NCBI RefSeq assembly: GCF_900111195.1
Contig: NZ_FOGL01000001.1
Coordinates: 62,001-126,000 of the forward strand
Origin: Gracilibacillus ureilyticus
GTDB lineage: Bacteria; Bacillota; Bacilli; Bacillales; Amphibacillaceae
DNA: 64,000 nt
Direction of reading: 5' to 3'
Shown: one piece after another, positions 1 to 64,000 of the stretch
Numbering within the stretch: the first letter of the stretch is position 1
Layout: each line of letters opens with the position of its first letter
Notes under the pieces: generated by a model
Told to the model about the DNA's origin: nothing
The model's input: only the letters and a program-made list of their open reading frames with translations
Database searches by the model: none
Position numbers and translations under genes: made by a program

Positions 1-429
1 GGTGTGAACGTTCCTAATGCGACAATTATGATGATACAGGATGCTGACCGTTTTGGTTTATCGCAATTGCACCAATTGAGAGGAAGGGTCGGCAGAGGGG
101 AGAAACAGAGTTACTGTATCTTAGTAGCTGATCCTAAAGGTGATACTGGTAAAGAGAGAATGAGAATTATGACGGAAACCACAGATGGATTTATTTTAGC
201 AGAAAAGGACCTGGAGTTACGGGGACCTGGTGATGTTTTTGGTGTGAAACAGAGCGGGGTTCCGGAATTTAAAGTTGCTGATCTGGTTCATGACTACAGA
301 GCACTGGAAACAGCTCGCAACGATGCAATGGATATTGTAATGAACAAAAGGTGGAAAGAGCCTGAATTTAGCAGGTTGTTTCAGTTCTTGAAAAAAGAGT
401 TTTCTATGTTCGATGATTTATTAAATTAG
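1..429 (+). CDS. recG: ATP-dependent DNA helicase RecG, C-terminal part
   Basis: Only the last 142 codons are visible; the gene enters from the left edge in frame 1. The segment [12 protein letters not shown] is helicase motif VI of the superfamily 2 fold, and the following [14 protein letters not shown] is the RecG motif that couples ATP hydrolysis to branch migration. RecG remodels stalled replication forks and Holliday junctions in the cytoplasm. The position directly upstream of fapR matches Bacillus subtilis. The stop codon ends at 429 and the fapR promoter follows without a clear terminator, so some read-through is possible. Confidence 0.96.
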
Positions 430-435
430 ATTTAC

Positions 436-464
436 TTGCATATTTACTTTCCATATTATATATT
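436..464 (+). promoter_or_regulatory. sigma-A promoter of the fapR operon
   Basis: A -35 TTGCAT (436-441) and a -10 TATATT (459-464) are separated by 17 bases. The predicted transcription start lies near 471, inside the FapR operator, which fits a promoter blocked by its own repressor. Confidence 0.65.
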
Positions 465-467
465 ACT

Positions 468-487
468 ATTAGTACCTAGTCATAAGT
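468..487 (+). promoter_or_regulatory. FapR operator
   Basis: The sequence TTAGTACCTAGTCATAA (469-485) closely matches the known FapR box, whose core is TTAGTACCTAGTCTTAA. It begins a few bases after the -10 box. In B. subtilis FapR bound here represses its own operon until malonyl-CoA releases it. Autoregulation is inferred from this match. Confidence 0.85.
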
Positions 488-568
488 TATCTACAGGGAT
501 AAACATTGGGCTCCCTGGCTGATTGAGTTCTCACTTTATGATGTTCAACTAATTGGATGGTGTTTCGG

Positions 569-1159
569 ATGAAAAAAACAAAAAAAGAAAGACAGAAATT
601 ATTAATAGATACAATTAAAGATCAACCTTTTATTACGGATGAGAAACTTGCACAGAATTTTGATGTAAGTATACAAACAATACGGTTAGACAGGATGGAG
701 CTGGGTATTCCGGAACTGCGGGAAAGAATTAAGTCTGTTGCTACATCTAATTGGAATGAAACGGTAAAAGCTCTTCCAATTGATGAAGTAATTGGTGAAA
801 TTATTGATTTGGAATTAGACTACCGTGCCATTTCGATTTTGGATATTACTGCAGAGCATGTTTTCTCAAGAAACAAAATTGCAAGGGGCCATCATTTGTT
901 TGCCCAGGCAAATTCTCTAGCTGTTGCTGTTATTAATGATGAACTTGCACTGACTGCCAATGCAATGATTAAGTTTACAAGGCAAGTTGTGGAAGGTGAG
1001 CGAGTAATAGCAAAAGCAAATGTAAAGAAAAATGAAGCAAAAAACAGAACAGTTGTGGAAGTTATCAGTAATGTTGATAATGAGATTGTTTTTAAAGGCG
1101 AATTTGAAATGTACAGATCCAATGAAAAGGAAGGGATCGTTAATGAAAATAGCAATTGA
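569..1159 (+). CDS. fapR: Transcriptional repressor of fatty acid and phospholipid synthesis FapR
   Basis: This 196-residue protein has an N-terminal helix-turn-helix (around residues 20-45, with SIQTIRLDR) and a C-terminal hot-dog effector domain marked by [19 protein letters not shown], the malonyl-CoA binding region. FapR represses lipid synthesis genes and is released by malonyl-CoA. I chose the ATG at 569 because GGATGGTG lies just upstream and the protein then aligns with B. subtilis FapR; an ATG at 557 lacks a ribosome site. It heads the fapR-plsX-fabD-fabG-acpP operon and overlaps plsX by 17 bases. A FapR box precedes it. Confidence 0.97.
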
Positions 1160-2150
1160 TGCAATGGGCGGCGATCATGCGCCAAAAGAGATTGTACTCG
1201 GGGCACTTAAGGCAGTAGAAACGTTTAAAAGCCTGGAAATCACCCTTGTCGGTGATGAAACAAAAATTCTGGAATACCTGCCTGATAATACTGCTTCTGT
1301 TAATATTCTTCATACAGATGAAAAGATCACCAGTGAGGATGAACCGGTCAAAGCTGTGAGAAGAAAGAAAAAAGCCTCTCTGGTATTAATGGCAAACGAA
1401 GTAAAAGAAGGCAGGGCGGATGCCTGTATATCAGCAGGTAATACTGGAGCTCTTATGAGTGCAGGATTATTCGTCATCGGCAGGATTAAAGGGATTGACA
1501 GACCAGCATTAAGTCCAACTTTACCTACAGTAAATGGTGAAGGATTTTTATTGCTGGATGTTGGTGCAAATGTGGATGCAAAACCCCAGCACCTCATGCA
1601 ATATGGAATTATGGGTTCCATATATATGGAAAAAGTCCGCCAAATTTCGAAGCCTCGTGTCGGCTTATTAAATGTCGGAACAGAAAATGGCAAGGGAAAT
1701 GACTTGACCAAAAAAGCGTTCGAATTATTAGACAATGCACCGATCAACTTTGTTGGAAATGTGGAAGCAAGAGACCTCCTTGAAGGAGCCGCAGATGTTG
1801 TAGTAACAGATGGTTTTAGTGGGAATGTTGCTTTGAAAACGATCGAAGGAACAGCACTGACATTATTCTCTATGTTAAAAGATAAGTTTATGTCAAATAC
1901 CAAAACTAAGATTGCTGCAGTTTTAGCTAAAAATGAACTACGAGGTCTTAAAGATCAATTAGATTATTCAGAATATGGCGGTGCAGCGTTATTTGGCTTA
2001 AAAGCGCCTGTTATTAAAGCACATGGGTCTTCAAACAGGCAGGCTGTCTTTAGTGCCATCCAGCAAACAATTAATATTGTTGAAAAAGAGGTTGTCATGA
2101 AAATTGAATCGGAAGTGAAACATCTACCGAAACAAGGGGAGGAGCAGTGA
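1143..2150 (+). CDS. plsX: Phosphate acyltransferase PlsX
   Basis: PlsX converts acyl-ACP to acyl-phosphate, the first committed step of phosphatidic acid synthesis in the PlsX/PlsY pathway; it is a peripheral membrane enzyme. The 335-residue protein starts [16 protein letters not shown], the family hallmark, and contains [12 protein letters not shown] and [14 protein letters not shown]. Length matches the family (about 333). The ATG at 1143 is preceded by AAGGAAGGGA and overlaps the end of fapR, so the two are translationally coupled. Expression should follow FapR control. Confidence 0.98.
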
Positions 2151-2151
2151 T

Positions 2152-3105
2152 TTGAAGAAATTAGCATTCGTCTTTCCAGGCCAGGGCTCTCAGACAGTTG
2201 GCATGGGGAAAGATTTATATAACCATTTTGATCAGGTAAAGCAAATGTTCCAACAAGCAAATGAAGCTTTAGGTTATAACCTGACTTCCATTATGTTTGA
2301 AGGACCTGAAACAGAATTAACCAAAACGGAAAATGCCCAGCCCGCATTGTTGCTAATGAGTGCAGCAATTACTGAAGTATTAAAAGAAGAGCAAATTATG
2401 GCAACCGTTACTGCGGGTCACAGTCTAGGTGAGTACAGTGCACTGGTAGCATCTAATTCCATATCATATATTGATGCAGTACAATTAGTACATAAAAGGG
2501 GAAAATTAATGGAAAATGCCTATCCGGCTGGTAAAGGCGCGATGGCGGCGGTTCTTGGGATGGAGCAGAACATTTTGGAAAAAGAACTGGAGAAGATTCG
2601 TGATTTACATAACCAGGTCATTGAAATTGCCAACCTTAATTGTCCAGGTCAAATTGTTATCTCCGGGACAAAAGAAGGGATTGATGTCTCCACTTCTTTA
2701 TTAAAGGATGCAGGCGCAAAACGTGTTCTCCCATTATCAGTAAGTGGACCGTTTCACTCTAGTTTAATGAAACCTGCGGCAAAAGCATTTCATCAGGAAG
2801 TGGTGACTGCTGACTGGAAAGATGCATCGATTCCTGTATATGCTAACGTTTCTGCAAGCAAAGTGACCAGCAAGGACGAAATTCAGGATTTATTAGTGAA
2901 ACAACTGTATTCTCCTGTTAGATTTGAAGAAATTATTGAGCAGATTCTAACAGAAGATATTGATGCGATTGTAGAAATCGGTAATGGTAAAGTACTGACA
3001 GGCTTAGTGAAAAAGGTGAATCGCAGGGCTTCTGTATTCAATATTTTTGATGTAGAATCATTACATTCATTTATTAGCTGGGTGAAGGAGGAAGCAACAT
3101 GTTAA
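2152..3105 (+). CDS. fabD: Malonyl-CoA:ACP transacylase FabD
   Basis: FabD loads malonyl groups from malonyl-CoA onto acyl carrier protein for fatty acid elongation. The 317-residue protein shows the nucleophile elbow GHSLGEYSA with Ser91 and the catalytic His in GPFHSS near residue 201. The N-terminal FPGQGSQ is typical. Translation begins at a TTG (2152), supported by the strong AAGGGGAGGAG site 8-18 bases upstream. It lies 1 base after plsX and overlaps fabG by 7 bases, so the operon is tightly coupled. Confidence 0.98.
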
Positions 3106-3839
3106 ATGGGAAAGTAGCACTTATAACTGGTGCTTCACGAGGGATAGGTCGTGCAATTGCCCTTAATTATGCCAGAAATGGTGCAAAAGTGGCAGTGAAT
3201 TATGCAGGCAATGAAGAGAAAGCGCAGCAAGTAGTTAATGAAATCACACAAAATGGTGGCCAGGCAATAAAAATCAAAGCAAATGTCAGTAAAGATGCTG
3301 AAGTAAAAGCAATGGTAAAAGAGGTTGTTCAAACCTTTGGCAGTTTGGATATACTAGTAAACAATGCTGGTATTACCCGTGATAACTTAATTATGCGAAT
3401 GAGTGAAGCTGATTTTGATGAGGTAATTGATATAAACCTTAAAGGTGTCTTTCTCTGTACAAAAGGAGTTACCCGCCAAATGATGAAACAGAAAAGCGGC
3501 CGGATAATCAATGTGTCTTCAGTTGTAGGGGTAAGCGGTAATCCCGGACAAGCTAATTATGTTTCTGCTAAAGCAGGAGTGATTGGGTTAACGAAGACAA
3601 CTGCAAAGGAATTGGCGATGAGAAACATCCTTGTCAATGCGATTGCGCCTGGTTTTATCGAGACAGATATGACAGATCAATTAACAGATGAACAAAAAGA
3701 ACAGATGCTTTCACTTATTCCGCTGCACAAGCTTGGCCAAGCAGAAGATGTCGCAAATGTTGCCCTGTTCTTAGCTTCAGAGCAATCTAATTATGTGACT
3801 GGACAAACAATTCAAGTTGATGGTGGAATGGTGATGTAA
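3099..3839 (+). CDS. fabG: 3-oxoacyl-ACP reductase FabG
   Basis: FabG reduces 3-ketoacyl-ACP with NADPH in each elongation round. This is a 246-residue short-chain dehydrogenase: the cofactor motif TGASRGIG is at residues 10-17, NNAG follows, and the catalytic set is Ser141, Tyr154 and Lys158 (YVSAK). The ending [14 protein letters not shown] is typical of FabG. The ATG at 3099 has GAAGGAGGAAG upstream and overlaps fabD. Its place between fabD and acpP supports the FabG call over other members of this large family. Confidence 0.97.
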
Positions 3840-3883
3840 TTTTATAAAAAAACTGCTATACTTTGAAAGGAGGTGACGGAAAA

Positions 3884-4117
3884 ATGTCAAATACTTTTGA
3901 AAAAGTTAAACAAATCGTGGTAGACCATTTAGATGTTGATGAGGATAAAGTAACTCTTGAGGCATCATTTAAAGATGATTTAGAAGCAGACTCTTTAGAT
4001 GTAGTAGAACTTGTAATGGAACTTGAAGATGAGTTCGATATGGAAATCGCGGATGAAGATGCTGAAAAAATCGCTACAGTAGGTGATGCTGTAAATTACA
4101 TAGACAGCAACAGCTAA
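3884..4117 (+). CDS. acpP: Acyl carrier protein
   Basis: This acidic 77-residue protein carries the growing acyl chain on a phosphopantetheine arm. The attachment serine is Ser37 in [10 protein letters not shown]. The start is the ATG at 3884 behind a near-perfect ribosome site (AAAGGAGGTGA, 3866-3876); the strong site fits the high expression expected of ACP. It lies 44 bases after fabG and is the last gene of the FapR-controlled operon. A stable hairpin follows before rnc. Confidence 0.98.
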
Positions 4118-4127
4118 TGACTGAGAC

Positions 4128-4158
4128 AGAGAAGCCTTACGAATTGTAGGGCTTCTCT
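4128..4158 (+). terminator. Hairpin between acpP and rnc
   Basis: The arms AGAGAAGCCTTAC (4128-4140) and GTAGGGCTTCTCT (4146-4158) form a 13-pair stem with one G-U pair and a 5-base loop GAATT. The next bases (TACAAGTG) are not T-rich, so termination would be partial. It could also stabilise the acpP mRNA end or be a processing site. Confidence 0.6.
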
Positions 4159-4208
4159 TACAAGTGAAAAAGTGCAATCGTTTTATTTTATATTGGTAGG
4201 TGATGGAA

Positions 4209-4898
4209 ATGAATGATTTTACCTTATTGCAGCAGGAACTGGATATATTTTTTAAAGACGAAAAATTACTGCGCCAAGCCTTTACTCATTCATCATATGT
4301 GAATGAGCACCGGAAGAAAAAATTATCGGATAATGAACGATTGGAGTTTCTAGGCGATGCGGTTTTGGAATTAGGTGTCTCCCAATATCTTTTTCGTGAA
4401 TTTAAGGATATGGCGGAAGGTGACTTGACGAAATTACGAGCATCAATCGTCTGTGAACCTGCACTTGTGAAATTTGCAGAAGACTTGAAATTTAACCAGT
4501 ATGTTTTATTGGGAAAAGGAGAAGAAATGACTGGCGGAAGAAATCGCCCCGCATTACTCGCTGATGTGTTTGAAGCGTTTATTGGCGCGTTGTATCTAGA
4601 TCAGGGATATGATCAAGTTATTTCTTTCCTGAAAAATTATGTTTATCCGAAAATAACAACCGGTGCTTTTTCGCATACGATGGATTATAAAAGTCAATTG
4701 CAGGAAATGGTACAGCAATTTAAAAACAGAGTAGTCGAATATGATATAGTTGATGAGAAGGGTCCGGCCCATGATCGTGAATTTTACGCTGTTGTGACGA
4801 TTAATGGAAGGATCGAAGGTAAGGGATTAGGCAGAACAAAGAAAGAAGCAGAACAACGCGCTGCAAAGCAAGCATTAGATGAAATGAAAGTGAAATAA
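4209..4898 (+). CDS. rnc: Ribonuclease III
   Basis: RNase III cuts double-stranded RNA, including pre-rRNA. The 229-residue protein has the catalytic signature [14 protein letters not shown], the second metal-binding region [16 protein letters not shown], and a C-terminal double-stranded RNA binding domain ending [16 protein letters not shown] prefer the ATG at 4209, 5 bases after GGTGA; in-frame GTG 4200 and ATG 4203 are alternatives that add 2-3 residues. The gene lies between acpP and smc as in B. subtilis. It may depend on transcription reading through the preceding hairpin. Confidence 0.97.
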
Positions 4899-4909
4899 TA
4901 TGGACAAGC

Positions 4910-4957
4910 AAAGCAAGAGGGACAGGAACTTAATTTTTCCATTTCTCTTGCTTTTAT
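4910..4957. terminator. Bidirectional terminator between rnc and the DUF1128 gene
   Basis: AAGCAAGAG (4911-4919) pairs with CTCTTGCTT (4945-4953), with an inner GGAA/TTCC pairing. A short T run follows on the + strand, and the convergent gene lies just beyond, so it probably serves both rnc and the minus-strand gene. Confidence 0.6.
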
Positions 4958-4964
4958 CCATTCT

Positions 4965-5186
4965 TTATTTTCGGTAATTTTTCAATTCTTCGATGAAAGC
5001 GTTTGTTTCTGCAACTGTCAGTTTGCCCTTATGTTTTAATAATGCATGTAATTCTTCAATTTCATCAAACTTTTCGAAATCATAATCTTTTGGATCCATT
5101 AAAGAACTGTTAACAACTTGCAGCATTCTTCCCATTTCCTCAATCATCTGATTGAAATTCTCATGTGATCTTGTTTTTTTACTCAT
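4965..5186 (-). CDS. DUF1128 family protein (YfkK-like)
   Basis: This 73-residue protein is the only minus-strand gene in the window. Its body (NFNQMIEEMGRMLQVVNSS, then DPKDYDFEKFDEIEEL and a final AFIEELKNYRK) aligns with B. subtilis YfkK, a small helical DUF1128 protein of unknown function. The start is the ATG at 5186-5184, preceded on its strand by GGGAGTGATGG; longer in-frame upstream sequence lacks a ribosome site. It converges with rnc and diverges from smc, a position B. subtilis does not use. Low-complexity charge and no membrane segment suggest a soluble cytoplasmic protein. Confidence 0.85.
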   Translation of the reverse strand: MSKKTRSHENFNQMIEEMGRMLQVVNSSLMDPKDYDFEKFDEIEELHALLKHKGKLTVAETNAFIEELKNYRK

Positions 5187-5375
5187 ATTACCATCACTCC
5201 CAACTTTTAATCTGTAATGTTCCGAGGGTAAACCGATGGAAAGACTTGCTAATAACCACCGCGCTCTATTCTTTCTTCTCACACCCTACTCTTTATGATA
5301 AAATAAATTAGTTGAAAAGCAACCATATTATTAACAAAAATAAATAATGCAACGTTAGATATAGGGGTTTTTATA

Positions 5376-8300
5376 ATGTTTTTAAAACAATTAGATACAT
5401 TAGGATTCAAATCATTCGCTGAGCGTGTACGAGTTGATTTTGTACCAGGGGTTACAGCAGTTGTGGGACCAAATGGAAGTGGAAAAAGCAACATAACAGA
5501 TGCTATCAGATGGGTTCTTGGTGAGCAGTCTGCAAAGTCACTGCGCGGTACCAAAATGGAAGATATCATATTTCAGGGCAGTGAATCGCGAAAAGCCTTA
5601 AATATGGCCGAAGTAACATTAACCCTCGATAATACAGACCGGAAGCTTCCGGTAGATTATCAGGAAGTTAGTGTAACAAGGCGGGTATACCGTTCAGGAG
5701 ATAGTGAATTTCTCCTTAATAAGCAACAGTGCCGTCTAAAAGATATCACAGATTTATTTATAGACTCAGGGCTTGGCAGAGAAGCATTTTCTATCATCAG
5801 TCAGGGAAAAGTGGAAGAAATACTCAGTTCCAAATCCGAAGATCGCAGGATTATTTTTGAAGAAGCTGCAGGGGTTTTGAAATATAAAAATCGCAAGAAA
5901 CAAGCTGAGTATAAATTAGCAGAAACTCAGGAAAATCTGAACAGAGTTGAGGATATTATTTATGAAATATCCGGGCAACTGCATCCGCTTGAAGAGCAGG
6001 CGGCTGTAGCCAAAGAATATTTGGAACATAAAGAAAGGCTAACAACTCATGAGGTTGGTGTGCTCGTAAAAGAAATCGAAATGCTTCATCGACAATATGA
6101 GGAAACAATAGAAAAACTACGAGTTAATCATTCCAGCCAAGAAGTAAAGCGGATTGAGATTAATAAAAAAAATAACTCTTTGCAACAGAATAAATCATCT
6201 ATGCAGAAAGTAGATTACAATATTCAATCATTACAAGACAGCTTACTTGAGCTGACAAAATCTGTTGAGAATTTAGAGGGAAATAAGAAGATTTTCCATG
6301 AAAGATTAAATCACTATGAAGAGAATAAACGGAATCTGCAAAATCAGTTAAATAAGTTAACGGCAAAGCTTGCTCATTCTGAAAAAGTAGTAAAGGATGA
6401 GAAAGAAAAGTTACAATTACTGCAGAAAGCCAAGCAATCCAACTCTAAAGAAATAACAGAAGTTACAAAATTGCTGGATGAAGGAAAAGTAACAATAGAA
6501 GAAGACTTGGAATCGTTAAAAAGTGATTACATAGACTTGCTAAATGAACAAGCGGCGAAACGTAATGAGCAAAATTCCATTAAACAACAATTAGACAGAA
6601 TTACTGGTAAAAGAAGTTTGCAAGCAAATAAATGGCAAGACTCGCTGGAGGAGCGTGATCTCCTTACAGATCAGGTAAAGAAAAGTGAGAAAAATCATCA
6701 ACTAATGAGCGAGAAATTGACAGATTTGAAAAATCGTACTTCAGAGCTGGAACGAAAGGTTATTGTTGAAACAAACTTATACCAGGATATGGAGCAAAAG
6801 TATTATAAAGGATTGCAGGTACTGGAAAATTTAAAGTCAAAGAAGGAACTATTAGAGGAATTAAAGGAAGACTTTCAAGGTTTTTATGCTGGTGTAAAAG
6901 AGATATTAAAAGCAAGGGAAAATAACCAATTAGCTGGAATCCACGGTGCAATACCTGAATTGGTTACTTTTGATGACAGTCTGGTTGACGCTATGGAAAC
7001 AGCACTGGGAGCTCAGGCACAACACATCGTAGTAGATGATGAGAATTTGGCTAGAAAAGCGATTGAATGGTTAAAAAAGACGAATAAAGGAAGAGCAACA
7101 TTTCTGCCAATCACAACAATGCAGCCTAAGTCTATTCCACATCATTTGATCCAGCAAATTAATGACAACCAAGGGTTTATCGGGATCGGGTCAGATTTGA
7201 TTCAATATGATAAGAAATACGCAAATGTTATGAAAGCATTGCTTGGTAATGTTATTATTGCGAAAACTTTAAAAGATGCCAACGACTTCGCAGCTCAAAC
7301 AAACAGACGTTACCGGATAGTCACACTTGACGGCGACATTGTGAACCCTGGTGGATCAATGTCAGGGGGAGCGAAAAAGAAAACTAACCAGTCGCTTTTT
7401 ACAAGAGAACGTGAATTGAAGTCAATTAACGAGAAATGTATCTCTTATCAGTCGAGAATTGATGATTTTATGTCAAAGTTGAAAGAGCAGAAAATTGTTC
7501 TTGAGAAAGTTAATGAGGAAAAAAAGCAAAAACAGACTGAATTGGAAGAATTAGATGAACAACATCGAAAAGAAACAAGCCGTTTAAAAGAAGCAGAATT
7601 ATCTTTAAAACATTTAAATCAACGATTATCTATCTATGATCAGGATAAATCGCAACAGGAAAAGGATGAAATAGACTTAAAATCACAAGCCAGCGAAAAT
7701 GAAAATGTTTTGCAAGAGTTACAAAATCAATTAACCATTACCGAAAAGAAAATCAATCATTTAACAGAAGAGCATAGCAGCTATGAAGAGAAAGAACAGC
7801 AATTGAAAAATAAGTTACAAACACTCCAGGTAAAAGACGCAGAGCTTAACGCGCAGTTGACTAATCAAAAAGAAAAAGTTGACAGTCTAAAACAGGAATT
7901 ATCGGTTTTACAGACGGAGTATAGTGACTCTGCTCAACAATTGAACCAGTTGGAGCAGTTAAAACATTCCCAGCAAACAGAAGAAGAAATCGAAGAGGAA
8001 ATTAGTCAAACAAAGCAGCGTAAAAGTGATATACAGCAACAATTACAGAAAGAGCGGGAGCAGCGATCTATCCTCAATCAAACGATTGAGTCAGAGGATT
8101 TGGAGATTAAGAAGTTAACAGAAGAAGATCACCAATTATCTAAACATATTCAGGAATTAGAAATTACTAAGAACCGTCTGGAAGTGGACTTAGATAATAG
8201 ATTAGAGATTCTCGAAAATGAATATGAGATGACATTTGAGAAAGCACAAAGTAATTATCCAAAACCAGATGATCTAGATGATGCCAAACGCAAAGTGAAG

Positions 8301-8942
8301 CTGATTAAACGTTCGATCGAAGAATTAGGTACAATCAATTTAGGTGCGATTGATGAGTATGATAGAATTAAAGAGAGGTATGACTTTCTAACACAGCAGC
8401 AAACAGATTTAATTGAAGCTAAACGAACGTTATATGATATTATTGCAGAGATGGATGAGGAAATGACAAAGCGTTTCGAATCAACCTTCTCTCAAATTAA
8501 AGAAGAATTTCAACAGGTTTTCAAGAAATTATTTGGGGGAGGACAAGCAGAGCTGCGCTTAACTGATCCCTCGCATTTACTAACAACAGGTGTAGATATT
8601 ATTGCACAGCCTCCAGGCAAGAAACTTCAGCAACTTGGTTTATTATCAGGGGGCGAGAGGGCGTTAACAGCGATTGCGTTATTATTTGCCATTTTACGAG
8701 TGAGACCTGTACCATTTTGTGTGCTGGACGAAGTGGAAGCAGCACTGGATGAAGCAAATGTAACAAGGTTTGCCCAATATTTAAAACACTATAGTTCTGA
8801 AACTCAATTTATTGTGATTACCCACCGTAAAGGGACGATGGAAGAGGCAGATGTACTTTATGGTGTTACAATGCAAGAGTCCGGGGTGTCCAGGTTGGTG
8901 TCCGTTAAATTGGAAGATACTCAGGAACTTTTAGAAGCATAG
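5376..8942 (+). CDS. smc: Chromosome partition protein SMC
   Basis: SMC forms the condensin ring with ScpA and ScpB and compacts the chromosome. The 1188-residue protein is full length (B. subtilis 1186). Walker A GPNGSGKSN lies near residues 32-40, two long coiled coils flank a hinge at about 521-668 (GDIVNPGGSMSGG), and the C-terminal ATPase half has LSGGE near 1089 and Walker B VLDEVEAALDEAN near 1113. The ATG at 5376 follows ATAGGGG. ftsY begins 17 bases downstream, so the two are likely cotranscribed. Confidence 0.99.
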   Translation: MFLKQLDTLGFKSFAERVRVDFVPGVTAVVGPNGSGKSNITDAIRWVLGEQSAKSLRGTKMEDIIFQGSESRKALNMAEVTLTLDNTDRKLPVDYQEVSVTRRVYRSGDSEFLLNKQQCRLKDITDLFIDSGLGREAFSIISQGKVEEILSSKSEDRRIIFEEAAGVLKYKNRKKQAEYKLAETQENLNRVEDIIYEISGQLHPLEEQAAVAKEYLEHKERLTTHEVGVLVKEIEMLHRQYEETIEKLRVNHSSQEVKRIEINKKNNSLQQNKSSMQKVDYNIQSLQDSLLELTKSVENLEGNKKIFHERLNHYEENKRNLQNQLNKLTAKLAHSEKVVKDEKEKLQLLQKAKQSNSKEITEVTKLLDEGKVTIEEDLESLKSDYIDLLNEQAAKRNEQNSIKQQLDRITGKRSLQANKWQDSLEERDLLTDQVKKSEKNHQLMSEKLTDLKNRTSELERKVIVETNLYQDMEQKYYKGLQVLENLKSKKELLEELKEDFQGFYAGVKEILKARENNQLAGIHGAIPELVTFDDSLVDAMETALGAQAQHIVVDDENLARKAIEWLKKTNKGRATFLPITTMQPKSIPHHLIQQINDNQGFIGIGSDLIQYDKKYANVMKALLGNVIIAKTLKDANDFAAQTNRRYRIVTLDGDIVNPGGSMSGGAKKKTNQSLFTRERELKSINEKCISYQSRIDDFMSKLKEQKIVLEKVNEEKKQKQTELEELDEQHRKETSRLKEAELSLKHLNQRLSIYDQDKSQQEKDEIDLKSQASENENVLQELQNQLTITEKKINHLTEEHSSYEEKEQQLKNKLQTLQVKDAELNAQLTNQKEKVDSLKQELSVLQTEYSDSAQQLNQLEQLKHSQQTEEEIEEEISQTKQRKSDIQQQLQKEREQRSILNQTIESEDLEIKKLTEEDHQLSKHIQELEITKNRLEVDLDNRLEILENEYEMTFEKAQSNYPKPDDLDDAKRKVKLIKRSIEELGTINLGAIDEYDRIKERYDFLTQQQTDLIEAKRTLYDIIAEMDEEMTKRFESTFSQIKEEFQQVFKKLFGGGQAELRLTDPSHLLTTGVDIIAQPPGKKLQQLGLLSGGERALTAIALLFAILRVRPVPFCVLDEVEAALDEANVTRFAQYLKHYSSETQFIVITHRKGTMEEADVLYGVTMQESGVSRLVSVKLEDTQELLEA

Positions 8943-8959
8943 AAAATGGAGGTCGAATG

Positions 8960-9955
8960 ATGAGTTTTTTTAAGAAATTGAAAGAGAAGTTTCAAACAAA
9001 CCAAAGTAATGAAGAAGTGTCAGATAAGTACAAGGATGGGTTAAGTAAAACGAGAAAGACATTTTCAGAGAAAATCAATGATCTCGTTGCACGATACCGT
9101 AAAGTCGATGAAGATTTTTTTGAAGACTTAGAAGAAGTACTAATTGCTGCAGATGTCGGAGTTTCTACAGTAATGGACTTAATTGATGAGTTAAAAATGG
9201 AAGTTAAACGAAGAAATATTAGTGATACAAAAGAAGTGAAATCAGTTATATCGGAAAAACTAGTCGATATCTATTATGGTGATAGTGAGGAAGAAAGCTC
9301 TGTTGGCTTAAATATGCAGGAAAATGAATTAACTGTCATCCTTTTTGTTGGGGTAAATGGTGTCGGAAAAACGACAACAATAGGAAAGTTAGCCCACCAG
9401 TTAAAATCAGAAGGAAAAAAAGTCCTGCTAACTGCTGGAGATACTTTCCGTGCAGGGGCAATTGAGCAATTAAGTGAATGGGGAAAAAGAGTAGAAGTTG
9501 ATGTAATCAAACATAGTGAAGGCAGTGACCCTGCGGCGGTTATTTATGATGGAATTCAGGCTGCTAAATCCAGGGAAGCAGATGTACTGCTATGTGATAC
9601 AGCAGGCAGGTTGCAAAATAAGGTCAATTTGATGAATGAACTCTCTAAAGTAAAACGAGTTATTGAACGTGAAATCCCTAACGCTCCACACGAAGTTTTA
9701 CTTGTTCTTGATGCGACTACAGGGCAAAATGCATTAAGCCAGGCGAAGACTTTCTCTGAAGCAACTGATGTTTCGGGAATCGTATTGACGAAACTTGATG
9801 GTACAGCAAAGGGTGGCATCGTGTTAGCAATCCGGAATGAATTAGGAATTCCCGTTAAATTAGTTGGCCTTGGGGAGAAGGTTACAGATTTGCAAACATT
9901 TGATCCGCAAGCCTTTGTTTACGGATTGTTTGCAGACATGATTGATGACGAGTAG
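8960..9955 (+). CDS. ftsY: Signal recognition particle receptor FtsY
   Basis: FtsY docks SRP-ribosome complexes at the membrane Sec site. The 331-residue protein has a short N-terminal amphipathic segment (MSFFKKLKEKF), the N domain (KVDEDFFEDLEEVLIAADVG), and the G domain with GVNGVGKTTTIGK, DTAGR and TKLDG motifs. It lacks the long acidic A domain of enterobacteria, as usual in Bacilli. I chose the second ATG (8960), 7 bases after GGAGG, over the ATG at 8957. Its GTPase partner Ffh is encoded nearby. Confidence 0.98.
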   Translation: MSFFKKLKEKFQTNQSNEEVSDKYKDGLSKTRKTFSEKINDLVARYRKVDEDFFEDLEEVLIAADVGVSTVMDLIDELKMEVKRRNISDTKEVKSVISEKLVDIYYGDSEEESSVGLNMQENELTVILFVGVNGVGKTTTIGKLAHQLKSEGKKVLLTAGDTFRAGAIEQLSEWGKRVEVDVIKHSEGSDPAAVIYDGIQAAKSREADVLLCDTAGRLQNKVNLMNELSKVKRVIEREIPNAPHEVLLVLDATTGQNALSQAKTFSEATDVSGIVLTKLDGTAKGGIVLAIRNELGIPVKLVGLGEKVTDLQTFDPQAFVYGLFADMIDDE

Positions 9956-9964
9956 GATAAATAC

Positions 9965-9994
9965 TTGACAGTGTTTTAGTTTAACACTTAGACT
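9965..9994 (+). promoter_or_regulatory. Probable promoter of ylxM-ffh
   Basis: A consensus -35 TTGACA (9965-9970) is 18 bases from TAGACT (9989-9994). The spacer contains an inverted repeat, GTGTT (9971-9975) and AACAC (9983-9987), which could be a repressor site or chance. Confidence 0.5.
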
Positions 9995-10055
9995 TTATTG
10001 TACTATCATATGGCTAGAGGTAAGTGTGGGGAAATCACTTAAGAGGAGTCCTATT

Positions 10056-10382
10056 ATGTTAGAAAAAACGACTAGAATTAATTTTCTGTATGATTTCTAT
10101 CAGGCATTATTAACAGAAAAACAGAGAAATTATATGGAAATGTATTATTTGGAGGATTTATCGCTAGGTGAAATATCAGAGTCATTCGATGTCTCACGTC
10201 AAGCTGTTTATGATAATATTCGCCGTACTGAACAAATGCTTGAGGACTATGAGAAAAAATTAGGATTATATCAGAAATTCCAGCAACGGCAAACACTTTT
10301 AGACCAATCAAAGCAACTGTTAAAAGAACAAAAATATGATCAGATAACATCGGTAATTGATCAAATTACAGATTTGGAATAG
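10056..10382 (+). CDS. ylxM: DNA-binding protein YlxM (UPF0122), SRP-associated
   Basis: This 108-residue protein resembles sigma-70 region 4: a helix-turn-helix is seen in [25 protein letters not shown] (split here across residues about 37-61). YlxM precedes ffh in most Firmicutes; in streptococci it modulates SRP assembly, and in Bacillus its role is less clear. The ATG at 10056 follows AAGAGGAGTCC. ffh starts 12 bases downstream, so they form one operon. The N-terminal half ([18 protein letters not shown]) is the family hallmark. Confidence 0.95.
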
Positions 10383-10394
10383 GGGGCGTATTAT

Positions 10395-11759
10395 ATGGCA
10401 TTCGAAGGTTTAGCCGACCGCCTGCAAAATACGATACAGAAGATTAAAGGTAAAGGTAAAGTAACGGAGCAAGATGTAAAAGAAATGACACGAGAAGTTC
10501 GTCTGGCCCTTTTAGAAGCCGATGTTAACTTTAAAGTGGTAAAAGATTTTATTAAAAGAGTAAAAGAGCGTGCTGTAGGCGAAGAGGTAATGGAAAGTTT
10601 AACACCAGGCCAGCAGGTAATAAAGATTGTTAAAGAGGAACTTTCCTCATTAATGGGTGGGGATGAGAGTAAGATAGCAGTCTCAGACAGACCGCCAACC
10701 GTAATTATGATGGTTGGTCTTCAAGGTGCCGGTAAAACGACAACAACAGGTAAGCTTGCTAACCTGTTACGGAAAAAGTACAACCGGAAACCGCTTCTTG
10801 TAGCAGCGGATATATACCGACCTGCAGCAATAGATCAATTGGAAACACTAGGTAAACAGCTTAATATGCCGGTATATTCAGCAGGTACTGATATAAGTCC
10901 TGTAGAGATTGTAAATCAGGCAATGGCAAAAGCAAAAGAAGAGCATTTGGACTATGTACTAATTGATACAGCAGGACGGCTTCACATTGATGGAGATTTA
11001 ATGGATGAGCTAATTCAAATTAAAAATAATGTGTCACCTGATGAAATTTTCTTAGTAGTTGATGCAATGACAGGGCAGGATGCTGTCAATGTGGCTGAAA
11101 GCTTCAATGATCAATTGGATGTTTCCGGAGTAATACTGACTAAACTAGATGGTGATACACGCGGTGGTGCGGCACTGTCAATCAAAGCGGTAACCGATAA
11201 ACCGATTAAGTTTGCAGGTATGGGAGAAAAACTTGATCAATTAGAAGTCTTTCATCCTGAACGAATGGCTTCTAGGATATTAGGGATGGGTGATGTACTC
11301 TCCTTAATCGAAAAAGCACAGGAGAACGTCGATGAAAAAAGGGCAAAGGAATTAGAAGAAAAGATGCGTTCAGCTTCCTTTACATTCGATGACTTTCTTG
11401 AGCAAATGGGACAGGTGCGGAAAATGGGGCCGCTTGACGAGCTTTTGGATATGATACCTGGTTCTAATAAGATGAAGGGTCTTAAAAATGTGGAGATAGA
11501 TGAGAAGCAGATATCCCATGTGGAAGCAGTCATTCAATCAATGACAGCAAAAGAGCGGCAGGATCCCTCGATCATTAATGCGAACAGAAAAAAACGTATT
11601 GCGAAAGGTTCAGGCCGTTCTGTTTCCGAAGTAAATAGATTATTAAAGCAGTTTGAAGAAATGAAAAAAATGATGAAACAGATGACGAACATGCAACAAG
11701 GCGGTAAGAAAGGGAAAAAAGGCAAAAAAGGGAAAGGTTTCAATTTTCCTTTCATGTAA
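10395..11759 (+). CDS. ffh: Signal recognition particle protein Ffh (SRP54)
   Basis: Ffh binds signal sequences and the SRP RNA, then docks with FtsY. The 454-residue protein has the N domain, a GTPase domain (GLQGAGKTTTTGKLA, DTAGR, TKLDG) and a methionine-rich M domain with the RNA-binding ANRKKRIAKGSGRSVSEVN. The tail is a lysine-glycine repeat, KKGKKGKKGKG, before FNFPFM. The ATG at 10395 follows AGGGGGCG. It ends about 100 bases before the strong rpsP promoter with no clear terminator between. Confidence 0.98.
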   Translation: MAFEGLADRLQNTIQKIKGKGKVTEQDVKEMTREVRLALLEADVNFKVVKDFIKRVKERAVGEEVMESLTPGQQVIKIVKEELSSLMGGDESKIAVSDRPPTVIMMVGLQGAGKTTTTGKLANLLRKKYNRKPLLVAADIYRPAAIDQLETLGKQLNMPVYSAGTDISPVEIVNQAMAKAKEEHLDYVLIDTAGRLHIDGDLMDELIQIKNNVSPDEIFLVVDAMTGQDAVNVAESFNDQLDVSGVILTKLDGDTRGGAALSIKAVTDKPIKFAGMGEKLDQLEVFHPERMASRILGMGDVLSLIEKAQENVDEKRAKELEEKMRSASFTFDDFLEQMGQVRKMGPLDELLDMIPGSNKMKGLKNVEIDEKQISHVEAVIQSMTAKERQDPSIINANRKKRIAKGSGRSVSEVNRLLKQFEEMKKMMKQMTNMQQGGKKGKKGKKGKGFNFPFM

Positions 11760-11858
11760 ATCATGTTCTATTTACTGGATTAGTAATCTTTCGGCTTATT
11801 TTTACAGGAGCAGACTATCAGGTTTTCACAGAAATTTTTATATGTAATGTAAAAACAC

Positions 11859-11887
11859 TTTACAGTCTGTTTTAAATCTGATACAAT
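11859..11887 (+). promoter_or_regulatory. Strong sigma-A promoter of rpsP
   Basis: TTTACA (11859-11864) and TACAAT (11882-11887) each match consensus at 5 of 6 positions and are exactly 17 bases apart. The predicted start is near 11894, giving a leader of about 30 bases. Confidence 0.8.
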
Positions 11888-11925
11888 TCTATCTTGTGTG
11901 AAACATTTATTTGGAGGTGGAAACA

Positions 11926-12195
11926 ATGGCAGTAAAAATTCGCCTGAAACGTATGGGTTCTAAAAGAAATCCTTTCTATCGTATCGTTGTTGCGGATTCT
12001 CGTTCACCACGTGATGGACGTATTATCGAACAAGTTGGAACATATAATCCGGTAGCAAATCCGGTTGAAGTGAAAATTGATACAGAAAAAGCACTTGATT
12101 GGATGACAAAAGGTGCTAAACCAAGTGATACGGTACGTAACTTATTCTCAAAAGAAGGCATCATGAAACAATTTCACGAATCAAAAAATCAATAA
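11926..12195 (+). CDS. rpsP: 30S ribosomal protein S16
   Basis: S16 is an early assembly protein of the 30S subunit that binds 16S rRNA. The 89-residue sequence starts [25 protein letters not shown], of which the first half alone is diagnostic, and has the usual length. The ATG at 11926 follows TTGGAGGTGG. Codon use is that of a highly expressed gene. khpA follows after 17 bases, and a strong terminator closes this two-gene unit. Confidence 0.98.
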
Positions 12196-12212
12196 TAAAG
12201 TAGTGTGATTCC

Positions 12213-12440
12213 ATGAAAGCCTTAATTCAAACAATTATTGAACCATTAGTCGATCACCCTGATTCCATTGTCATTACCGAAAAAGATGAACCGGTCAAAG
12301 TTGTATACCATCTTGAAGTTCATCCGGATGATGTTGGGAAAGTGATCGGCAAAAATGGCCGGATTGCAAAATCAATTCGGACGGTTGTTTATGCTGCGGG
12401 AATGAAATCAAATAAAAAAATTTATTTGGATATCATGTAA
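12213..12440 (+). CDS. khpA: RNA-binding KH-domain protein KhpA (YlqC)
   Basis: This 75-residue protein is a single KH domain with the RNA-binding loop GKNGRIAKSIR. KhpA forms a complex with KhpB/Jag in Firmicutes and affects cell division and envelope genes through RNA binding. The ATG at 12213 is fixed by an in-frame TAG at 12201; the ribosome site is weak (GTGATT), suggesting coupling to rpsP. It is slightly shorter than B. subtilis YlqC (81 residues) at the N terminus. Confidence 0.95.
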   Translation: MKALIQTIIEPLVDHPDSIVITEKDEPVKVVYHLEVHPDDVGKVIGKNGRIAKSIRTVVYAAGMKSNKKIYLDIM

Positions 12441-12468
12441 AAAAGAGAAGGGAAACCTTCTCTTTTTT
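12441..12468 (+). terminator. Rho-independent terminator after khpA
   Basis: AAAAGAGAAGG (12441-12451) and CCTTCTCTTTT (12456-12466) form an 11-pair stem with a GAAA tetraloop and a run of six T. It closes the rpsP-khpA unit. Confidence 0.93.
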
Positions 12469-12515
12469 CTACATATAAGCAAATTTAAGTTCTGTCTTTA
12501 TCTTTACCGGAAGTT

Positions 12516-12543
12516 TTGCTATTCTTTTAGTGACTTGTATGAT
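12516..12543 (+). promoter_or_regulatory. Possible promoter of ylqD-rimM-trmD
   Basis: TTGCTA (12516-12521) and TATGAT (12538-12543) are 16 bases apart. The unit needs its own promoter because a strong terminator lies just upstream. Confidence 0.45.
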
Positions 12544-12565
12544 TAATATGGAGAGGCTGTTTTTT

Positions 12566-12952
12566 ATGAAAATCATTCGTAAAGTTGCTGTGAAACAAAT
12601 TGTAACAGATCAAAAAAAGGCTAATCTAAAAGAAGATTATGAACTGAAGATCTTCAAACTCGAACAGGAATGCCAGCAGTTATTATTTGAACAAAAAAAG
12701 CTGGAACAACGTTCATCGAAGAAGAAAGCAGATATCGCTATAAAATTCCAGAAGGAAATGGCTAATCGAAAAGATCATATTAAATGGTACAAATATAAAT
12801 TAGAACAACTGGAAATCCTGCCAATAGGCAGTGAAATTAGCGATGGCGAAGTAGAGGCTATGATTGAAATAGAAGAAGGTATGGAGTGGAATAAAATAAT
12901 CGACCAGAAATCAATCGTAATTAAGGACGGAATCATTACAAAAATTACTTAA
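12566..12952 (+). CDS. ylqD: YlqD family protein, unknown function
   Basis: This 128-residue protein begins MKIIRKVAVKQIVT, as in B. subtilis YlqD. Residues about 15-75 form a lysine- and glutamate-rich coiled coil (KIFKLEQECQQLLFEQKKLEQ is the heart of it), and the C-terminal 45 residues look like a small beta domain. No function is established. The ATG at 12566 follows GGAGAGG. It lies directly upstream of rimM and trmD in Bacilli, so a role linked to translation or RNA is plausible but unproven. Confidence 0.92.
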   Translation: MKIIRKVAVKQIVTDQKKANLKEDYELKIFKLEQECQQLLFEQKKLEQRSSKKKADIAIKFQKEMANRKDHIKWYKYKLEQLEILPIGSEISDGEVEAMIEIEEGMEWNKIIDQKSIVIKDGIITKIT

Positions 12953-12966
12953 ATCAGGTGATGCAA

Positions 12967-13488
12967 ATGGAAAATAATCAATATTTAAAAGTAGGGAAAA
13001 TTGTCAATACTCATGGTATTAAAGGGGAAATCAAAGTAGTAAGGATTACTGATTTTGATAATCGCTTTGATATCGGGACAACACTATATATCAAGCAAAA
13101 CGGCACAAATGAATTAATAAAGGTAGAAGTAGATGGACATCGACAACATAAACAATTTGATCTTATTCATCTCAAAGGTTTTGATAATATTAATGATGTC
13201 GAAAAATATAAGGGATCACTGTTAGTAGTTGATAAGGAACAACTGGAGGAACTGGAAGATAATGAATTTTACTATTTTGAAATTATAGACTGTGACGTGT
13301 ATACAACTGGTGAAAAATATATCGGCAAGGTTAAAGAGATATTATCACCTGCAGCAAATGATGTATGGGTAGTAAGGGATGAAAACAACAAAGATATTTT
13401 AATTCCGTATATTGAACCTGTGGTGAAAAAAGTAGACATTACCGAAAAGAAAATAATCATTGAACCGATGGAAGGATTATTAGAATGA
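12967..13488 (+). CDS. rimM: Ribosome maturation factor RimM
   Basis: RimM assists assembly of the 30S head domain, interacting with S19. The 173-residue protein has an N-terminal beta-barrel ([17 protein letters not shown]) and a C-terminal PRC-barrel ([27 protein letters not shown]). I chose the ATG at 12967, six bases after AGGTG; GTG 12958 and ATG 12961 are in frame but sit inside the ribosome site. Its stop overlaps the trmD start, so translation is coupled. Confidence 0.97.
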
Positions 13489-14231
13489 TGAGAATTGATA
13501 TATTATCATTATTTCCTGAAATGATCGAAGGAGTTTTTCAGTCATCTATTTTAAGAAAAGCATATGAAAAGAACTTTTTTTCATATCACTTTATCAATTT
13601 TCGCGATTTTGCTAATAACAAACATAATAAGGTGGATGATTATCCGTATGGCGGCGGTGCTGGTATGGTGTTGAAACCACAGCCGATATTTGACGCAATG
13701 GAGACGATTGAGGCAAATGGCGGTAAATCTCCCAGAATTATTTTAATGTGCCCTCAAGGTGAGACATTTACACAGCAGAAAGCTGAAGAACTGGCAAAAG
13801 AAGAGCATCTCGTCTTTATTTGTGGTCATTATGAAGGATATGATGAGAGGATTCGTACAAATTTAGTAACAGATGAAATATCAATTGGTGACTATGTGTT
13901 AACAGGCGGCGAATTAGGGGCGATGGTTGTGATCGATAGTGTGGTAAGATTGATTCCCGGTGTATTAGGAAATGATGATTCTGCTGTTGAAGATTCCTTC
14001 TCAACAGGATTATTAGAACATCCCCATTATACGAGACCGGCAGATTTCCGTGGTTTAAAGGTTCCGGACGTACTAATGTCGGGAAACCATGCCAATATAG
14101 AGCAATGGCGCAGAAAAGAGTCTCTAAGAAGAACTTATTTAAGAAGACCGGATTTGTTAGCAAATCTGGAACTTACTAAAGAAGAAGAAGAATGGATAGA
14201 ACAATGGAAAAATGACAGAAGTTCTAGTTGA
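13485..14231 (+). CDS. trmD: tRNA (guanine-N1)-methyltransferase TrmD
   Basis: TrmD makes m1G37 in tRNAs reading CNN and related codons, preventing frameshifts. It is a 248-residue SPOUT enzyme with a deep trefoil knot: [37 protein letters not shown] and [10 protein letters not shown] are all conserved. Two ATGs (13485, 13488) are possible; 13485 sits 8 bases from AAGGA. It overlaps rimM by 4 bases. Order rimM-trmD-rplS is standard in Firmicutes. Confidence 0.98.
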
Positions 14232-14256
14232 ATTATTTAACTGGTTATGATATATT
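14228..14256 (+). promoter_or_regulatory. Extended -10 promoter of rplS
   Basis: TTGAAT (14228-14233) overlaps the trmD stop codon and is 17 bases from TATATT (14251-14256), which is preceded by TGA, an extended -10 element. Transcription would start near 14263. Confidence 0.6.
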
Positions 14257-14262
14257 GGTAGT

Positions 14263-14345
14263 TGTGCTTAAGTAAATACTTAAGGCTATTAACGGTGTTC
14301 CGCTGGCGGCATTTTCGTTAAGAACATTGGTTTGGAAGGAGTGCA
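14263..14345 (+). ncRNA. Probable L19 (rplS) leader RNA
   Basis: The leader before rplS is structured. A perfect 18-base dyad, CTTAAGTA/TACTTAAG (14267-14284), opens it. A second stem pairs GGTGTTC (14294-14300) with GAACATT (14322-14328), including two G-U pairs, around a loop with CGCTGGCGGC. A ribosomal protein leader upstream of rplS is known in Bacilli (the L19 leader family); I assign this by position and structure, not by a covariance search. Confidence 0.5.
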
Positions 14346-14350
14346 TAAGA

Positions 14351-14695
14351 ATGCAAAAATTAATCGAAGAAATTACAAAAGATCAATTACGTACAGATCT
14401 TCCTGAATTCCGTCCTGGTGATACAGTTAAGGTACACGTAAAGGTTGTCGAAGGTAACCGTGAGCGTATCCAGGTATTCGAAGGTGTCGTTATTAAACGT
14501 CAAAATGGCGGTATCAGTGAAACATTTACTGTTCGTAAAATTTCTTACGGTGTAGGGGTTGAGCGTACGTTCCCTGTGCATTCACCACGTCTTGATAAGA
14601 TCGAAGTAAGTCGTCGTGGTAAAGTTCGTCGTGCTAAGCTTTATTACCTGCGTAATCTTCGCGGTAAAGCTGCTCGTATTAAAGAAATTCGCTAA
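14351..14695 (+). CDS. rplS: 50S ribosomal protein L19
   Basis: L19 sits at the 30S-50S interface. The 114-residue protein shows [27 protein letters not shown] and the basic end [20 protein letters not shown]. The ATG at 14351 follows GGAAGGAGTG. Codon choice differs from the neighbours (more CGT and GGT), as in strongly expressed genes. It has its own promoter, a structured leader and a terminator, so it is a single-gene unit. Confidence 0.98.
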
Positions 14696-14705
14696 TGAGT
14701 ATTGT

Positions 14706-14736
14706 AAAAGGAGCTTGCATTGTCAGGCTCCTTTTT
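14706..14736 (+). terminator. Rho-independent terminator after rplS
   Basis: AAAAGGAGC (14706-14714) pairs with GCTCCTTTT (14727-14735), followed by T residues. The 12-base loop contains the -35 box of the lepB promoter. Confidence 0.88.
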
Positions 14737-14748
14737 CTGCTATATAAT
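14720..14748 (+). promoter_or_regulatory. Sigma-A promoter of lepB
   Basis: TTGTCA (14720-14725) and a perfect TATAAT (14743-14748) are 17 bases apart. The -35 box lies in the loop of the rplS terminator, so the two signals overlap physically. Confidence 0.75.
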
Positions 14749-14806
14749 GATAGTAAATTGATGAACGAATATAGCAGTCTGATAGCAGAAGGAAGGAATT
14801 CTAAAC

Positions 14807-15364
14807 ATGGCAACAAAGAGAAGCGATTGGATTGACTGGATAAAAACCATAATTATTACAGTGATTGTAATTGTTCTAATAAGAATGTTTATCGCAGTGC
14901 CAATTGTCGTGGAAGGACCATCAATGTTACCAACATTAGAAGATAATGATCGATTAATTGTTGACAAAATTAGTTTAGTTTTTCAGGACCCGCAACGTTT
15001 TGATGTCGTTGTGTTCCATGCGACAGAGAAAAAAGACTTTATAAAACGTGTGATTGGTCTTCCTGGAGAAACGATTGAATATCGTGATGACCAGTTGTTT
15101 GTGAATGGAGAGTATGTTGAGGAACCGTATCTACAAGAAGTAAAGCGAAATCTGGATCCTGAAGCTACATATACAGTAGATTTTACCCTTGAAGACATTC
15201 CCGGTGGAACAATGACTGTCCCGGATGGACATGTCTTTGTGCTGGGAGATAACCGAAAAAACTCAACTGACAGCAGGCATCTTGGCTTTATCCCGCTAGA
15301 ACAGGTGACAGGTATATCAAGACTGTCTTACTGGCCTGTGAAAAATATAGGGATAGTTGAATAG
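14807..15364 (+). CDS. lepB: Type I signal peptidase
   Basis: This 185-residue membrane protease removes signal peptides from exported proteins. One N-terminal membrane segment (about residues 13-32) anchors the extracytoplasmic domain. The Ser/Lys dyad is visible as Ser39 in VEGPSMLPTL and Lys80 in KRVIGLPGE; GDNRKNSTDSRHLG is the family box E. Length and type match B. subtilis SipS-class enzymes. The ATG at 14807 follows GAAGGAAGG. B. subtilis lacks a peptidase gene at this place, but rbgA follows 16 bases later, suggesting one operon. Confidence 0.95.
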   Translation: MATKRSDWIDWIKTIIITVIVIVLIRMFIAVPIVVEGPSMLPTLEDNDRLIVDKISLVFQDPQRFDVVVFHATEKKDFIKRVIGLPGETIEYRDDQLFVNGEYVEEPYLQEVKRNLDPEATYTVDFTLEDIPGGTMTVPDGHVFVLGDNRKNSTDSRHLGFIPLEQVTGISRLSYWPVKNIGIVE

Positions 15365-15380
15365 ATAGGAGGTGGGTTTG

Positions 15381-16235
15381 ATGGTAATACAATGGTTTCC
15401 CGGACATATGGCTAAAGCAAAGCGAGAAGTACAAGAGAAATTGAAACTAGTCGATTTTGTAATTGAATTAGTTGATGCAAGGGTTCCTAACTCATCACAA
15501 AATCCATTACTTCAACAGTTATTGAATAATAAATCGAAAATGATCATTTTAATGAAAGACGATCTAGCTGATAAAAAAATTACTGAAGAGTGGTTATCTT
15601 ACTTTAAAAGCCAGAATATTACTTCCATTGCGATTGATGTGAATAACCGGAAGGACATTCAGAAAGTTATCCAGACAGCGAAAGAATTAGCTGAAGAAAA
15701 AATGGAACGGCTGAAGAAAAAAGGTATCAGACCAAGACCGGCTAGAGCAATGATTGTAGGGATTCCGAATGTTGGGAAATCTACGTTAATAAACAGGCTG
15801 GCAAATAAAAAAATCGCTAAAACAGGAGACAGACCAGGTGTTACGAAGAGTCAGCAATGGATTAAAGTAAAGAAAGACTTTGAACTGTTAGATACACCAG
15901 GTATACTCTGGCCTAAGTTTGAAGAAGAAATCACGGGGTTGCGTCTGGCCGCGATAGGAACGATAAAAGACCAGCTGCTAGCAATGGATGATATAGCTGT
16001 GTTTATCATCCGTTTTCTGAAGGAATATTACCCTTCTATATTAACAGAGCGTTATCAAATCACTGATAACGTGGATGATATGGCAATGGTTTTTGAAACA
16101 ATTGGACGCAGAAGAGGCTGCCTGGAAGCTGGCGGTAAAGTGAATTATGATAAAACAGCAGAAATAATTGTCCAGGATTTGAGAAATAGCAAACTGGGAC
16201 CAATCTCTCTGGAGCAACCAAATATGATTGAATAA
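15381..16235 (+). CDS. rbgA: Ribosome biogenesis GTPase RbgA (YlqF)
   Basis: RbgA drives late 50S assembly (L16, L27 and L36 incorporation). The 284-residue protein starts MVIQWFPGHMAKAKREV and is a circularly permuted GTPase: P-loop GIPNVGKSTLINRL, G2 region GVTKSQQW, and G3 DTPGILWPKF follow the G4 region. The G4 motif, NKxD in B. subtilis, reads MKDD here (IILMKDDLAD), an odd change at the guanine-recognition Asn. The ATG at 15381 is 6 bases from AGGAGGTG. Confidence 0.96.
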   Translation: MVIQWFPGHMAKAKREVQEKLKLVDFVIELVDARVPNSSQNPLLQQLLNNKSKMIILMKDDLADKKITEEWLSYFKSQNITSIAIDVNNRKDIQKVIQTAKELAEEKMERLKKKGIRPRPARAMIVGIPNVGKSTLINRLANKKIAKTGDRPGVTKSQQWIKVKKDFELLDTPGILWPKFEEEITGLRLAAIGTIKDQLLAMDDIAVFIIRFLKEYYPSILTERYQITDNVDDMAMVFETIGRRRGCLEAGGKVNYDKTAEIIVQDLRNSKLGPISLEQPNMIE

Positions 16236-16268
16236 AGACATTCCTATCATTTGAATGTCTTTATTTTT
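16232..16268 (+). terminator. Rho-independent terminator after rbgA
   Basis: ATAAAGACATTC (16232-16243) and GAATGTCTTTAT (16253-16264) form a 12-pair stem with a 9-base loop and a T run. It overlaps the rbgA stop codon region. Confidence 0.9.
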
Positions 16269-16307
16269 GTGAAAAATTGACGATATAGTTAGAAACGGGG
16301 GTTTTTA

Positions 16308-17075
16308 ATGATGGATTCATCATGGAGTATTAAACAAATAAAAGAGTACATTGATTCGAATGAGTGGTCCGATGAGATAAAATTAAAGCTGCAGAAAGAT
16401 ACTCGAAAAGGTGTACAAAAGCTGATAAAATTTTATGAAAAACAAGCAGAAATAAAAAAGAAATTAAGCCAGCATTTCAAGGAATTGTCCACATTTGAAC
16501 AGGCACAGTGGCTAAAAGGGAAAAGGTATGTAGCAGGTGTGGATGAGGCAGGAAGAGGTCCGCTGGCAGGTCCGGTAGTCGCAGCTGCAGTTATTCTTCC
16601 TCAAGACTTTTACCTGTTAGGATTAGATGATTCGAAGAAATTGAATAAACAAACAAGAGAAAGATATTTCGAGTATATCGTTGAAAATGCAATTGCATAT
16701 CAAACAGGAATTATTGAACCCGTGGAAATTGATCAAATAAATATTTACCAGGCAACGAAGCAGGCCATGCGAACTGCACTTGAAAATATCCCTGTGAAAC
16801 CAGACCATGTGTTAATTGATGCAGTGGAATTGGAAGATTTACCATATACAAGTGATTCCATAATTAAAGGGGATCAAAAAAGTATTTCGATTGCTGCAGC
16901 AAGTATTATTGCCAAAGTGACCAGAGACCGGCTGATGACAGAATACCATCAACAATTCCCGCAATACCAGTTTGAGAAAAACAGCGGGTATGGTACACAG
17001 CATCATATAGAGGCTATTCATCAGTTTGGGATTACAGCAATACATAGAAAAAGTTTCCTGAAAAATATAATGTAA
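16308..17075 (+). CDS. rnhB: Ribonuclease HII
   Basis: RNase HII removes ribonucleotides misincorporated in DNA. The 255-residue protein has the signature GVDEAGRGPLAGPVVAAAV with two catalytic acidic residues, then LDDSKKL, and DHVLIDAV carrying another acidic ligand; IAAASIIAKVTRD completes the fold. An N-terminal helical extension of about 70 residues is typical of Bacillus RnhB. The ATG at 16308 follows ACGGGGG; an ATG three bases on is an alternative. ylqG follows after 14 bases. Confidence 0.97.
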   Translation: MMDSSWSIKQIKEYIDSNEWSDEIKLKLQKDTRKGVQKLIKFYEKQAEIKKKLSQHFKELSTFEQAQWLKGKRYVAGVDEAGRGPLAGPVVAAAVILPQDFYLLGLDDSKKLNKQTRERYFEYIVENAIAYQTGIIEPVEIDQINIYQATKQAMRTALENIPVKPDHVLIDAVELEDLPYTSDSIIKGDQKSISIAAASIIAKVTRDRLMTEYHQQFPQYQFEKNSGYGTQHHIEAIHQFGITAIHRKSFLKNIM

Positions 17076-17089
17076 ATGGAGGGTCAGCA

Positions 17090-19153
17090 ATGAATATGCA
17101 TACCATCATGAATTCATTACAAACAGCTTCCGCTAATAAAGCAAATTCACCTATGAATTTAAGAAGTGGACAAATGATAGCAGGGAAAGTTTTAGAACTG
17201 TATCCCAACCAGAAAGCGAAAATACAAATAGGTGGTATGCAAGTTGTTGCCCAGTTAGAAACTGCCTTATCTGCAAAACAAGGATATATCTTTCAAGTTG
17301 TCTCAACCACAAACACACTTCATTTAAAAAAAGTAAATGATATATCTCTGGCATCAAGCCAGTCACTGGAAAGACTGCTACAACAATTAGGAGTTTCTCC
17401 AACAAATAACAATCGGGAACTATTGACACAGCTTCTTTCTAAAAATATTCCTTTTACAAACGAGGATGCCCAGTTAATTGCGCGACTTCTGGAGAAATTC
17501 GGAGGAAACAGACTGAATCAGGAATTACTATTAACGATGGTAGAGAAGAAGCTTCCGATTACTGAACAAGTTTTCCAGTCATTACAAGCAGTGCAGCAAA
17601 ATAATATTGGAACAGATATGAAAGGTTTGATGAATCAATTACAATCGATTGTTAATCAATCAGCTAATGGAAGTTCACCCCAACTTCCACAAATGATGAT
17701 TAATCACCTGAATCAATTTCTTGGTGCAACTCAAATGACTAATAGTTTCCCTTTATTATCGAATGAGAACAGTCAAATATTGTTTCAGTTAATGCAAAGG
17801 ATTGGACAGATTGAACCGGATGTTTCCCTATCGAAGTTTCAGACAATAATGCAGCAAATGACAAGTCAGTTGAATCCAAACCCATCATCTGAAGTGATTT
17901 CTAGACAGCTATTGCAAAATCAATTCATCCAGCAGACAAAGCCTGTGGTACAGCAATTACAGCCATTGCTGACTAAGAGTGATGCGGAATTTCTTCTTCA
18001 TTCCATACAAAACAGCCAGACTGTAATGCAAAACAGTCAGCAAATAGCGAATATTTTACTGAAGAGTGATTGGGAGTCCGCCAATTTTCTCACTCCACAT
18101 AATAAGGCGGTCATTCAGCAATTTACAAAGGAAGTATTGCAATTCCGCTTGCAGGAGAATGTTCGGCAATTATTACAATCACAATTACCGTTTAATCATG
18201 GCGAACAAAGAAATTTTGATATGCTTCTAAAGCGATTGTCTAATGAAAATCAACCAAATAATCAACCAAATCAGGTAATACAGGAATTAAAAAACATGTT
18301 ATCAAATAGTGATATGTTACCGAAAATAGTAAGCACTATGACAAGAACAGAAATAGAAACAATTCAAAACTGGCTTCGTAATCCATTGACATCCTTAGCT
18401 CAAAATCAGCAGATAGCAGATTTATTACAAAAAATTAATATTCAGCAGTTTTCTCAGCAGGAAGCGGGGGTAGTCAGAGAATTTTTGTTAAAAACAGACC
18501 AGCTAATTACAAATGAACCACAATCAGTCCGTGACCATTTTCTATCATTAATGAAGCAATTTATTCAGAATAGCGGAATTCAGGATGAAGCGAATATATT
18601 GCAGCAAAAAGATGATCAGCAGTCTCTCTCTTTAAAACAATTACTGCTTTTGGGCACCCAGCAAGGGACAGAACTGGGTGGCGAAAGGGCTGCAAAATTA
18701 TTGCAGACACTAACGGGTATGCAGCTGCAAATGATAAATCAGGAACAGTCTTTCACACATCTAAACATGCAGTTCCCTGGGGAGAAATTTGGTTTGATGG
18801 AAGATATAAGAATTCAGTTCGAAGGAAAAAAGAATGGAAGCAGTAAAGAGATAGATCCGGATTACTGCAAGGTACTATTCCATTTAAACTTAAACAAATT
18901 GGGGGAAACAATGATAGCAATGTCTATTCAAAAAAGAGTAGTACATCTTACTGTCTATAATGATCGGGATGGAGTGAAACCGGTTTTAGCCATGTTTAAA
19001 CCACTGCTCAAAGAAAAACTGGCAGATTTAAATTATAATCTTACATCAGTGACATGGAAAAGCACGAAAGAAGAAGACAGCGGTAACCGGGACATTGGCA
19101 AACATAATCCATATGTACCCCGGACAGTGGAAGGGATTGACTTTCGAGTATGA
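17090..19153 (+). CDS. ylqG: YlqG: large glutamine/asparagine-rich protein with FliK-like C-terminal domain
   Basis: The 687-residue protein has an N-terminal beta-rich segment (QMIAGKVLELYPNQKAKIQI), a long Gln/Asn-rich helical middle (about residues 90-530), and a C-terminal segment near 590-670 that resembles the hook-length control domain of FliK (FHLNLNKLGETMIAM, then KRVVHLTVYNDRD). The function is not established. The ATG at 17090 follows GGAGGG and its stop overlaps the ylqH start (ATGA). Pairing with a FlhB-like tail protein suggests a link to the flagellar export gate. It is longer than I recall for B. subtilis YlqG. Confidence 0.88.
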   Translation: MNMHTIMNSLQTASANKANSPMNLRSGQMIAGKVLELYPNQKAKIQIGGMQVVAQLETALSAKQGYIFQVVSTTNTLHLKKVNDISLASSQSLERLLQQLGVSPTNNNRELLTQLLSKNIPFTNEDAQLIARLLEKFGGNRLNQELLLTMVEKKLPITEQVFQSLQAVQQNNIGTDMKGLMNQLQSIVNQSANGSSPQLPQMMINHLNQFLGATQMTNSFPLLSNENSQILFQLMQRIGQIEPDVSLSKFQTIMQQMTSQLNPNPSSEVISRQLLQNQFIQQTKPVVQQLQPLLTKSDAEFLLHSIQNSQTVMQNSQQIANILLKSDWESANFLTPHNKAVIQQFTKEVLQFRLQENVRQLLQSQLPFNHGEQRNFDMLLKRLSNENQPNNQPNQVIQELKNMLSNSDMLPKIVSTMTRTEIETIQNWLRNPLTSLAQNQQIADLLQKINIQQFSQQEAGVVREFLLKTDQLITNEPQSVRDHFLSLMKQFIQNSGIQDEANILQQKDDQQSLSLKQLLLLGTQQGTELGGERAAKLLQTLTGMQLQMINQEQSFTHLNMQFPGEKFGLMEDIRIQFEGKKNGSSKEIDPDYCKVLFHLNLNKLGETMIAMSIQKRVVHLTVYNDRDGVKPVLAMFKPLLKEKLADLNYNLTSVTWKSTKEEDSGNRDIGKHNPYVPRTVEGIDFRV

Positions 19154-19425
19154 AAAATGAAGAAAACTATCAGAAAAAAGCAGCTGCCCTTCATTATGAT
19201 CCTTCTAAGGAACAGGCACCAAGAGTTACAGCTGTTGGAAAAGGTTACGTTGCCGAATCAATAATCGAAAAGGCTTTAGAAAATAATGTTCCTATTCAAT
19301 CAGATCCGACACTTGTTGAGTTATTATCACAACTTGAAATTAATGAAACTATACCTGAAGAACTGTACCAGGTTGTCGCAGAAGTCTTTGCATACATCTA
19401 TCAGGTGGATCAGAAAATGAAGTAA
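19150..19425 (+). CDS. ylqH: YlqH: FlhB cytoplasmic-domain homolog
   Basis: This 91-residue soluble protein matches the C-terminal part of FlhB: AAALHYDPSKEQAPRVTAVGKGYVAE aligns in its core with the region after the FlhB autocleavage site, and the end VVAEVFAYIYQVDQKMK matches the FlhB end AVAEILAYVYRVKKKIK encoded at 46440-46500. It lacks the membrane part and the NPTH cleavage motif. FlhB-C paralogs of this kind can substitute for the cleaved FlhB tail in some bacteria. It is coupled to ylqG by an ATGA overlap. Confidence 0.9.
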   Translation: MKNEENYQKKAAALHYDPSKEQAPRVTAVGKGYVAESIIEKALENNVPIQSDPTLVELLSQLEINETIPEELYQVVAEVFAYIYQVDQKMK

Positions 19426-19433
19426 ATAATACC

Positions 19434-19468
19434 AGCTCCTTTCCAATACTGAGGAAGGGGCTATCTTT
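19434..19468 (+). terminator. Hairpin terminator after ylqH
   Basis: AGCTCCTTTC (19434-19443) pairs with GGAAGGGGCT (19453-19462) with two G-U pairs, followed by ATCTTTAT. The T run is short, so strength is uncertain. Confidence 0.65.
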
Positions 19469-19550
19469 ATGCTTGTACAGGGATTCTGCCCAGTAAGTTA
19501 AACATAATGAAACCATTTTCGAAAAATGTCTGATTAATTAAATTATTTTG

Positions 19551-19580
19551 TGGACAATCACTAACCTTTTTTTATACAAT
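19551..19580 (+). promoter_or_regulatory. Probable promoter of sucCD
   Basis: TGGACA (19551-19556) is 18 bases from TACAAT (19575-19580). The start would be near 19587, giving a leader of about 30 bases. No clear CcpA site is seen in the 19470-19615 interval. Confidence 0.55.
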
Positions 19581-19615
19581 GAGATTGCAGTGATTAATTG
19601 ATGGGAGGATGAAAG

Positions 19616-20782
19616 ATGAATATTCACGAATATCAAGGCAAAGAAATTCTGCGTAAATACGGTGTCGCTGTTCCAAATGGGAAAGTTGCTTTTACCGTAG
19701 ATGAAGCAGTACAGGCAGCAGAAGAACTTGGCACAAACGTTTCGGTAGTAAAAGCTCAAATTCACGCTGGGGGAAGAGGTAAAGCAGGCGGTGTGAAAGT
19801 GGCAAAGAATATCGATGAGGTTCGTACATATGCAGATGAGATTTTAGGTAAAACGCTTATTACACATCAAACAGGCCCAGAAGGCAAAGAAGTAAAGCGT
19901 TTACTGATTGAAGAAGGCTGTGATATTAAAAAGGAATATTATATCGGCCTTGTGTTGGATCGTGCTACATCTCGAGTTACAATGATGGCGTCAGAAGAGG
20001 GCGGTACAGAAATAGAAGAAGTTGCTGCGACTACGCCTGAGAAGATATTTAAAGAAGTAATTGATCCTGTGACAGGTTTATTACCATATCAAGCGAGAAG
20101 ACTTGCTTTCAACATAAATATTCCAGCAGAATATTTATCGAAAGCGGTTAAATTTATGATGGGATTATATCAGGTATTTGTAGAAAAAGATTGTTCTATA
20201 GCAGAAATCAATCCGTTAGTTACAACAGGTGACGGAGAAGTGCTGGCACTTGATGCCAAACTTAACTTTGATGATAATGCGTTATTCCGCCAGAAAGACA
20301 TTGTAGAATATCGTGATCTTGAGGAAGAGGATGAGAAAGAAATCGAAGCATCCAAATATGATTTAAGCTACATCGCTTTAGATGGTAATATTGGCTGTAT
20401 GGTAAATGGTGCAGGTCTTGCGATGGCTACAATGGATATCATTAAACATTATAACGGTGATCCTGCTAACTTCCTTGATGTTGGGGGCGGTGCGACGGCT
20501 GAAAAGGTTACGGAAGCTTTCAAAATCATTCTTTCTGATAAGAATGTAAAAGGAATTTTTGTAAACATTTTCGGTGGAATTATGAAGTGTGATGTTATTG
20601 CTGAAGGTGTTGTTCAAGCAACAAAAGAAGTAGGTTTAACAATACCATTAGTCGTACGTTTAGAAGGTACAAATGTAGATGCCGGAAAGAAAATACTGGC
20701 AGATTCAGGTTTAAACATTACACCAGCAGAGTCAATGGCTGACGGTGCTGAGAAAATTGTCGCACTAGTAAATGAGGCATAA
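19616..20782 (+). CDS. sucC: Succinyl-CoA synthetase (ADP-forming), beta subunit
   Basis: SucC and SucD interconvert succinyl-CoA and succinate with substrate-level ATP formation in the TCA cycle. The 388-residue protein has an ATP-grasp domain ([27 protein letters not shown]) and a C-terminal CoA ligase domain ([26 protein letters not shown]). Length matches B. subtilis (385). The ATG at 19616 follows TGGGAGGATG. sucD follows after 45 bases. Confidence 0.98.
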
Positions 20783-20827
20783 TACCAAGCTAAATTTACC
20801 TAAATATGATAAGGGAGGATCCGTTAC

Positions 20828-21730
20828 ATGAGTGTATTTATTAATAAAGATACAAAAGTGCTTGTTCAGGGAATTACAGGTTCAACAGCACTTTTTCATA
20901 CAAAGCAAATGTTAGAGTATGGTACGAAAATCGTCGGTGGTGTAACACCGAAAAAGGGTGGTACAGAAGTAGAAGGTGTTCCAGTATACAATACTGTTCA
21001 GGAAGCAGTTGAGCAGACTGGAGCAAATGCTTCCGTTATTTATGTGCCGGCACCTTTTGCAGCAGATGCAATTATTGAAGCAGTTGATGCAGAATTAGAT
21101 TTAGTTATTTGTATTACAGAACATATTCCAGTAATGGATATGGTTAAAGTAAAACGGTATATGGAAGGAAAGAATACGAGATTAGTAGGACCGAACTGTC
21201 CAGGGGTCATTACACCAGATGAATGTAAAATTGGTATTATGCCTGGATATATTCATAAGAAAGGTCATATTGGTGTTGTATCGCGCTCTGGTACTTTAAC
21301 ATACGAAGCAGTTCATCAGTTGTCCCAGGCGGGATTTGGTCAGTCAACCGCTGTAGGTATCGGTGGTGATCCGGTGAACGGAACAGACTTTATCGATACA
21401 TTAAAAGCATTTAATGAAGATCCTGAGACGGAAGCTGTAATGATGATTGGGGAAATTGGCGGTACAGCAGAAGAAGAAGCGGCAGAATGGGTGAAAGCAA
21501 ATATGACGAAACCTGTTGTCGGATTTATCGGCGGGCGTACTGCACCTCCGGGAAAACGTATGGGCCATGCCGGTGCGATTATTTCTGGCGGAAAAGGAAC
21601 TGCAGAAGAGAAAATTAAAATCATGAACAATTGTGGAATAAAAGTAGCTGAAACTCCATCTGTAATGGGTGAAACATTAATTAGTGTATTAGAAGAAAAA
21701 GGTCTTATTGATAAGTGTAAAACTCATTAA
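20828..21730 (+). CDS. sucD: Succinyl-CoA synthetase, alpha subunit
   Basis: This 300-residue subunit binds CoA ([19 protein letters not shown]) and carries the phosphohistidine His247 in [26 protein letters not shown] is also diagnostic. The ATG at 20828 follows GGGAGGATCC. It forms an operon with sucC. A long perfect hairpin follows the stop codon, after which dprA begins with a TTG. Confidence 0.98.
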
Positions 21731-21735
21731 TAAAA

Positions 21736-21768
21736 ACAGAAGAGATAAGCAGCGCTTATCTCTTCTGT
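21736..21768 (+). terminator. Long hairpin after sucD
   Basis: ACAGAAGAGATAAGC (21736-21750) and GCTTATCTCTTCTGT (21754-21768) form a 15-pair perfect stem with a 3-base loop. No T run follows on the + strand (AATATTAAAG), so it may protect the sucCD mRNA end or terminate only partly. Confidence 0.65.
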
Positions 21769-21789
21769 AATATTAAAGGATGTGATGTA

Positions 21790-22686
21790 TTGGAACAAGC
21801 TAGTTGGAGATTGATTCATTTGCATCAGATTAAAGGGGTAACGAGAAAGCTTATATGGAAAGTACTAAAACAAAGTCCTGACCTTGGTATGCTCTATCGA
21901 TGGAATACAGAGCAATGGGCACAGCTATTTGAAATGAAGCTGGAAAGTGCCAAAAGGATTAGAGATGGATTAACTGACATAGGACTGCAAAGAGAAATTG
22001 TCAGACAGTCCAGGGAATATGCTATTATCACTATATTTGATTCATTCTATCCTGATCAGCTGAGAAATATCCCCGATCCACCGGTAGTATTATATGCGGC
22101 AGGTAATCTTTCCTTACTGAAACATACACCTAATCTTAGTGTTGTTGGTACAAGATACCCAACTGAAAACGCCAGACCAGTAATGAACCGATTATTAAAA
22201 CCTTTATTACAAAAGGGGTGGTTAATTGTAAGCGGTATGGCGATTGGAATCGATGGCTGTGCCCATGAGTTAGCATTGGCAAATGGTTCCCCTACCATTG
22301 CTGTACTTGGCGGCGGCTTTGAACATATTTATCCGAAACAAAATGCCGTATTATTTCATGAAATTTCACAGAAAGGGTTAGTTATCTCCGAGTATCCCCC
22401 ATATCTTACCCCTCAAAAGTACCACTTTCCTGAGAGAAATCGCATAATAAGTGGATTGACCTTTGGAACATTAGTCATTGAAGCAAAAACAAAAAGTGGT
22501 TCCATGATTACAGTGGACCAGGCGTTGGAACAAGGCAGAGAAGTATTCGCAGTTCCAGGCTCTGTTTTAAACAAAACAAGTGAAGGCTGTCATCAGTTAA
22601 TTCAGGATGGAGCTAAACTAGTACAAACAGCCATGGATATTGAATCAGAGTGGTATAAGGAAAGTGAATTGACAAGTGATAATTAG
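21790..22686 (+). CDS. dprA: DNA processing protein DprA (Smf)
   Basis: DprA binds single-stranded DNA during natural transformation and loads RecA. The 298-residue protein has an N-terminal helical (SAM-like) region and a Rossmann-like core: SVVGTRYPTENAR, SGMAIGIDGCAHELAL, TIAVLGGGFEHIYP and FPERNRIISGL. Translation starts at TTG 21790 behind AAAGGATGTG. Length matches B. subtilis (297). It precedes topA as in other Bacilli. Competence is not shown by this gene alone. Confidence 0.96.
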   Translation: MEQASWRLIHLHQIKGVTRKLIWKVLKQSPDLGMLYRWNTEQWAQLFEMKLESAKRIRDGLTDIGLQREIVRQSREYAIITIFDSFYPDQLRNIPDPPVVLYAAGNLSLLKHTPNLSVVGTRYPTENARPVMNRLLKPLLQKGWLIVSGMAIGIDGCAHELALANGSPTIAVLGGGFEHIYPKQNAVLFHEISQKGLVISEYPPYLTPQKYHFPERNRIISGLTFGTLVIEAKTKSGSMITVDQALEQGREVFAVPGSVLNKTSEGCHQLIQDGAKLVQTAMDIESEWYKESELTSDN

Positions 22687-22716
22687 AAAAAAATGGAGTT
22701 TCTTTTGGTGATTTGT

Positions 22717-22746
22717 TTGACAAACAATATAAAAGTATTTCATAAT
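22717..22746 (+). promoter_or_regulatory. Probable promoter of topA
   Basis: A perfect TTGACA (22717-22722) is 18 bases from CATAAT (22741-22746). The leader that follows, about 110 bases, contains a 7-pair dyad ATGATTA (22786-22792) / TAATCAT (22809-22815) of unknown meaning. Confidence 0.6.
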
Positions 22747-22861
22747 AGGGAAGATTTATCATGAGGATCATAGAATATAGAATAAATGATTAGCAGTTCA
22801 AGTGTTCTTAATCATATTATATAATTATTAAATAGAGAGTGACCTCTTGGGAGGGTTTAAT

Positions 22862-24940
22862 ATGGCACAATATCTAGTTATCGTCGAATCACCTGCTAAA
22901 GCCAAAACAATCGAAAGATATTTAGGCAGAAATTTTAAAGTGAAGGCCTCTATGGGCCATGTTCGTGATTTGCCAAAGAGTCAGACAGGTATAGATGTGG
23001 AAAATAATTATGAACCAAAATACATTACTATAAGAGGAAAAGGACCTGTTTTAAAAGAATTGAAAACAGCTGCTAAAAAAGCAGATAAAATCTATCTTGC
23101 AGCCGATCCGGATCGTGAAGGAGAGGCGATTGCATGGCACCTTGCTCACAGTTTAAATATCGACCATAATTCGGAATGCCGGGTTGTGTTTAATGAAATA
23201 ACAAAAGATGCTGTTAAAGAGTCATTTAAGCATCCAAGAAAAATTAACATGGATCTTGTGGATGCACAGCAGGCAAGAAGAGTTTTAGATCGCCTTGTAG
23301 GATATAATATCAGTCCATTATTATGGCAAAAGGTAAAGAAAGGGTTAAGTGCAGGAAGGGTGCAATCTGTAGCTGTCAAGATGATAATTGACCGTGAAAA
23401 TGAGATAAACAACTTCAAGCCAGAGGAATACTGGAGTATTACATCTCAATTTACTAAAGACAATCAAAGCTTTGAAGGAAATTTTTATGGATATGATGGC
23501 AAAAAGCAGCCACTTAAATCAAAAGAGGATGTGGATTTTGTTTTAAGCAAATTAAAAGGCAAAAATTTCTTAATTGATAAAGTAAATAAGAAAGAGCGAA
23601 AAAGAAATCCTTCACCGCCTTTTACAACTTCTTCATTACAACAGGAAGCAGCTCGAAAATTAAACTTCCGGGCACGTAAGACGATGATGGTCGCACAGCA
23701 ACTGTATGAAGGTATTGATTTGGGAAAAAGAGAAGGTGGAATAACTGGTTTAATTACTTATATGAGAACAGATTCCACAAGAGTCTCTGCATCTGCTCAA
23801 AATCAGGCGAAAGAGTATATTGAAAAGAATTACGGAAAAGAGTATTCAGGTAATAACAAACAGGCGAAAAAGAGTGAAGGAGCTCAAGATGCTCACGAAG
23901 CGATTCGTCCAACTGATGCAATGAGGGACCCTAAGTCTCTTAAAACCGTATTGTCCAGAGATCAGTTAAGATTGTATAAACTGATCTGGGAACGATTTAT
24001 GGCAAGTCAGATGGCACCAGCTGTAATGGATACTATGACAATTCACTTATTAAACGAAGGGGTAGAATTTAGAGCAAGCGGATCAAAGATAAAGTTTAAT
24101 GGCTTTATGAAAGTGTATATTGAAAGCAGTGATGATCAGGAGAAAAAAGAAGAAAAGTGGCTGCCTGATTTGCAGGAAGGAACAACTGTAAAATCAGAAA
24201 AATTGGAACCTAATCAGCATTTTACACAACCACCTCCACGATACACTGAAGCTAGATTAGTGAAAACAATGGAAGAGCAGGGAATAGGAAGACCTTCCAC
24301 CTATGCCCCTACATTAGACACCATTCAACGCAGAGGATATGTAGCATTAGACAACCGGCGTTTTGTCCCAACCGAGTTAGGGGAAGTTGTTAACAGCTTG
24401 ATGGAAGAATTTTTCCCTGAGATTATTGATATCGAATTCACTGGTAAGATGGAAGGTGACTTAGATGCAATCGAGGATGGTAAAACAGAGTGGATCTCTA
24501 TAATCGACCAGTTTTACAATGGTTTTGAAAAAAGATTGGATGTTGCCCAACAAGAAATGGAAAAGGTTGAAATAAAAGATGAGCCAGCAGGTATTGACTG
24601 TGAAAAATGCGGTCACGGAATGGTATATAAGATGGGAAGATACGGTAAATTCCTGGCATGCTCCAATTTTCCGGATTGCAGAAATACGAAACCAATACTC
24701 AAAGAAATCGGTGTAAAATGTCCTAATTGCAAGGATGGTAATATTGTTGAAAGAAAGACAAAAAGGAAAAGAGCTTTCTATGGTTGTGACAACTATCCGG
24801 ATTGTGAGTTTATCTCCTGGGATAAACCTGTCGGCAGGAAATGTCCGAAATGTGATACGATGTTAGTTGAGAAAAAGACTAAGAAAACAACCCAAGTGCA
24901 ATGTCCTTCTTGTGACTATAAAGAAAAAGAACAAAGCTAA
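22862..24940 (+). CDS. topA: DNA topoisomerase I
   Basis: TopA relaxes negative supercoils through a 5'-phosphotyrosine link. The 692-residue protein has an N-terminal Toprim domain ([33 protein letters not shown]), the active-site Tyr300 in [11 protein letters not shown], and three C-terminal zinc ribbons: CEKCGHG...CSNFPDC, CPNCKDG...CDNYPDC, and a shorter CPKCDT...CPSC. The ATG at 22862 follows GGGAGGG. Length equals that of B. subtilis (691). A terminator follows, and trmFO is missing between this gene and xerC. Confidence 0.98.
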
Positions 24941-24958
24941 AGAGAGAATTGCATGGAG

Positions 24959-24993
24959 GAGCTTGTTATCCACTACGGTTAACAAGCTCTTTC
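24959..24993 (+). terminator. Terminator after topA
   Basis: GAGCTTGTTA (24959-24968) pairs with TAACAAGCTC (24980-24989), then TTTC. The 10-pair stem has an 11-base loop. Confidence 0.75.
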
Positions 24994-25063
24994 AATATTA
25001 CTGATGGAAGAAAGTTTATATAAGGAAAAAGATGGGTAAACCATAAATATTGCAACTATTATG

Positions 25064-25089
25064 AAAATTCCGAAAATTTTTTGAAAAGA
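25064..25089 (+). promoter_or_regulatory. Tandem CodY-like boxes
   Basis: The CodY consensus is AATTTTCWGAAAATT. AAAATTCCGAAAATT (25064-25078) differs at three positions, and AATTTTTTGAAAAGA (25075-25089) also differs at three. They overlap by four bases and end just before the -35 box of the xerC-hslVU-codY unit, which suggests autoregulation by CodY. Confidence 0.5.
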
Positions 25090-25090
25090 A

Positions 25091-25119
25091 TTGAACTTGC
25101 AGATAGATTATGTTAGTAT
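25091..25119 (+). promoter_or_regulatory. Possible promoter of xerC-hslV-hslU-codY
   Basis: TTGAAC (25091-25096) is 17 bases from TAGTAT (25114-25119). The -10 match is modest (4 of 6). It directly follows the CodY-like boxes and precedes xerC by about 25 bases. Confidence 0.4.
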
Positions 25120-25145
25120 TTTTAAGCATTTAGAGGTGCAGAGAG

Positions 25146-26060
25146 ATGCAAAAATTTCACAAAGAATGGTTGTTATTTTTAGATTATTTAAAAATCGAGA
25201 AGAATGCAGCAGCAAAAACCGTGGAGATCTACCAGAAAGATGTCGAACACTTTTTGCAATACATAGCAGATGAACAAATTGATGATTTGAGAAATGTGGA
25301 TTACATCAGTGTAAGAAATTACTTAACTATATTATACGAGCAAGGATTAACGAAACGATCGGTTAGCAGGCATATTTCTGCATTAAGAAGTTTTTATAAA
25401 ATATTAGCCAGAGAAGAAGTTGTTACTAATAATCCTTTTAACCAGATCAGTTTGCCGAAGCAAGATTATCCTATTCCGCAATTTCTGTACGATGAGGAAA
25501 TGGAGAAGCTCTTATCAATTAATCAGCAGGATACCCCGCTTGGAAAAAGAAACAGGGCATTATTGGAATTGCTTTATGCAACAGGTATCAGGGTGAGTGA
25601 ATGTGTACAATTAAAGATGGAGGATGTAGATCTGGAACTTCAAACAGTCCTCGTACTTGGAAAAGGGAGCAAAGAAAGATACGTTCCTTTTGGCGAATTT
25701 GCCAAAGATTCAATAAAACAATATCTGATGAATGGAAGAGAGCAATTAATCGGAAAGCATAGTGAACCACAACATTTTTTATTTCTTAATGCGAAAGGAA
25801 ACCCATTAACTGCTAGAGGAATCCGGGTGATATTAAAGAAATTAGTTCAAGAGGCCGGTTTAACAGTCGATTTACATCCACACAAATTAAGACATACTTT
25901 CGCGACACATTTATTAAATAATGGTGCAGATTTGCGGGCAGTTCAGGAACTGCTGGGCCATTCACAGTTATCATCCACACAAATTTACACTCATGTGACT
26001 AAGGACAGACTTAGTCACGTTTATAAAAATGCTCATCCAAGAGCAAGTAAAGGGGAATAA
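25146..26060 (+). CDS. xerC: Tyrosine recombinase XerC (CodV)
   Basis: XerC works with XerD at dif to resolve chromosome dimers. The 304-residue protein has an N-terminal SAM-like core-binding domain (residues about 1-90) and a catalytic domain with Arg in ATGIRVSEC, Lys in LGKGSKER, the HxxR in HKLRHTFATHLL, His in LLGHSQLSSTQ and the nucleophile Tyr281 in QIYTH. The ATG at 25146 follows AGAGGTG. It leads the xerC-hslV-hslU-codY unit (codVWXY in B. subtilis); hslV begins 3 bases after its stop. Confidence 0.96.
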   Translation: MQKFHKEWLLFLDYLKIEKNAAAKTVEIYQKDVEHFLQYIADEQIDDLRNVDYISVRNYLTILYEQGLTKRSVSRHISALRSFYKILAREEVVTNNPFNQISLPKQDYPIPQFLYDEEMEKLLSINQQDTPLGKRNRALLELLYATGIRVSECVQLKMEDVDLELQTVLVLGKGSKERYVPFGEFAKDSIKQYLMNGREQLIGKHSEPQHFLFLNAKGNPLTARGIRVILKKLVQEAGLTVDLHPHKLRHTFATHLLNNGADLRAVQELLGHSQLSSTQIYTHVTKDRLSHVYKNAHPRASKGE

Positions 26061-26063
26061 ACA

Positions 26064-26603
26064 ATGGAACAGTTTCATGCGACAACGATATTTGCGATTA
26101 AACATAACGGCCAATCAGCGATGTGTGGCGACGGCCAGGTGACATTTGGGAATCAGGTAGTTATGAAACACTCTGCAAAAAAAGTCAGAAGAATTTATAA
26201 AGATCAGGTCTTAGCAGGTTTCGCTGGATCTGTAGCTGATGCATTTACATTGTTTGAAAGCTTCGAAGCAAAATTAGAAAGCTATGACGGTAAATTGTCC
26301 CGAGCTGCAGTGGAGCTGGCGAAGGATTGGCGTAACGACAAATATTTAAGAAAATTAGAAGCGATGTTAATTGTTATGAACAAGGAAGAATTATTACTCG
26401 TATCAGGGACAGGTGAAGTAATCGAACCAGATGACGGAATATTGGCAATAGGATCGGGTGGGAATTTTGCATTAAGTGCAGGCAGAGCATTGAAAAGAAA
26501 TGCTCCAAATCTTTCTGCGAAGGAAATTGCGAAAGCTTCGTTAGAGATTGCTGGCGAGATTTGTGTCTTTACAAACAATCAGTTAATTTTAGAAGAATTA
26601 TAA
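26064..26603 (+). CDS. hslV: ATP-dependent protease subunit HslV (ClpQ/CodW)
   Basis: HslV is the proteasome-like peptidase ring that partners with HslU. The 179-residue protein starts [16 protein letters not shown]. Aligned on [12 protein letters not shown], Thr7-Thr8 occupy the place of the catalytic N-terminal Thr-Thr of E. coli HslV, so a six-residue propeptide is implied. B. subtilis CodW has Ser at position 2, reported as its nucleophile; that residue is Glu here. [14 protein letters not shown] and EICVFTNN are conserved. The ATG at 26064 follows AAGGGGAATAA. Confidence 0.97.
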
Positions 26604-26621
26604 AAATAAGGAGGGAACAAC

Positions 26622-28019
26622 ATGTCGATTAATCTAACACCAAGGCAAATTGTAGATAAGCTGGATCAATACATAATTGGCCAACAGGCAGCAAAAAAAG
26701 CAGTAGCTGTAGCATTAAGAAACAGGTATCGAAGGATGCAGCTGGAAGAAGCGTTACGGAACGAAATTGTTCCGAAAAATATATTAATGATTGGGCCGAC
26801 AGGCGTCGGAAAGACAGAAGTTGCAAGAAGATTGGCAAAACTTGTTGGTGCTCCTTTCATTAAAGTAGAAGCAACTAAGTACACAGAAGTTGGGTATGTC
26901 GGCAGAGATGTCGAATCAATGGTCAGAGACTTGATCGAAACGGCTGTGCGTATGGTGAAAGAAGAAGAAATGGAAAAAGTAAAACCAAAGGCTGAGGAAG
27001 TAGCAAACAAAAGATTGGTACAGCTGCTAGTTCCATCTAAGAAGAGAAATTCCCAAACGAAAAATCCATTTGAAATGTTCATGAATCCGAGCCAGCAAGG
27101 CAGTTCAGAAGATCAAGCAGATAATGAACAAAACGAAGAAATAAAAATGAAGCGGTCCCAAATGAAGAAACTTTTAGAATTAGGGGAACTGGAAGACAAT
27201 ATAGTAACAGTGGAAGTGGAGGAGAAGTCTCCCTCTATGATGGATATGTTACAGGGGTCCGGCATGGAGCAGATGGGTATGAATATCCAGGATGCCTTCG
27301 GTCAGTTTTTGCCTAAGAAAAAGAAAAAGCAAAAAATGAAAGTATCGGAAGCGAGAAAAGTTTTAACACAGCAAGAAGCGCAAAAGCTGGTTGATATGGA
27401 CAGTGTGGCTCAGAAAGCAATCGATAAGGCAGAGCATACTGGTATCATATTTATCGATGAAATAGATAAGGTAGCAGTTAAACAGGAAAATGGAGCAACC
27501 GTATCCAGGGAAGGTGTTCAAAGAGATATTCTGCCAATTGTTGAAGGGTCTTCTGTTGTCACAAAGTACGGTCCAGTAAAGACAGATCATATGCTGTTTA
27601 TCGCAGCAGGCGCTTTCCACATGGCGAAACCTTCTGACCTTATCCCGGAATTGCAAGGTAGATTTCCAATCCGTGTGGAGTTTGAAAAACTTAGTGTTGC
27701 TGATTTTGAACGAATTTTGGTAGAGCCATCCAATGCCTTGTTAAAGCAATATAAAGCCTTGTTAGAGACTGAAGGGATAACCATTGAATTCGATTCAAAA
27801 GCCATAACACGTATCGCTGAGATTGCTTTTGAAGTAAATCAGGAAACAGATAATATCGGGGCGAGAAGACTGCACACTATTTTGGAAAAATTACTGGAAG
27901 AGCTATCTTTTGAAGCGTCTGAAATAGGGGTTGGAAATATTGCCATTACAGAAAATTATGTAAACGAAAAATTAAAATCAATCGCTAAGAATAAAGATTT
28001 GAGTCAGTTCATTTTATAA
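26622..28019 (+). CDS. hslU: HslUV ATPase subunit HslU (ClpY/CodX)
   Basis: HslU unfolds substrates and feeds them to HslV. The 465-residue AAA+ protein has the N-terminal [17 protein letters not shown], Walker [16 protein letters not shown], an intermediate I-domain (about residues 110-240) that is rich in Met and Lys, Walker [11 protein letters not shown], and the C-terminal sensor region [14 protein letters not shown]. The ATG at 26622 follows AAGGAGGGAA. It lies 18 bases after hslV and 16 bases before codY. Confidence 0.98.
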
Positions 28020-28035
28020 AGGGTTGGTGATCCAA

Positions 28036-28812
28036 ATGAAATTGTTAGACAAAACAAGAGCGATAAATGCGATGCTGCAGAAAACAAAAGGGAAATCGGT
28101 TAATTTTACTGAGATGTCCAAAACACTAAGAGATGTAATTGATTCGAATATTTTTATTGTCAGCCGTAAAGGGAAATTACTGGGGTTCTCTATCAATCAG
28201 CAAATTGAAAATGACAGGATGAAAAAAATGCTGGAAGAAAGAAGGTTTCCGGCAGAATATACAGATAATTTATTCAATATTACTTCCACAACGATAAATT
28301 TGGATATCGAAAGTGAATATACGGCATTCCCAGTGGAAAATAAAGATCTTTTTCAGTCAGGATTAACTACCATTGTTCCTATCATTGGCGGTGGTCAGCG
28401 GTTAGGTACATTGATTCTGAGCAGATTATCAGAGAGCTTTGAAGATGACGATTTAATTTTAGCTGAATATGGTGCTACAGTTGTAGGGATGGAGATTCTT
28501 CACGAAAAAACGGAAGAAATTGAAGTGGAGGCACGCAGGACGGCTGTTGTTCAGATGGCGATAAATTCACTTTCCTATAGTGAGCAGGAGGCAATTGCTC
28601 ATATTTTTAAGGAACTTGGCGGAACAGAAGGACTGCTTGTTGCCAGTAAGATAGCTGACAGGGTAGGGATTACACGTTCCGTTATTGTCAATGCACTAAG
28701 AAAACTTGAAAGTGCAGGGGTGATTGAATCAAGATCGTTAGGTATGAAAGGAACATACATTAAGGTGTTAAATGATCACTTTTTAAAAGAATTAAATATT
28801 GTGGCGAAATAA
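28036..28812 (+). CDS. codY: Global transcriptional regulator CodY
   Basis: CodY represses stationary-phase, amino acid and motility genes when branched-chain amino acids and GTP are plentiful. The 258-residue protein has an N-terminal GAF domain ([19 protein letters not shown], then [15 protein letters not shown]) and a C-terminal winged helix ([21 protein letters not shown] in its core), nearly identical to B. subtilis. I chose the ATG at 28036 behind GGTGAT. It is followed by a terminator and the fla/che operon, a known CodY target in B. subtilis. Confidence 0.98.
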
Positions 28813-28815
28813 TAA

Positions 28816-28842
28816 ACATGCTTTTTTAAAGCGTGTTTTTTT
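28816..28842 (+). terminator. Rho-independent terminator after codY
   Basis: ACATGCTTT (28816-28824) and AAAGCGTGT (28828-28836) form a 9-pair stem with one T-G pair and a strong T run. It separates codY from the flagellar operon. Confidence 0.9.
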
Positions 28843-28924
28843 TGTTGTGATAATAGGTAAAATGTTCTATACAACCCTTTTTTCGACAAAATTTTATCCG
28901 GACCGAAAGGTGCAGATTTATAAA

Positions 28925-28939
28925 AAATTCCAAGAAATT
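28925..28939 (+). promoter_or_regulatory. Weak CodY-like box before the fla/che promoter
   Basis: AAATTCCAAGAAATT differs from the CodY consensus at four of 15 positions. It lies 23 bases upstream of the -35 box. CodY binds at this promoter in B. subtilis, which makes the match more credible than its score alone. Confidence 0.3.
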
Positions 28940-28946
28940 GATAAAA

Positions 28947-28963
28947 TATGACGATAAGTCATA
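28947..28963. promoter_or_regulatory. Dyad operator candidate at the fla/che promoter
   Basis: TATGAC (28947-28952) and GTCATA (28958-28963) are perfect inverted half-sites separated by GATAA. The right half overlaps the -35 box, a typical place for a repressor. The binding protein is unknown. Confidence 0.4.
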
Positions 28964-28990
28964 GACACATTTCATTAATTCTATTACAAT
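28962..28990 (+). promoter_or_regulatory. Sigma-A promoter of the fla/che operon
   Basis: TAGACA (28962-28967) and TACAAT (28985-28990) each match 5 of 6 consensus bases with a 17-base spacer. This is the likely counterpart of the B. subtilis PA promoter. I found no convincing sigma-D promoter in the same interval. Confidence 0.75.
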
Positions 28991-29045
28991 ATTCGATAGA
29001 AGTGTTAGTTTTATGTCGGTTTTTGAAAAAATGGGGGAAAAAAGT

Positions 29046-29438
29046 ATGATGTTTGGTAACACTATTCAAACTTTAGAACGATCTTTGAACTATTCATCGG
29101 TAAAAAATCAAACAATTGCCAATAATATTTCTAATGTAGATACGGCAAACTACAAGGCTAAACAAGTTGTATTTAAAAACGTACTGGATAATGAATTAGG
29201 CAATCAATTTGAGGCGAAGAGAACAAATTCCCGTCACATTGATTTTGGAAGCAACAGCGGAGCGCCGTACAAAATAATGACAAATCAATCCACTACATAT
29301 AACCATAATGGGAACAATGTTGATATAGATAAAGAAATGTCAGAATTAGCTAAAAACCAAATCTATTATCAGGCAGTAGTTGACAGGTTAAATGGCAAGT
29401 TTAATAGTTTGCAATCAGTAATTAGGGGGGGTAACTAA
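29046..29438 (+). CDS. flgB: Flagellar basal-body rod protein FlgB
   Basis: FlgB forms the proximal rod next to the MS ring and export gate. The 130-residue protein has the rod signature NQTIANNISNVDTANYKAKQV near the N terminus and a C-terminal helix (MSELAKNQIYYQAVVDRLN). I chose the ATG at 29046, 8 bases after GGGGGA; the in-frame upstream start lacks a ribosome site. It is the first gene of the fla/che operon. flgC starts 3 bases later. Confidence 0.97.
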   Translation: MMFGNTIQTLERSLNYSSVKNQTIANNISNVDTANYKAKQVVFKNVLDNELGNQFEAKRTNSRHIDFGSNSGAPYKIMTNQSTTYNHNGNNVDIDKEMSELAKNQIYYQAVVDRLNGKFNSLQSVIRGGN

Positions 29439-29440
29439 AA

Positions 29441-29899
29441 ATGTCAATATTTAATTCAATGAACATTAGTGCGAGCGGATTAACTGCACAAAGATTAAGG
29501 ATGGACACAATCTCTTCTAATATTGCAAATGTGGATACTACAAGGGCTACGGTTAATGAAAATGGGGAATATGAACCATACAGAAGAAAAATGACCGTGT
29601 TTCAGGCGAAGGATGAACGATTTTCATCCATTTTGCAGCGGACTTCCTCCCAAAATGGTACAGCAGGAAACGGTGTGAGAGTTTCAAGAATTGTAGATGA
29701 TGAAACGGAGCCATTTAAATTAGTTTTTAACCCTAATCATCCAGATGCAAATGAAGAAGGGTATGTGGAAATGCCTAATGTGGATCCGTTAAAAGAAATG
29801 GTAGATTTAATGAGTGCAACAAGATCATATGAAGCAAATGTAACGTCCATAAACGCTTCTAAGTCCATGCTGATGAAAGCATTGGAAATCGGAAAGTAA
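29441..29899 (+). CDS. flgC: Flagellar basal-body rod protein FlgC
   Basis: FlgC is a second proximal rod component. The 152-residue protein has the N-terminal motif SASGLTAQRLRMDTISSNIANV and the C-terminal helix PLKEMVDLMSATRSYEANV, both standard for axial proteins. The ATG at 29441 follows TTAGGGGGGG. It is translated with flgB and exported by the type III apparatus without a cleaved signal. Confidence 0.97.
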   Translation: MSIFNSMNISASGLTAQRLRMDTISSNIANVDTTRATVNENGEYEPYRRKMTVFQAKDERFSSILQRTSSQNGTAGNGVRVSRIVDDETEPFKLVFNPNHPDANEEGYVEMPNVDPLKEMVDLMSATRSYEANVTSINASKSMLMKALEIGK

Positions 29900-29922
29900 T
29901 ATGAAAACAGGAGGAATACCGA

Positions 29923-30228
29923 GTGATAATCAGTAATTTTTTAAACACTGAACATATAACGAGGCAAACTCAGATAAGTAATCCCGGTACAACGGTGGGT
30001 GAAGCACAGCAGAATTTTGGAGCTAATCTGAAGAATGCCATAGAACAGCTAAACAATGCCCAACAAGCTTCAGACCAAAAGACAACTGCTTTGGCAAATG
30101 GGGAAATTGATGATCTGCATGATGTAATGATTACTGCTCAAAAAGCTAGTATCATGCTGCAAACAGGTGTTCAGGTCCAGAAGAAAGTTATTGATGCTTA
30201 CAATGAAGTAATGCGAATGCAAGTATAA
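29923..30228 (+). CDS. fliE: Hook-basal body complex protein FliE
   Basis: FliE joins the MS ring to the rod. The 101-residue protein has the family end DDLHDVMITAQKASIMLQTGVQVQKK (only its core is needed for the call) and VIDAYNEVMRMQV. Translation starts at GTG 29923, 8 bases after AGGAGG; no ATG is available nearby in frame. It sits between flgC and fliF, the standard order. Confidence 0.95.
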   Translation: MIISNFLNTEHITRQTQISNPGTTVGEAQQNFGANLKNAIEQLNNAQQASDQKTTALANGEIDDLHDVMITAQKASIMLQTGVQVQKKVIDAYNEVMRMQV

Positions 30229-30257
30229 AATATCGTAACTAGTTTTGGGGGCAAAAA

Positions 30258-31856
30258 ATGAACGAGAAATTCAGAAAATACATCAGCGTAGTAAATGAAA
30301 AATTTAAATCGATGTCGAAATGGCAAAAAGGTTCATTGTTTGGCGGTATAGCATTAATTGTAATTGTTATTATAGTATCCAGTCTGCTTGCCACCAATAA
30401 AAACATGATTCCATTATACAGCGAACTGTCTTTACAGGAAGTTGGACAGATAAAAGAAGAATTAGATGCCAGAGCTGTGCCTTATGAATTAACAAATGCC
30501 GGTACAACGATTGAAGTTCCGGAAGAACAGGCTCAATCATTATTGGTGGACTTGGCAGCACAGGGAATTCCTGACAGTGGGAGTATCGATTACTCCTTTT
30601 TTGCTGAGAACAGTTCATGGGGTGTTACAGATAACGAGTTTAATGTGATGAAATTAGATGCAATGCAGACTGAGCTTGCTTCACTAATTTCTCAAATTGA
30701 TGGAATAGAAAGTGCCGAGGTGAACTTAAATATCCCGAAAGATCCTGTTTTTGTCAGTGAACAGCAGCAGGAATCAACGGCATCAATCGTTATGCAAACT
30801 GAGCCTGGTTATCAATTTGATCCAGGCCAAATTAATGCCTTGTATCACCTTGTTTCGAAATCTGTTCCAAATCTTCCTACTGATAATATCGTCTTAATGA
30901 ATCAGAATCTTGAGTATTTTGACCAAAATAATGAAAATAATTTTTCGACAGGCGATACTTATGTGAATCAGCAGCAAATCAAATCAGATATTGAGAAGGA
31001 TATTGAACGCAGAGTTCAGCGAATGCTAGGGATGATGATCGGTATGGACAAAGTTGCGATATCAGCAACAGCCGATATCGATTTCACTCAGGAACAAAGA
31101 GTAGAACAGATTGTAGAACCTGTAAATGAAGATACAGACACATTACCTGTAAGCATTGAAACAATAACAGAATCCTTTACTGGTGAACAGCCGGTGGATG
31201 GTGCTGTCGGTACCGAAGAAGGCGAAGTCACGAATTACCCTGCTGGTGTTGATGGAAATGTCGGTGACTATGAAATGGTGAAAGAATCAGTTAACAACGA
31301 ATTCAACCGGATTCAGAAGGACATAGTGGAAAGTCCTTATAAAATCAGAGATTTGGGTGTTCAGGTAGCAATAGATAATACGAGAACTACTGAGACTGGA
31401 GAGACAGAACAACTTACAGCAGCAGAACAGGCGGCTGTAGAAGAGAGTGTAGCATCTATTTTAGATTCTATTATTTCAACTTCTATTGATAAAACATATG
31501 GCGAAGTAGCAGTAGAAGAAAATGTTTCTATTGTATTCCAGCCATTTAATGGTACAGATACTATTACTGAAGAAGAAGCCGTTCCAACCATCCCGTTATG
31601 GGTATATATCGTTGGCGGGGTACTACTTGCAGTAATTATTCTATTGATCGTTATGTTGCGGCGCAGGAAGTCAGAAGACGAAGAGGAAATAGAAGAGTTC
31701 GAGGAAGAAACTGTAGTTCAACAGCAGGAAGTTCCGCCACTAGCAATGAACGAAGATACCGACTCTACAAAACGGAGAAAACAACTTGAGAAGTATGCAC
31801 AGGAAAAACCAGAAGATTTTGCAAAACTGCTGCGAAGTTGGATTTCAGAAGATTAA
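30258..31856 (+). CDS. fliF: Flagellar MS-ring protein FliF
   Basis: FliF builds the membrane MS ring on which the rotor and export gate assemble. The 532-residue protein has two membrane segments (about residues 26-45 and 445-467) flanking ring-building domains (VPYELTNAGTTIEVPEE, AEVNLNIPKDPVF). The cytoplasmic tail (KYAQEKPEDFAKLLRSWISED) binds FliG. The ATG at 30258 follows TTGGGGGC. fliG starts 15 bases after the stop. Confidence 0.97.
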   Translation: MNEKFRKYISVVNEKFKSMSKWQKGSLFGGIALIVIVIIVSSLLATNKNMIPLYSELSLQEVGQIKEELDARAVPYELTNAGTTIEVPEEQAQSLLVDLAAQGIPDSGSIDYSFFAENSSWGVTDNEFNVMKLDAMQTELASLISQIDGIESAEVNLNIPKDPVFVSEQQQESTASIVMQTEPGYQFDPGQINALYHLVSKSVPNLPTDNIVLMNQNLEYFDQNNENNFSTGDTYVNQQQIKSDIEKDIERRVQRMLGMMIGMDKVAISATADIDFTQEQRVEQIVEPVNEDTDTLPVSIETITESFTGEQPVDGAVGTEEGEVTNYPAGVDGNVGDYEMVKESVNNEFNRIQKDIVESPYKIRDLGVQVAIDNTRTTETGETEQLTAAEQAAVEESVASILDSIISTSIDKTYGEVAVEENVSIVFQPFNGTDTITEEEAVPTIPLWVYIVGGVLLAVIILLIVMLRRRKSEDEEEIEEFEEETVVQQQEVPPLAMNEDTDSTKRRKQLEKYAQEKPEDFAKLLRSWISED

Positions 31857-31871
31857 AGGAGGTTAATGAAT

Positions 31872-32885
31872 ATGGCGAAACAGAGACAATCATTAACAGG
31901 AAGGCAGAAAGCAGCTATTTTATTAATCTCTTTAGGGCCGGATGTGTCTGCCCAAGTTTATAAGCATTTAACCCCAGAAGAAATTGAGAAACTAACATTG
32001 GAGATTTCGTCTGTTAAAAAAGTTGACTCTGGACAGAAAGATGCTATTCTTGAAGAATTTCAGGAAATAGCGATGGCACAGGACTATATAGCACAAGGTG
32101 GTATAGGATATGCAAAAACAATCCTAGAAAAAGCACTTGGTTCTGAAAAAGCTAGTGATATTCTTGGCAGATTAACTTCATCCCTGCAAGTTAAACCATT
32201 TGACTTTGCAAGGAAGGCAGAGCCATCACAGATCATTAATTTTATTCAAAATGAGCATCCGCAAACAATTGCATTAGTGCTCTCGTATCTTGATTCTGAG
32301 CAGGCAGCACAGATTTTATCAGAATTACCTCAGGAGTTACAGGCAGATATTGCAAAGCGTATAGCAGTAATGGATTCGACCTCTCCTGAGATTATAGCAG
32401 AGGTCGAACAGATCCTTGAGCGAAAACTATCGACAACTGTTACACAGGATTATACACAAACTGGTGGTATCCAAGCCGTTGTGGAAGTGTTAAATGGGGT
32501 TGACAGAAGTACAGAAAGAACGATTCTCGATGCATTAGAAATTGATGATCCTGAACTTGCAGAAGAGATCAGGAAAAGAATGTTTGTATTTGAAGATATC
32601 GTTACACTTGACAACCGTGCGATTCAGCGTGTTATTCGCGAAGTCGAAAATGACGATCTCCGTCTATCGCTTAAAGTTGCCAGTGATGAAGTGAAAGAGA
32701 TTATTTTCAATAATATGTCAACAAGAATGGCAGAGACCTTCAAAGAAGAGATGGAGTTTATGGGGCCAGTTAGATTGCGCGATGTAGAAGAAGCCCAATC
32801 CAGAATTGTTTCTGTTGTGAGAAGGCTTGAGGAGATTGGTGAAATTGTCATCGCCAGAGGTGGAGGAGATGATATCATTGTCTAA
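31872..32885 (+). CDS. fliG: Flagellar motor switch protein FliG
   Basis: FliG links FliF to the C ring and interacts with the stator. The 337-residue protein has three armadillo-like helical domains; EHPQTIALVLSYL, the GGIQAVVEVLN linker and the C-terminal MGPVRLRDVEEAQ are typical. I chose the ATG at 31872, 9 bases after AGGAGG; the ATG at 31866 is only 3 bases away and unlikely. Its end overlaps the fliH start by 17 bases. Confidence 0.97.
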   Translation: MAKQRQSLTGRQKAAILLISLGPDVSAQVYKHLTPEEIEKLTLEISSVKKVDSGQKDAILEEFQEIAMAQDYIAQGGIGYAKTILEKALGSEKASDILGRLTSSLQVKPFDFARKAEPSQIINFIQNEHPQTIALVLSYLDSEQAAQILSELPQELQADIAKRIAVMDSTSPEIIAEVEQILERKLSTTVTQDYTQTGGIQAVVEVLNGVDRSTERTILDALEIDDPELAEEIRKRMFVFEDIVTLDNRAIQRVIREVENDDLRLSLKVASDEVKEIIFNNMSTRMAETFKEEMEFMGPVRLRDVEEAQSRIVSVVRRLEEIGEIVIARGGGDDIIV

Positions 32886-33636
32886 TCAGGACAAGCCATC
32901 TTTGCCTCAAAAGAGAATACAGATAAAACCGATTATACGCAAGACTGTGAATGAAATAAACCGGTATGCAAGTGAGCAAGAGGAATTTGATATTGAGCAA
33001 AAAAGAAAAGAACTCGCTCAAATAGAAGAGGAAACAAACAGGAAATTAGAACAAACCAACGAGGAAATCAATGCATTAAGAGAACAGTGGGAACAAGAGA
33101 GAGCGCAATATGTTGAGCAGGCACAACAGGAAGGCTACCAGCAAGGTTTTAGACAAGGTGAGCAGGATAGCCTCGCACAGTATCAGTCACTAATTGATCA
33201 GGCGAATGCAACGGTAGATCTGGCGAATCAGGACTACCTTCGGAAATTATCACAGATGGATGAACAAATACTGCAAATTGCCATGGCCGTTGCAGAAAAA
33301 GTTATTGATATTACTTTAGAAGATAACAAAGAAAGTTTCTACCAACTAGTAAAAAAGGCGCTTGAACAAGTGAAAGAACAGCCTAGTATTAAAATATATA
33401 TTCATCCTGATCATTATCAACTTTTATCAGATAATAAAGAAGAGCTGCAAACAATCACGTATAATCAGGCGGAACTGTCGATTTACAATGACAGTTCATT
33501 ATCTAATGGACAAGCCATAATTGAAACACCATTTGGCAAAATAGATGCTTCTGTGGAAACACAATTAGAAGAAATTAGAAATAAACTATTTCATCTTGTG
33601 GAGGAGATTAGCCGTGGAACTGCAAATGATTCTTGA
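32869..33636 (+). CDS. fliH: Flagellar assembly protein FliH
   Basis: FliH is the stator-like regulator of the FliI export ATPase. The 255-residue protein begins MISLSNQDKPSL, then has a long charged Gln/Glu-rich coiled coil (about residues 30-115), with GYQQGFRQGEQD resembling the GxxxG segment of the family, and a C-terminal V-ATPase E-like domain (MAVAEKVIDITLED). The ATG at 32869 follows AGAGGTGGAGG and overlaps fliG. Its end overlaps fliI. Confidence 0.92.
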   Translation: MISLSNQDKPSLPQKRIQIKPIIRKTVNEINRYASEQEEFDIEQKRKELAQIEEETNRKLEQTNEEINALREQWEQERAQYVEQAQQEGYQQGFRQGEQDSLAQYQSLIDQANATVDLANQDYLRKLSQMDEQILQIAMAVAEKVIDITLEDNKESFYQLVKKALEQVKEQPSIKIYIHPDHYQLLSDNKEELQTITYNQAELSIYNDSSLSNGQAIIETPFGKIDASVETQLEEIRNKLFHLVEEISRGTANDS

Positions 33637-34930
33637 GCATATTGAGAAAACAGACTCCTACAAGAGATTCGGAAAAGTTGAACGTGTAGTTGGTTTATTA
33701 ATTGAAGCCAGAGGTCCGGAATCCAGAATCGGCGAAGTATGCTATATACACACCAAGTTAGAGGATCAGAGAATTATGGCAGAAGTGATTGGATTTAATG
33801 AAGAAAAAGTATTGTTAATGCCATATTCTGCAGTAAGTAATATTGCGGCAGGTTGTTTAGTAGAAGCAACTAAAAAATCTCTCTCAATTAATGTAGGTCG
33901 TTCTCTGATTGGTAAAGTGATAGATTCGACTGGGAACTTGCTGGACGGAACAAAACTGCCGAAGGGTTTAAAAGAATATCCAACAGAGCAACCACCACCG
34001 AATCCATTAGATAGACCTAGAATTGATGATGTCATTCCGGTTGGTGTAAAAGCAATTGATACAATGCTGACAGTGGGAAGAGGTCAGAGGATAGGGATAT
34101 TTGCCGGAAGTGGTGTAGGGAAAAGTACTCTAATGGGTATGATCGCCCGAAATAGTGATGCTGATTTAAATGTGATCGCACTGATTGGTGAGCGTGGCAG
34201 AGAAGTAAAAGAATTTATCGAGCGAGACTTAGGTCCAGAAGGATTAAAGAAGTCAATTGTAGTTGTGGCAACATCTGATCAATCAGCTTTAATGCGAATA
34301 AAAGGTGCCTATACAGCGACAGCTATTAGTGAGTATTTTCGTGATTTAGGATTTAAGGTAAATCTAATGATGGACTCTGTTACAAGGGTAGCAATGGCAC
34401 AGAGGGAAATCGGCCTGGCAATTGGTGAGCCGCCTACAACAAAAGGCTATACGCCGTCCGTATTCGCTTTATTACCATCTTTACTTGAACGTACTGGTAC
34501 AAGTAAGAATGGATCAATTACAGCATTTTATACCGTATTAGTTGATGGAGATGATTTGAATGAGCCGATTGCTGATACAACAAGAGGTATTCTTGATGGG
34601 CATTTTATTCTTGACCGGAGACTTGCGGAGAAAGGTCAGTTTCCTGCCATTAATGTCTTACAATCTGTGAGTCGTGTTATGCCTAATATAGTAGATACTG
34701 AAATAATGACTTTAATACAAAAAGCAAGATCCATACTGGCGATATACCAGGAAAATGAGGAATTAATTCAAATAGGAGCATATAAAAAAGGATCTAACCC
34801 GGCCATTGATCATGCGATTCAGTTACAGCCTAAAATACTTGGTTTTTTAAGACAGGAAATGGATGAAAAGATCGATCGGATTACAGCTTTAAAAAATTTA
34901 CAAGCAATACTAAATGGGAGCTCGAGATAA
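33614..34930 (+). CDS. fliI: Flagellum-specific ATP synthase FliI
   Basis: FliI energises type III export in a hexamer related to F1-beta. The 438-residue protein has GIFAGSGVGKSTLMG (Walker A), ALIGERGREVKEF, NLMMDSVTRVAMAQRE and PSLLERTG. Translation starts at GTG 33614, 7 bases after GGAGGAG, which gives exactly the B. subtilis length of 438. ATG 33626 is a shorter alternative. It overlaps fliH by 23 bases and touches fliJ (TAATG). Confidence 0.97.
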   Translation: MELQMILEHIEKTDSYKRFGKVERVVGLLIEARGPESRIGEVCYIHTKLEDQRIMAEVIGFNEEKVLLMPYSAVSNIAAGCLVEATKKSLSINVGRSLIGKVIDSTGNLLDGTKLPKGLKEYPTEQPPPNPLDRPRIDDVIPVGVKAIDTMLTVGRGQRIGIFAGSGVGKSTLMGMIARNSDADLNVIALIGERGREVKEFIERDLGPEGLKKSIVVVATSDQSALMRIKGAYTATAISEYFRDLGFKVNLMMDSVTRVAMAQREIGLAIGEPPTTKGYTPSVFALLPSLLERTGTSKNGSITAFYTVLVDGDDLNEPIADTTRGILDGHFILDRRLAEKGQFPAINVLQSVSRVMPNIVDTEIMTLIQKARSILAIYQENEELIQIGAYKKGSNPAIDHAIQLQPKILGFLRQEMDEKIDRITALKNLQAILNGSSR

Positions 34931-35370
34931 TGAAACAATGGACAGGCTTCGAGAAAATAAAATCAGTACGGGAAAATGAAAAGAATGAAATCCGAATGGA
35001 ATTTGAAGATGCCCAAACAAAGTTTGAGCATGAAGCTAAAGAATTATATCAGTTACTGAAGAAAAAAGAAGCAATGGAAACGAAATATCAGGAATGTTTA
35101 CAAAATGGTGATATAGAAACAGTGAGAGGTTATTACAACTATTTACACTATATTACACCAAATATTATCGATGTTCAAAAACGTGTGACAGTTGCAAGAG
35201 AGAACATGAATCAAGTACAGCAGAAATTATCCGACCAGTATATTGAAGTGAAAAAAATAGAGAAAATTATTGACCGCAAAAAACGAAAAGAATTGGCTTG
35301 GATAAATAAGCAGGAAATAATGCTAATGGACGAAATTTCAATTCGCAAGTTTAACCAAAAACAAGGATAG
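34930..35370 (+). CDS. fliJ: Flagellar export protein FliJ
   Basis: FliJ is the central stalk of the export ATPase and a chaperone-escort factor. The 146-residue protein is almost entirely charged coiled coil, with family features ENEKNEIRMEFEDAQTKFE at the start and QVQQKLSDQYIEVKKIEKI later. Sequence identity within this family is low, so the call rests also on length and position after fliI. The ATG overlaps the fliI stop by one base. Confidence 0.88.
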   Translation: MKQWTGFEKIKSVRENEKNEIRMEFEDAQTKFEHEAKELYQLLKKKEAMETKYQECLQNGDIETVRGYYNYLHYITPNIIDVQKRVTVARENMNQVQQKLSDQYIEVKKIEKIIDRKKRKELAWINKQEIMLMDEISIRKFNQKQG

Positions 35371-35378
35371 GTGAAGAA

Positions 35379-35960
35379 ATGAAAACCAATCCCAAAACTA
35401 CTAACGAAAAAAAACCTGGTATTTTACAATGGATAATAGTTATCATTGTGCCACTTATTTTTGCAGCAATTGTTGCACTTATTATTTTATCTATAATGGG
35501 CGTGGATGTTGCCAGCTATACGAAAGAAACGTTAAATAAAATACCTTTCCTTTCTGAGACGGTCACGACCGATGAAGAGGAGCTTTATGAGCAGCAAATG
35601 GATACAAAGGACGACACGATAGCAGCTAAGGAAGAAGAGGTTTCTGAATTGCAATCCCAACTGCAGGAAAAAGAACAGCAAATTGCAAATTTAGAAGAGG
35701 AACTTGCGTCTCTCTCAGAGCAGTTAACAGAACAGCCGAGTGAAGCAGAAACGACTAATGAAGCGGAAGAATCCGCACAGGAAATCACCGAATCGTTTGA
35801 AACGATGAAACCTAAAACAGCTGCACCTATTATCGAGAATCTTGATGATCAACTTGCCATTTCTATATTGACTCAACTGGATCCAGATATTGTTGGTGAT
35901 ATTTTGGCAGAGATGGATCCTGAAACAGCAGCGAACTATACTTCTATGCTGGCAAATTAA
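35379..35960 (+). CDS. ylxF: YlxF, MotE-like membrane protein
   Basis: The 193-residue protein has one N-terminal membrane segment (about residues 16-41), a glutamate-rich coiled coil (about 68-125), and a C-terminal MgtE-N-like helical domain (MKPKTAAPIIENLDDQLAIS, then QLDPDIVGDILAEMDPE). This is the layout of MotE, a stabiliser of MotC in rhizobia, and of B. subtilis YlxF. The exact role in Bacilli is unknown. The ATG at 35379 follows AAGGATAGGTG. Confidence 0.88.
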   Translation: MKTNPKTTNEKKPGILQWIIVIIVPLIFAAIVALIILSIMGVDVASYTKETLNKIPFLSETVTTDEEELYEQQMDTKDDTIAAKEEEVSELQSQLQEKEQQIANLEEELASLSEQLTEQPSEAETTNEAEESAQEITESFETMKPKTAAPIIENLDDQLAISILTQLDPDIVGDILAEMDPETAANYTSMLAN

Positions 35961-35997
35961 TTAATAGAACAGCTGCAATTTGAAAGGGGGTGAAAAA

Positions 35998-37578
35998 ATG
36001 TTTGTCGGAGCGAATTTTATGGCAAATATAACAACAGCACAGTCTTTGCCTAATACAAAGAATCAAACAGGAACAGGCAACAGCTTTCAGCAATTGCTTT
36101 CAGGGGTAACGGGAGATCAGTCAGATGGTAATATACGTACAATGATTAATAGTCAAGAAGAATCAAATTCAGCAACTGAACTTCTTAGCATATTGAGTGA
36201 GGCACCCGAAGAAGTACTGCATTTATTAAGGGAATTGCTAGCTGGGGAAGAGGTTTCTGAGGAATCTATGGAGCAAGTGCTGAGTAACAGTGATCTAAAA
36301 GATCAAAAGAGTACTAACTTCGGCCTGGTATCCTTAATTCAAAAAATAATAGCTGGAGAAGAGATTCCAGCAGAATCAATGTTACACGCGCTTAATGATG
36401 TTGAACCAGACAGTCAAAAACATACTTATATAGAGATGTTATCTTTAATAAAGGAATTACTAAATAAAGCTGATTCAAAGGAAGGAATCAAATTTATCGA
36501 GGAATTTATGGAAATAGTTGCCGAGGATAGTGTTCAACAATCCGGTGAAGATACTTCAACCGTCCCTGTTCAAGTAGATATATTACAAAAATTGCAAGAT
36601 TTGCTTGGAAATAATAGTGAAAATGAATCTTCCGGGCTAAATATAGCCAGTTTTCTTACAACTTCATTAAACGTCCAGCAAGTCAGCATGGAAAATGTGG
36701 CCATTGACATAGAGAAAATTGCGAAACTGTGGCGTAATGTAGAAACACTAATTAACAAAATGGAAAATCAGTTGATTACAACAAAAGACTATAAGCAGCT
36801 AATGAATATGCTTCAGCAATGGTCGCAGTTAAGTCAGCAGGATAGTGCTGCCTTAAACAATTTTCTATCAGCTGTTGACCAATCAAAAGCGAAAAGCGTC
36901 TGGGGAAAAATGGTCGAGAATTACCAAAACAGAATGAAAACAGACAAGCTTTACGGTCAGACACAGCAAGTAACAAAAGACGATATTGCCAAATGGTTGA
37001 AATCAGCGTTAGAAAATTATGAGACAACAATGAAAGCAGATTCCAATCTAGTACGCGCAGATGTGGCGAGCTGGTCCGGTCAGCAGTCTACTTCTAAAGT
37101 TCAACAGTTTGTTATTCATGTTCAACAAACGAATACTGGAGAACAAGTGGCTCAAAAACAGTTACTAGAACAATTCCAGCAGGCCATACAAAAAAGCAGT
37201 TTTTTGAAGTCACCCAATGGTACAAACCAGCTAATATTACGACTCCAGCCAGGGAATTTGGGTGATGTGATGGTAAAGTTAACGCAGGTGAATGGTGAAA
37301 TGGTTGTAAAGATGGTTGTTCAATCACAAGCAGCTAAAGAACTGCTTGAAGGAAATTTAAATCAGTTGCGACATATGTTCTCACCACAGCAGGTTGTAAT
37401 TGAAAAACAGGAACCAATTGCCATGCAAAACAGCCAGGACAAACTGTGGCAGGATGATTCTGAGCAGACCAGTGAACAGGGTCAAAGCGGCAGTGACCAG
37501 TATAAAGAGCATGAATCTGAGAGTGAACAAGATAATAACAGCACATTCCATGACCTATTAATGGATATGAAAGTTTAG
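35998..37578 (+). CDS. fliK: Flagellar hook-length control protein FliK
   Basis: FliK measures hook length and switches export specificity through FlhB. The 526-residue protein has a poorly conserved N-terminal ruler region and a C-terminal switch domain (about residues 400-480: LILRLQPGNLGDVMVKLTQ and the following KMVVQSQAAKELL). The tail is Gln/Ser/Glu rich. The ATG at 35998 follows AAAGGGGGTG. It lies upstream of the hook cap gene flgD. The N-terminal half has two similar helical units (ELLSILSEAPEEVLHLLREL and later), which could be a short internal repeat. Confidence 0.93.
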   Translation: MFVGANFMANITTAQSLPNTKNQTGTGNSFQQLLSGVTGDQSDGNIRTMINSQEESNSATELLSILSEAPEEVLHLLRELLAGEEVSEESMEQVLSNSDLKDQKSTNFGLVSLIQKIIAGEEIPAESMLHALNDVEPDSQKHTYIEMLSLIKELLNKADSKEGIKFIEEFMEIVAEDSVQQSGEDTSTVPVQVDILQKLQDLLGNNSENESSGLNIASFLTTSLNVQQVSMENVAIDIEKIAKLWRNVETLINKMENQLITTKDYKQLMNMLQQWSQLSQQDSAALNNFLSAVDQSKAKSVWGKMVENYQNRMKTDKLYGQTQQVTKDDIAKWLKSALENYETTMKADSNLVRADVASWSGQQSTSKVQQFVIHVQQTNTGEQVAQKQLLEQFQQAIQKSSFLKSPNGTNQLILRLQPGNLGDVMVKLTQVNGEMVVKMVVQSQAAKELLEGNLNQLRHMFSPQQVVIEKQEPIAMQNSQDKLWQDDSEQTSEQGQSGSDQYKEHESESEQDNNSTFHDLLMDMKV

Positions 37579-37588
37579 GTGATTAATA

Positions 37589-38152
37589 ATGACTTCGATC
37601 GATCCGACTTATTATTTAAAAAATCAGTCGACAGTGAAAGAACACGGCTCTTCATTGGGTAAAGATGAGTTTCTTAAGATTTTAATGACACAGTTGCAGA
37701 ATCAGGACCCGTCAAATCCAATGGACGATAAGGAATTCATTTCGCAGATGGCAACATTTTCTTCATTGGAACAAATGATGCAAATGAATACAGCTATTAC
37801 TAATCTGGTAAATAATCAAATGGTTTCACCAGTTATACAGTACAGTCATTTAATTGGTCAGCAAGTGACATACTATAAAATTGATGAAGAAACAGGGCAA
37901 GTGACTGAACCAAAAGTTGAAGAAATCAGTAATGTTGTGGCAATTTCTCAAAAAGAAGGTTATGCGGTATTAGAGTTGGAAAATGGCACAAAAATTTATA
38001 CTGACGAAATAATAAAAATTGAACAAAATGGTAATACACCTGAAACTGAACAACCTGCAACAGAGGAACCAGCAGAAGAGACCGGGGATTCTGATGAAGC
38101 GGTAAATGATCCTGAAATTGATGGGACAGGACCTGAGACACCTTCTGTATAA
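37589..38152 (+). CDS. flgD: Flagellar hook assembly (cap) protein FlgD
   Basis: FlgD caps the growing hook. The N-terminal [20 protein letters not shown] and [14 protein letters not shown] are the export and capping motifs. The 187-residue protein is short of the Ig-like domain found in proteobacterial FlgD, as usual for Bacilli, and ends in a Glu/Thr-rich tail. The ATG at 37589 follows TTAGGTGATT. It precedes the small flagellar operon protein and the hook gene. Confidence 0.95.
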
Positions 38153-38164
38153 AGGAGGGAAATT

Positions 38165-38527
38165 ATGAACACAAAAATACATGCACTGCATCATCCGGTT
38201 ATTCCAGGTAATCAAACCGCAAAGCATGTAAAAACGAACAGCAACTTTTCAGAACTTTTACAGCAGGAAAGCAAGCTGAATATAAGTAAACATGCACAGC
38301 AACGGATGGATGCTCGAAATATCCTGATAAACGATGAGAAATGGTCTCAGATGGAAACAAAAATTAGTGAAGCGAAACAAAAAGGGATCAAAGAGTCTTT
38401 AGTTTTAATGGAGAACGCTGCTTTTATTGTCAATGTAAATAACAATACAGTAATTACAGCAATGGAGCGTGCCGAAACGAAAAGTAAAATTTTCACAAAT
38501 ATTAATGGAACGATACTAATCGACTAA
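38165..38527 (+). CDS. Flagellar operon protein, TIGR02530 family
   Basis: This 120-residue protein has the family core LNISKHAQQRMDARNI followed by a compact domain (IKESLVLMENAAFIVNVNNNT is mostly beta). Members sit between flgD and flgE in Firmicute flagellar operons but have no fixed function. The ATG at 38165 follows AAAGGAGGG. The first 40 residues are basic and His-rich with little predicted structure. Confidence 0.85.
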   Translation: MNTKIHALHHPVIPGNQTAKHVKTNSNFSELLQQESKLNISKHAQQRMDARNILINDEKWSQMETKISEAKQKGIKESLVLMENAAFIVNVNNNTVITAMERAETKSKIFTNINGTILID

Positions 38528-38554
38528 AAGCTGGACCCACCAACGGGAGGCTTA

Positions 38555-38580
38555 CAGCTACTGACTGACAGACGTAGCTG
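38555..38580 (+). promoter_or_regulatory. Hairpin before flgE
   Basis: CAGCTAC (38555-38561) and GTAGCTG (38574-38580) form a 7-pair stem with a 12-base loop. An upstream AGCTG (38529-38533) could compete for the left arm. There is no T run, so it is not a simple terminator. Confidence 0.4.
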
Positions 38581-38612
38581 ATTAATCATGAATCGAAGGG
38601 AAGATAAAAAAT

Positions 38613-39650
38613 ATGTTAAGATCAATGTATGCGGGTATATCAGGAATGAAAGGTTTTCAAACAAAATTAGATGTAGTAGGTAATAACATCGCCAATGTAA
38701 ACACAGTAGGTTTCAAAAAAGGCAGAACAACATTCCAGGACATGATGAGTCAGCCAGTGACTGGAGCAAGTGCTCCGACTAATATTCGTGGAGGGATCAA
38801 TCCATCTCAAGTAGGTACAGGTGTTCAACTCGGGACAATAGATAATATTCATACTCAAGGAAATCGACAAACAACTCAAAGACCACTAGATCTACAGTTA
38901 GAAGGAGATGGAATGTTCGTTTTCGGTACGGGTCTTGTCTATAATGAAAATGAACTCACCTATACAGATGGAGATGGTAATGAGTTTGATGCAGACGCAG
39001 CTAGTGGTCTAGACTTTGCTCAGACTAATATTTCATATTCACGTGCGGGTAATATGTATTTAGATGATGAAGGATATATCGTGAATGCAAATGGTCAATA
39101 CTTAATAGGAAAGACAGATGTAATGGCTGGAGCTGCATCAACTACTAATACAGACCCAACTAATTTTCAATCAGATGGTATCGTCGACAATATTTATGGA
39201 AGAATACAAATCCCTGGAGATGCTGAAAGCTTTAGTATTCAAGGAAATGGTAAAGTGACTTATATTTTAAATGGTCAAACTATGGAAGCAGGTCAAATCA
39301 TGCTTGCTAAGTTCTCAAATCCTGGCGGTTTAAACAAAACAGGTTCTAATATGTTTCAGGATTCTGTAAATGCTGGGCAATTGGCGAGAATATCTACTGA
39401 TGTGGACGTAAACGCTGATGGTGAGATTATAATCGACCCTCAAGAGGAGAATGTTGATATGACCTTCCTTTTTGAACCTGAATCCAACGGTACTGCCTCC
39501 ATCGTAGCCGGAGCTCTTGAAATGTCCAATGTCGACTTATCAGAAGAGTTCACTGAAATGATTACAGCACAGCGTGGGTTCCAGGCAAATACTAGAATTA
39601 TTACGACTTCTGATGAAATCTTACAGGAACTCGTTAACTTAAAACGATAA
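38613..39650 (+). CDS. flgE: Flagellar hook protein FlgE
   Basis: FlgE polymerises into the hook. The 345-residue protein starts MLRSMYAGISGMKGFQTKLD, has NNIANVNTVGFKKGR, and ends with the axial helix ITAQRGFQANTRIITTSDEI. It is longer than B. subtilis FlgE (about 264) because of a Gly/Asn/Asp-rich insertion at about residues 105-200, which should lie on the hook surface. The ATG at 38613 follows GAAGGGAAG. An intergenic foldback element follows before swrD. Confidence 0.93.
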   Translation: MLRSMYAGISGMKGFQTKLDVVGNNIANVNTVGFKKGRTTFQDMMSQPVTGASAPTNIRGGINPSQVGTGVQLGTIDNIHTQGNRQTTQRPLDLQLEGDGMFVFGTGLVYNENELTYTDGDGNEFDADAASGLDFAQTNISYSRAGNMYLDDEGYIVNANGQYLIGKTDVMAGAASTTNTDPTNFQSDGIVDNIYGRIQIPGDAESFSIQGNGKVTYILNGQTMEAGQIMLAKFSNPGGLNKTGSNMFQDSVNAGQLARISTDVDVNADGEIIIDPQEENVDMTFLFEPESNGTASIVAGALEMSNVDLSEEFTEMITAQRGFQANTRIITTSDEILQELVNLKR

Positions 39651-39657
39651 AAGGAGG
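39651..39657 (+). promoter_or_regulatory. Displaced Shine-Dalgarno sequence of swrD
   Basis: AAGGAGG follows the flgE stop directly, but no start codon lies in range except a TTG (39664) whose frame stops after four codons. The first real start downstream is swrD at 39807, 149 bases away. The stem of the foldback element begins at the next base, 39658. Confidence 0.6.
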
Positions 39658-39797
39658 AAGAGGTTGAGACATCAATAAGATAGTTAATTCATTATTAGAA
39701 TGATTATCCAGAAGGGAATATAGGCACCAGGCAATAAGGCGAGCTGGGATTCCGCAAGTAAATCATTCGAATAATAAAATGATTGTCTCAACTTCTT
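39658..39797. repeat. Foldback (MITE-like or structured RNA) element between flgE and swrD
   Basis: Three nested inverted pairings are visible. Outer: AAGAGGTTGAGACA (39658-39671) with TGTCTCAACTTCTT (39784-39797), 14 pairs with one G-U. Middle: ATTATTAGAATGATT (39691-39705) with AATCATTCGAATAAT (39761-39775), one mismatch. Inner: GGAAT (39715-39719) with ATTCC (39749-39753), enclosing CCAG/CTGG (39727-39730, 39744-39747). There is no coding capacity. It could be a small mobile repeat or a functional RNA. Confidence 0.7.
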
Positions 39798-39806
39798 TAA
39801 TCTACT

Positions 39807-40028
39807 ATGATCAAATTAACGAAATTAAACCATGAAAAGGTAACTCTGAATGCTATGTATATCGAGAGAATCGAGTCGTTTCCTGATACGACGATTACAT
39901 TAGTCAATCAGAAAAAGTTGTTTGTACAGGAATCGGAAGATGAAGTCAGCAGGTTAGCTACACAATTTTATCAATCTATTGGGTTGATACCACTTCAAGG
40001 AGAATTAGGTGATCAAAATGAATCCTAA
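39807..40028 (+). CDS. swrD: Swarming motility protein SwrD (FlbD family)
   Basis: SwrD (YlzI) raises flagellar motor torque in B. subtilis by supporting stator function. The 73-residue protein has the FlbD core MIKLTKLNHEKVTLNA, then IERIESFPDTTITLVNQKK. The ATG at 39807 is fixed by an in-frame TAA at 39798-39800, yet no ribosome site lies in the 20 bases before it (CAACTTCTTTAATCTACT). The nearest good site is AAGGAGG at 39651, across a foldback element. It overlaps fliL by 11 bases. Confidence 0.93.
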   Translation: MIKLTKLNHEKVTLNAMYIERIESFPDTTITLVNQKKLFVQESEDEVSRLATQFYQSIGLIPLQGELGDQNES

Positions 40029-40434
40029 ATTGTTAAGAGTATTAGTTATTGCATTAGTCGTAATTGTTATCGGCGGTGGAGCTACATTATATTTTTTAAT
40101 AAATTCCCAGGTGAAAGCAGATGAGGAATTGACAATTGATGAAATGGTCAAATATTCTTATACAACAGACGAGATGAAAACAGACTTGTCTGATGGCAGC
40201 TTTGTTCTTATCCAGTTTCAATTTATAACAGATGGTAAAAAAGCTGTTGAGGAAATTGAAAAGCGGGAATTTCAAGTGAAAAACGAATTTATTAAACAGT
40301 CTATTAATCTAACTGAAAATGATTTCCGTGAGAACTTACCACAATTGGAAGAAAATATTATGAATGCGATGAATCAGGAAATGACAGAAGGAAAAATTGT
40401 TGAAGTACTAATTATTAGTAAAGTAATTCAGTAA
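40018..40434 (+). CDS. fliL: Flagellar basal body-associated protein FliL
   Basis: FliL surrounds the stator at the motor. The 138-residue protein has one N-terminal membrane segment (about residues 6-28) and an extracytoplasmic domain ending in LEENIMNAMNQEMTEGKIVEVLI, typical of the family. The ATG at 40018 follows AGGTGAT; a GTG at 40009 is inside the ribosome site. It overlaps swrD, so its translation depends partly on swrD being translated. Confidence 0.94.
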   Translation: MNPKLLRVLVIALVVIVIGGGATLYFLINSQVKADEELTIDEMVKYSYTTDEMKTDLSDGSFVLIQFQFITDGKKAVEEIEKREFQVKNEFIKQSINLTENDFRENLPQLEENIMNAMNQEMTEGKIVEVLIISKVIQ

Positions 40435-40461
40435 GCAATTCTCCGAAATGGAGGTGAAAAT

Positions 40462-41463
40462 ATGCCGGATGAAGTACTGTCCCAGAGTGAAATAGATGCA
40501 CTCTTATCTGCATTGTCATCAGGTGAGATGGATGCCAATCAGTTAAAAGAGGAAGAAAAAGATAAAAAAGTTAAGGTATATGATTTTAAGCGGGCTCTAA
40601 GGTTTTCCAAGGATCAGATAAGGAGTATTTCCAGAATCCATGATAATTTTGCCAGATTATTATCAACGTATTTCTCAGCACAGCTACGAACATATGTTGA
40701 TATTGATGTGGCATCTGTTGACCAGATACCGTACGAAGAATTCATCCGTTCCATTCCTACGATGACTATACTTAATGTATACAGTGTAGCACCGCTGGAC
40801 GGGAGAATTATCTTTGAATTTAATCCGAATATAGCATATGCTATGCTTGACAGGATGCTGGGCGGTAAAGGAAATAGTGTGAACAAAATAGATACATTAA
40901 CTGAAATTGAGACAAGCCTAATGTCGCAGTTGTTTGAAAAAGCATTGGATAATCTACAAGAAGCATGGGGAACAGTTGCAGAAATTGACCCGATTTTAGA
41001 AGATTTCGAAGTAAATCCCCAGTTTCTCCAGCTAGTATCACCAAACGAAACAGTTGTTGTTGTTTCATTGGATACTACAATTGGAGAGAGCAGCGGAATG
41101 ATTAATATATGTATACCGCATGTTGTTTTAGAGCCGATCATTCCAAAGTTATCTGTTCATTACTGGATGCAAAATGAAAATACTAAGGAAAGAAAGCCGG
41201 AAGAGTATGAATCGATTTCGAAAAATATCGAAAAAGCACCAATGAATCTATCGGTAGTTTTAGGAAAAGGCTCTATAACTGTTGAGGAATTGCTCTTCCT
41301 AGGTAATGATGATACTATTCTTCTGGATCAGTCAATAGATGATCCATTGGTACTGGAAGTAGATCAGATTCCGAAATTCTATGTCCAGCCTGGTAAGAAG
41401 AAGAGCAAAATAGCAGTACAAGTTTTGGAAGAAATAAAGGGAGGGGATTACGATGATGAATGA
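40462..41463 (+). CDS. fliM: Flagellar motor switch protein FliM
   Basis: FliM is the C-ring protein that binds CheY-P. The 333-residue protein begins with the CheY-binding peptide EVLSQSEIDALLSAL, has a CheC-like middle domain (IAYAMLDRMLGG) and a C-terminal SpoA/FliN-like domain (SVVLGKGSITVEELLFLGNDDTI in its core). The ATG at 40462 follows AATGGAGGTG. It overlaps fliY by 11 bases. Confidence 0.98.
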   Translation: MPDEVLSQSEIDALLSALSSGEMDANQLKEEEKDKKVKVYDFKRALRFSKDQIRSISRIHDNFARLLSTYFSAQLRTYVDIDVASVDQIPYEEFIRSIPTMTILNVYSVAPLDGRIIFEFNPNIAYAMLDRMLGGKGNSVNKIDTLTEIETSLMSQLFEKALDNLQEAWGTVAEIDPILEDFEVNPQFLQLVSPNETVVVVSLDTTIGESSGMINICIPHVVLEPIIPKLSVHYWMQNENTKERKPEEYESISKNIEKAPMNLSVVLGKGSITVEELLFLGNDDTILLDQSIDDPLVLEVDQIPKFYVQPGKKKSKIAVQVLEEIKGGDYDDE

Positions 41464-42634
41464 TGGAATGTTATCACAGGATGAAATAGATGCACTCTTA
41501 GGTGCCAGTGACAGTACAGCTGGTGATGATAGCACTTCTGAAAGTAGCTCTCTTTCCACTGATCAATATCTTTCTTCATTAGAAGAAGATGCACTAGGAG
41601 AGATCGGGAATATATCATTTGGAAGTTCAGCCACAACATTATCTACCTTATTGAATCAAAAAGTGGAAATAACCACACCAACTATTACGGTAATTGACAA
41701 AGGGTTATTAAAAGAAGAGTTTCCTGTACCGTATGTAGGTGTAGAGGTAAAATATACAGAAGGATTTACAGGTGCAAACTTGTTTATTCTAGAATCTAAA
41801 GATGCAGCGGTGATTGCAGATTTAATGCTGGGTGGTAACGGAGAGATAGAAAATACAGAGCTTTCTGAAATTCATCTAAGTGCAGTACAGGAAGCTATGA
41901 ATCAAATGATGGGAACATCTGCTACCAGTATGTCGACAATCTTTAATAAGAAAGTGGACATTTCTCCACCATCTATCTCGATCATGGATGTTACAGAGGA
42001 AGAAGCTAGTAAGACATTGGAAGCAAATGAAGATGTTGTAATTAAAGTGTCTTTCCAATTGAAAATCGGTACATTGATAGATTCTAAAATAATGCAATTG
42101 TTACCACTGCCTTTTGCAAAAGAGTTAGTCAATAATTTACTCAATTCTTCTATTGAAGAAGAACCAGTTTCTGTTCAGGAACCTGTTGAGGATGCTGGTA
42201 ATTTCAATAATAATTCTGCCGCTCAAGAGCAGGTACAGGAGCCGGTTCAGCATACGGCACAGCAGCCGCCAAGGGAACCCCGTCAGTTGGGACAGCAAAC
42301 AGCAGCTAATTCTGAAGTCCATGCAGCGTCATTTACAGAATTTGACGATGTACCGCTTCAACAAGAAGAAAAGCGAAATTTAGATCTTCTTTTGGATATA
42401 CCATTACAGGTTACCGTTGAATTAGGAAGAACAAAGAGAACAGTGAAAGACATATTGGAATTGTCTTCAGGATCGATTGTTGAATTGGATAAACTGGCAG
42501 GGGAGCCGGTAGATATACTAGTTAATCAAAAATTAATTGCTAAAGGTGAAGTAGTAGTAATTGATGAAAACTTTGGGGTTCGTGTAACAGATATTGTAAG
42601 TAAAGAAATGAGACTAAAACAATTAAACAGATAG
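41453..42634 (+). CDS. fliY: Flagellar motor switch phosphatase FliY
   Basis: FliY replaces FliN in Bacilli and dephosphorylates CheY-P. The 393-residue protein has an N-terminal CheY-binding peptide (MLSQDEIDALLG), two CheC-type active sites (EIGNISFGSSATTLS near residue 45 and AVQEAMNQMMGTSATSMS near 145), a Gln/Pro-rich linker (about 235-285), and a C-terminal FliN domain (LDIPLQVTVELGRTKRTVKD). Either ATG 41453 or 41456 fits AAGGGAGGGG. It is translationally coupled to fliM. Confidence 0.97.
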   Translation: MMNDGMLSQDEIDALLGASDSTAGDDSTSESSSLSTDQYLSSLEEDALGEIGNISFGSSATTLSTLLNQKVEITTPTITVIDKGLLKEEFPVPYVGVEVKYTEGFTGANLFILESKDAAVIADLMLGGNGEIENTELSEIHLSAVQEAMNQMMGTSATSMSTIFNKKVDISPPSISIMDVTEEEASKTLEANEDVVIKVSFQLKIGTLIDSKIMQLLPLPFAKELVNNLLNSSIEEEPVSVQEPVEDAGNFNNNSAAQEQVQEPVQHTAQQPPREPRQLGQQTAANSEVHAASFTEFDDVPLQQEEKRNLDLLLDIPLQVTVELGRTKRTVKDILELSSGSIVELDKLAGEPVDILVNQKLIAKGEVVVIDENFGVRVTDIVSKEMRLKQLNR

Positions 42635-42654
42635 TAAGAGAGGATTGAGTGATT

Positions 42655-43017
42655 ATGTCGAAAAGAGTATTAATAGTTGATGATGCAGCATTTATGAGAA
42701 TGATGATTAAAGATATTTTAACTAAGAACGGTTATGAAGTAGTTGGAGAAGCACAAGATGGGGCCGAAGCAGTGGAAAAATATAAAGAGTTGTCACCAGA
42801 CTTAGTGACAATGGATATAACAATGCCAGAAAAAGATGGTATTGCAGCTTTAAAAGACATTAAGGCATTAAACGGTGACGCTAATGTAATTATGTGTTCA
42901 GCTATGGGTCAGCAAGCGATGGTAATTGATGCAATTCAAGCCGGAGCAAGAGATTTCATCGTTAAACCTTTTCAGGCTGATCGTGTAATTGAAGCAATTT
43001 CTAAAGTAATAGGATAA
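42655..43017 (+). CDS. cheY: Chemotaxis response regulator CheY
   Basis: CheY-P binds FliM/FliY to change rotation. The 120-residue receiver domain has the acidic pair VDDAAFM, phosphoacceptor Asp54 (TMDITMPEKDG), MCSAMGQQ with the conserved Ser/Ala region, and Lys in FIVKPFQADRV. It is nearly identical to B. subtilis CheY. I chose the ATG at 42655; GTG 42649 would add two residues. It lies between fliY and fliO as in B. subtilis. Confidence 0.98.
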   Translation: MSKRVLIVDDAAFMRMMIKDILTKNGYEVVGEAQDGAEAVEKYKELSPDLVTMDITMPEKDGIAALKDIKALNGDANVIMCSAMGQQAMVIDAIQAGARDFIVKPFQADRVIEAISKVIG

Positions 43018-43022
43018 ACATA

Positions 43023-43682
43023 ATGAAACAGTTTAGAAACATACTAGTCATCACAATCGTATCATTGTTCTTCGTAAGCTTCTATGATGAACCCGTTTCG
43101 GCATCTCAAAGTGTACTGGAACATCTTGAAAATAGTGAACAAAACAATGAAGAAACTGGGAAAACAGTTGAAGATGACGAGCTAGAGACAAGTGTTGAAA
43201 ACTCTGAAACTACGATCCAGTCAACAAGCTTTCTGGGGAGCCTGTTTAAACTGTTAATAGCTTTAGCAGTTGTAATCGGACTGATTTACTTGATTGCAAA
43301 TTTCCTCAAAAAACGTAACAAGTATCTTGGCCGTAATCAGGTTTTAGAAAGCTATGGAGGGATCACTTTAGGGACAAACAAATCAGTCCAGATTGTTCGA
43401 ATTGGGGAGCGCTATTTTGCAGTCGGTTTAGCTGATAATATTGAATTACTATTAGAGATAACCGATATGGAAACAATTGAGCAGATAAAACAATCTGATG
43501 ATATTCAGACACAGCCATTAGATTTTATTAAAGAAAAAATGACAAAGAATGACAAGAGAGAGACAACACCGCCAAAAAGAGAATTTGGTCAGTTATTTCA
43601 CAAGGAGCTAGAAGAAATGAAAGAGGGTCGGAAGAAAATGCTGCAAAAGATGAAGGAAAAGGAAAAAGATCATGGTCATTAA
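43023..43682 (+). CDS. fliO: Flagellar biosynthesis protein FliO (FliZ)
   Basis: FliO helps assemble the FliP export core. The 219-residue protein has an N-terminal signal-like hydrophobic segment (about residues 7-27), an acidic extracytoplasmic stretch, a second membrane segment (about 70-90, LFKLLIALAVVIGLIYLIANF), and a cytoplasmic domain (VLESYGGITLGTNKSVQIVRIG core). This matches B. subtilis FliZ/FliO. The ATG at 43023 has only a weak ribosome site (AGGATAAAC). It overlaps fliP by 11 bases. Confidence 0.93.
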   Translation: MKQFRNILVITIVSLFFVSFYDEPVSASQSVLEHLENSEQNNEETGKTVEDDELETSVENSETTIQSTSFLGSLFKLLIALAVVIGLIYLIANFLKKRNKYLGRNQVLESYGGITLGTNKSVQIVRIGERYFAVGLADNIELLLEITDMETIEQIKQSDDIQTQPLDFIKEKMTKNDKRETTPPKREFGQLFHKELEEMKEGRKKMLQKMKEKEKDHGH

Positions 43683-44349
43683 TTTAATTGATGTTTTTTC
43701 GGGAACAGATCCGGCAAACCTTTCTACCTCAGTCAGGTTATTATTATTACTTACCATTCTTTCATTAGCTCCAAGTATTTTAATTTTAATGACTAGTTTT
43801 ACTAGAATTATCATTGTTTTGTCATTTGTTCGAACATCTTTAGCAACACAGCAAATGCCGCCGAACCAGGTATTAGTTGGATTGGCACTGTTTATGACCT
43901 TTTTTATTATGGCTCCTACCTTCCAGGAAGTGAATGAGCAGGCATTACAGCCATTATTCAATGAAGAAGTGACTTTAGAAGAAGCTTATGATAATGCAAG
44001 CCTGCCTGTAAAAGAGTTTATGGCGAAACATACAAGACAAAAAGACTTAGCCCTGTTTATGAATTTTGCTTCAATTGAAGAGCCTGAAACAGTGGAGGAT
44101 ATTCCATTAACGACATTAGTTCCGGCATATGCTATCAGTGAATTAAAAACGGCCTTCCAAATGGGTTTTATGATCTTCGTGCCTTTTCTCGTAATCGATA
44201 TGGCAGTAGCTAGTGTATTGATGTCAATGGGGATGATGATGTTGCCTCCTGTAATGATTTCCTTGCCATTCAAAATTTTATTATTTGTTTTAGTAGACGG
44301 CTGGTATTTAATCACACATTCCTTGTTGGAAGGTTTCTTACCATTATGA
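43672..44349 (+). CDS. fliP: Flagellar export apparatus protein FliP
   Basis: FliP forms the core of the export gate with FliQ and FliR. The 225-residue protein has four membrane segments and the signature MTSFTRIIIVLSFVR, followed by TQQMPPNQVLVGLALFMTFF. VLMSMGMMMLPPVMISLPFK is also characteristic. It overlaps fliO; the ribosome site (AAAAGGAAAAAG) lies in the fliO coding region. No cleavable signal peptide is evident at the N terminus. Confidence 0.97.
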   Translation: MVINLIDVFSGTDPANLSTSVRLLLLLTILSLAPSILILMTSFTRIIIVLSFVRTSLATQQMPPNQVLVGLALFMTFFIMAPTFQEVNEQALQPLFNEEVTLEEAYDNASLPVKEFMAKHTRQKDLALFMNFASIEEPETVEDIPLTTLVPAYAISELKTAFQMGFMIFVPFLVIDMAVASVLMSMGMMMLPPVMISLPFKILLFVLVDGWYLITHSLLEGFLPL

Positions 44350-44374
44350 TGATTGTAAGAGAGAGGTGTAAACA

Positions 44375-44644
44375 TTGAGTGGGGAATTTGTCGTATCATT
44401 AGCAGAACAAGGAATTTACACCATTCTACTGGTTACTGGTCCCATTCTGCTCCTTGCACTGGTTGTCGGTCTTCTTGTCAGTATTTTTCAGGCAACTACC
44501 CAAATACAAGAACAGACTTTGGCCTTTATTCCAAAGATTGTTGCTGTATTATTGGGAATTGTAATATTCGGACCATGGATGCTTTCTTTAATGGTAGAAT
44601 TTGCAGCAAATTTATTTCAAAATATTAATCAGTTTGTAGGATAA
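44375..44644 (+). CDS. fliQ: Flagellar export apparatus protein FliQ
   Basis: FliQ is a small gate subunit with two membrane hairpins. The 89-residue protein has GPILLLALVVGLLVSIFQATTQ and QEQTLAFIPKIVAV, both diagnostic. Translation starts at TTG 44375, 6 bases after AGAGGTG. It lies between fliP and fliR in the universal order. The weak start may help keep its level low relative to FliP. Confidence 0.96.
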   Translation: MSGEFVVSLAEQGIYTILLVTGPILLLALVVGLLVSIFQATTQIQEQTLAFIPKIVAVLLGIVIFGPWMLSLMVEFAANLFQNINQFVG

Positions 44645-44647
44645 ATT

Positions 44648-45418
44648 ATGTTAGAAATTATTAATGTTAACTTGTTTCCGGCGTTTGTATTAATTTTAGT
44701 GAGAGTGTTAGCTTTCTTTGTTACAATACCTATTTTCTCTTATCGTACAATACCGAATCAATTAAAAATCGGTATTGGGTTTTTCCTATCATGGATTATG
44801 TTATACACCATTCCAATCCCTGATGTGGCTTTCGATGGTGCATACATCCTGCTTGTTATGAAAGAAGCAATTATTGGCTTAATGCTGGGCCTGATTGCAT
44901 ATATCATACTTTCTGCGATCCAGATAGCTGGCGGTTTTATTGATTTTCAGATGGGTTTTGCGATAGCGAATGTTGTCGATCCACAGACAGGGGCGCAGAG
45001 TCCGTTAATAGGACAGTACTTTTATGTTATAGCAATTATTTTTTTATTACTAGTTGATGGTCACCATCTATTAATTAATGGATTGTTTTATAGTTTTGAA
45101 ATTATCCCAATTGATTCACTTGTTTCATTGAACAATCTTAGTTTTATATTACGTACATTTAGTCAGATGTTTGTTATTGCCTTTCAACTTTCGATACCAG
45201 TTGTCGGCTGTTTGTTTCTGGTAGATGTAGCCCTGGGGATAATGGCCAGAACTGTTCCGCAATTAAATGTGTTTGTTGTTGGTTTGCCATTAAAAATACT
45301 AGTTTCTTTTCTCGTATTATTTATGTTTGTTCCATTTTATATTGCTATTGTTCAAAAGTTATTCTCATATACTCTTGAAACAATGCAGTCACTTATTCAT
45401 ATATTAGGTGGTGCCTAA
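44648..45418 (+). CDS. fliR: Flagellar export apparatus protein FliR
   Basis: FliR completes the FliPQR export channel. The 256-residue protein has about six hydrophobic segments, with FPAFVLILVRVLAFFVTIPIFS near the start (only part is diagnostic), GFIDFQMGFAIANVVDPQTG in the middle and LPLKILVSFLVLF near the end. The ATG at 44648 is 3 bases after the fliQ stop with a modest TAGGAT site. Confidence 0.97.
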   Translation: MLEIINVNLFPAFVLILVRVLAFFVTIPIFSYRTIPNQLKIGIGFFLSWIMLYTIPIPDVAFDGAYILLVMKEAIIGLMLGLIAYIILSAIQIAGGFIDFQMGFAIANVVDPQTGAQSPLIGQYFYVIAIIFLLLVDGHHLLINGLFYSFEIIPIDSLVSLNNLSFILRTFSQMFVIAFQLSIPVVGCLFLVDVALGIMARTVPQLNVFVVGLPLKILVSFLVLFMFVPFYIAIVQKLFSYTLETMQSLIHILGGA

Positions 45419-45420
45419 TA

Positions 45421-46503
45421 ATGCATCTAAAGTTAGATTTACAATACTTTGCTGGTGAAAAAACTGAAAAAGCTACCCCAAAGAAAAGGCAAGATGCTCG
45501 TAAAAAGGGGCAAGTTGCAAAAAGTTCTGATGTAAATACTGCGATCCTGCTTTTTTTTGTATTTATTATTCTGTTAGTTATTGGTCAATCTTTAGGGAAT
45601 ACAATGACCGGTATGTATAGTAAATCTTTTACTGAATACATCCATTTAGCTGTAACAGAAGAACAAATCTTTGAGATGTTTCTGGATTTCACCATCCAGA
45701 TTGGAATTGCATTAGCTCCTATTATGCTTATAGCCATTGTAGCAGGTTTTGCCTCTAATTTCTTACAGATAGGATTTTTATTTACTTCAGAGCCGTTAAA
45801 AATGAAATTAAGTAAAATTGATCCGATTCAGGGGGCTAAACGGATATTCTCAGTAAGAGCATTAGTAGAACTGGTCAAATCATTATTAAAAATTATAGTA
45901 GTTGGTATTATTACTTTTTCAATTATCTGGATGAACAAAGATGAAATGATTATGCTATATGATAAAAATGTTACGAGTGCAATGGCGTTTTTTGGCTCCA
46001 TGACAATACAAATGGGATTGGCTGCAGCTATTGCATTGTTAATTATATCGGTAATTGATTATGCTTATCAACGATATGATTTTGAGAAACAAAACCGGAT
46101 GTCAAAAAATGATATTAAAGATGAACATAAAAATATCGAAGGGGATCCACTTATTAAATCAAAAATAAAAGAAAGACAGCGGCAGATGGCGATGCAGCGG
46201 ATGATGAGCCAGGTACCTGAAGCAGATGTAATTATTACAAACCCTACTCATTACGCGATCGCATTAAAATATGAAGAAAGTAAGGCAGATGCCCCTTATG
46301 TTGTTGCGAAAGGTGTAGATTTTGTTGCAGTCAAAATAAAGGATATTGCAAAACACCATGATATTATGATGGTTGAGAATCGACCTTTAGCAAGAGCATT
46401 GTATGCACAGACAGAGATTGGTCAAGTTATCGGGGAAGAATACTTCCAGGCTGTTGCTGAAATTTTAGCATATGTGTATCGTGTTAAGAAAAAGATTAAA
46501 TAG
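45421..46503 (+). CDS. flhB: Flagellar export switch protein FlhB
   Basis: FlhB sets substrate specificity of export. The 360-residue protein has four membrane segments and a cytoplasmic domain that cleaves itself at NPTH (IITNPTHYAIALKYEE, near residue 276). The N terminus GEKTEKATPKKRQDARKKGQVAKS is typical. The C-terminal AEILAYVYRVKKKIK is echoed by YlqH at 19150. The ATG at 45421 follows TTAGGTGG, 2 bases after fliR. Confidence 0.98.
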   Translation: MHLKLDLQYFAGEKTEKATPKKRQDARKKGQVAKSSDVNTAILLFFVFIILLVIGQSLGNTMTGMYSKSFTEYIHLAVTEEQIFEMFLDFTIQIGIALAPIMLIAIVAGFASNFLQIGFLFTSEPLKMKLSKIDPIQGAKRIFSVRALVELVKSLLKIIVVGIITFSIIWMNKDEMIMLYDKNVTSAMAFFGSMTIQMGLAAAIALLIISVIDYAYQRYDFEKQNRMSKNDIKDEHKNIEGDPLIKSKIKERQRQMAMQRMMSQVPEADVIITNPTHYAIALKYEESKADAPYVVAKGVDFVAVKIKDIAKHHDIMMVENRPLARALYAQTEIGQVIGEEYFQAVAEILAYVYRVKKKIK

Positions 46504-46536
46504 GGTTTGGAAGCAAGTTAAAGGAGTTGTAAGTGA

Positions 46537-48570
46537 ATGAAAGCTAGAGATTTTTCCGTATTAATTGGTGTTATTTTAATCATAGTTATGTTAGTTGTCC
46601 CATTACCAGGATGGCTGCTTAGTATATTTATTCTTGTAAACATATCTCTAGCATTAATTGTTATCCTTGTATCAATGAATACGACAGATGCTTTGCAATT
46701 CTCTGTCTTTCCTTCCTTGTTATTAATACTTACTTTATTTCGTTTAGGATTAAATGTTTCTACAACAAGGTCCATTTTATCTGAAGCAGATGCAGGTGGA
46801 GTAGTTGAGACATTTGGTACGTTTGTTATTGGCAACAACCCGTTAGTTGGTTTTGTTGTATTTGTTATCTTGGTAATTATTCAGTTTTTAGTTATTACAA
46901 AAGGTAGTGAACGTGTATCAGAAGTTGCAGCACGTTTTACATTGGATGCAATGCCAGGTAAGCAAATGAGCATTGATGCGGATTTGAATGCAGGAATGAT
47001 TAATGAGCAGCAGGCTAAGGATCGCCGGAGAAAAATTGAAAATGAAGCAGATTTTTACGGGGCAATGGATGGTGCGAGTAAATTCGTAAAAGGGGATGCG
47101 ATTGCCGGTATTATCATTGTCCTTATAAATATTATCTTCGGTTTAATTATTGGGATGGCTCAACTCGGCTTACCATTTAATGAGGCGATTGACACTTATA
47201 TGCGATTAACGGTTGGTGATGGTTTAGTCAGTCAGATTCCGGCATTACTTATTTCGACGGCGACAGGTATCGTTGTTACACGAGTGGCGTCAGAAGGAAA
47301 TTTAAGCTCTGATATAACGAGTCAGCTTTTCCGTTTCCCCCCACTACTTTATGTAGCTGCGGGTACCATTTTCTTATTAGGTTTAACGCCAATCAATTTC
47401 CTGCTTACAACATCTATTGCCATTGTTCTAGCAGGAGGAGCGTTTTTACTATCACGCCAGGCAAAAGCAGATACGGTACCAACCGAGTCTGAAGTGGATG
47501 AATCAGAATCAGAAGAAATGAAAGCACCAGAAAATGTTGTCGGACTTATCAATATGGATCCTATTGAATTTGAATTCGGATATGGATTAATTCCTTTAGC
47601 AGATTCTAATCAGGGAGGGGACTTGTTAGACAGAATTGTAATGATCAGAAGGCAGCTTGCTATTGAGTTAGGTTTAGTCATCCCTGTAGTCCGGATAAGA
47701 GACAATATTCAATTAAACCCGAATGAATACAGATTAAAGATAAAAGGAAACGAAGTGGCCAGGGGTGAATTGCTGTTAGATCATTTTCTCGCAATGAGTC
47801 CAGGCATAGAAGATGATGAGCTTGATGGAATTGATACAACAGAACCAGCATTCGGCTTGCCGGCGAAGTGGATTACAGATGAAACGAAAGATGATGCAGA
47901 ATTATCCGGTTATACTGTTGTTGATCCGCCTTCAGTGGTTTCGACACATGTAACAGAAGTGATTAAACGACATTCACATCAATTATTAGGTCGACAGGAA
48001 ACACAGCAACTCATCGACCATTTAAAAGAAAGTTATCCTATTTTGGTCGAAGAAGTAACACCAGAGCCGCTTTCAATTGGAGATGTTCAGAAAGTACTTG
48101 CCAAGTTATTGCGGGAAAATGTCTCTATCAAGAATTTGCCTGTCATTTTTGAGACGTTAGCTGATTTCGGAAAAATGACGACAGATACGGATTTACTGAC
48201 TGAATATGTGAGACAATCCTTATCAGCGCAAATAACGACAGACATCATTCAGGGTCGTGAGCAGCTCAAGGTAATTACTATTTCCGGAGAAGTAGAGAAA
48301 TTAATTGCCGAACATATTCAACAAACCGAACATGGCAGTTATTTGGCGATGGATCCTGATTCACAACAGCGCGTGATCCAGTCTGTTGCTGAAAATGTTG
48401 AAAATATGTCGTTGCAAGAAGAAACGCCAATCCTGTTATGCTCACCTACAATTAGAATGTATCTAAAGCAACTGCTGGATAGGTTCTTTCCGCATGTTGT
48501 GGTACTTTCCTATAATGAGATTGAGCCAACTGTAGAAATTCAGAGCATTGGAGTGGTAAAAGTAGCATGA
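46537..48570 (+). CDS. flhA: Flagellar export gate protein FlhA
   Basis: FlhA is the nonameric gate that binds export chaperones. The 677-residue protein has about eight N-terminal membrane segments (residues about 5-305), with the FHIPEP signature region visible as LLLILTLFRLGLNVSTTRSIL and VITKGSERVSEVAARFTLDAMPGKQ (each partly quoted), and a large cytoplasmic domain ending VVLSYNEIEPTVEIQSIGVV. The ATG at 46537 follows AAAGGAG. It overlaps flhF (ATGA). Confidence 0.98.
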   Translation: MKARDFSVLIGVILIIVMLVVPLPGWLLSIFILVNISLALIVILVSMNTTDALQFSVFPSLLLILTLFRLGLNVSTTRSILSEADAGGVVETFGTFVIGNNPLVGFVVFVILVIIQFLVITKGSERVSEVAARFTLDAMPGKQMSIDADLNAGMINEQQAKDRRRKIENEADFYGAMDGASKFVKGDAIAGIIIVLINIIFGLIIGMAQLGLPFNEAIDTYMRLTVGDGLVSQIPALLISTATGIVVTRVASEGNLSSDITSQLFRFPPLLYVAAGTIFLLGLTPINFLLTTSIAIVLAGGAFLLSRQAKADTVPTESEVDESESEEMKAPENVVGLINMDPIEFEFGYGLIPLADSNQGGDLLDRIVMIRRQLAIELGLVIPVVRIRDNIQLNPNEYRLKIKGNEVARGELLLDHFLAMSPGIEDDELDGIDTTEPAFGLPAKWITDETKDDAELSGYTVVDPPSVVSTHVTEVIKRHSHQLLGRQETQQLIDHLKESYPILVEEVTPEPLSIGDVQKVLAKLLRENVSIKNLPVIFETLADFGKMTTDTDLLTEYVRQSLSAQITTDIIQGREQLKVITISGEVEKLIAEHIQQTEHGSYLAMDPDSQQRVIQSVAENVENMSLQEETPILLCSPTIRMYLKQLLDRFFPHVVVLSYNEIEPTVEIQSIGVVKVA

Positions 48571-49661
48571 AAGTAAAAAAGTTTAAAGGTGCAACAATGC
48601 CGGAGGTAATGCAGATAGTAAGGCGGGAATTAGGACAAGATGCAGTGATTTTAAATTCTAAAGAAATCTATGAAGGCGGTTTTCTGGGTCTTTTCAAAAA
48701 AAAGAAAATCGAAGTCCTTGCAGCAATGGATCAGCAGCAAACTAGTACTGTTCAGAAGCAAAACAGTGCTGTAAGGGAACAGGACCATAGTGAGAAAAAA
48801 ACTGAAAATACAATTTTGAATGAATTAAGAGAGATGAAGCGTTGGATACAAAATAATAGTGACAAAGAGACCGAATTTCCATATCCCTATCAGCAAATGT
48901 ATGACCATATGCTTGATCAGGAGGTAAAACCGCATATTGCAAATGAGTTATTAGATACGATATTAAAGCGTAACAAAAGTGATAAGGAACAAAACATAGA
49001 TAAAATAAAGATTGAACTGGCATTTGAAATGAAGCATCGGCTTGCAAATAAAGGTCAATTTGGTAATAAACTGTTTGAAAAACAAATTGTCCAGCTTGTT
49101 GGTCCTACTGGGGTAGGAAAAACGACAACAATCGCTAAACTAGCTGCCCATTGTGTTTTAAACGAACAGAAAAAGGTCGCACTAATTACAACAGATACTT
49201 ACCGGATTGCAGCGATTGAACAATTAAAGACATACTCAAAAATTCTGGATATTCCTATTGAAATAGCTTACAGCTTTGATGACTATAAAAAGGCCAGGGA
49301 GAAATTCAGTGACTACGATATTATATTAGTCGATACAGCAGGACGAAACTTCAGAGATGAAAAATACGTGAAAGAGTTAGGGAATACTATTGATTTATAT
49401 GAAGAAGCAGAAACTTATTTAGTTTTATCGTTAACATCCCGAACGAAAGATATGGAAGAAATTTATAAACAATTCCAGACTGTTCCTTTAAAGCAGGTTA
49501 TTTTTACAAAGAGAGACGAAACATCGATTTATGGATCGATCCTAAACATGTGCCTGGAACAAAATACCGGTATAGCGTTTATTACAAATGGCCAGGATGT
49601 TCCGGATGACATCGAAGAAGCATCTATTGACAACATTGCAAAAATAATAGTTGGTGATTAA
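48567..49661 (+). CDS. flhF: Flagellar SRP-like GTPase FlhF
   Basis: FlhF places the flagellar basal body at the right site. The 364-residue protein has a basic N-terminal B domain (MKVKKFKGATMPEVMQIVRRE in part), an N domain, and an SRP-family G domain with [36 protein letters not shown] and FTKRDE. It is related to Ffh and FtsY encoded earlier. It overlaps flhA by 4 bases and is followed directly by flhG. Confidence 0.97.
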   Translation: MKVKKFKGATMPEVMQIVRRELGQDAVILNSKEIYEGGFLGLFKKKKIEVLAAMDQQQTSTVQKQNSAVREQDHSEKKTENTILNELREMKRWIQNNSDKETEFPYPYQQMYDHMLDQEVKPHIANELLDTILKRNKSDKEQNIDKIKIELAFEMKHRLANKGQFGNKLFEKQIVQLVGPTGVGKTTTIAKLAAHCVLNEQKKVALITTDTYRIAAIEQLKTYSKILDIPIEIAYSFDDYKKAREKFSDYDIILVDTAGRNFRDEKYVKELGNTIDLYEEAETYLVLSLTSRTKDMEEIYKQFQTVPLKQVIFTKRDETSIYGSILNMCLEQNTGIAFITNGQDVPDDIEEASIDNIAKIIVGD

Positions 49662-50519
49662 ATGAAACAAGATCAGGCAGCAAAATTACGTTCAAGAATT
49701 AAAGGAGTTCATGGAAAATATCATGCAAAAACTGTGGCGATTGTAAGTGGTAAAGGCGGAGTAGGTAAGTCTAATATTGCTTTAAATTTTGGGTTGAGTC
49801 TGGCAGATAGAGGGAAAAAAGTTTTACTTTTTGACCTTGATGTCGGTATGGGAAACATCGATATTCTACTTGGTAAATCATCAAATAGTACTATTATTCA
49901 AATGTTCGAGAGAAATTTATCAATTTATGATATTATAGAATCAGGACCAAAAGACTTATCTTATATTGCCGGAGGTACTGCGAACCATGAAATATTTTCA
50001 TTGGATAAAGGGAAATTGGATTATTTCATTGAGCAATTAGAACTATTATTAAGGGAGTATGATTATATTATTTTTGACATGGGAGCAGGAGTGACAAAAG
50101 AATCAATTCACTTCATCTTGGCAGCAGATGAGTGCATTGTTGTCACAACTCCTGAACCTACATCATTAACTGACGCTTATTCTATGGTGAAACATATTTT
50201 GAGTAATCAGGAAACATCGATCTATCTTATTCTGAATCGCGCACTGAAACAAAAGCAAGGTGATGAGACTATTTTTCGATTTACTGAAGTTGTCAAACGC
50301 TTTTTGCAATACGATATTCATCCATTAGGTGTGGTGCCAGATGATCAGGCAGTAACAAAAGCAGTATTAAACCAGAATCCTTTTGTTCTTGATAATCCAA
50401 AATCAAAAGCATCGGAAGCTATTATAAAGATTACAAATCAATTTCTGGGGGAAATGCCACAGAAACAGATTGGTTCTCGCTTTTTAAATAAGTTAATGAA
50501 TTTTTTCGCAGAGGGGTAA
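49662..50519 (+). CDS. flhG: Flagellar number/placement ATPase FlhG (YlxH)
   Basis: FlhG is a MinD-like ATPase that stimulates FlhF and controls basal body pattern. The 285-residue protein has an N-terminal FlhF-activating segment with DQAAKLRSRI, the deviant Walker A VSGKGGVGKSNIA, FDLDVGMGNIDILLG, and FDMGAGVTKES as Walker B region. A C-terminal basic amphipathic helix (SRFLNKLMNFF) should bind membrane. The ATG follows the flhF stop immediately, with GGTGAT upstream. Confidence 0.95.
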   Translation: MKQDQAAKLRSRIKGVHGKYHAKTVAIVSGKGGVGKSNIALNFGLSLADRGKKVLLFDLDVGMGNIDILLGKSSNSTIIQMFERNLSIYDIIESGPKDLSYIAGGTANHEIFSLDKGKLDYFIEQLELLLREYDYIIFDMGAGVTKESIHFILAADECIVVTTPEPTSLTDAYSMVKHILSNQETSIYLILNRALKQKQGDETIFRFTEVVKRFLQYDIHPLGVVPDDQAVTKAVLNQNPFVLDNPKSKASEAIIKITNQFLGEMPQKQIGSRFLNKLMNFFAEG

Positions 50520-50524
50520 CTAAC

Positions 50525-51619
50525 ATGAGAAAATATTCCGTCTTAGTAGTCGATGATTCAGCATTTATGCGAAAAATGGTTTCAGATATTCTTAACCAGT
50601 CAGAGCGTCTGGAAGTTGTCGGTACAGCCAGAAATGGCGAAGATGCTATTAAAAAAATCGAACTAATTAAACCTGCTGTCATTACACTTGATGTAGAAAT
50701 GCCCGTAATGGACGGCATAGAAACATTAAAAATAATAATGGATCGACATCCTACTCCTGTCGTAATGTTGTCAAGTTTAACCAAAACTGGTGCAGACAAA
50801 ACCATTGAGGCGATAACGCTTGGTGCAGTAGATTTTATCGCAAAGCCGTCTGGATCAATCTCACTGAATATCAAAGAAATTGAAAATGAAATTATTAGTA
50901 AGGTGGAGCAGGCTGTTCAATCAAATATTACCGTACATTCGGCCAAAAAAGCTGCAAAGGTCCAAATTTCTAAAGAAGAACGACAGGTTTCTTCAAGGAT
51001 AGTGAATTCTACATTTATAAAAACGAACCGTGCTTTGAAACCGATTGTAGCAATTGGTTCTTCCACTGGTGGACCGAGAGCATTGCAGGAAGTGATCACC
51101 AGTCTACCAGGGGACTTCCAGGCACCTGTTGTTATTGTTCAGCATATGCCAAAGGGATTCACCAAATCTTTAGCGGACAGATTGAATAAACTATCAGAAA
51201 TAGATGTGAAAGAAGTAGAAGATGGTGATGTAATTGAGCCCGGCAAGGTATACATAGCACAGGGCGGGAAACAGTTTGAGGTGGAGGAAACCGGAAATAA
51301 GTTTTTGGCAAAGGTGAGGACAGATGTTCCTGTCAATGGTCATCAGCCATCAGTAGATGTCCTGTTTACATCAATAGCTAAACTGCGCGAGTGTCAGCCT
51401 GTTGCTGTAATTTTAACAGGGATGGGCAGTGATGGATCCAAAGGGATAGAAACACTCAAACGGAGCCACCCGCGAACAGTAACGATCTCACAATCGGAGG
51501 AAACATGTGTTGTTTACGGAATGCCGCAAGCTGCAGTTAAAACAAGTTTAGTAGATTATGTATTAGATATTCAATATATAAGTGAAATGCTCCAAAAAAA
51601 ATCTAAACAACAGGGGTGA
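50525..51619 (+). CDS. cheB: Chemotaxis methylesterase CheB
   Basis: CheB-P removes methyl groups from receptors. The 364-residue protein joins a receiver domain (VVDDSAFMRKMV, phosphoacceptor Asp56 in LDVEMPVMDG, FIAKPSG) to a C-terminal esterase domain with Ser180 in IGSSTGGPRAL, His in IVQHMPKGF, and Asp in ILTGMGSDGSKG. A variable linker lies at about residues 125-170. The ATG at 50525 follows AGAGGGGTAAC. Its end overlaps the cheA leader region. Confidence 0.98.
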   Translation: MRKYSVLVVDDSAFMRKMVSDILNQSERLEVVGTARNGEDAIKKIELIKPAVITLDVEMPVMDGIETLKIIMDRHPTPVVMLSSLTKTGADKTIEAITLGAVDFIAKPSGSISLNIKEIENEIISKVEQAVQSNITVHSAKKAAKVQISKEERQVSSRIVNSTFIKTNRALKPIVAIGSSTGGPRALQEVITSLPGDFQAPVVIVQHMPKGFTKSLADRLNKLSEIDVKEVEDGDVIEPGKVYIAQGGKQFEVEETGNKFLAKVRTDVPVNGHQPSVDVLFTSIAKLRECQPVAVILTGMGSDGSKGIETLKRSHPRTVTISQSEETCVVYGMPQAAVKTSLVDYVLDIQYISEMLQKKSKQQG

Positions 51620-51624
51620 ATGTA

Positions 51625-53673
51625 ATGGAGAATAATGAATATTTGGAAGTCTTTATTGAAGAGAGCAAGGAACATATTCAATCATTAAATGATCAGATTT
51701 TAATCCTTGAGAATGAACCAGGTAATATGGATACGGTTGGTGAAATATTCAGGTCTGCCCACACATTAAAAGGAATGGCAGCTACGATGGGTTATCAGGA
51801 TTTAGCAGATCTTACACATAAAATGGAAAACGTTCTGGATGCTGTAAGAAATAATAAACTATCTATCAATTCTGATATTATCGATGTGATATTTCAGGCA
51901 GTTGATCAATTGGAAGGAATGGTAGTAGATATTGCCAGTGGTGGGGATGGTTCCTCGGATGTACAGGAACTTGTACATAAACTGCAGGCAATCGAAAACA
52001 ATGAAGATTTAAGTACTGTAACTGCCACTCCTTCAGCTGAAGTGAATTCTGTACAGGCAACAGAGAAGGCTGGCGCTAATCATTTTGCTAAGTTAGATGA
52101 ATTCGAGTTAACAATATTGAATCAATCAAATGAAAAAGGATTCACGAATTATGAATTGAATATTCGTTTAAATGAAAATTGCTTATTAAAAGCTGCAAGA
52201 GTTTATATGGTGTTTGAAGTATTAGAACAAGTAGGCGAGGTTATTAAATCAGACCCGACGGTTCAGGAGTTGGAAGAAGAGAACTTCGACTTAGCTTTTC
52301 ATGTGTTATTAGTTACAAAGCTTGATGCTGAAGAAATTAAACAAAGAATTATGAAGATTTCTGAAATTGAGGAAGCAATCATTTCACCATTCCAACTAAG
52401 AAAATGGGATGAAGGCAGCAGTAGCGAACAGCAGGATACGAAAGCTTCTGAAGTTTCTGAATCAAATGAAACTCAGGGAGAAAATAAAAAAGCAGCCACT
52501 AATTCAAACAACGGGAAAAGTGTTGCAAGTAAAACTATTAGGGTGAACATCGATCGACTTGATGGGTTAATGAATCTGTTTGAAGAATTAGTCATTGATC
52601 GTGGGCGTCTTGAACAAATTTCAGCAAATTTGAAACATGCAGAGCTGCAGGAAACAGTTGAAAGAATGACAAGGATTTCCGGAGATTTGCAGAACATTAT
52701 TTTAAATATGCGGATGGTTCCTGTAGAGCAAGTGTTTAACCGGTTCCCAAGAATGGTTCGTCAATTATCTAAAGATTTAGGCAAAAAAGTCAACCTTGAA
52801 ATTATAGGTGCAGAGACTGAACTGGACAGAACAGTAATTGATGAAATTGGAGACCCGCTTGTCCATTTGATCCGTAATTCCTTAGACCATGGGATTGAAA
52901 CACCTGATGTTCGCCGTGAACGAGGAAAAGATGAAGAAGGAAGTTTATTATTAAAAGCTTATCACAGTGGAAATCACGTATTTATTGAAATAGCAGATGA
53001 CGGTGCTGGGATTAACCGGCAGAAAGTAGTAAACAAGGCTATTTCAAATCAGGTAATCACAGCGGAAGAAGCAAATACGTTATCTGATGAACAAGTATTT
53101 CAATTAATCATGTCAAGTGGTTTTTCAACAGCAGATAAAATATCTGACGTCTCTGGGCGCGGTGTAGGCTTGGATGTTGTAAAGAATACGATTGAATCGC
53201 TTGGTGGATCGATTACGATTGAATCAAAAGAGGGGGAAGGTTCCTTATTCTCTATCCAGCTACCTTTGACATTATCAATTATTTCTGTGCTTTTAGTCGA
53301 GGTGGAAAAAGAGAAATATGCAGTTCCACTATCCTCGATTATCGAGACTGCAATAATAAATAGAAAAGAAATATTAAATGCACACAATAAAAAGGTCATT
53401 GACTTCAGAGGGAAAGTTGTTCCGCTCATCTCTTTAAAAGAAGTTTTCGAGGTACCGGAAGTGGAAGAAGAGGATGATTTGTGTTCAGTTGTCATTATCC
53501 GAAAAGGTGAAAAAATGGCTGGGTTAATTGTCAATAAATTCATTGGTCAACAGGAAATAGTACTTAAATCGCTGGGAGATTATCTTGGAGATGTATTCGG
53601 TATTTCGGGTGCTACGATTTTAGGAGATGGACAGGTAGCGTTAATACTTGATACTAACACATTAATTAACTAG
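51625..53673 (+). CDS. cheA: Chemotaxis histidine kinase CheA
   Basis: CheA phosphorylates CheY and CheB in response to receptors. The 682-residue protein has the P1 domain with phosphorylated His46 (RSAHTLKGMAATMGY), a P2-like binding region, P3 dimerisation (DRLDGLMNLFEELVIDRGRL core), P4 kinase domain (LIRNSLDHGIE, IADDGAGIN, DVSGRGVGLDVV) and a C-terminal CheW-like P5. I chose ATG 51625; the GTG at 51616 lies in the ribosome site CAGGGGTG. Length is close to B. subtilis (672). Confidence 0.98.
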   Translation: MENNEYLEVFIEESKEHIQSLNDQILILENEPGNMDTVGEIFRSAHTLKGMAATMGYQDLADLTHKMENVLDAVRNNKLSINSDIIDVIFQAVDQLEGMVVDIASGGDGSSDVQELVHKLQAIENNEDLSTVTATPSAEVNSVQATEKAGANHFAKLDEFELTILNQSNEKGFTNYELNIRLNENCLLKAARVYMVFEVLEQVGEVIKSDPTVQELEEENFDLAFHVLLVTKLDAEEIKQRIMKISEIEEAIISPFQLRKWDEGSSSEQQDTKASEVSESNETQGENKKAATNSNNGKSVASKTIRVNIDRLDGLMNLFEELVIDRGRLEQISANLKHAELQETVERMTRISGDLQNIILNMRMVPVEQVFNRFPRMVRQLSKDLGKKVNLEIIGAETELDRTVIDEIGDPLVHLIRNSLDHGIETPDVRRERGKDEEGSLLLKAYHSGNHVFIEIADDGAGINRQKVVNKAISNQVITAEEANTLSDEQVFQLIMSSGFSTADKISDVSGRGVGLDVVKNTIESLGGSITIESKEGEGSLFSIQLPLTLSIISVLLVEVEKEKYAVPLSSIIETAIINRKEILNAHNKKVIDFRGKVVPLISLKEVFEVPEVEEEDDLCSVVIIRKGEKMAGLIVNKFIGQQEIVLKSLGDYLGDVFGISGATILGDGQVALILDTNTLIN

Positions 53674-53686
53674 GAGGAGTGAAAAA

Positions 53687-54154
53687 ATGGAAGGAACAAA
53701 AAATCAGCAATCCATTATAATTGAGCTCGAAAAAGAGGAATATGCCATACCAGTTGAATTAATTGGTGGTATTGAGAGAATGCAGCACATTACTCGAGTA
53801 CCGAAGACAGCGGAATTTGTAAAAGGGGTAATTAATTTACGTGGAGTTGTAACACCGATTTTAGATCTCCGTGAGCGATTTGGAATGGACCCAATTGCAC
53901 AGACTGATAGTACAAGAATAATAATTGTTCATATGGAGAAGTTTGATGTAGGGTTTATTGTCGATGCAGCTTATGATGTACTTGATATCCCTCAGGAAAT
54001 TATCGAACCAGCACCAAAAGTGATTGGAACAGTAGATGCCGATTATATTGAAGGTGTAGCAAAGGTTGATAAAAGATTAATAATGCTTTTACAATTAGAA
54101 AATGTATTGTCATTGGAATCTTACGAAAAGGCAAGGGAAGGAACACACTTATAA
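53687..54154 (+). CDS. cheW: Chemotaxis coupling protein CheW
   Basis: CheW couples CheA to receptors. The 155-residue protein has VKGVINLRGVVTPILDLRERFG (the family core) and a VDADYIEGVAKVDKRLIMLL end. The ATG at 53687 follows TAGGAGGAGTG. It lies between cheA and cheC. The N-terminal tag EGTKNQQSIIIELEKEEYAIP is standard. Confidence 0.97.
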   Translation: MEGTKNQQSIIIELEKEEYAIPVELIGGIERMQHITRVPKTAEFVKGVINLRGVVTPILDLRERFGMDPIAQTDSTRIIIVHMEKFDVGFIVDAAYDVLDIPQEIIEPAPKVIGTVDADYIEGVAKVDKRLIMLLQLENVLSLESYEKAREGTHL

Positions 54155-54790
54155 ATGGTAAGAATTGATCAATTAACTCAAACCCATCTGGATGTACTAA
54201 AGGAGATCGGCAATATAGGGGCAGGAAATGCGGCAACTGCCCTGTCTACCTTACTGAACAAGAAAATTGATATGACGATTCCGTCAATTAATGTAGTCGA
54301 TTTTAATGAACTGATGGAGTATGTCGGTGGTCCGGAAACACTGATTGTTGCCGTATTTTTAAGAATTCAAGGTGAAGCGCCCGGCAGTATGTTTTTTGTA
54401 TTGTCACCTGATGAAACAAATTCATTAGTAGAACAATTACTTAGCGATAAATATTTTAGGGCAGAAGAATTGATGGAAAATGAACTAGCTCACTCTGCAG
54501 TTTCAGAAATTGGCAATATTTTATCAGGCTCCTATTTATCAGCTCTTTCTGATTTTACTTCCATAAATATGCAACCTACTGTTCCCACACTGGTAATGGA
54601 TATGGCAGCAGCGATCCTTATGGAAGGTCTTGTCGAGATATCGCAGGAAAGTGATTATGCAATCATTATTGATACAATGATTGAAGGTGGCGGGAATTCG
54701 GCACATTCTGTCAAAGGTCACTTTTTCTTATTGCCTGATCCAGACTCTTTTAACAAAATATTCGCAACATTAGGAGTTCTGGACAAATGA
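54155..54790 (+). CDS. cheC: CheY-P phosphatase CheC
   Basis: CheC dephosphorylates CheY-P and binds CheD. The 211-residue protein has two pseudo-symmetric active sites, LKEIGNIGAGNAATALS and VSEIGNILSGSYLSALS, each with the ExxN pattern. The ATG at 54155 follows the cheW stop directly, with AAGGGAAGG 12 bases upstream. It overlaps cheD by 4 bases (ATGA), which suits the CheC-CheD complex. Confidence 0.97.
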   Translation: MVRIDQLTQTHLDVLKEIGNIGAGNAATALSTLLNKKIDMTIPSINVVDFNELMEYVGGPETLIVAVFLRIQGEAPGSMFFVLSPDETNSLVEQLLSDKYFRAEELMENELAHSAVSEIGNILSGSYLSALSDFTSINMQPTVPTLVMDMAAAILMEGLVEISQESDYAIIIDTMIEGGGNSAHSVKGHFFLLPDPDSFNKIFATLGVLDK

Positions 54791-55287
54791 CAACCATCAC
54801 ATCAACAATTTTAAAAGTAGGGATAGCAGATCTGAAGACAACGAAAGCACCCAATTTATTGAAAACCTCAGGGCTTGGCTCCTGTGTCGGTGTTGTAGTA
54901 TTTGACAGTACAAACAAAATTGCAGGACTTGCTCACATTATGTTACCTGATTCAACTGCATCTAAAAGAGAAACAAACAATGTAATGAAGTACGCCGATA
55001 CTGCTATAGAACTTCTCCTAGAAGAATTGTACCAGCTTGGAGCAAAGAAATATGCTTTAAAAGCTAAAATGGCGGGTGGGGCGCATATGTTCTCCTTTCG
55101 ATCCGAAAACAAAATGTTACGGATTGGAGACAGGAATGTAGAAGCGGTCAGGCGGCATTTAACCGCACAAAAAATACCAATTATAGCAGAAGACGTTGGT
55201 GGCAACAAAGGTAGAACGATAGAATTCAATGTAGAAACAGGTATGCTGGAGATCAGAACAGTTAATAGCGGAATTGCAGTTATATAA
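54787..55287 (+). CDS. cheD: Chemoreceptor glutamine deamidase CheD
   Basis: CheD deamidates receptor glutamines and is held by CheC. The 166-residue protein has the papain-like triad: Thr27, Cys33 (SGLGSCVGVVV) and His50 (GLAHIMLPDS); KMAGGAHMF and DVGGNKGRTIEF are family motifs. The start overlaps the cheC stop and lacks a good ribosome site, so translation is coupled. sigD follows after 35 bases. Confidence 0.97.
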   Translation: MTTITSTILKVGIADLKTTKAPNLLKTSGLGSCVGVVVFDSTNKIAGLAHIMLPDSTASKRETNNVMKYADTAIELLLEELYQLGAKKYALKAKMAGGAHMFSFRSENKMLRIGDRNVEAVRRHLTAQKIPIIAEDVGGNKGRTIEFNVETGMLEIRTVNSGIAVI

Positions 55288-55322
55288 AACCGATATAACA
55301 ATAGAAATGGAAAGGTGATTCG

Positions 55323-56075
55323 ATGGGAAGAGATACATCAATTGAGGAGTTATGGAGAAACTGGGAAAAGAATAAAAGTGATGATAATACAAATCAATTA
55401 ATAGAAAACTACATGTATCTTGTTCAATATCATGTCCAGCGAATCGCATCAAACCTTCCGAAAAGCGTAAATAAAGATGATATAAAAAGTCTGGGATTAT
55501 ACGGATTATATGATGCACTGTTAAAGTTTGACTCAACCAGGGACTTGAAATTTGATACGTACGCTTCTATTAGAATAAAGGGTGCCATAATTGATGGCTT
55601 ACGTAAAGAAGATTGGCTGCCAAGATCCACTCGGGAAAAAGTGAAAAGAATTGATCACGCGACAGAACTCCTCGAGCAGAGATTCCAGAGAGAAATCAGT
55701 TCGGAAGATATCGCCGAATACCTTGATCTCTCACAAGAAGAAGTGGAAGAAGTAATAAAAGATAGCTTTTTTGCAAATTTGCTGTCTATGGAAGAAAAAG
55801 GGTCAAATGATGAATTCAAAGAAGGAATCGGGTATAGCATTCCTGATGAAAAGGAATTAACACCAGAAGCTAATATTGTCAAACAGGAGAATATGCAGCT
55901 TGTTTATACAGCTATGGAACAGCTGAGTGAAAATGAACAATTCGTATTAAGTTTGTTTTATGATAAAGAATTAACTTTTACAGAGATAGGAAAAGTTCTC
56001 AAATTAACTACATCAAGAATCTCTCAAATCCACAAACAAGCAATTTTTAAATTGCGCCAAATGGTTTCGCATTGA
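55323..56075 (+). CDS. sigD: RNA polymerase sigma factor SigD (flagellar)
   Basis: SigD transcribes late motility and autolysin genes once FlgM is exported. The 250-residue protein is a sigma-28 factor: region 2 (DDIKSLGLYGLYDALLKFD core, KFDTYASIRIKGAIID), region 3 (SREEIAEY-like SSEDIAEYLDLS), and region 4 (ELTFTEIGKVLKLTTSRISQ core). The ATG at 55323 follows GGAAAGGTGATT. Its late position in the operon makes its level depend on transcription reaching the 3' end, as known in B. subtilis. Confidence 0.98.
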   Translation: MGRDTSIEELWRNWEKNKSDDNTNQLIENYMYLVQYHVQRIASNLPKSVNKDDIKSLGLYGLYDALLKFDSTRDLKFDTYASIRIKGAIIDGLRKEDWLPRSTREKVKRIDHATELLEQRFQREISSEDIAEYLDLSQEEVEEVIKDSFFANLLSMEEKGSNDEFKEGIGYSIPDEKELTPEANIVKQENMQLVYTAMEQLSENEQFVLSLFYDKELTFTEIGKVLKLTTSRISQIHKQAIFKLRQMVSH

Positions 56076-56107
56076 TATTATTTTTTGGATAAGTGGGGCT
56101 TGATAAA

Positions 56108-57463
56108 ATGGAAAAAATGGCAGTTGGATTAAAGGTAGCAAAAGACCGATTAAAGGTATTTATTGAACTACTAGACCGTGAACTACTGGATGAGCTGGAA
56201 ATAGAAGATTTATTCCAGTTATTAGAGAAAGAAAAAATCAGTTCAGACCTCATTGTTCTGGATGAAACCAACTGGAAACTATTACTAACAGAGCATCAGG
56301 TGATTCAAGTGGCTGAAGGTATTTCACCCACAAATGGTCAGGATGGCTACATTAACTGGAAATTATCATTCGATTCACAATTAAGTGAAAAAGAAAAAAC
56401 GTCGTTTAGAGATGTTAAGAAAATCCCAAGTGTAACAGAGGGAACAATTTTAGCAGAAATCGTTCCACCCACTGAAGGTTCAAGCGGATTAGATGTGTAT
56501 GGTAACATAATTAAACAGCGAAAAGGGAAGAAAGTGACAACAAAGGCCGGCAAAAATGTTGAACTGAATGAAAACGAGTTTATAGCAGAAAAAGACGGGA
56601 AATTATCTGTAACAGACAAGCTAATTCAAGTATTTGATATGTTTGAGCTGGATGGTGACATAACACTTAAAACAGGTAATATTGACTTTGTAGGTTCGGT
56701 GTATATCCGCGGGAATGTCCCAAGCGGCTATCAGGTTAAAGCACAGGGAGACATCCATGTTATCGGACTTGTTGAAGGGGCTTATTTGAAAGCAGGAGGA
56801 AATATCCTTATAAATGAGGGGATTTCCGGGATGGATAGTGCGGTCATCCAGGCTGATGGTGATATTAAAACAAACTATATCAATCAGGCAAGTGTGGAAG
56901 CAGGAAACAATCTCATTGCAGCAAAATCAATTCTCCACAGTCAATGTGTTGCCCAGGAATCCATTTTATGTGAAAATGGTAGTATTATTGGTGGTACCTG
57001 TTCAGCCGGAAAGCAGATTGTAGTCAACAATCTCGGGAATTTTGCCAACACAAAGACGGTTTTGGCTCTCGGCATAAATAAAAACAAACGAGAAGAACTA
57101 GAGTCTCTCAAACAGGAATTAGCAAAGTTAACAGAAAATAAAAAGAAATTGCAATTCCTGGGAAAACAGTTACATGATAAAAAGGAAAAGCTGGGAAATC
57201 TTAATGCAAAAGAACGTATTATGTTACTAAAACAGCGAAATATGTATGATAAATCGGTTGAACAAATCAATAATATCCAGGCAGAAATTGATGAAATGCA
57301 ATATAGCATCGGAAATTATACAGATTTGGAAGTAATAGTTAAGGGGAAAGCGTTCGATAATGTAGAGTTTATATTTGGTAAATATTCGCGCAAATTAACT
57401 CGAGAATATAAGTATTTCAAATCTTATATTAAAGAGATGGAAATTACGATCGATTCCTTATAG
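56108..57463 (+). CDS. FapA-family (DUF342) protein
   Basis: The 451-residue protein has an N-terminal FapA domain (TEGTILAEIVPPTEGSSGLDVYG in its core), then a polymerising right-handed beta-helix region (about residues 175-310, with GDITLKTGNIDFVGSVYIRG and QAQGDIHVIG-like repeats), a Lys/Glu coiled coil (about 320-400) and a small C-terminal beta region. FapA proteins affect polar placement or flagellar assembly in some bacteria; its job here is unknown. I chose ATG 56108, 9 bases after GTGGGG. It sits between sigD and swrB. Confidence 0.88.
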   Translation: MEKMAVGLKVAKDRLKVFIELLDRELLDELEIEDLFQLLEKEKISSDLIVLDETNWKLLLTEHQVIQVAEGISPTNGQDGYINWKLSFDSQLSEKEKTSFRDVKKIPSVTEGTILAEIVPPTEGSSGLDVYGNIIKQRKGKKVTTKAGKNVELNENEFIAEKDGKLSVTDKLIQVFDMFELDGDITLKTGNIDFVGSVYIRGNVPSGYQVKAQGDIHVIGLVEGAYLKAGGNILINEGISGMDSAVIQADGDIKTNYINQASVEAGNNLIAAKSILHSQCVAQESILCENGSIIGGTCSAGKQIVVNNLGNFANTKTVLALGINKNKREELESLKQELAKLTENKKKLQFLGKQLHDKKEKLGNLNAKERIMLLKQRNMYDKSVEQINNIQAEIDEMQYSIGNYTDLEVIVKGKAFDNVEFIFGKYSRKLTREYKYFKSYIKEMEITIDSL

Positions 57464-57488
57464 TCCTTTAAAATGAGGGGGCATCTTT

Positions 57489-57797
57489 ATGAGTTGGAAA
57501 TCCGTTGAAATGCAAGTCGCATTACCAAGAACACAGGATGCCGGAAAACTTCAAGACTTATTACAACAACAGGGCCGGTTAGCACAAGAGCAGTTATCTC
57601 ACATGGCAGCAGTTGAAGAATCACAAAAGAGGAAAAGAATACTTGAACAGCAGGCCAGTGAACAATTAAAAAATGGCAAAAAAGAAAAAGGCATGGGAAT
57701 ACATATGGAAACAGGGGATCATGAGAAAGAGAGCTCAATGGAGCAGGAAACTGTTCAACACCCCTTTCTAGGAAATAAAATCGATTTTTCAGGATAA
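57489..57797 (+). CDS. Conserved hypothetical in fla/che operon
   Basis: I do not assign a function. The 102-residue protein begins MSWKSVEMQVALPRTQDAGK and is strongly hydrophilic and helical, rich in Gln, Glu and Lys, with no membrane segment or cysteine. Its tail (HPFLGNKIDFSG) looks like a conserved end motif. The ATG at 57489 follows TGAGGGGC and swrB begins 12 bases after its stop, so it is a real operon gene, likely a small adaptor or regulator of motility. Confidence 0.75.
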   Translation: MSWKSVEMQVALPRTQDAGKLQDLLQQQGRLAQEQLSHMAAVEESQKRKRILEQQASEQLKNGKKEKGMGIHMETGDHEKESSMEQETVQHPFLGNKIDFSG

Positions 57798-57809
57798 AGA
57801 AGGTAAATT

Positions 57810-58295
57810 ATGGTCAACTTATTGCTATTATTCAGTTTTATTATTCATGTCGTTACCCTTATTATTATACGCCAGATGAAAATAAAGCAGAAGAGTATGG
57901 AAGATATTGAAGCGAATGTTTATGAACAAATTGACAAGATGGAAAACACATTAGCTTTATATTTAGTAGAAATGCGAGAAGAAAATGAACATTTTACCAA
58001 GGAATTGCTTGCAATCCAGGAAAAACGGGAACAATATAATAATCAAGCACCCTCAGATGAGAATTTAAATAAAAATGCCTTCAAGGAAGAAAAAACTATT
58101 ACGAAAGAAAATAACTACGCGAAGTTTACCCCGCTTACAAATGTAGAACAGGAAGATGTTATGGAGCAATCAGATACAGCTAAGATCCTGCATTTGTCTA
58201 AAAATGGTTATACAACTGATGAAATTGCCAGAAAGTTGGACAAAGGCAAAACAGAAATTGAGTTATTGCTGAAATTTCAACAAAAAAATCAATAA
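57810..58295 (+). CDS. swrB: Swarming motility protein SwrB-like
   Basis: SwrB activates the FliPQR export switch so that hook completion and SigD activity proceed. The 161-residue protein has one N-terminal membrane segment (about residues 2-20), a coiled coil (about 25-75), an acidic linker, and a C-terminal helix-turn-helix-like end, AKILHLSKNGYTTDEIARKL, then DKGKTEIELLLKF, as in B. subtilis SwrB. The ATG at 57810 follows AAGAAGGT. It is the last gene of the fla/che operon. The linker is poorly conserved, so the call rests on ends and position. Confidence 0.85.
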   Translation: MVNLLLLFSFIIHVVTLIIIRQMKIKQKSMEDIEANVYEQIDKMENTLALYLVEMREENEHFTKELLAIQEKREQYNNQAPSDENLNKNAFKEEKTITKENNYAKFTPLTNVEQEDVMEQSDTAKILHLSKNGYTTDEIARKLDKGKTEIELLLKFQQKNQ

Positions 58296-58300
58296 TTTGC

Positions 58301-58329
58301 TTGATTGACCAGTTTCAATATGGTATATT
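58301..58329 (+). promoter_or_regulatory. Extended -10 promoter of rpsB
   Basis: TTGATT (58301-58306) is 17 bases from TATATT (58324-58329), which is preceded by TGG (extended -10). The leader of about 110 bases starts with a hairpin (58331-58341 with 58347-58358, one bulge and one mismatch). No terminator is obvious between swrB and this promoter. Confidence 0.6.
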
Positions 58330-58445
58330 TGTTAACGGTGTTAAATACACACGTTTACTGAAGATGAGAGAGGTGCTAACTTTAGTCCTTTTATCTAATG
58401 ATGTAAATGGAGGATAAAAAAACCAATATTAGGAGGAAAAGAAAC

Positions 58446-59195
58446 ATGGCAGTTATTTCAATGAAACAACTACTGGAAGCTGGTGTGCATTTCGGACATC
58501 AGACTCGCCGTTGGAATCCAAAGATGAAAAAATACATCTTTACTGAGCGTAACGGCATTTATATTATCGATTTACAAAAAACAGTGAAAAAGGTTGAAGA
58601 AGCATATAATTTCATTAAAGAAATTGCTCAAAACGATGGAACTGTGTTATTTGTAGGTACGAAAAAACAAGCTCAGGAATCTGTAAAAGAAGAAGCGATT
58701 CGTTCAGGAATGTACTTCGTAAACCAACGCTGGTTAGGTGGTACGCTAACAAACTTCGAAACAATTCGCAAACGTATTAATCGTTTGAAAGATATTGAAA
58801 AAATGGAAGAAGATGGAACGTTTGAAGTACTTCCTAAGAAAGAAGTAGTAGGTCTTTTGAAGGAAAAAGAAAGACTTGTTAAATTCTTAGGCGGTATTAA
58901 AGATATGAACAAAATTCCTGATGCTCTATTTATTATCGATCCAAGAAAAGAACGTATTGCAGTTGCAGAAGCACACAAGCTTAACATCCCTATCGTAGGT
59001 ATTGTTGATACGAACTGTGATCCGGATGAAATTGATTATGTAATCCCAGCTAACGACGATGCTATTCGTGCTGTGAAATTGTTGACTGCTAAAATGGCTG
59101 ATGCTATTTTAGAAGTGAAACAAGGTGAAGTTACGGAAGAAGCAGCTGAAGAACAAGTTGCTGAAGAAGCAGAAGTTGAAGCGGTAGAAGAGTAA
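58446..59195 (+). CDS. rpsB: 30S ribosomal protein S2
   Basis: S2 joins the 30S subunit late and contacts S1-type functions. The 249-residue protein has [37 protein letters not shown] and [16 protein letters not shown], all conserved. The tail is acidic ([15 protein letters not shown]). The ATG at 58446 follows TTAGGAGGAAAAG. A terminator separates it from tsf, as is common for this pair. Confidence 0.98.
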
Positions 59196-59204
59196 GAAGG
59201 TTTT

Positions 59205-59240
59205 GGGTGATAAGAGGGGGACCTTTTATCACCTTTTTTT
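59205..59240 (+). terminator. Terminator/attenuator between rpsB and tsf
   Basis: GGTGATAAGAGG (59206-59217) pairs with CCTTTTATCACC (59222-59233) around a GGGA loop, then a run of seven T. No clear promoter lies between it and tsf, so it probably acts as an attenuator. Confidence 0.88.
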
Positions 59241-59280
59241 AAGCAATATATGATATACAATAATCAAGGAGGAATTTATT

Positions 59281-60168
59281 ATGGCAATTTCTGCAAAATT
59301 AGTAAAAGAGCTTAGAGAAAAAACTGGTGCTGGAATGATGGATTGTAAAAAAGCACTTCAAGAAACTGATGGTAACATTGATCAGGCAATTGACTATCTT
59401 CGTGAGAAAGGTATCGCAAAAGCTGCTAAAAAAGCAGACCGTATTGCAGCAGAAGGTTCTGCATATGTAGAAGTAGACGGAAATACTGCTGTCCTTCTTG
59501 AAGTTAACTGTGAAACAGACTTTGTAACAAAAAATGAGCAATTCCAGACATTGTTAAAGCAATTAGCTAAACATATCCTCAGTCAAAAACCTGAAACAGT
59601 TGAGGAAGCTTTAAAACAACCTCTAAACGGTGACGGTGAATCTGTAGAAGAATTCATCAACAGCAACATTGCTAAAATTGGCGAAAAATTGTCACTTCGT
59701 CGTTTTACGACATTTGCAAAATCTGATAATGATGCATTTGGTGCCTACACTCATATGGGTGGCAGAATCGGTGTATTAACTGTTCTTGAAGGAACAAATG
59801 ATGAGCAAATTGCGAAAGATGTTGCAATGCATGTTGCTGCAGTAAACCCTAAGTATCTTTCACGTGATGCGGTTTCTGCAGAAGATATTGAAAAAGAACG
59901 TGAAGTACTTAAAACACAGGCATTAAATGAAGGGAAACCTGCTAACATTGTAGAAAAAATGGTAGAAGGCCGCTTAAATAAATTCTTTGAAGAGATTTGT
60001 TTATTAGAGCAAAGCTTCGTTAAAGATCCTGATCAAAAAGTAAAGCAAATTGTAAAAAATAATAATGCAGAAGTAACTGCTTTTGTTCGCTATGAAGTTG
60101 GCGAAGGAATTGAAAAACGCGAAGATAACTTTGCTGAAGAAGTTATGAGCCAAGTTAATCAAAAGTAA
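59281..60168 (+). CDS. tsf: Translation elongation factor Ts
   Basis: EF-Ts recycles EF-Tu-GDP. The 295-residue protein has the N-terminal UBA-like domain [16 protein letters not shown], the core [13 protein letters not shown] and a C-terminal dimerisation-like domain. The ATG at 59281 follows AAGGAGGAAT. Codon use is that of a highly expressed gene. TATACAAT at 59254-59261 could be a -10 box but no matching -35 box is seen. Confidence 0.98.
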
Positions 60169-60174
60169 TTATAC

Positions 60175-60216
60175 TTTCAAAGAAAAGGGGACACATTGTG
60201 TCCCTTTTCTTTGAAA
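60175..60216. terminator. Strong hairpin terminator after tsf
   Basis: TTTCAAAG plus AAAGGGGACAC (60175-60194) pairs with GTGTCCCTTTT plus CTTTGAAA (60198-60216), about 19 pairs with one bulge and a 3-base loop. T-rich arms on both strands allow termination in either direction. Confidence 0.85.
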
Positions 60217-60272
60217 AAATATAGCTGAACTGGTAAATACTAAGGGAATAGAACGGTATTCTTAGTTTTTAA

Positions 60273-60302
60273 TAGACAGGTAAAGATGTTTTTTATTATA
60301 AT
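60273..60302 (+). promoter_or_regulatory. Sigma-A promoter of pyrH-frr
   Basis: TAGACA (60273-60278) is 18 bases from a perfect TATAAT (60297-60302). The leader would be about 15 bases before the ribosome site of pyrH. Confidence 0.7.
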
Positions 60303-60324
60303 TAATACATAAATGGAGGTAATT

Positions 60325-61047
60325 ATGACTAGTGCTAACTACAAGAGAATTGTTTTAAAATTAAGTGGTGAAGCGTTAAGTGGAGAACAGGGATTTGGTA
60401 TAGAACCATCCGTTATCCAATCGATTGCCAAACAAGTAAAAGACGTGGTGGAATTAGGTGTGGAAGTCGCAGTGGTTGTCGGCGGTGGAAATATCTGGCG
60501 CGGCAAGGTTGGAAGTGAAATGGGGATGGATCGTGCAAATGCTGATTATATGGGGATGTTAGCAACGGTCATGAATTCTTTAGCATTACAAGATAGTCTG
60601 GAGAACCAGGGTATACCAACAAGAGTTCAGACATCGATTGAGATGCGCCAAGTTGCAGAACCATACATCCGCAGAAAAGCTATTAGACATCTGGAAAAGA
60701 AACGCGTAGTTATATTTGCAGCTGGTACCGGAAATCCTTATTTTTCAACAGACACAACAGCTGCTCTAAGAGCTGCAGAAATTGAGGCAGATGTTATCTT
60801 AATGGCTAAAAACAATGTAGATGGTGTTTACACAGCAGATCCGAAAATTGACAAAAACGCAACAAAATATGACCAGTTATCCTATCTGGAAATATTGAAT
60901 GAAGGTTTAGGTGTCATGGACTCAACTGCTTCTTCACTGTGCATGGATAATAACATTCCATTGCTGGTATTTTCTATATCAGAAGAAGGTAATATTAAAA
61001 AAGCCGTAACAGGTGAAAATATAGGAACAATTATTAGGGGGAATTGA
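60325..61047 (+). CDS. pyrH: UMP kinase
   Basis: PyrH phosphorylates UMP to UDP for RNA and cell wall precursors. The 240-residue protein has [43 protein letters not shown] and [10 protein letters not shown], typical of the amino acid kinase fold. I chose ATG 60325 behind TGGAGGTAATT; the ATG at 60313 overlaps the ribosome site. Length equals B. subtilis PyrH. frr follows after 2 bases. Confidence 0.98.
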
Positions 61048-61049
61048 TT

Positions 61050-61607
61050 ATGTCACAAGCTGTATTAAATGAAGCAAAAGATAAAATGAATCAGGCAGTT
61101 AAAGCGTATTCGAAGAACTTAGCAACAGTCAGAGCAGGGAGAGCAAATCCTGCACTTTTAGACAGTGTGCAAGTAGAATACTATGGCGCATTAACTCCAC
61201 TTAATCAGCTATCTTCCATTTCTGTTCCGGAAGCGAGATTGTTATTAATTACTCCATTTGATAAATCTTCAATTGGAGAAATTGAAAAAGCAATTCAAAA
61301 AGCTGATTTAGGTTTATCTCCATCAAGTGATGGGAATGTTATTCGATTGAACATCCCGCCATTAACAGAAGAGAGAAGAAAAGAACTGGTAAAGGTTGTT
61401 GGTAAATTTGCGGAGGAATCCAAAGTCCAGATTAGAAATATTCGTAGAGATGCAAATGACCAATTGAAGAAGAACGAGAAATCCGGGGACATTACAGAAG
61501 ATGAATTAAGAGGTTTTCAAGATGATGTACAGACATTAACCGATGATAATATTAAAAAGATTGACCAGCTAACAAAAGAAAAAGAACAAGAAATTATGGA
61601 AGTTTAA
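61050..61607 (+). CDS. frr: Ribosome recycling factor
   Basis: RRF splits post-termination ribosomes with EF-G. The 185-residue protein has the two-domain layout: helices [13 protein letters not shown] and the small beta domain ([20 protein letters not shown] in part), then [21 protein letters not shown] and the long C-terminal helix. I chose ATG 61050, 8 bases after AGGGGG; TTG 61044 is weaker. A terminator follows. Confidence 0.98.
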
Positions 61608-61642
61608 ACAAAAAACATGTAAAATGAAGTTGAGTGAAACAG

Positions 61643-61667
61643 ACCCTCTTTCAGAAGAGGGTTTTTC
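61643..61667 (+). terminator. Rho-independent terminator after frr
   Basis: ACCCTCTT (61643-61650) and AAGAGGGT (61655-61662) form an 8-pair stem with a TCAG loop and a T run. It separates pyrH-frr from uppS; I find no convincing promoter between 61668 and 61745. Confidence 0.9.
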
Positions 61668-61760
61668 CACTTTAAATGGTGTTAATAGTTTAGCAGGAAT
61701 ACTATACAGAAAGTCTCTATATGATAACTATAAAATAGAGAACCATTGGAGGAAATATTT

Positions 61761-62531
61761 ATGGCTTTGTTTAAACTTCCTTTTACTAATAAAAGTACAA
61801 ATAAAGATTCAAAAGAAATACATAATTCGTTCGAAAAGATACCCGAACATATTGCAATTATTATGGATGGTAATGGACGCTGGGCTCAAAAGAAAGGTTT
61901 GCCCAGAATTGCAGGACACCGTGAAGGTATGGATAACATAAAAAGAATTGTTAAAATCGCTAATCATTTTCGTATAAAAATATTAACACTTTATGCTTTT
62001 TCTACAGAAAACTGGAAAAGGCCCACATCAGAAATTGATTTTCTAATGAAATTACCTATTGATTTTCTTCAGCATTACCTACCGGAGTTGATGGAGGAAA
62101 ATGTAAAAATCCAGACAATTGGTGAGGTCGATGATTTACCTGGTAATACTAAGTCGGCTATAATGAGAGCAATTGAACAAACAGAGAGTAATACCGGGTT
62201 AATTCTTAATATTGCCATAAATTATGGCAGTAAATTTGAAATTGTCCAGTCAGTAAAATCAATTTATAAAGAAGTAATACATGGAAATTATTCCATTGAT
62301 GAAATTACGGAGGATACGATTGCTGAACATTTATATACTTCCCACTTAACAGACCCGGACTTGTTGATCAGAACAAGCGGAGAATTAAGGTTAAGTAATT
62401 TCCTGCTGTGGCAGTCTGCTTATTCGGAATTGTGGTTTACTGATACACTCTGGCCCGATTTTAATGAAGATGAATTTGAGCAAGCAATTAATGATTACCA
62501 GAAAAGAAAACGTCGTTATGGCGGAATTTAA
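61761..62531 (+). CDS. uppS: Undecaprenyl diphosphate synthase (isoprenyl transferase)
   Basis: UppS makes the C55 lipid carrier for peptidoglycan. The 256-residue protein has the catalytic Asp36 in IAIIMDGNGRWAQKKG, LTLYAFSTENWKRP, and LLIRTSGELRLSNFLLWQSAY with ELWFTDTLWPDF. I chose ATG 61761, 8 bases after GGAGG; the TTG at 61746 is upstream of that site. It begins the uppS-cdsA-dxr lipid and isoprenoid set. Confidence 0.98.
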   Translation: MALFKLPFTNKSTNKDSKEIHNSFEKIPEHIAIIMDGNGRWAQKKGLPRIAGHREGMDNIKRIVKIANHFRIKILTLYAFSTENWKRPTSEIDFLMKLPIDFLQHYLPELMEENVKIQTIGEVDDLPGNTKSAIMRAIEQTESNTGLILNIAINYGSKFEIVQSVKSIYKEVIHGNYSIDEITEDTIAEHLYTSHLTDPDLLIRTSGELRLSNFLLWQSAYSELWFTDTLWPDFNEDEFEQAINDYQKRKRRYGGI

Positions 62532-62544
62532 GGTGTGAATAATT

Positions 62545-63327
62545 TTGAAACTTAGAATAATTACAGCAATTCTTGCGATATTAATTTTCTTTCCAATTGT
62601 ATTTATAGGAAACTGGCCATTTCAAATTATTATGTATGTTATTGCGACAATTGGTTTAGTCGAGTTATTACATATGCGAAAGACAACATCGTACCCTATA
62701 CCGACAATTCTGACCATTTTCCTCTTATGGGGATTGCTTTATCAAGGTGAGAGCATCTTTTTTTCTAAAAGATTAGAGTTAATTATGTTTTTTGTCTTAT
62801 TATTACTGGCATATACTGTATTGGTCAAAAACAAATTCACTTTTGAGGATGCGGGATTTCTGTTATTGTCTTCGATATATGTGGGGCTTGGTTTTTATTA
62901 CTTTATGGAAACAAGAGCAGTAGAGAGTGGTCTTGTCTATATTTTTTATGCTATTCTAATCATACTGGCAACAGATACAGGTGCATATTTCTTTGGCAGG
63001 GCAATTGGGAAACATAAACTTTGGCCTCAAATCAGTCCGAATAAGACAATAGAAGGAGCTGTTGGAGGCATTGCAGTTGCTTGTATTGTAGCAATTGTTT
63101 ATCAAATCTTTTACCCCGTTCATGAATCATTAGTTGTAGTGATTATTGTCACAGTGTTAGCTTCCATTTTTGGTCAAATTGGAGATCTGGTGGAATCTGC
63201 AATTAAAAGGCATTACGATGTAAAAGATTCAGGAAAAATTCTTCCAGGTCATGGCGGAATATTAGACCGTTTTGACAGCTGGCTATTTGTTTTTCCCTTA
63301 TTGCATTTTATTCAATTTATCTCATAG
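62545..63327 (+). CDS. cdsA: Phosphatidate cytidylyltransferase
   Basis: CdsA makes CDP-diacylglycerol from phosphatidic acid and CTP, the branch point of phospholipid synthesis that PlsX initiates. The 260-residue membrane protein has about seven hydrophobic segments and the family signature KDSGKILPGHGGILDRFDS with the earlier ISPNKTIEG. Translation starts at TTG 62545, 9 bases after AAGGTG. It lies 13 bases after uppS. Confidence 0.97.
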   Translation: MKLRIITAILAILIFFPIVFIGNWPFQIIMYVIATIGLVELLHMRKTTSYPIPTILTIFLLWGLLYQGESIFFSKRLELIMFFVLLLLAYTVLVKNKFTFEDAGFLLLSSIYVGLGFYYFMETRAVESGLVYIFYAILIILATDTGAYFFGRAIGKHKLWPQISPNKTIEGAVGGIAVACIVAIVYQIFYPVHESLVVVIIVTVLASIFGQIGDLVESAIKRHYDVKDSGKILPGHGGILDRFDSWLFVFPLLHFIQFIS

Positions 63328-63353
63328 ACTACTTATATTGGGGCGTTTGATTA

Positions 63354-64000
63354 ATGAAAAATATAACACTATTAGGTGCTACAGGTTCAATCGGGGTTCA
63401 GACATTAGATGTAATAGAGGCGCATCCTGAACAGTTTCGTTTATTTGCGATTTCTTTTGGAGAAAATGTTGAAAAAGCTTTGCCGATTATTAAAAAGTTT
63501 CGACCAGAATGGATTGTAGTTAAAAACGATCAGGTTAAACAACATTTAAACTCCTTCCTTTCAGGTAACCATAATATAATTGCAGGAGAGACAGCTCTAG
63601 AGGAAATAAGTACACACCACAAGACCGACGTTGTGGTGAATGCGGTGATGGGGAGTGTTGGCTTAAAAGCGACATTGTCTGCAATTGAACAAAGGAAGCA
63701 AGTTGCCATTGCCAATAAAGAGACATTGGTAACTGCAGGTCACTTAGTAATGAATAAGGCTAAAGAACATCAGGTGAATTTACTTCCAATTGACAGTGAA
63801 CATTCTGCTATTTTTCAAGCATTAAATGGTGAATCCAGACAACAAATCGAAAAAATTATACTAACAGCATCTGGTGGGAGTTTTCGTGATAAATCCAGGG
63901 ACGAGCTTAAAAACGTTACAGTAGAGGATGCATTAAACCATCCTAACTGGAGTATGGGTGCAAAAATCACAATCGATTCTGCAACAATGATGAATAAAGG
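63354..64000 (+). CDS. dxr: 1-deoxy-D-xylulose 5-phosphate reductoisomerase, N-terminal part
   Basis: Dxr makes 2-C-methylerythritol 4-phosphate, the first committed step of the MEP isoprenoid route that feeds UppS. About 215 residues are visible before the window ends. NADPH-binding [24 protein letters not shown], the metal and substrate motif [11 protein letters not shown], and [18 protein letters not shown] are all present and intact. The ATG at 63354 follows TTGGGGCG. The gene is cut by the window edge, not by a mutation. Confidence 0.97.

Follow-up and report, generated by a model that had tools for sequence, protein, structure and literature searches.

The flagellar gene swrD of Gracilibacillus ureilyticus raises the question of how a ribosome finds its start codon. 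In the window, the stretch of 64,000 nucleotides analysed here, the only strong Shine-Dalgarno (SD) sequence found between flgE and swrD (SD1) lies 149 nt before the swrD ATG on the linear message, a distance that becomes 9 nt with the intervening hairpin excised (Table 1). SwrD has a role in motor torque. Its start is sound because the match of the protein to the Pfam FlbD family (PF06289, E = 1.2e-22, with residues 1-58 aligned to profile positions 1-58) begins at residue 1, and a start further upstream is excluded because of the in-frame TAA at 39798. An earlier note, made from the sequence of the window, had proposed that a folded RNA bridges SD1 and the ATG as in phage T4. Its positions for the flgE TAA, the AAGGAGG, the stem, the in-frame TAA and the ATG, and its gap of 149 nt, were borne out by the sequence, as was the lack of an SD in the 20 bases 5′ of the ATG, and the predicted fold contains the outer 14-pair stem that it described. 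It was slightly too strict in denying the AAGGAGG a usable start of its own: a TTG at 39664, 6 nt past the SD, opens a frame of 4 codons. From the comparison of relatives set out below, we consider it very probable that swrD carries a split ("accommodated") ribosome-binding site of the type of T4 genes 25 and 38, conserved on bacterial chromosomes.

Table 1 Features of the flgE-swrD-fliL region, in positions of the window
Feature	Position	Strand	Basis
flgE (hook protein, gene 5′ of swrD)	38613..39650	+	Pfam Flg_bbr_C, Flg_bb_rod; ORF list
flgE stop TAA	39648-39650	+	sequence
SD1, AAGGAGG, sole strong SD found between flgE and swrD	39651..39657	+	sequence; anti-SD duplex −11.2 kcal/mol
Bridging hairpin, 140 nt	39658..39797	+	MFE −38.6, z −4.75, 0/200 shuffles as stable
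Outer 14-pair stem, 5′ arm	39658..39671	+	predicted fold; sister comparison
Outer 14-pair stem, 3′ arm	39784..39797	+	predicted fold
Enlarged apical part, ~110 nt, absent from nearest sister	39672..39783	+	predicted fold; sister L003
Inner stem of apical part	39691-39705 with 39761-39775	+	predicted fold
Linker from hairpin to start codon, 9 nt	39798..39806	+	sequence
In-frame stop TAA, inside linker	39798-39800	+	sequence
swrD (FlbD family), ATG start 39807-39809	39807..40028	+	PF06289
fliL-like gene, ATG 40018, 3′ of and overlapping swrD	40018..40434	+	ORF list, sequence

The gene that overlaps the end of swrD had no Pfam match at E 0.001 and owes its name, fliL-like, to the earlier note and to its position; an AGGTGA lies just 5′ of its ATG, and a GTG at 40009 shares its frame.

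Folding of the segment 39658-39797 gave −38.6 kcal/mol against a mean of −22.6 ± 3.4 kcal/mol for dinucleotide shuffles, and with its flanks (39645-39815) the z-score was −4.08, none of 200 shuffles being as stable. The earlier expectation that the SD abuts the stem holds in these predictions, but the SD is not wholly free, as part of SD1 is paired in the larger folds: the fold of 39645-39815 has three SD bases paired to the linker 3′ of the stem, and in a 260-nt context most of the GGAGG pairs outside the stem, chiefly with the first part of swrD. In the window, SD1 is unpaired with a mean probability of 0.54. Set against ordinary strong SDs, SD1 is equally accessible (median unpaired probability 0.47 vs 0.48, n = 133), and of its mean pairing of 0.51 in the free fold, the end of flgE accounts for 0.20, the linker for 0.19, and swrD and the hairpin for 0.06 each, the counted stems beginning after SD1 by construction.

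The swrD gene was present in 39 of the 41 genomes of a first search and in 368 of 397 genomes of the window's order. We examined 177 swrD upstream regions, the window's own included, which came from 54 loci of two genome searches, 97 fetched stretches (one of them dropped) and 27 non-duplicate loci of a class search, from which three duplicates of sampled genomes had been removed. The fetched stretches comprised 88 from the order search, among the matches listed (the best of 368), and 9 from the 41-genome search; the sampling passed over some listed places in genera already sampled, and it covers the better-scoring swrD genes. According to a control search, the genome of B. subtilis contains the swrD family. 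One locus (L121) was left out with a first codon other than ATG, GTG or TTG; in the survey beyond the order described below, 5 of the 30 phylum loci gave no start by pattern and were left out as well. The nearest named relative of the window genome is G. oryzae (81% identity over SwrD). SD sites were identified by their pairing energy with the anti-SD, the stem was the outermost one between the chosen SD and the start, and an SD counted as near when it lay 3-13 nt from the start and paired at −5 kcal/mol or better.

The layout seen in the window, namely a far strong SD, a hairpin, a short A/U-rich linker (G only 8%) and a start codon with no near SD, was found at 155 of the 177 loci, which span 78 genera and 34 family labels. 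Of these bridged loci, 147 come from the 153 of the window's order and the remaining 8 from family f49. Those bearing a species name include G. oryzae, G. halophilus, G. dipsosauri, G. massiliensis, G. kekensis and Bacillus testis. The other classes were a near SD with a foldable gap (13 loci), a near SD only (7) and neither (2), although one locus counted as neither (L163) shows a near SD once the search reaches further into flgE. Among the 155, SD and start are 20 to 161 nt apart on the linear message (median 36, quartiles 34 and 38, sd 16.6), while the hairpin-excised distance, by which the choice of SD was partly weighted, lies between 0 and 16 nt (median 9, quartiles 7 and 10, sd 2.7). 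When the count was redone with the strongest SD only, 145 of the 153 own-order loci still fit (excised spacing ≤ 16), the eight misfits having an excised spacing above 16 (four), an SD near the start (three) or no hairpin (one). The stem starts 0-3 nt past the SD in 152/155 loci and SD1 is strong throughout (median −11.2 kcal/mol). Spacer stability relative to shuffles has a median z of −4.0, with none of 100 shuffles as stable in 112 of the 155 spacers and at most 5 of 100 in 143; about a tenth have a z above −2, the weakest being L085, L082, L095 and L149.

Within this range the window hairpin is an extreme version, the usual linear spacing being 34-38 nt. Enlarged loops occur in three families (149 nt in the window, G000; 161 nt in L086; 133 nt in L117), with excised spacings of 9, 13 and 13, and the sister locus L003 has 41 nt in all from SD to ATG. 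Relative to the preceding gene, SD1 begins no more than 10 nt past the flgE stop in 118 of the 155 loci and further off in 37, by up to 148 nt (for example in f25, f28 and f49), with the unit intact. By eye, the gap holds two hairpins in some f25 loci (L050, L067, L088, L115, L128), where a strong hairpin precedes SD1 in addition to the bridging one that follows, and three f28 loci (L068, L102, L135) likewise have two hairpins flanking SD1.

Relatives without the element provide a check that the earlier note had proposed, and it came out in favour of bridging: the six other loci of the own order (L039, L048, L127, L136, L142 and L153) all have a near site of −5 kcal/mol or better. L039, L048, L127 and L136 belong to f25 and are read as cases of loss, whereas L142 and L153 are bridged too. 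Within 464 kb of the 4.07-Mb window genome, a canonical SD precedes at least one start of 413 of the 477 open reading frames, 62 show neither arrangement and two look bridged by our rule: swrD itself and a 302-codon frame at an internal GTG, a case that we consider spurious.

The stem is maintained by paired changes within the genus of the window. In 15 Gracilibacillus sequences (window excluded), 92.8% of cells are paired, compared with 37-62% in slid registers, and 9 of 12 pairs have changed on both sides; on four of five covariation measures none of 500 shuffles reached the observed value, and on the fifth 3 of 500 did. When the window is set beside its nearest sister, 4 of the 13 comparable outer pairs differ on both sides, and pairing is intact at each of the 13 in either sequence. 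A second set, of seven close relatives from a different genus, in f46, showed no excess of covariation (204/500 shuffles). Together, the likeness of 155 of 177 genomes and the covariation in Gracilibacillus lend strong support to the central proposal of the earlier note, a folded RNA that bridges SD and AUG as in T4. Stem sequences and loops vary between genera, in part as judged by eye, and among stems of 78 genera, one locus each and paired by construction, every base-pair type is used. Selection seems to act on the abutment of the stem on SD1 and on the length of the linker, and not on stem sequence or loop size, and the apical enlargement of ~110 nt in the window would be tolerated because loop size seems not to be under selection. 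Near the foot of the stem, the 78 genera tend to place purines, mostly G, in the 5′ arm and pyrimidines in the opposite one. Such a strand bias would prevent SD-like letters from lying close to the start codon.

Outside the window's order the arrangement is mostly a different one. Of 69 such loci, the SD is near in 50 and far in 12 (eight in f49, one each in f65, f77 and f55, and one phylum locus), and 7 lack one by the cut-off. A foldable gap precedes the SD in 43 of the 50 near-SD loci, and 34 of these 43 have a z of −2 or lower (median −3.2). The flgE-swrD hairpin of other Bacillota resembles that of the window in its operon place and in its often strong stem, but the SD is mostly 3′ of the hairpin, beside the start, and no bridging is needed. 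A hairpin 5′ of a canonical SD is present at L062, L063, L164, L165, L167, L174, L175, L179, L212, L214 and L215, and the same arrangement at swrD is seen in L217, L218, L228, L229, L235, L237, L239, L245, L247 and L251. The hairpin also occurs in Clostridia-like genomes, where bridging is impossible. Since distant groups carry the hairpin 5′ of a canonical SD, it seems to be older than bridging and may have, or may have had, another role, for which protection or processing of the flgE message would be a guess. The SD can thus stand on either side of the hairpin, and where it stands on the far side, bridging gives a usable distance. We infer that the bridging hairpin derives from an older intercistronic hairpin, the SD having changed sides.

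As to how such a site would work, on the simplest account the 30S subunit would pair with SD1 directly past the flgE stop, while the hairpin remains folded and projects from the ribosome. The single-stranded ends would then meet and leave the start codon ~9 nt from the SD, which is a normal spacing, and the start would reach the P site. We infer that ribosomes initiate through this bridged site. The earlier note went further and supposed that swrD translation would depend on the RNA being folded. Taken as a regulatory gate, the bridge would be a folding-dependent ON switch conserved across many Bacilli, a reading that we regard as doubtful. Under a gate, the hairpin may be opened or masked by a helicase, an RNase, an RNA-binding protein, a passing flgE ribosome, temperature or salt, and fliL, which overlaps swrD, may be affected too, as the earlier note suggested. 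We know of no binder of the swrD hairpin.

Several other explanations of the same arrangement have to be weighed. Ribosomes terminating on flgE could stay on SD1 and move to the swrD start across the hairpin, or by melting it, with the hairpin serving some other purpose. The closeness of SD1 to the flgE stop in 118 of the 155 loci fits this reading, as a terminating ribosome would cover SD1, but in the other 37 the unit lies further off, and f25 and f28 have, by eye, another hairpin before it. Nor does such reinitiation need a stem 0-3 nt past the SD or a steady excised spacing, and we hold it to be improbable. The hairpin could instead protect the 3′ end of the flgE mRNA, or be a processing site or a partial terminator, with initiation of swrD needing no SD and taking place at an unstructured site rich in A and U. 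Its presence in other orders and in Clostridia-like genomes and the scarcity of G in the linker speak for this explanation, which nevertheless leaves unexplained why a strong SD stands at the foot of the hairpin and none near the start. A U-tract is also lacking: a T-run of 4 occurs within 8 nt after the stem in only 5 of the 155 loci and no longer run in any, and the bases after the stem of the window are TAATCTAC; an intrinsic terminator was rejected. We rate this account as highly improbable.

SD1 could also drive a short leader frame coupled to swrD, for which the TTG at 39664 in the window and 7-codon frames in L039 and L077 might be cited. In L039 the frame opens with an ATG ~9 nt past the SD, its end overlapping the swrD start, and in L077 it ends at the swrD start, its ATG being only 3 nt past the GGAGG; translational coupling, a subject treated in PMC12548453, is possible at these two loci in place of bridging. 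They look like exceptions because L039 is unbridged and L077 has a stem of only 4 pairs. Start codons 3-13 nt past SD1 are found at 43 of the 155 loci, at chance level (42.5 ± 5.2 expected), and only 6 of them are in frame with swrD, so that a coupled leader has a very slim chance of being the general explanation. Hairpins in 5′ regions often hide an SD or a start codon, and an ordinary regulatory hairpin of this kind (thermometer, riboswitch or repressor target) might be considered, the stem ending 0 or 1 nt before the start in 4/155 loci. The low pairing of SD1 with the hairpin, in stems that by construction begin after SD1, speaks against such sequestration, as do stem sequences and loops that differ between genera and the lack of any Rfam match at gathering score in the 64-kb window; a search at E 10 gave nothing credible there, the best sub-threshold match being a miRNA model, MIR6135 (E = 0.071). 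We give this reading almost no probability.

Bridging of an over-long distance has its precedents in phage T4. According to a review (PMC3014915), a hairpin shortens the distance from SD to AUG from 22 to 5 nt in gene 38 and from 27 to 11 nt in gene 25, the latter at an intercistronic junction and conserved among close T-even phages; reporter assays were carried out for both genes, and DMS probing for gene 25 (Malys and Nivinskas, cited in PMC3014915). The likeness lies in an SD that is too distant and is brought to working distance by the intervening hairpin, and swrD shows three features of this type: a far SD without a nearer one, a hairpin that restores the spacing and a structure kept in relatives. 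It differs from the T4 cases in being chromosomal, in concerning one gene in 155 of 177 genomes, in spacings of up to 161 nt and in being known from sequence comparison. In E. coli thrS, as reported in PMC3936740, a hairpin interrupts the binding region of the ribosome and is accommodated without unfolding. The swrD hairpin is placed differently from that of thrS, as it lies between SD and start, 3′ of SD1. In thrS the hairpin precedes the SD, and ThrRS binds it in an autoregulatory manner. Our literature search, in which subscription papers were mostly uncovered and absence is thus unproven, returned nothing that joins swrD, a hairpin and an SD, nor anything on the swrD start. Compared with T4, what appears to be new is an accommodated ribosome site that is chromosomal, deeply conserved and furnished with much larger inserts, with bridging well supported by the comparison.

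If this reading is right, swrD would have a deeply conserved chromosomal ribosome site assembled by RNA folding, and its natural variants of 20-161 nt would be a ready test series for the tolerance of the ribosome to folded RNA in the interval from SD to start. The gene would be misjudged by gene finders and expression models if these require an SD within ~15 nt. For flagellar biology, the hairpin would represent a concrete post-transcriptional element before a torque gene in a flagellar operon. Were the gate to prove true as well, motor torque would depend, via swrD, on the folding of the hairpin, and the element would also tell which size of folded insert the 30S subunit accepts between SD and start (here 140 nt).

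Some minor observations concern the enlarged loops and the start codons. A mobile element in the loop was considered and set aside. The loop insert of the window has one match in its own genome, and the only other match across 17 genomes of the genus is one of 22 bases, 39758-39779, which recur exactly at another site in the sister genome G013 (L263). The enlarged loop of L086 holds an AAAGGAG followed by an ATG, a frame that may be due to chance. The swrD start is TTG in 18 and GTG in 7 of the 155 bridged loci, and ATG in all 22 others.
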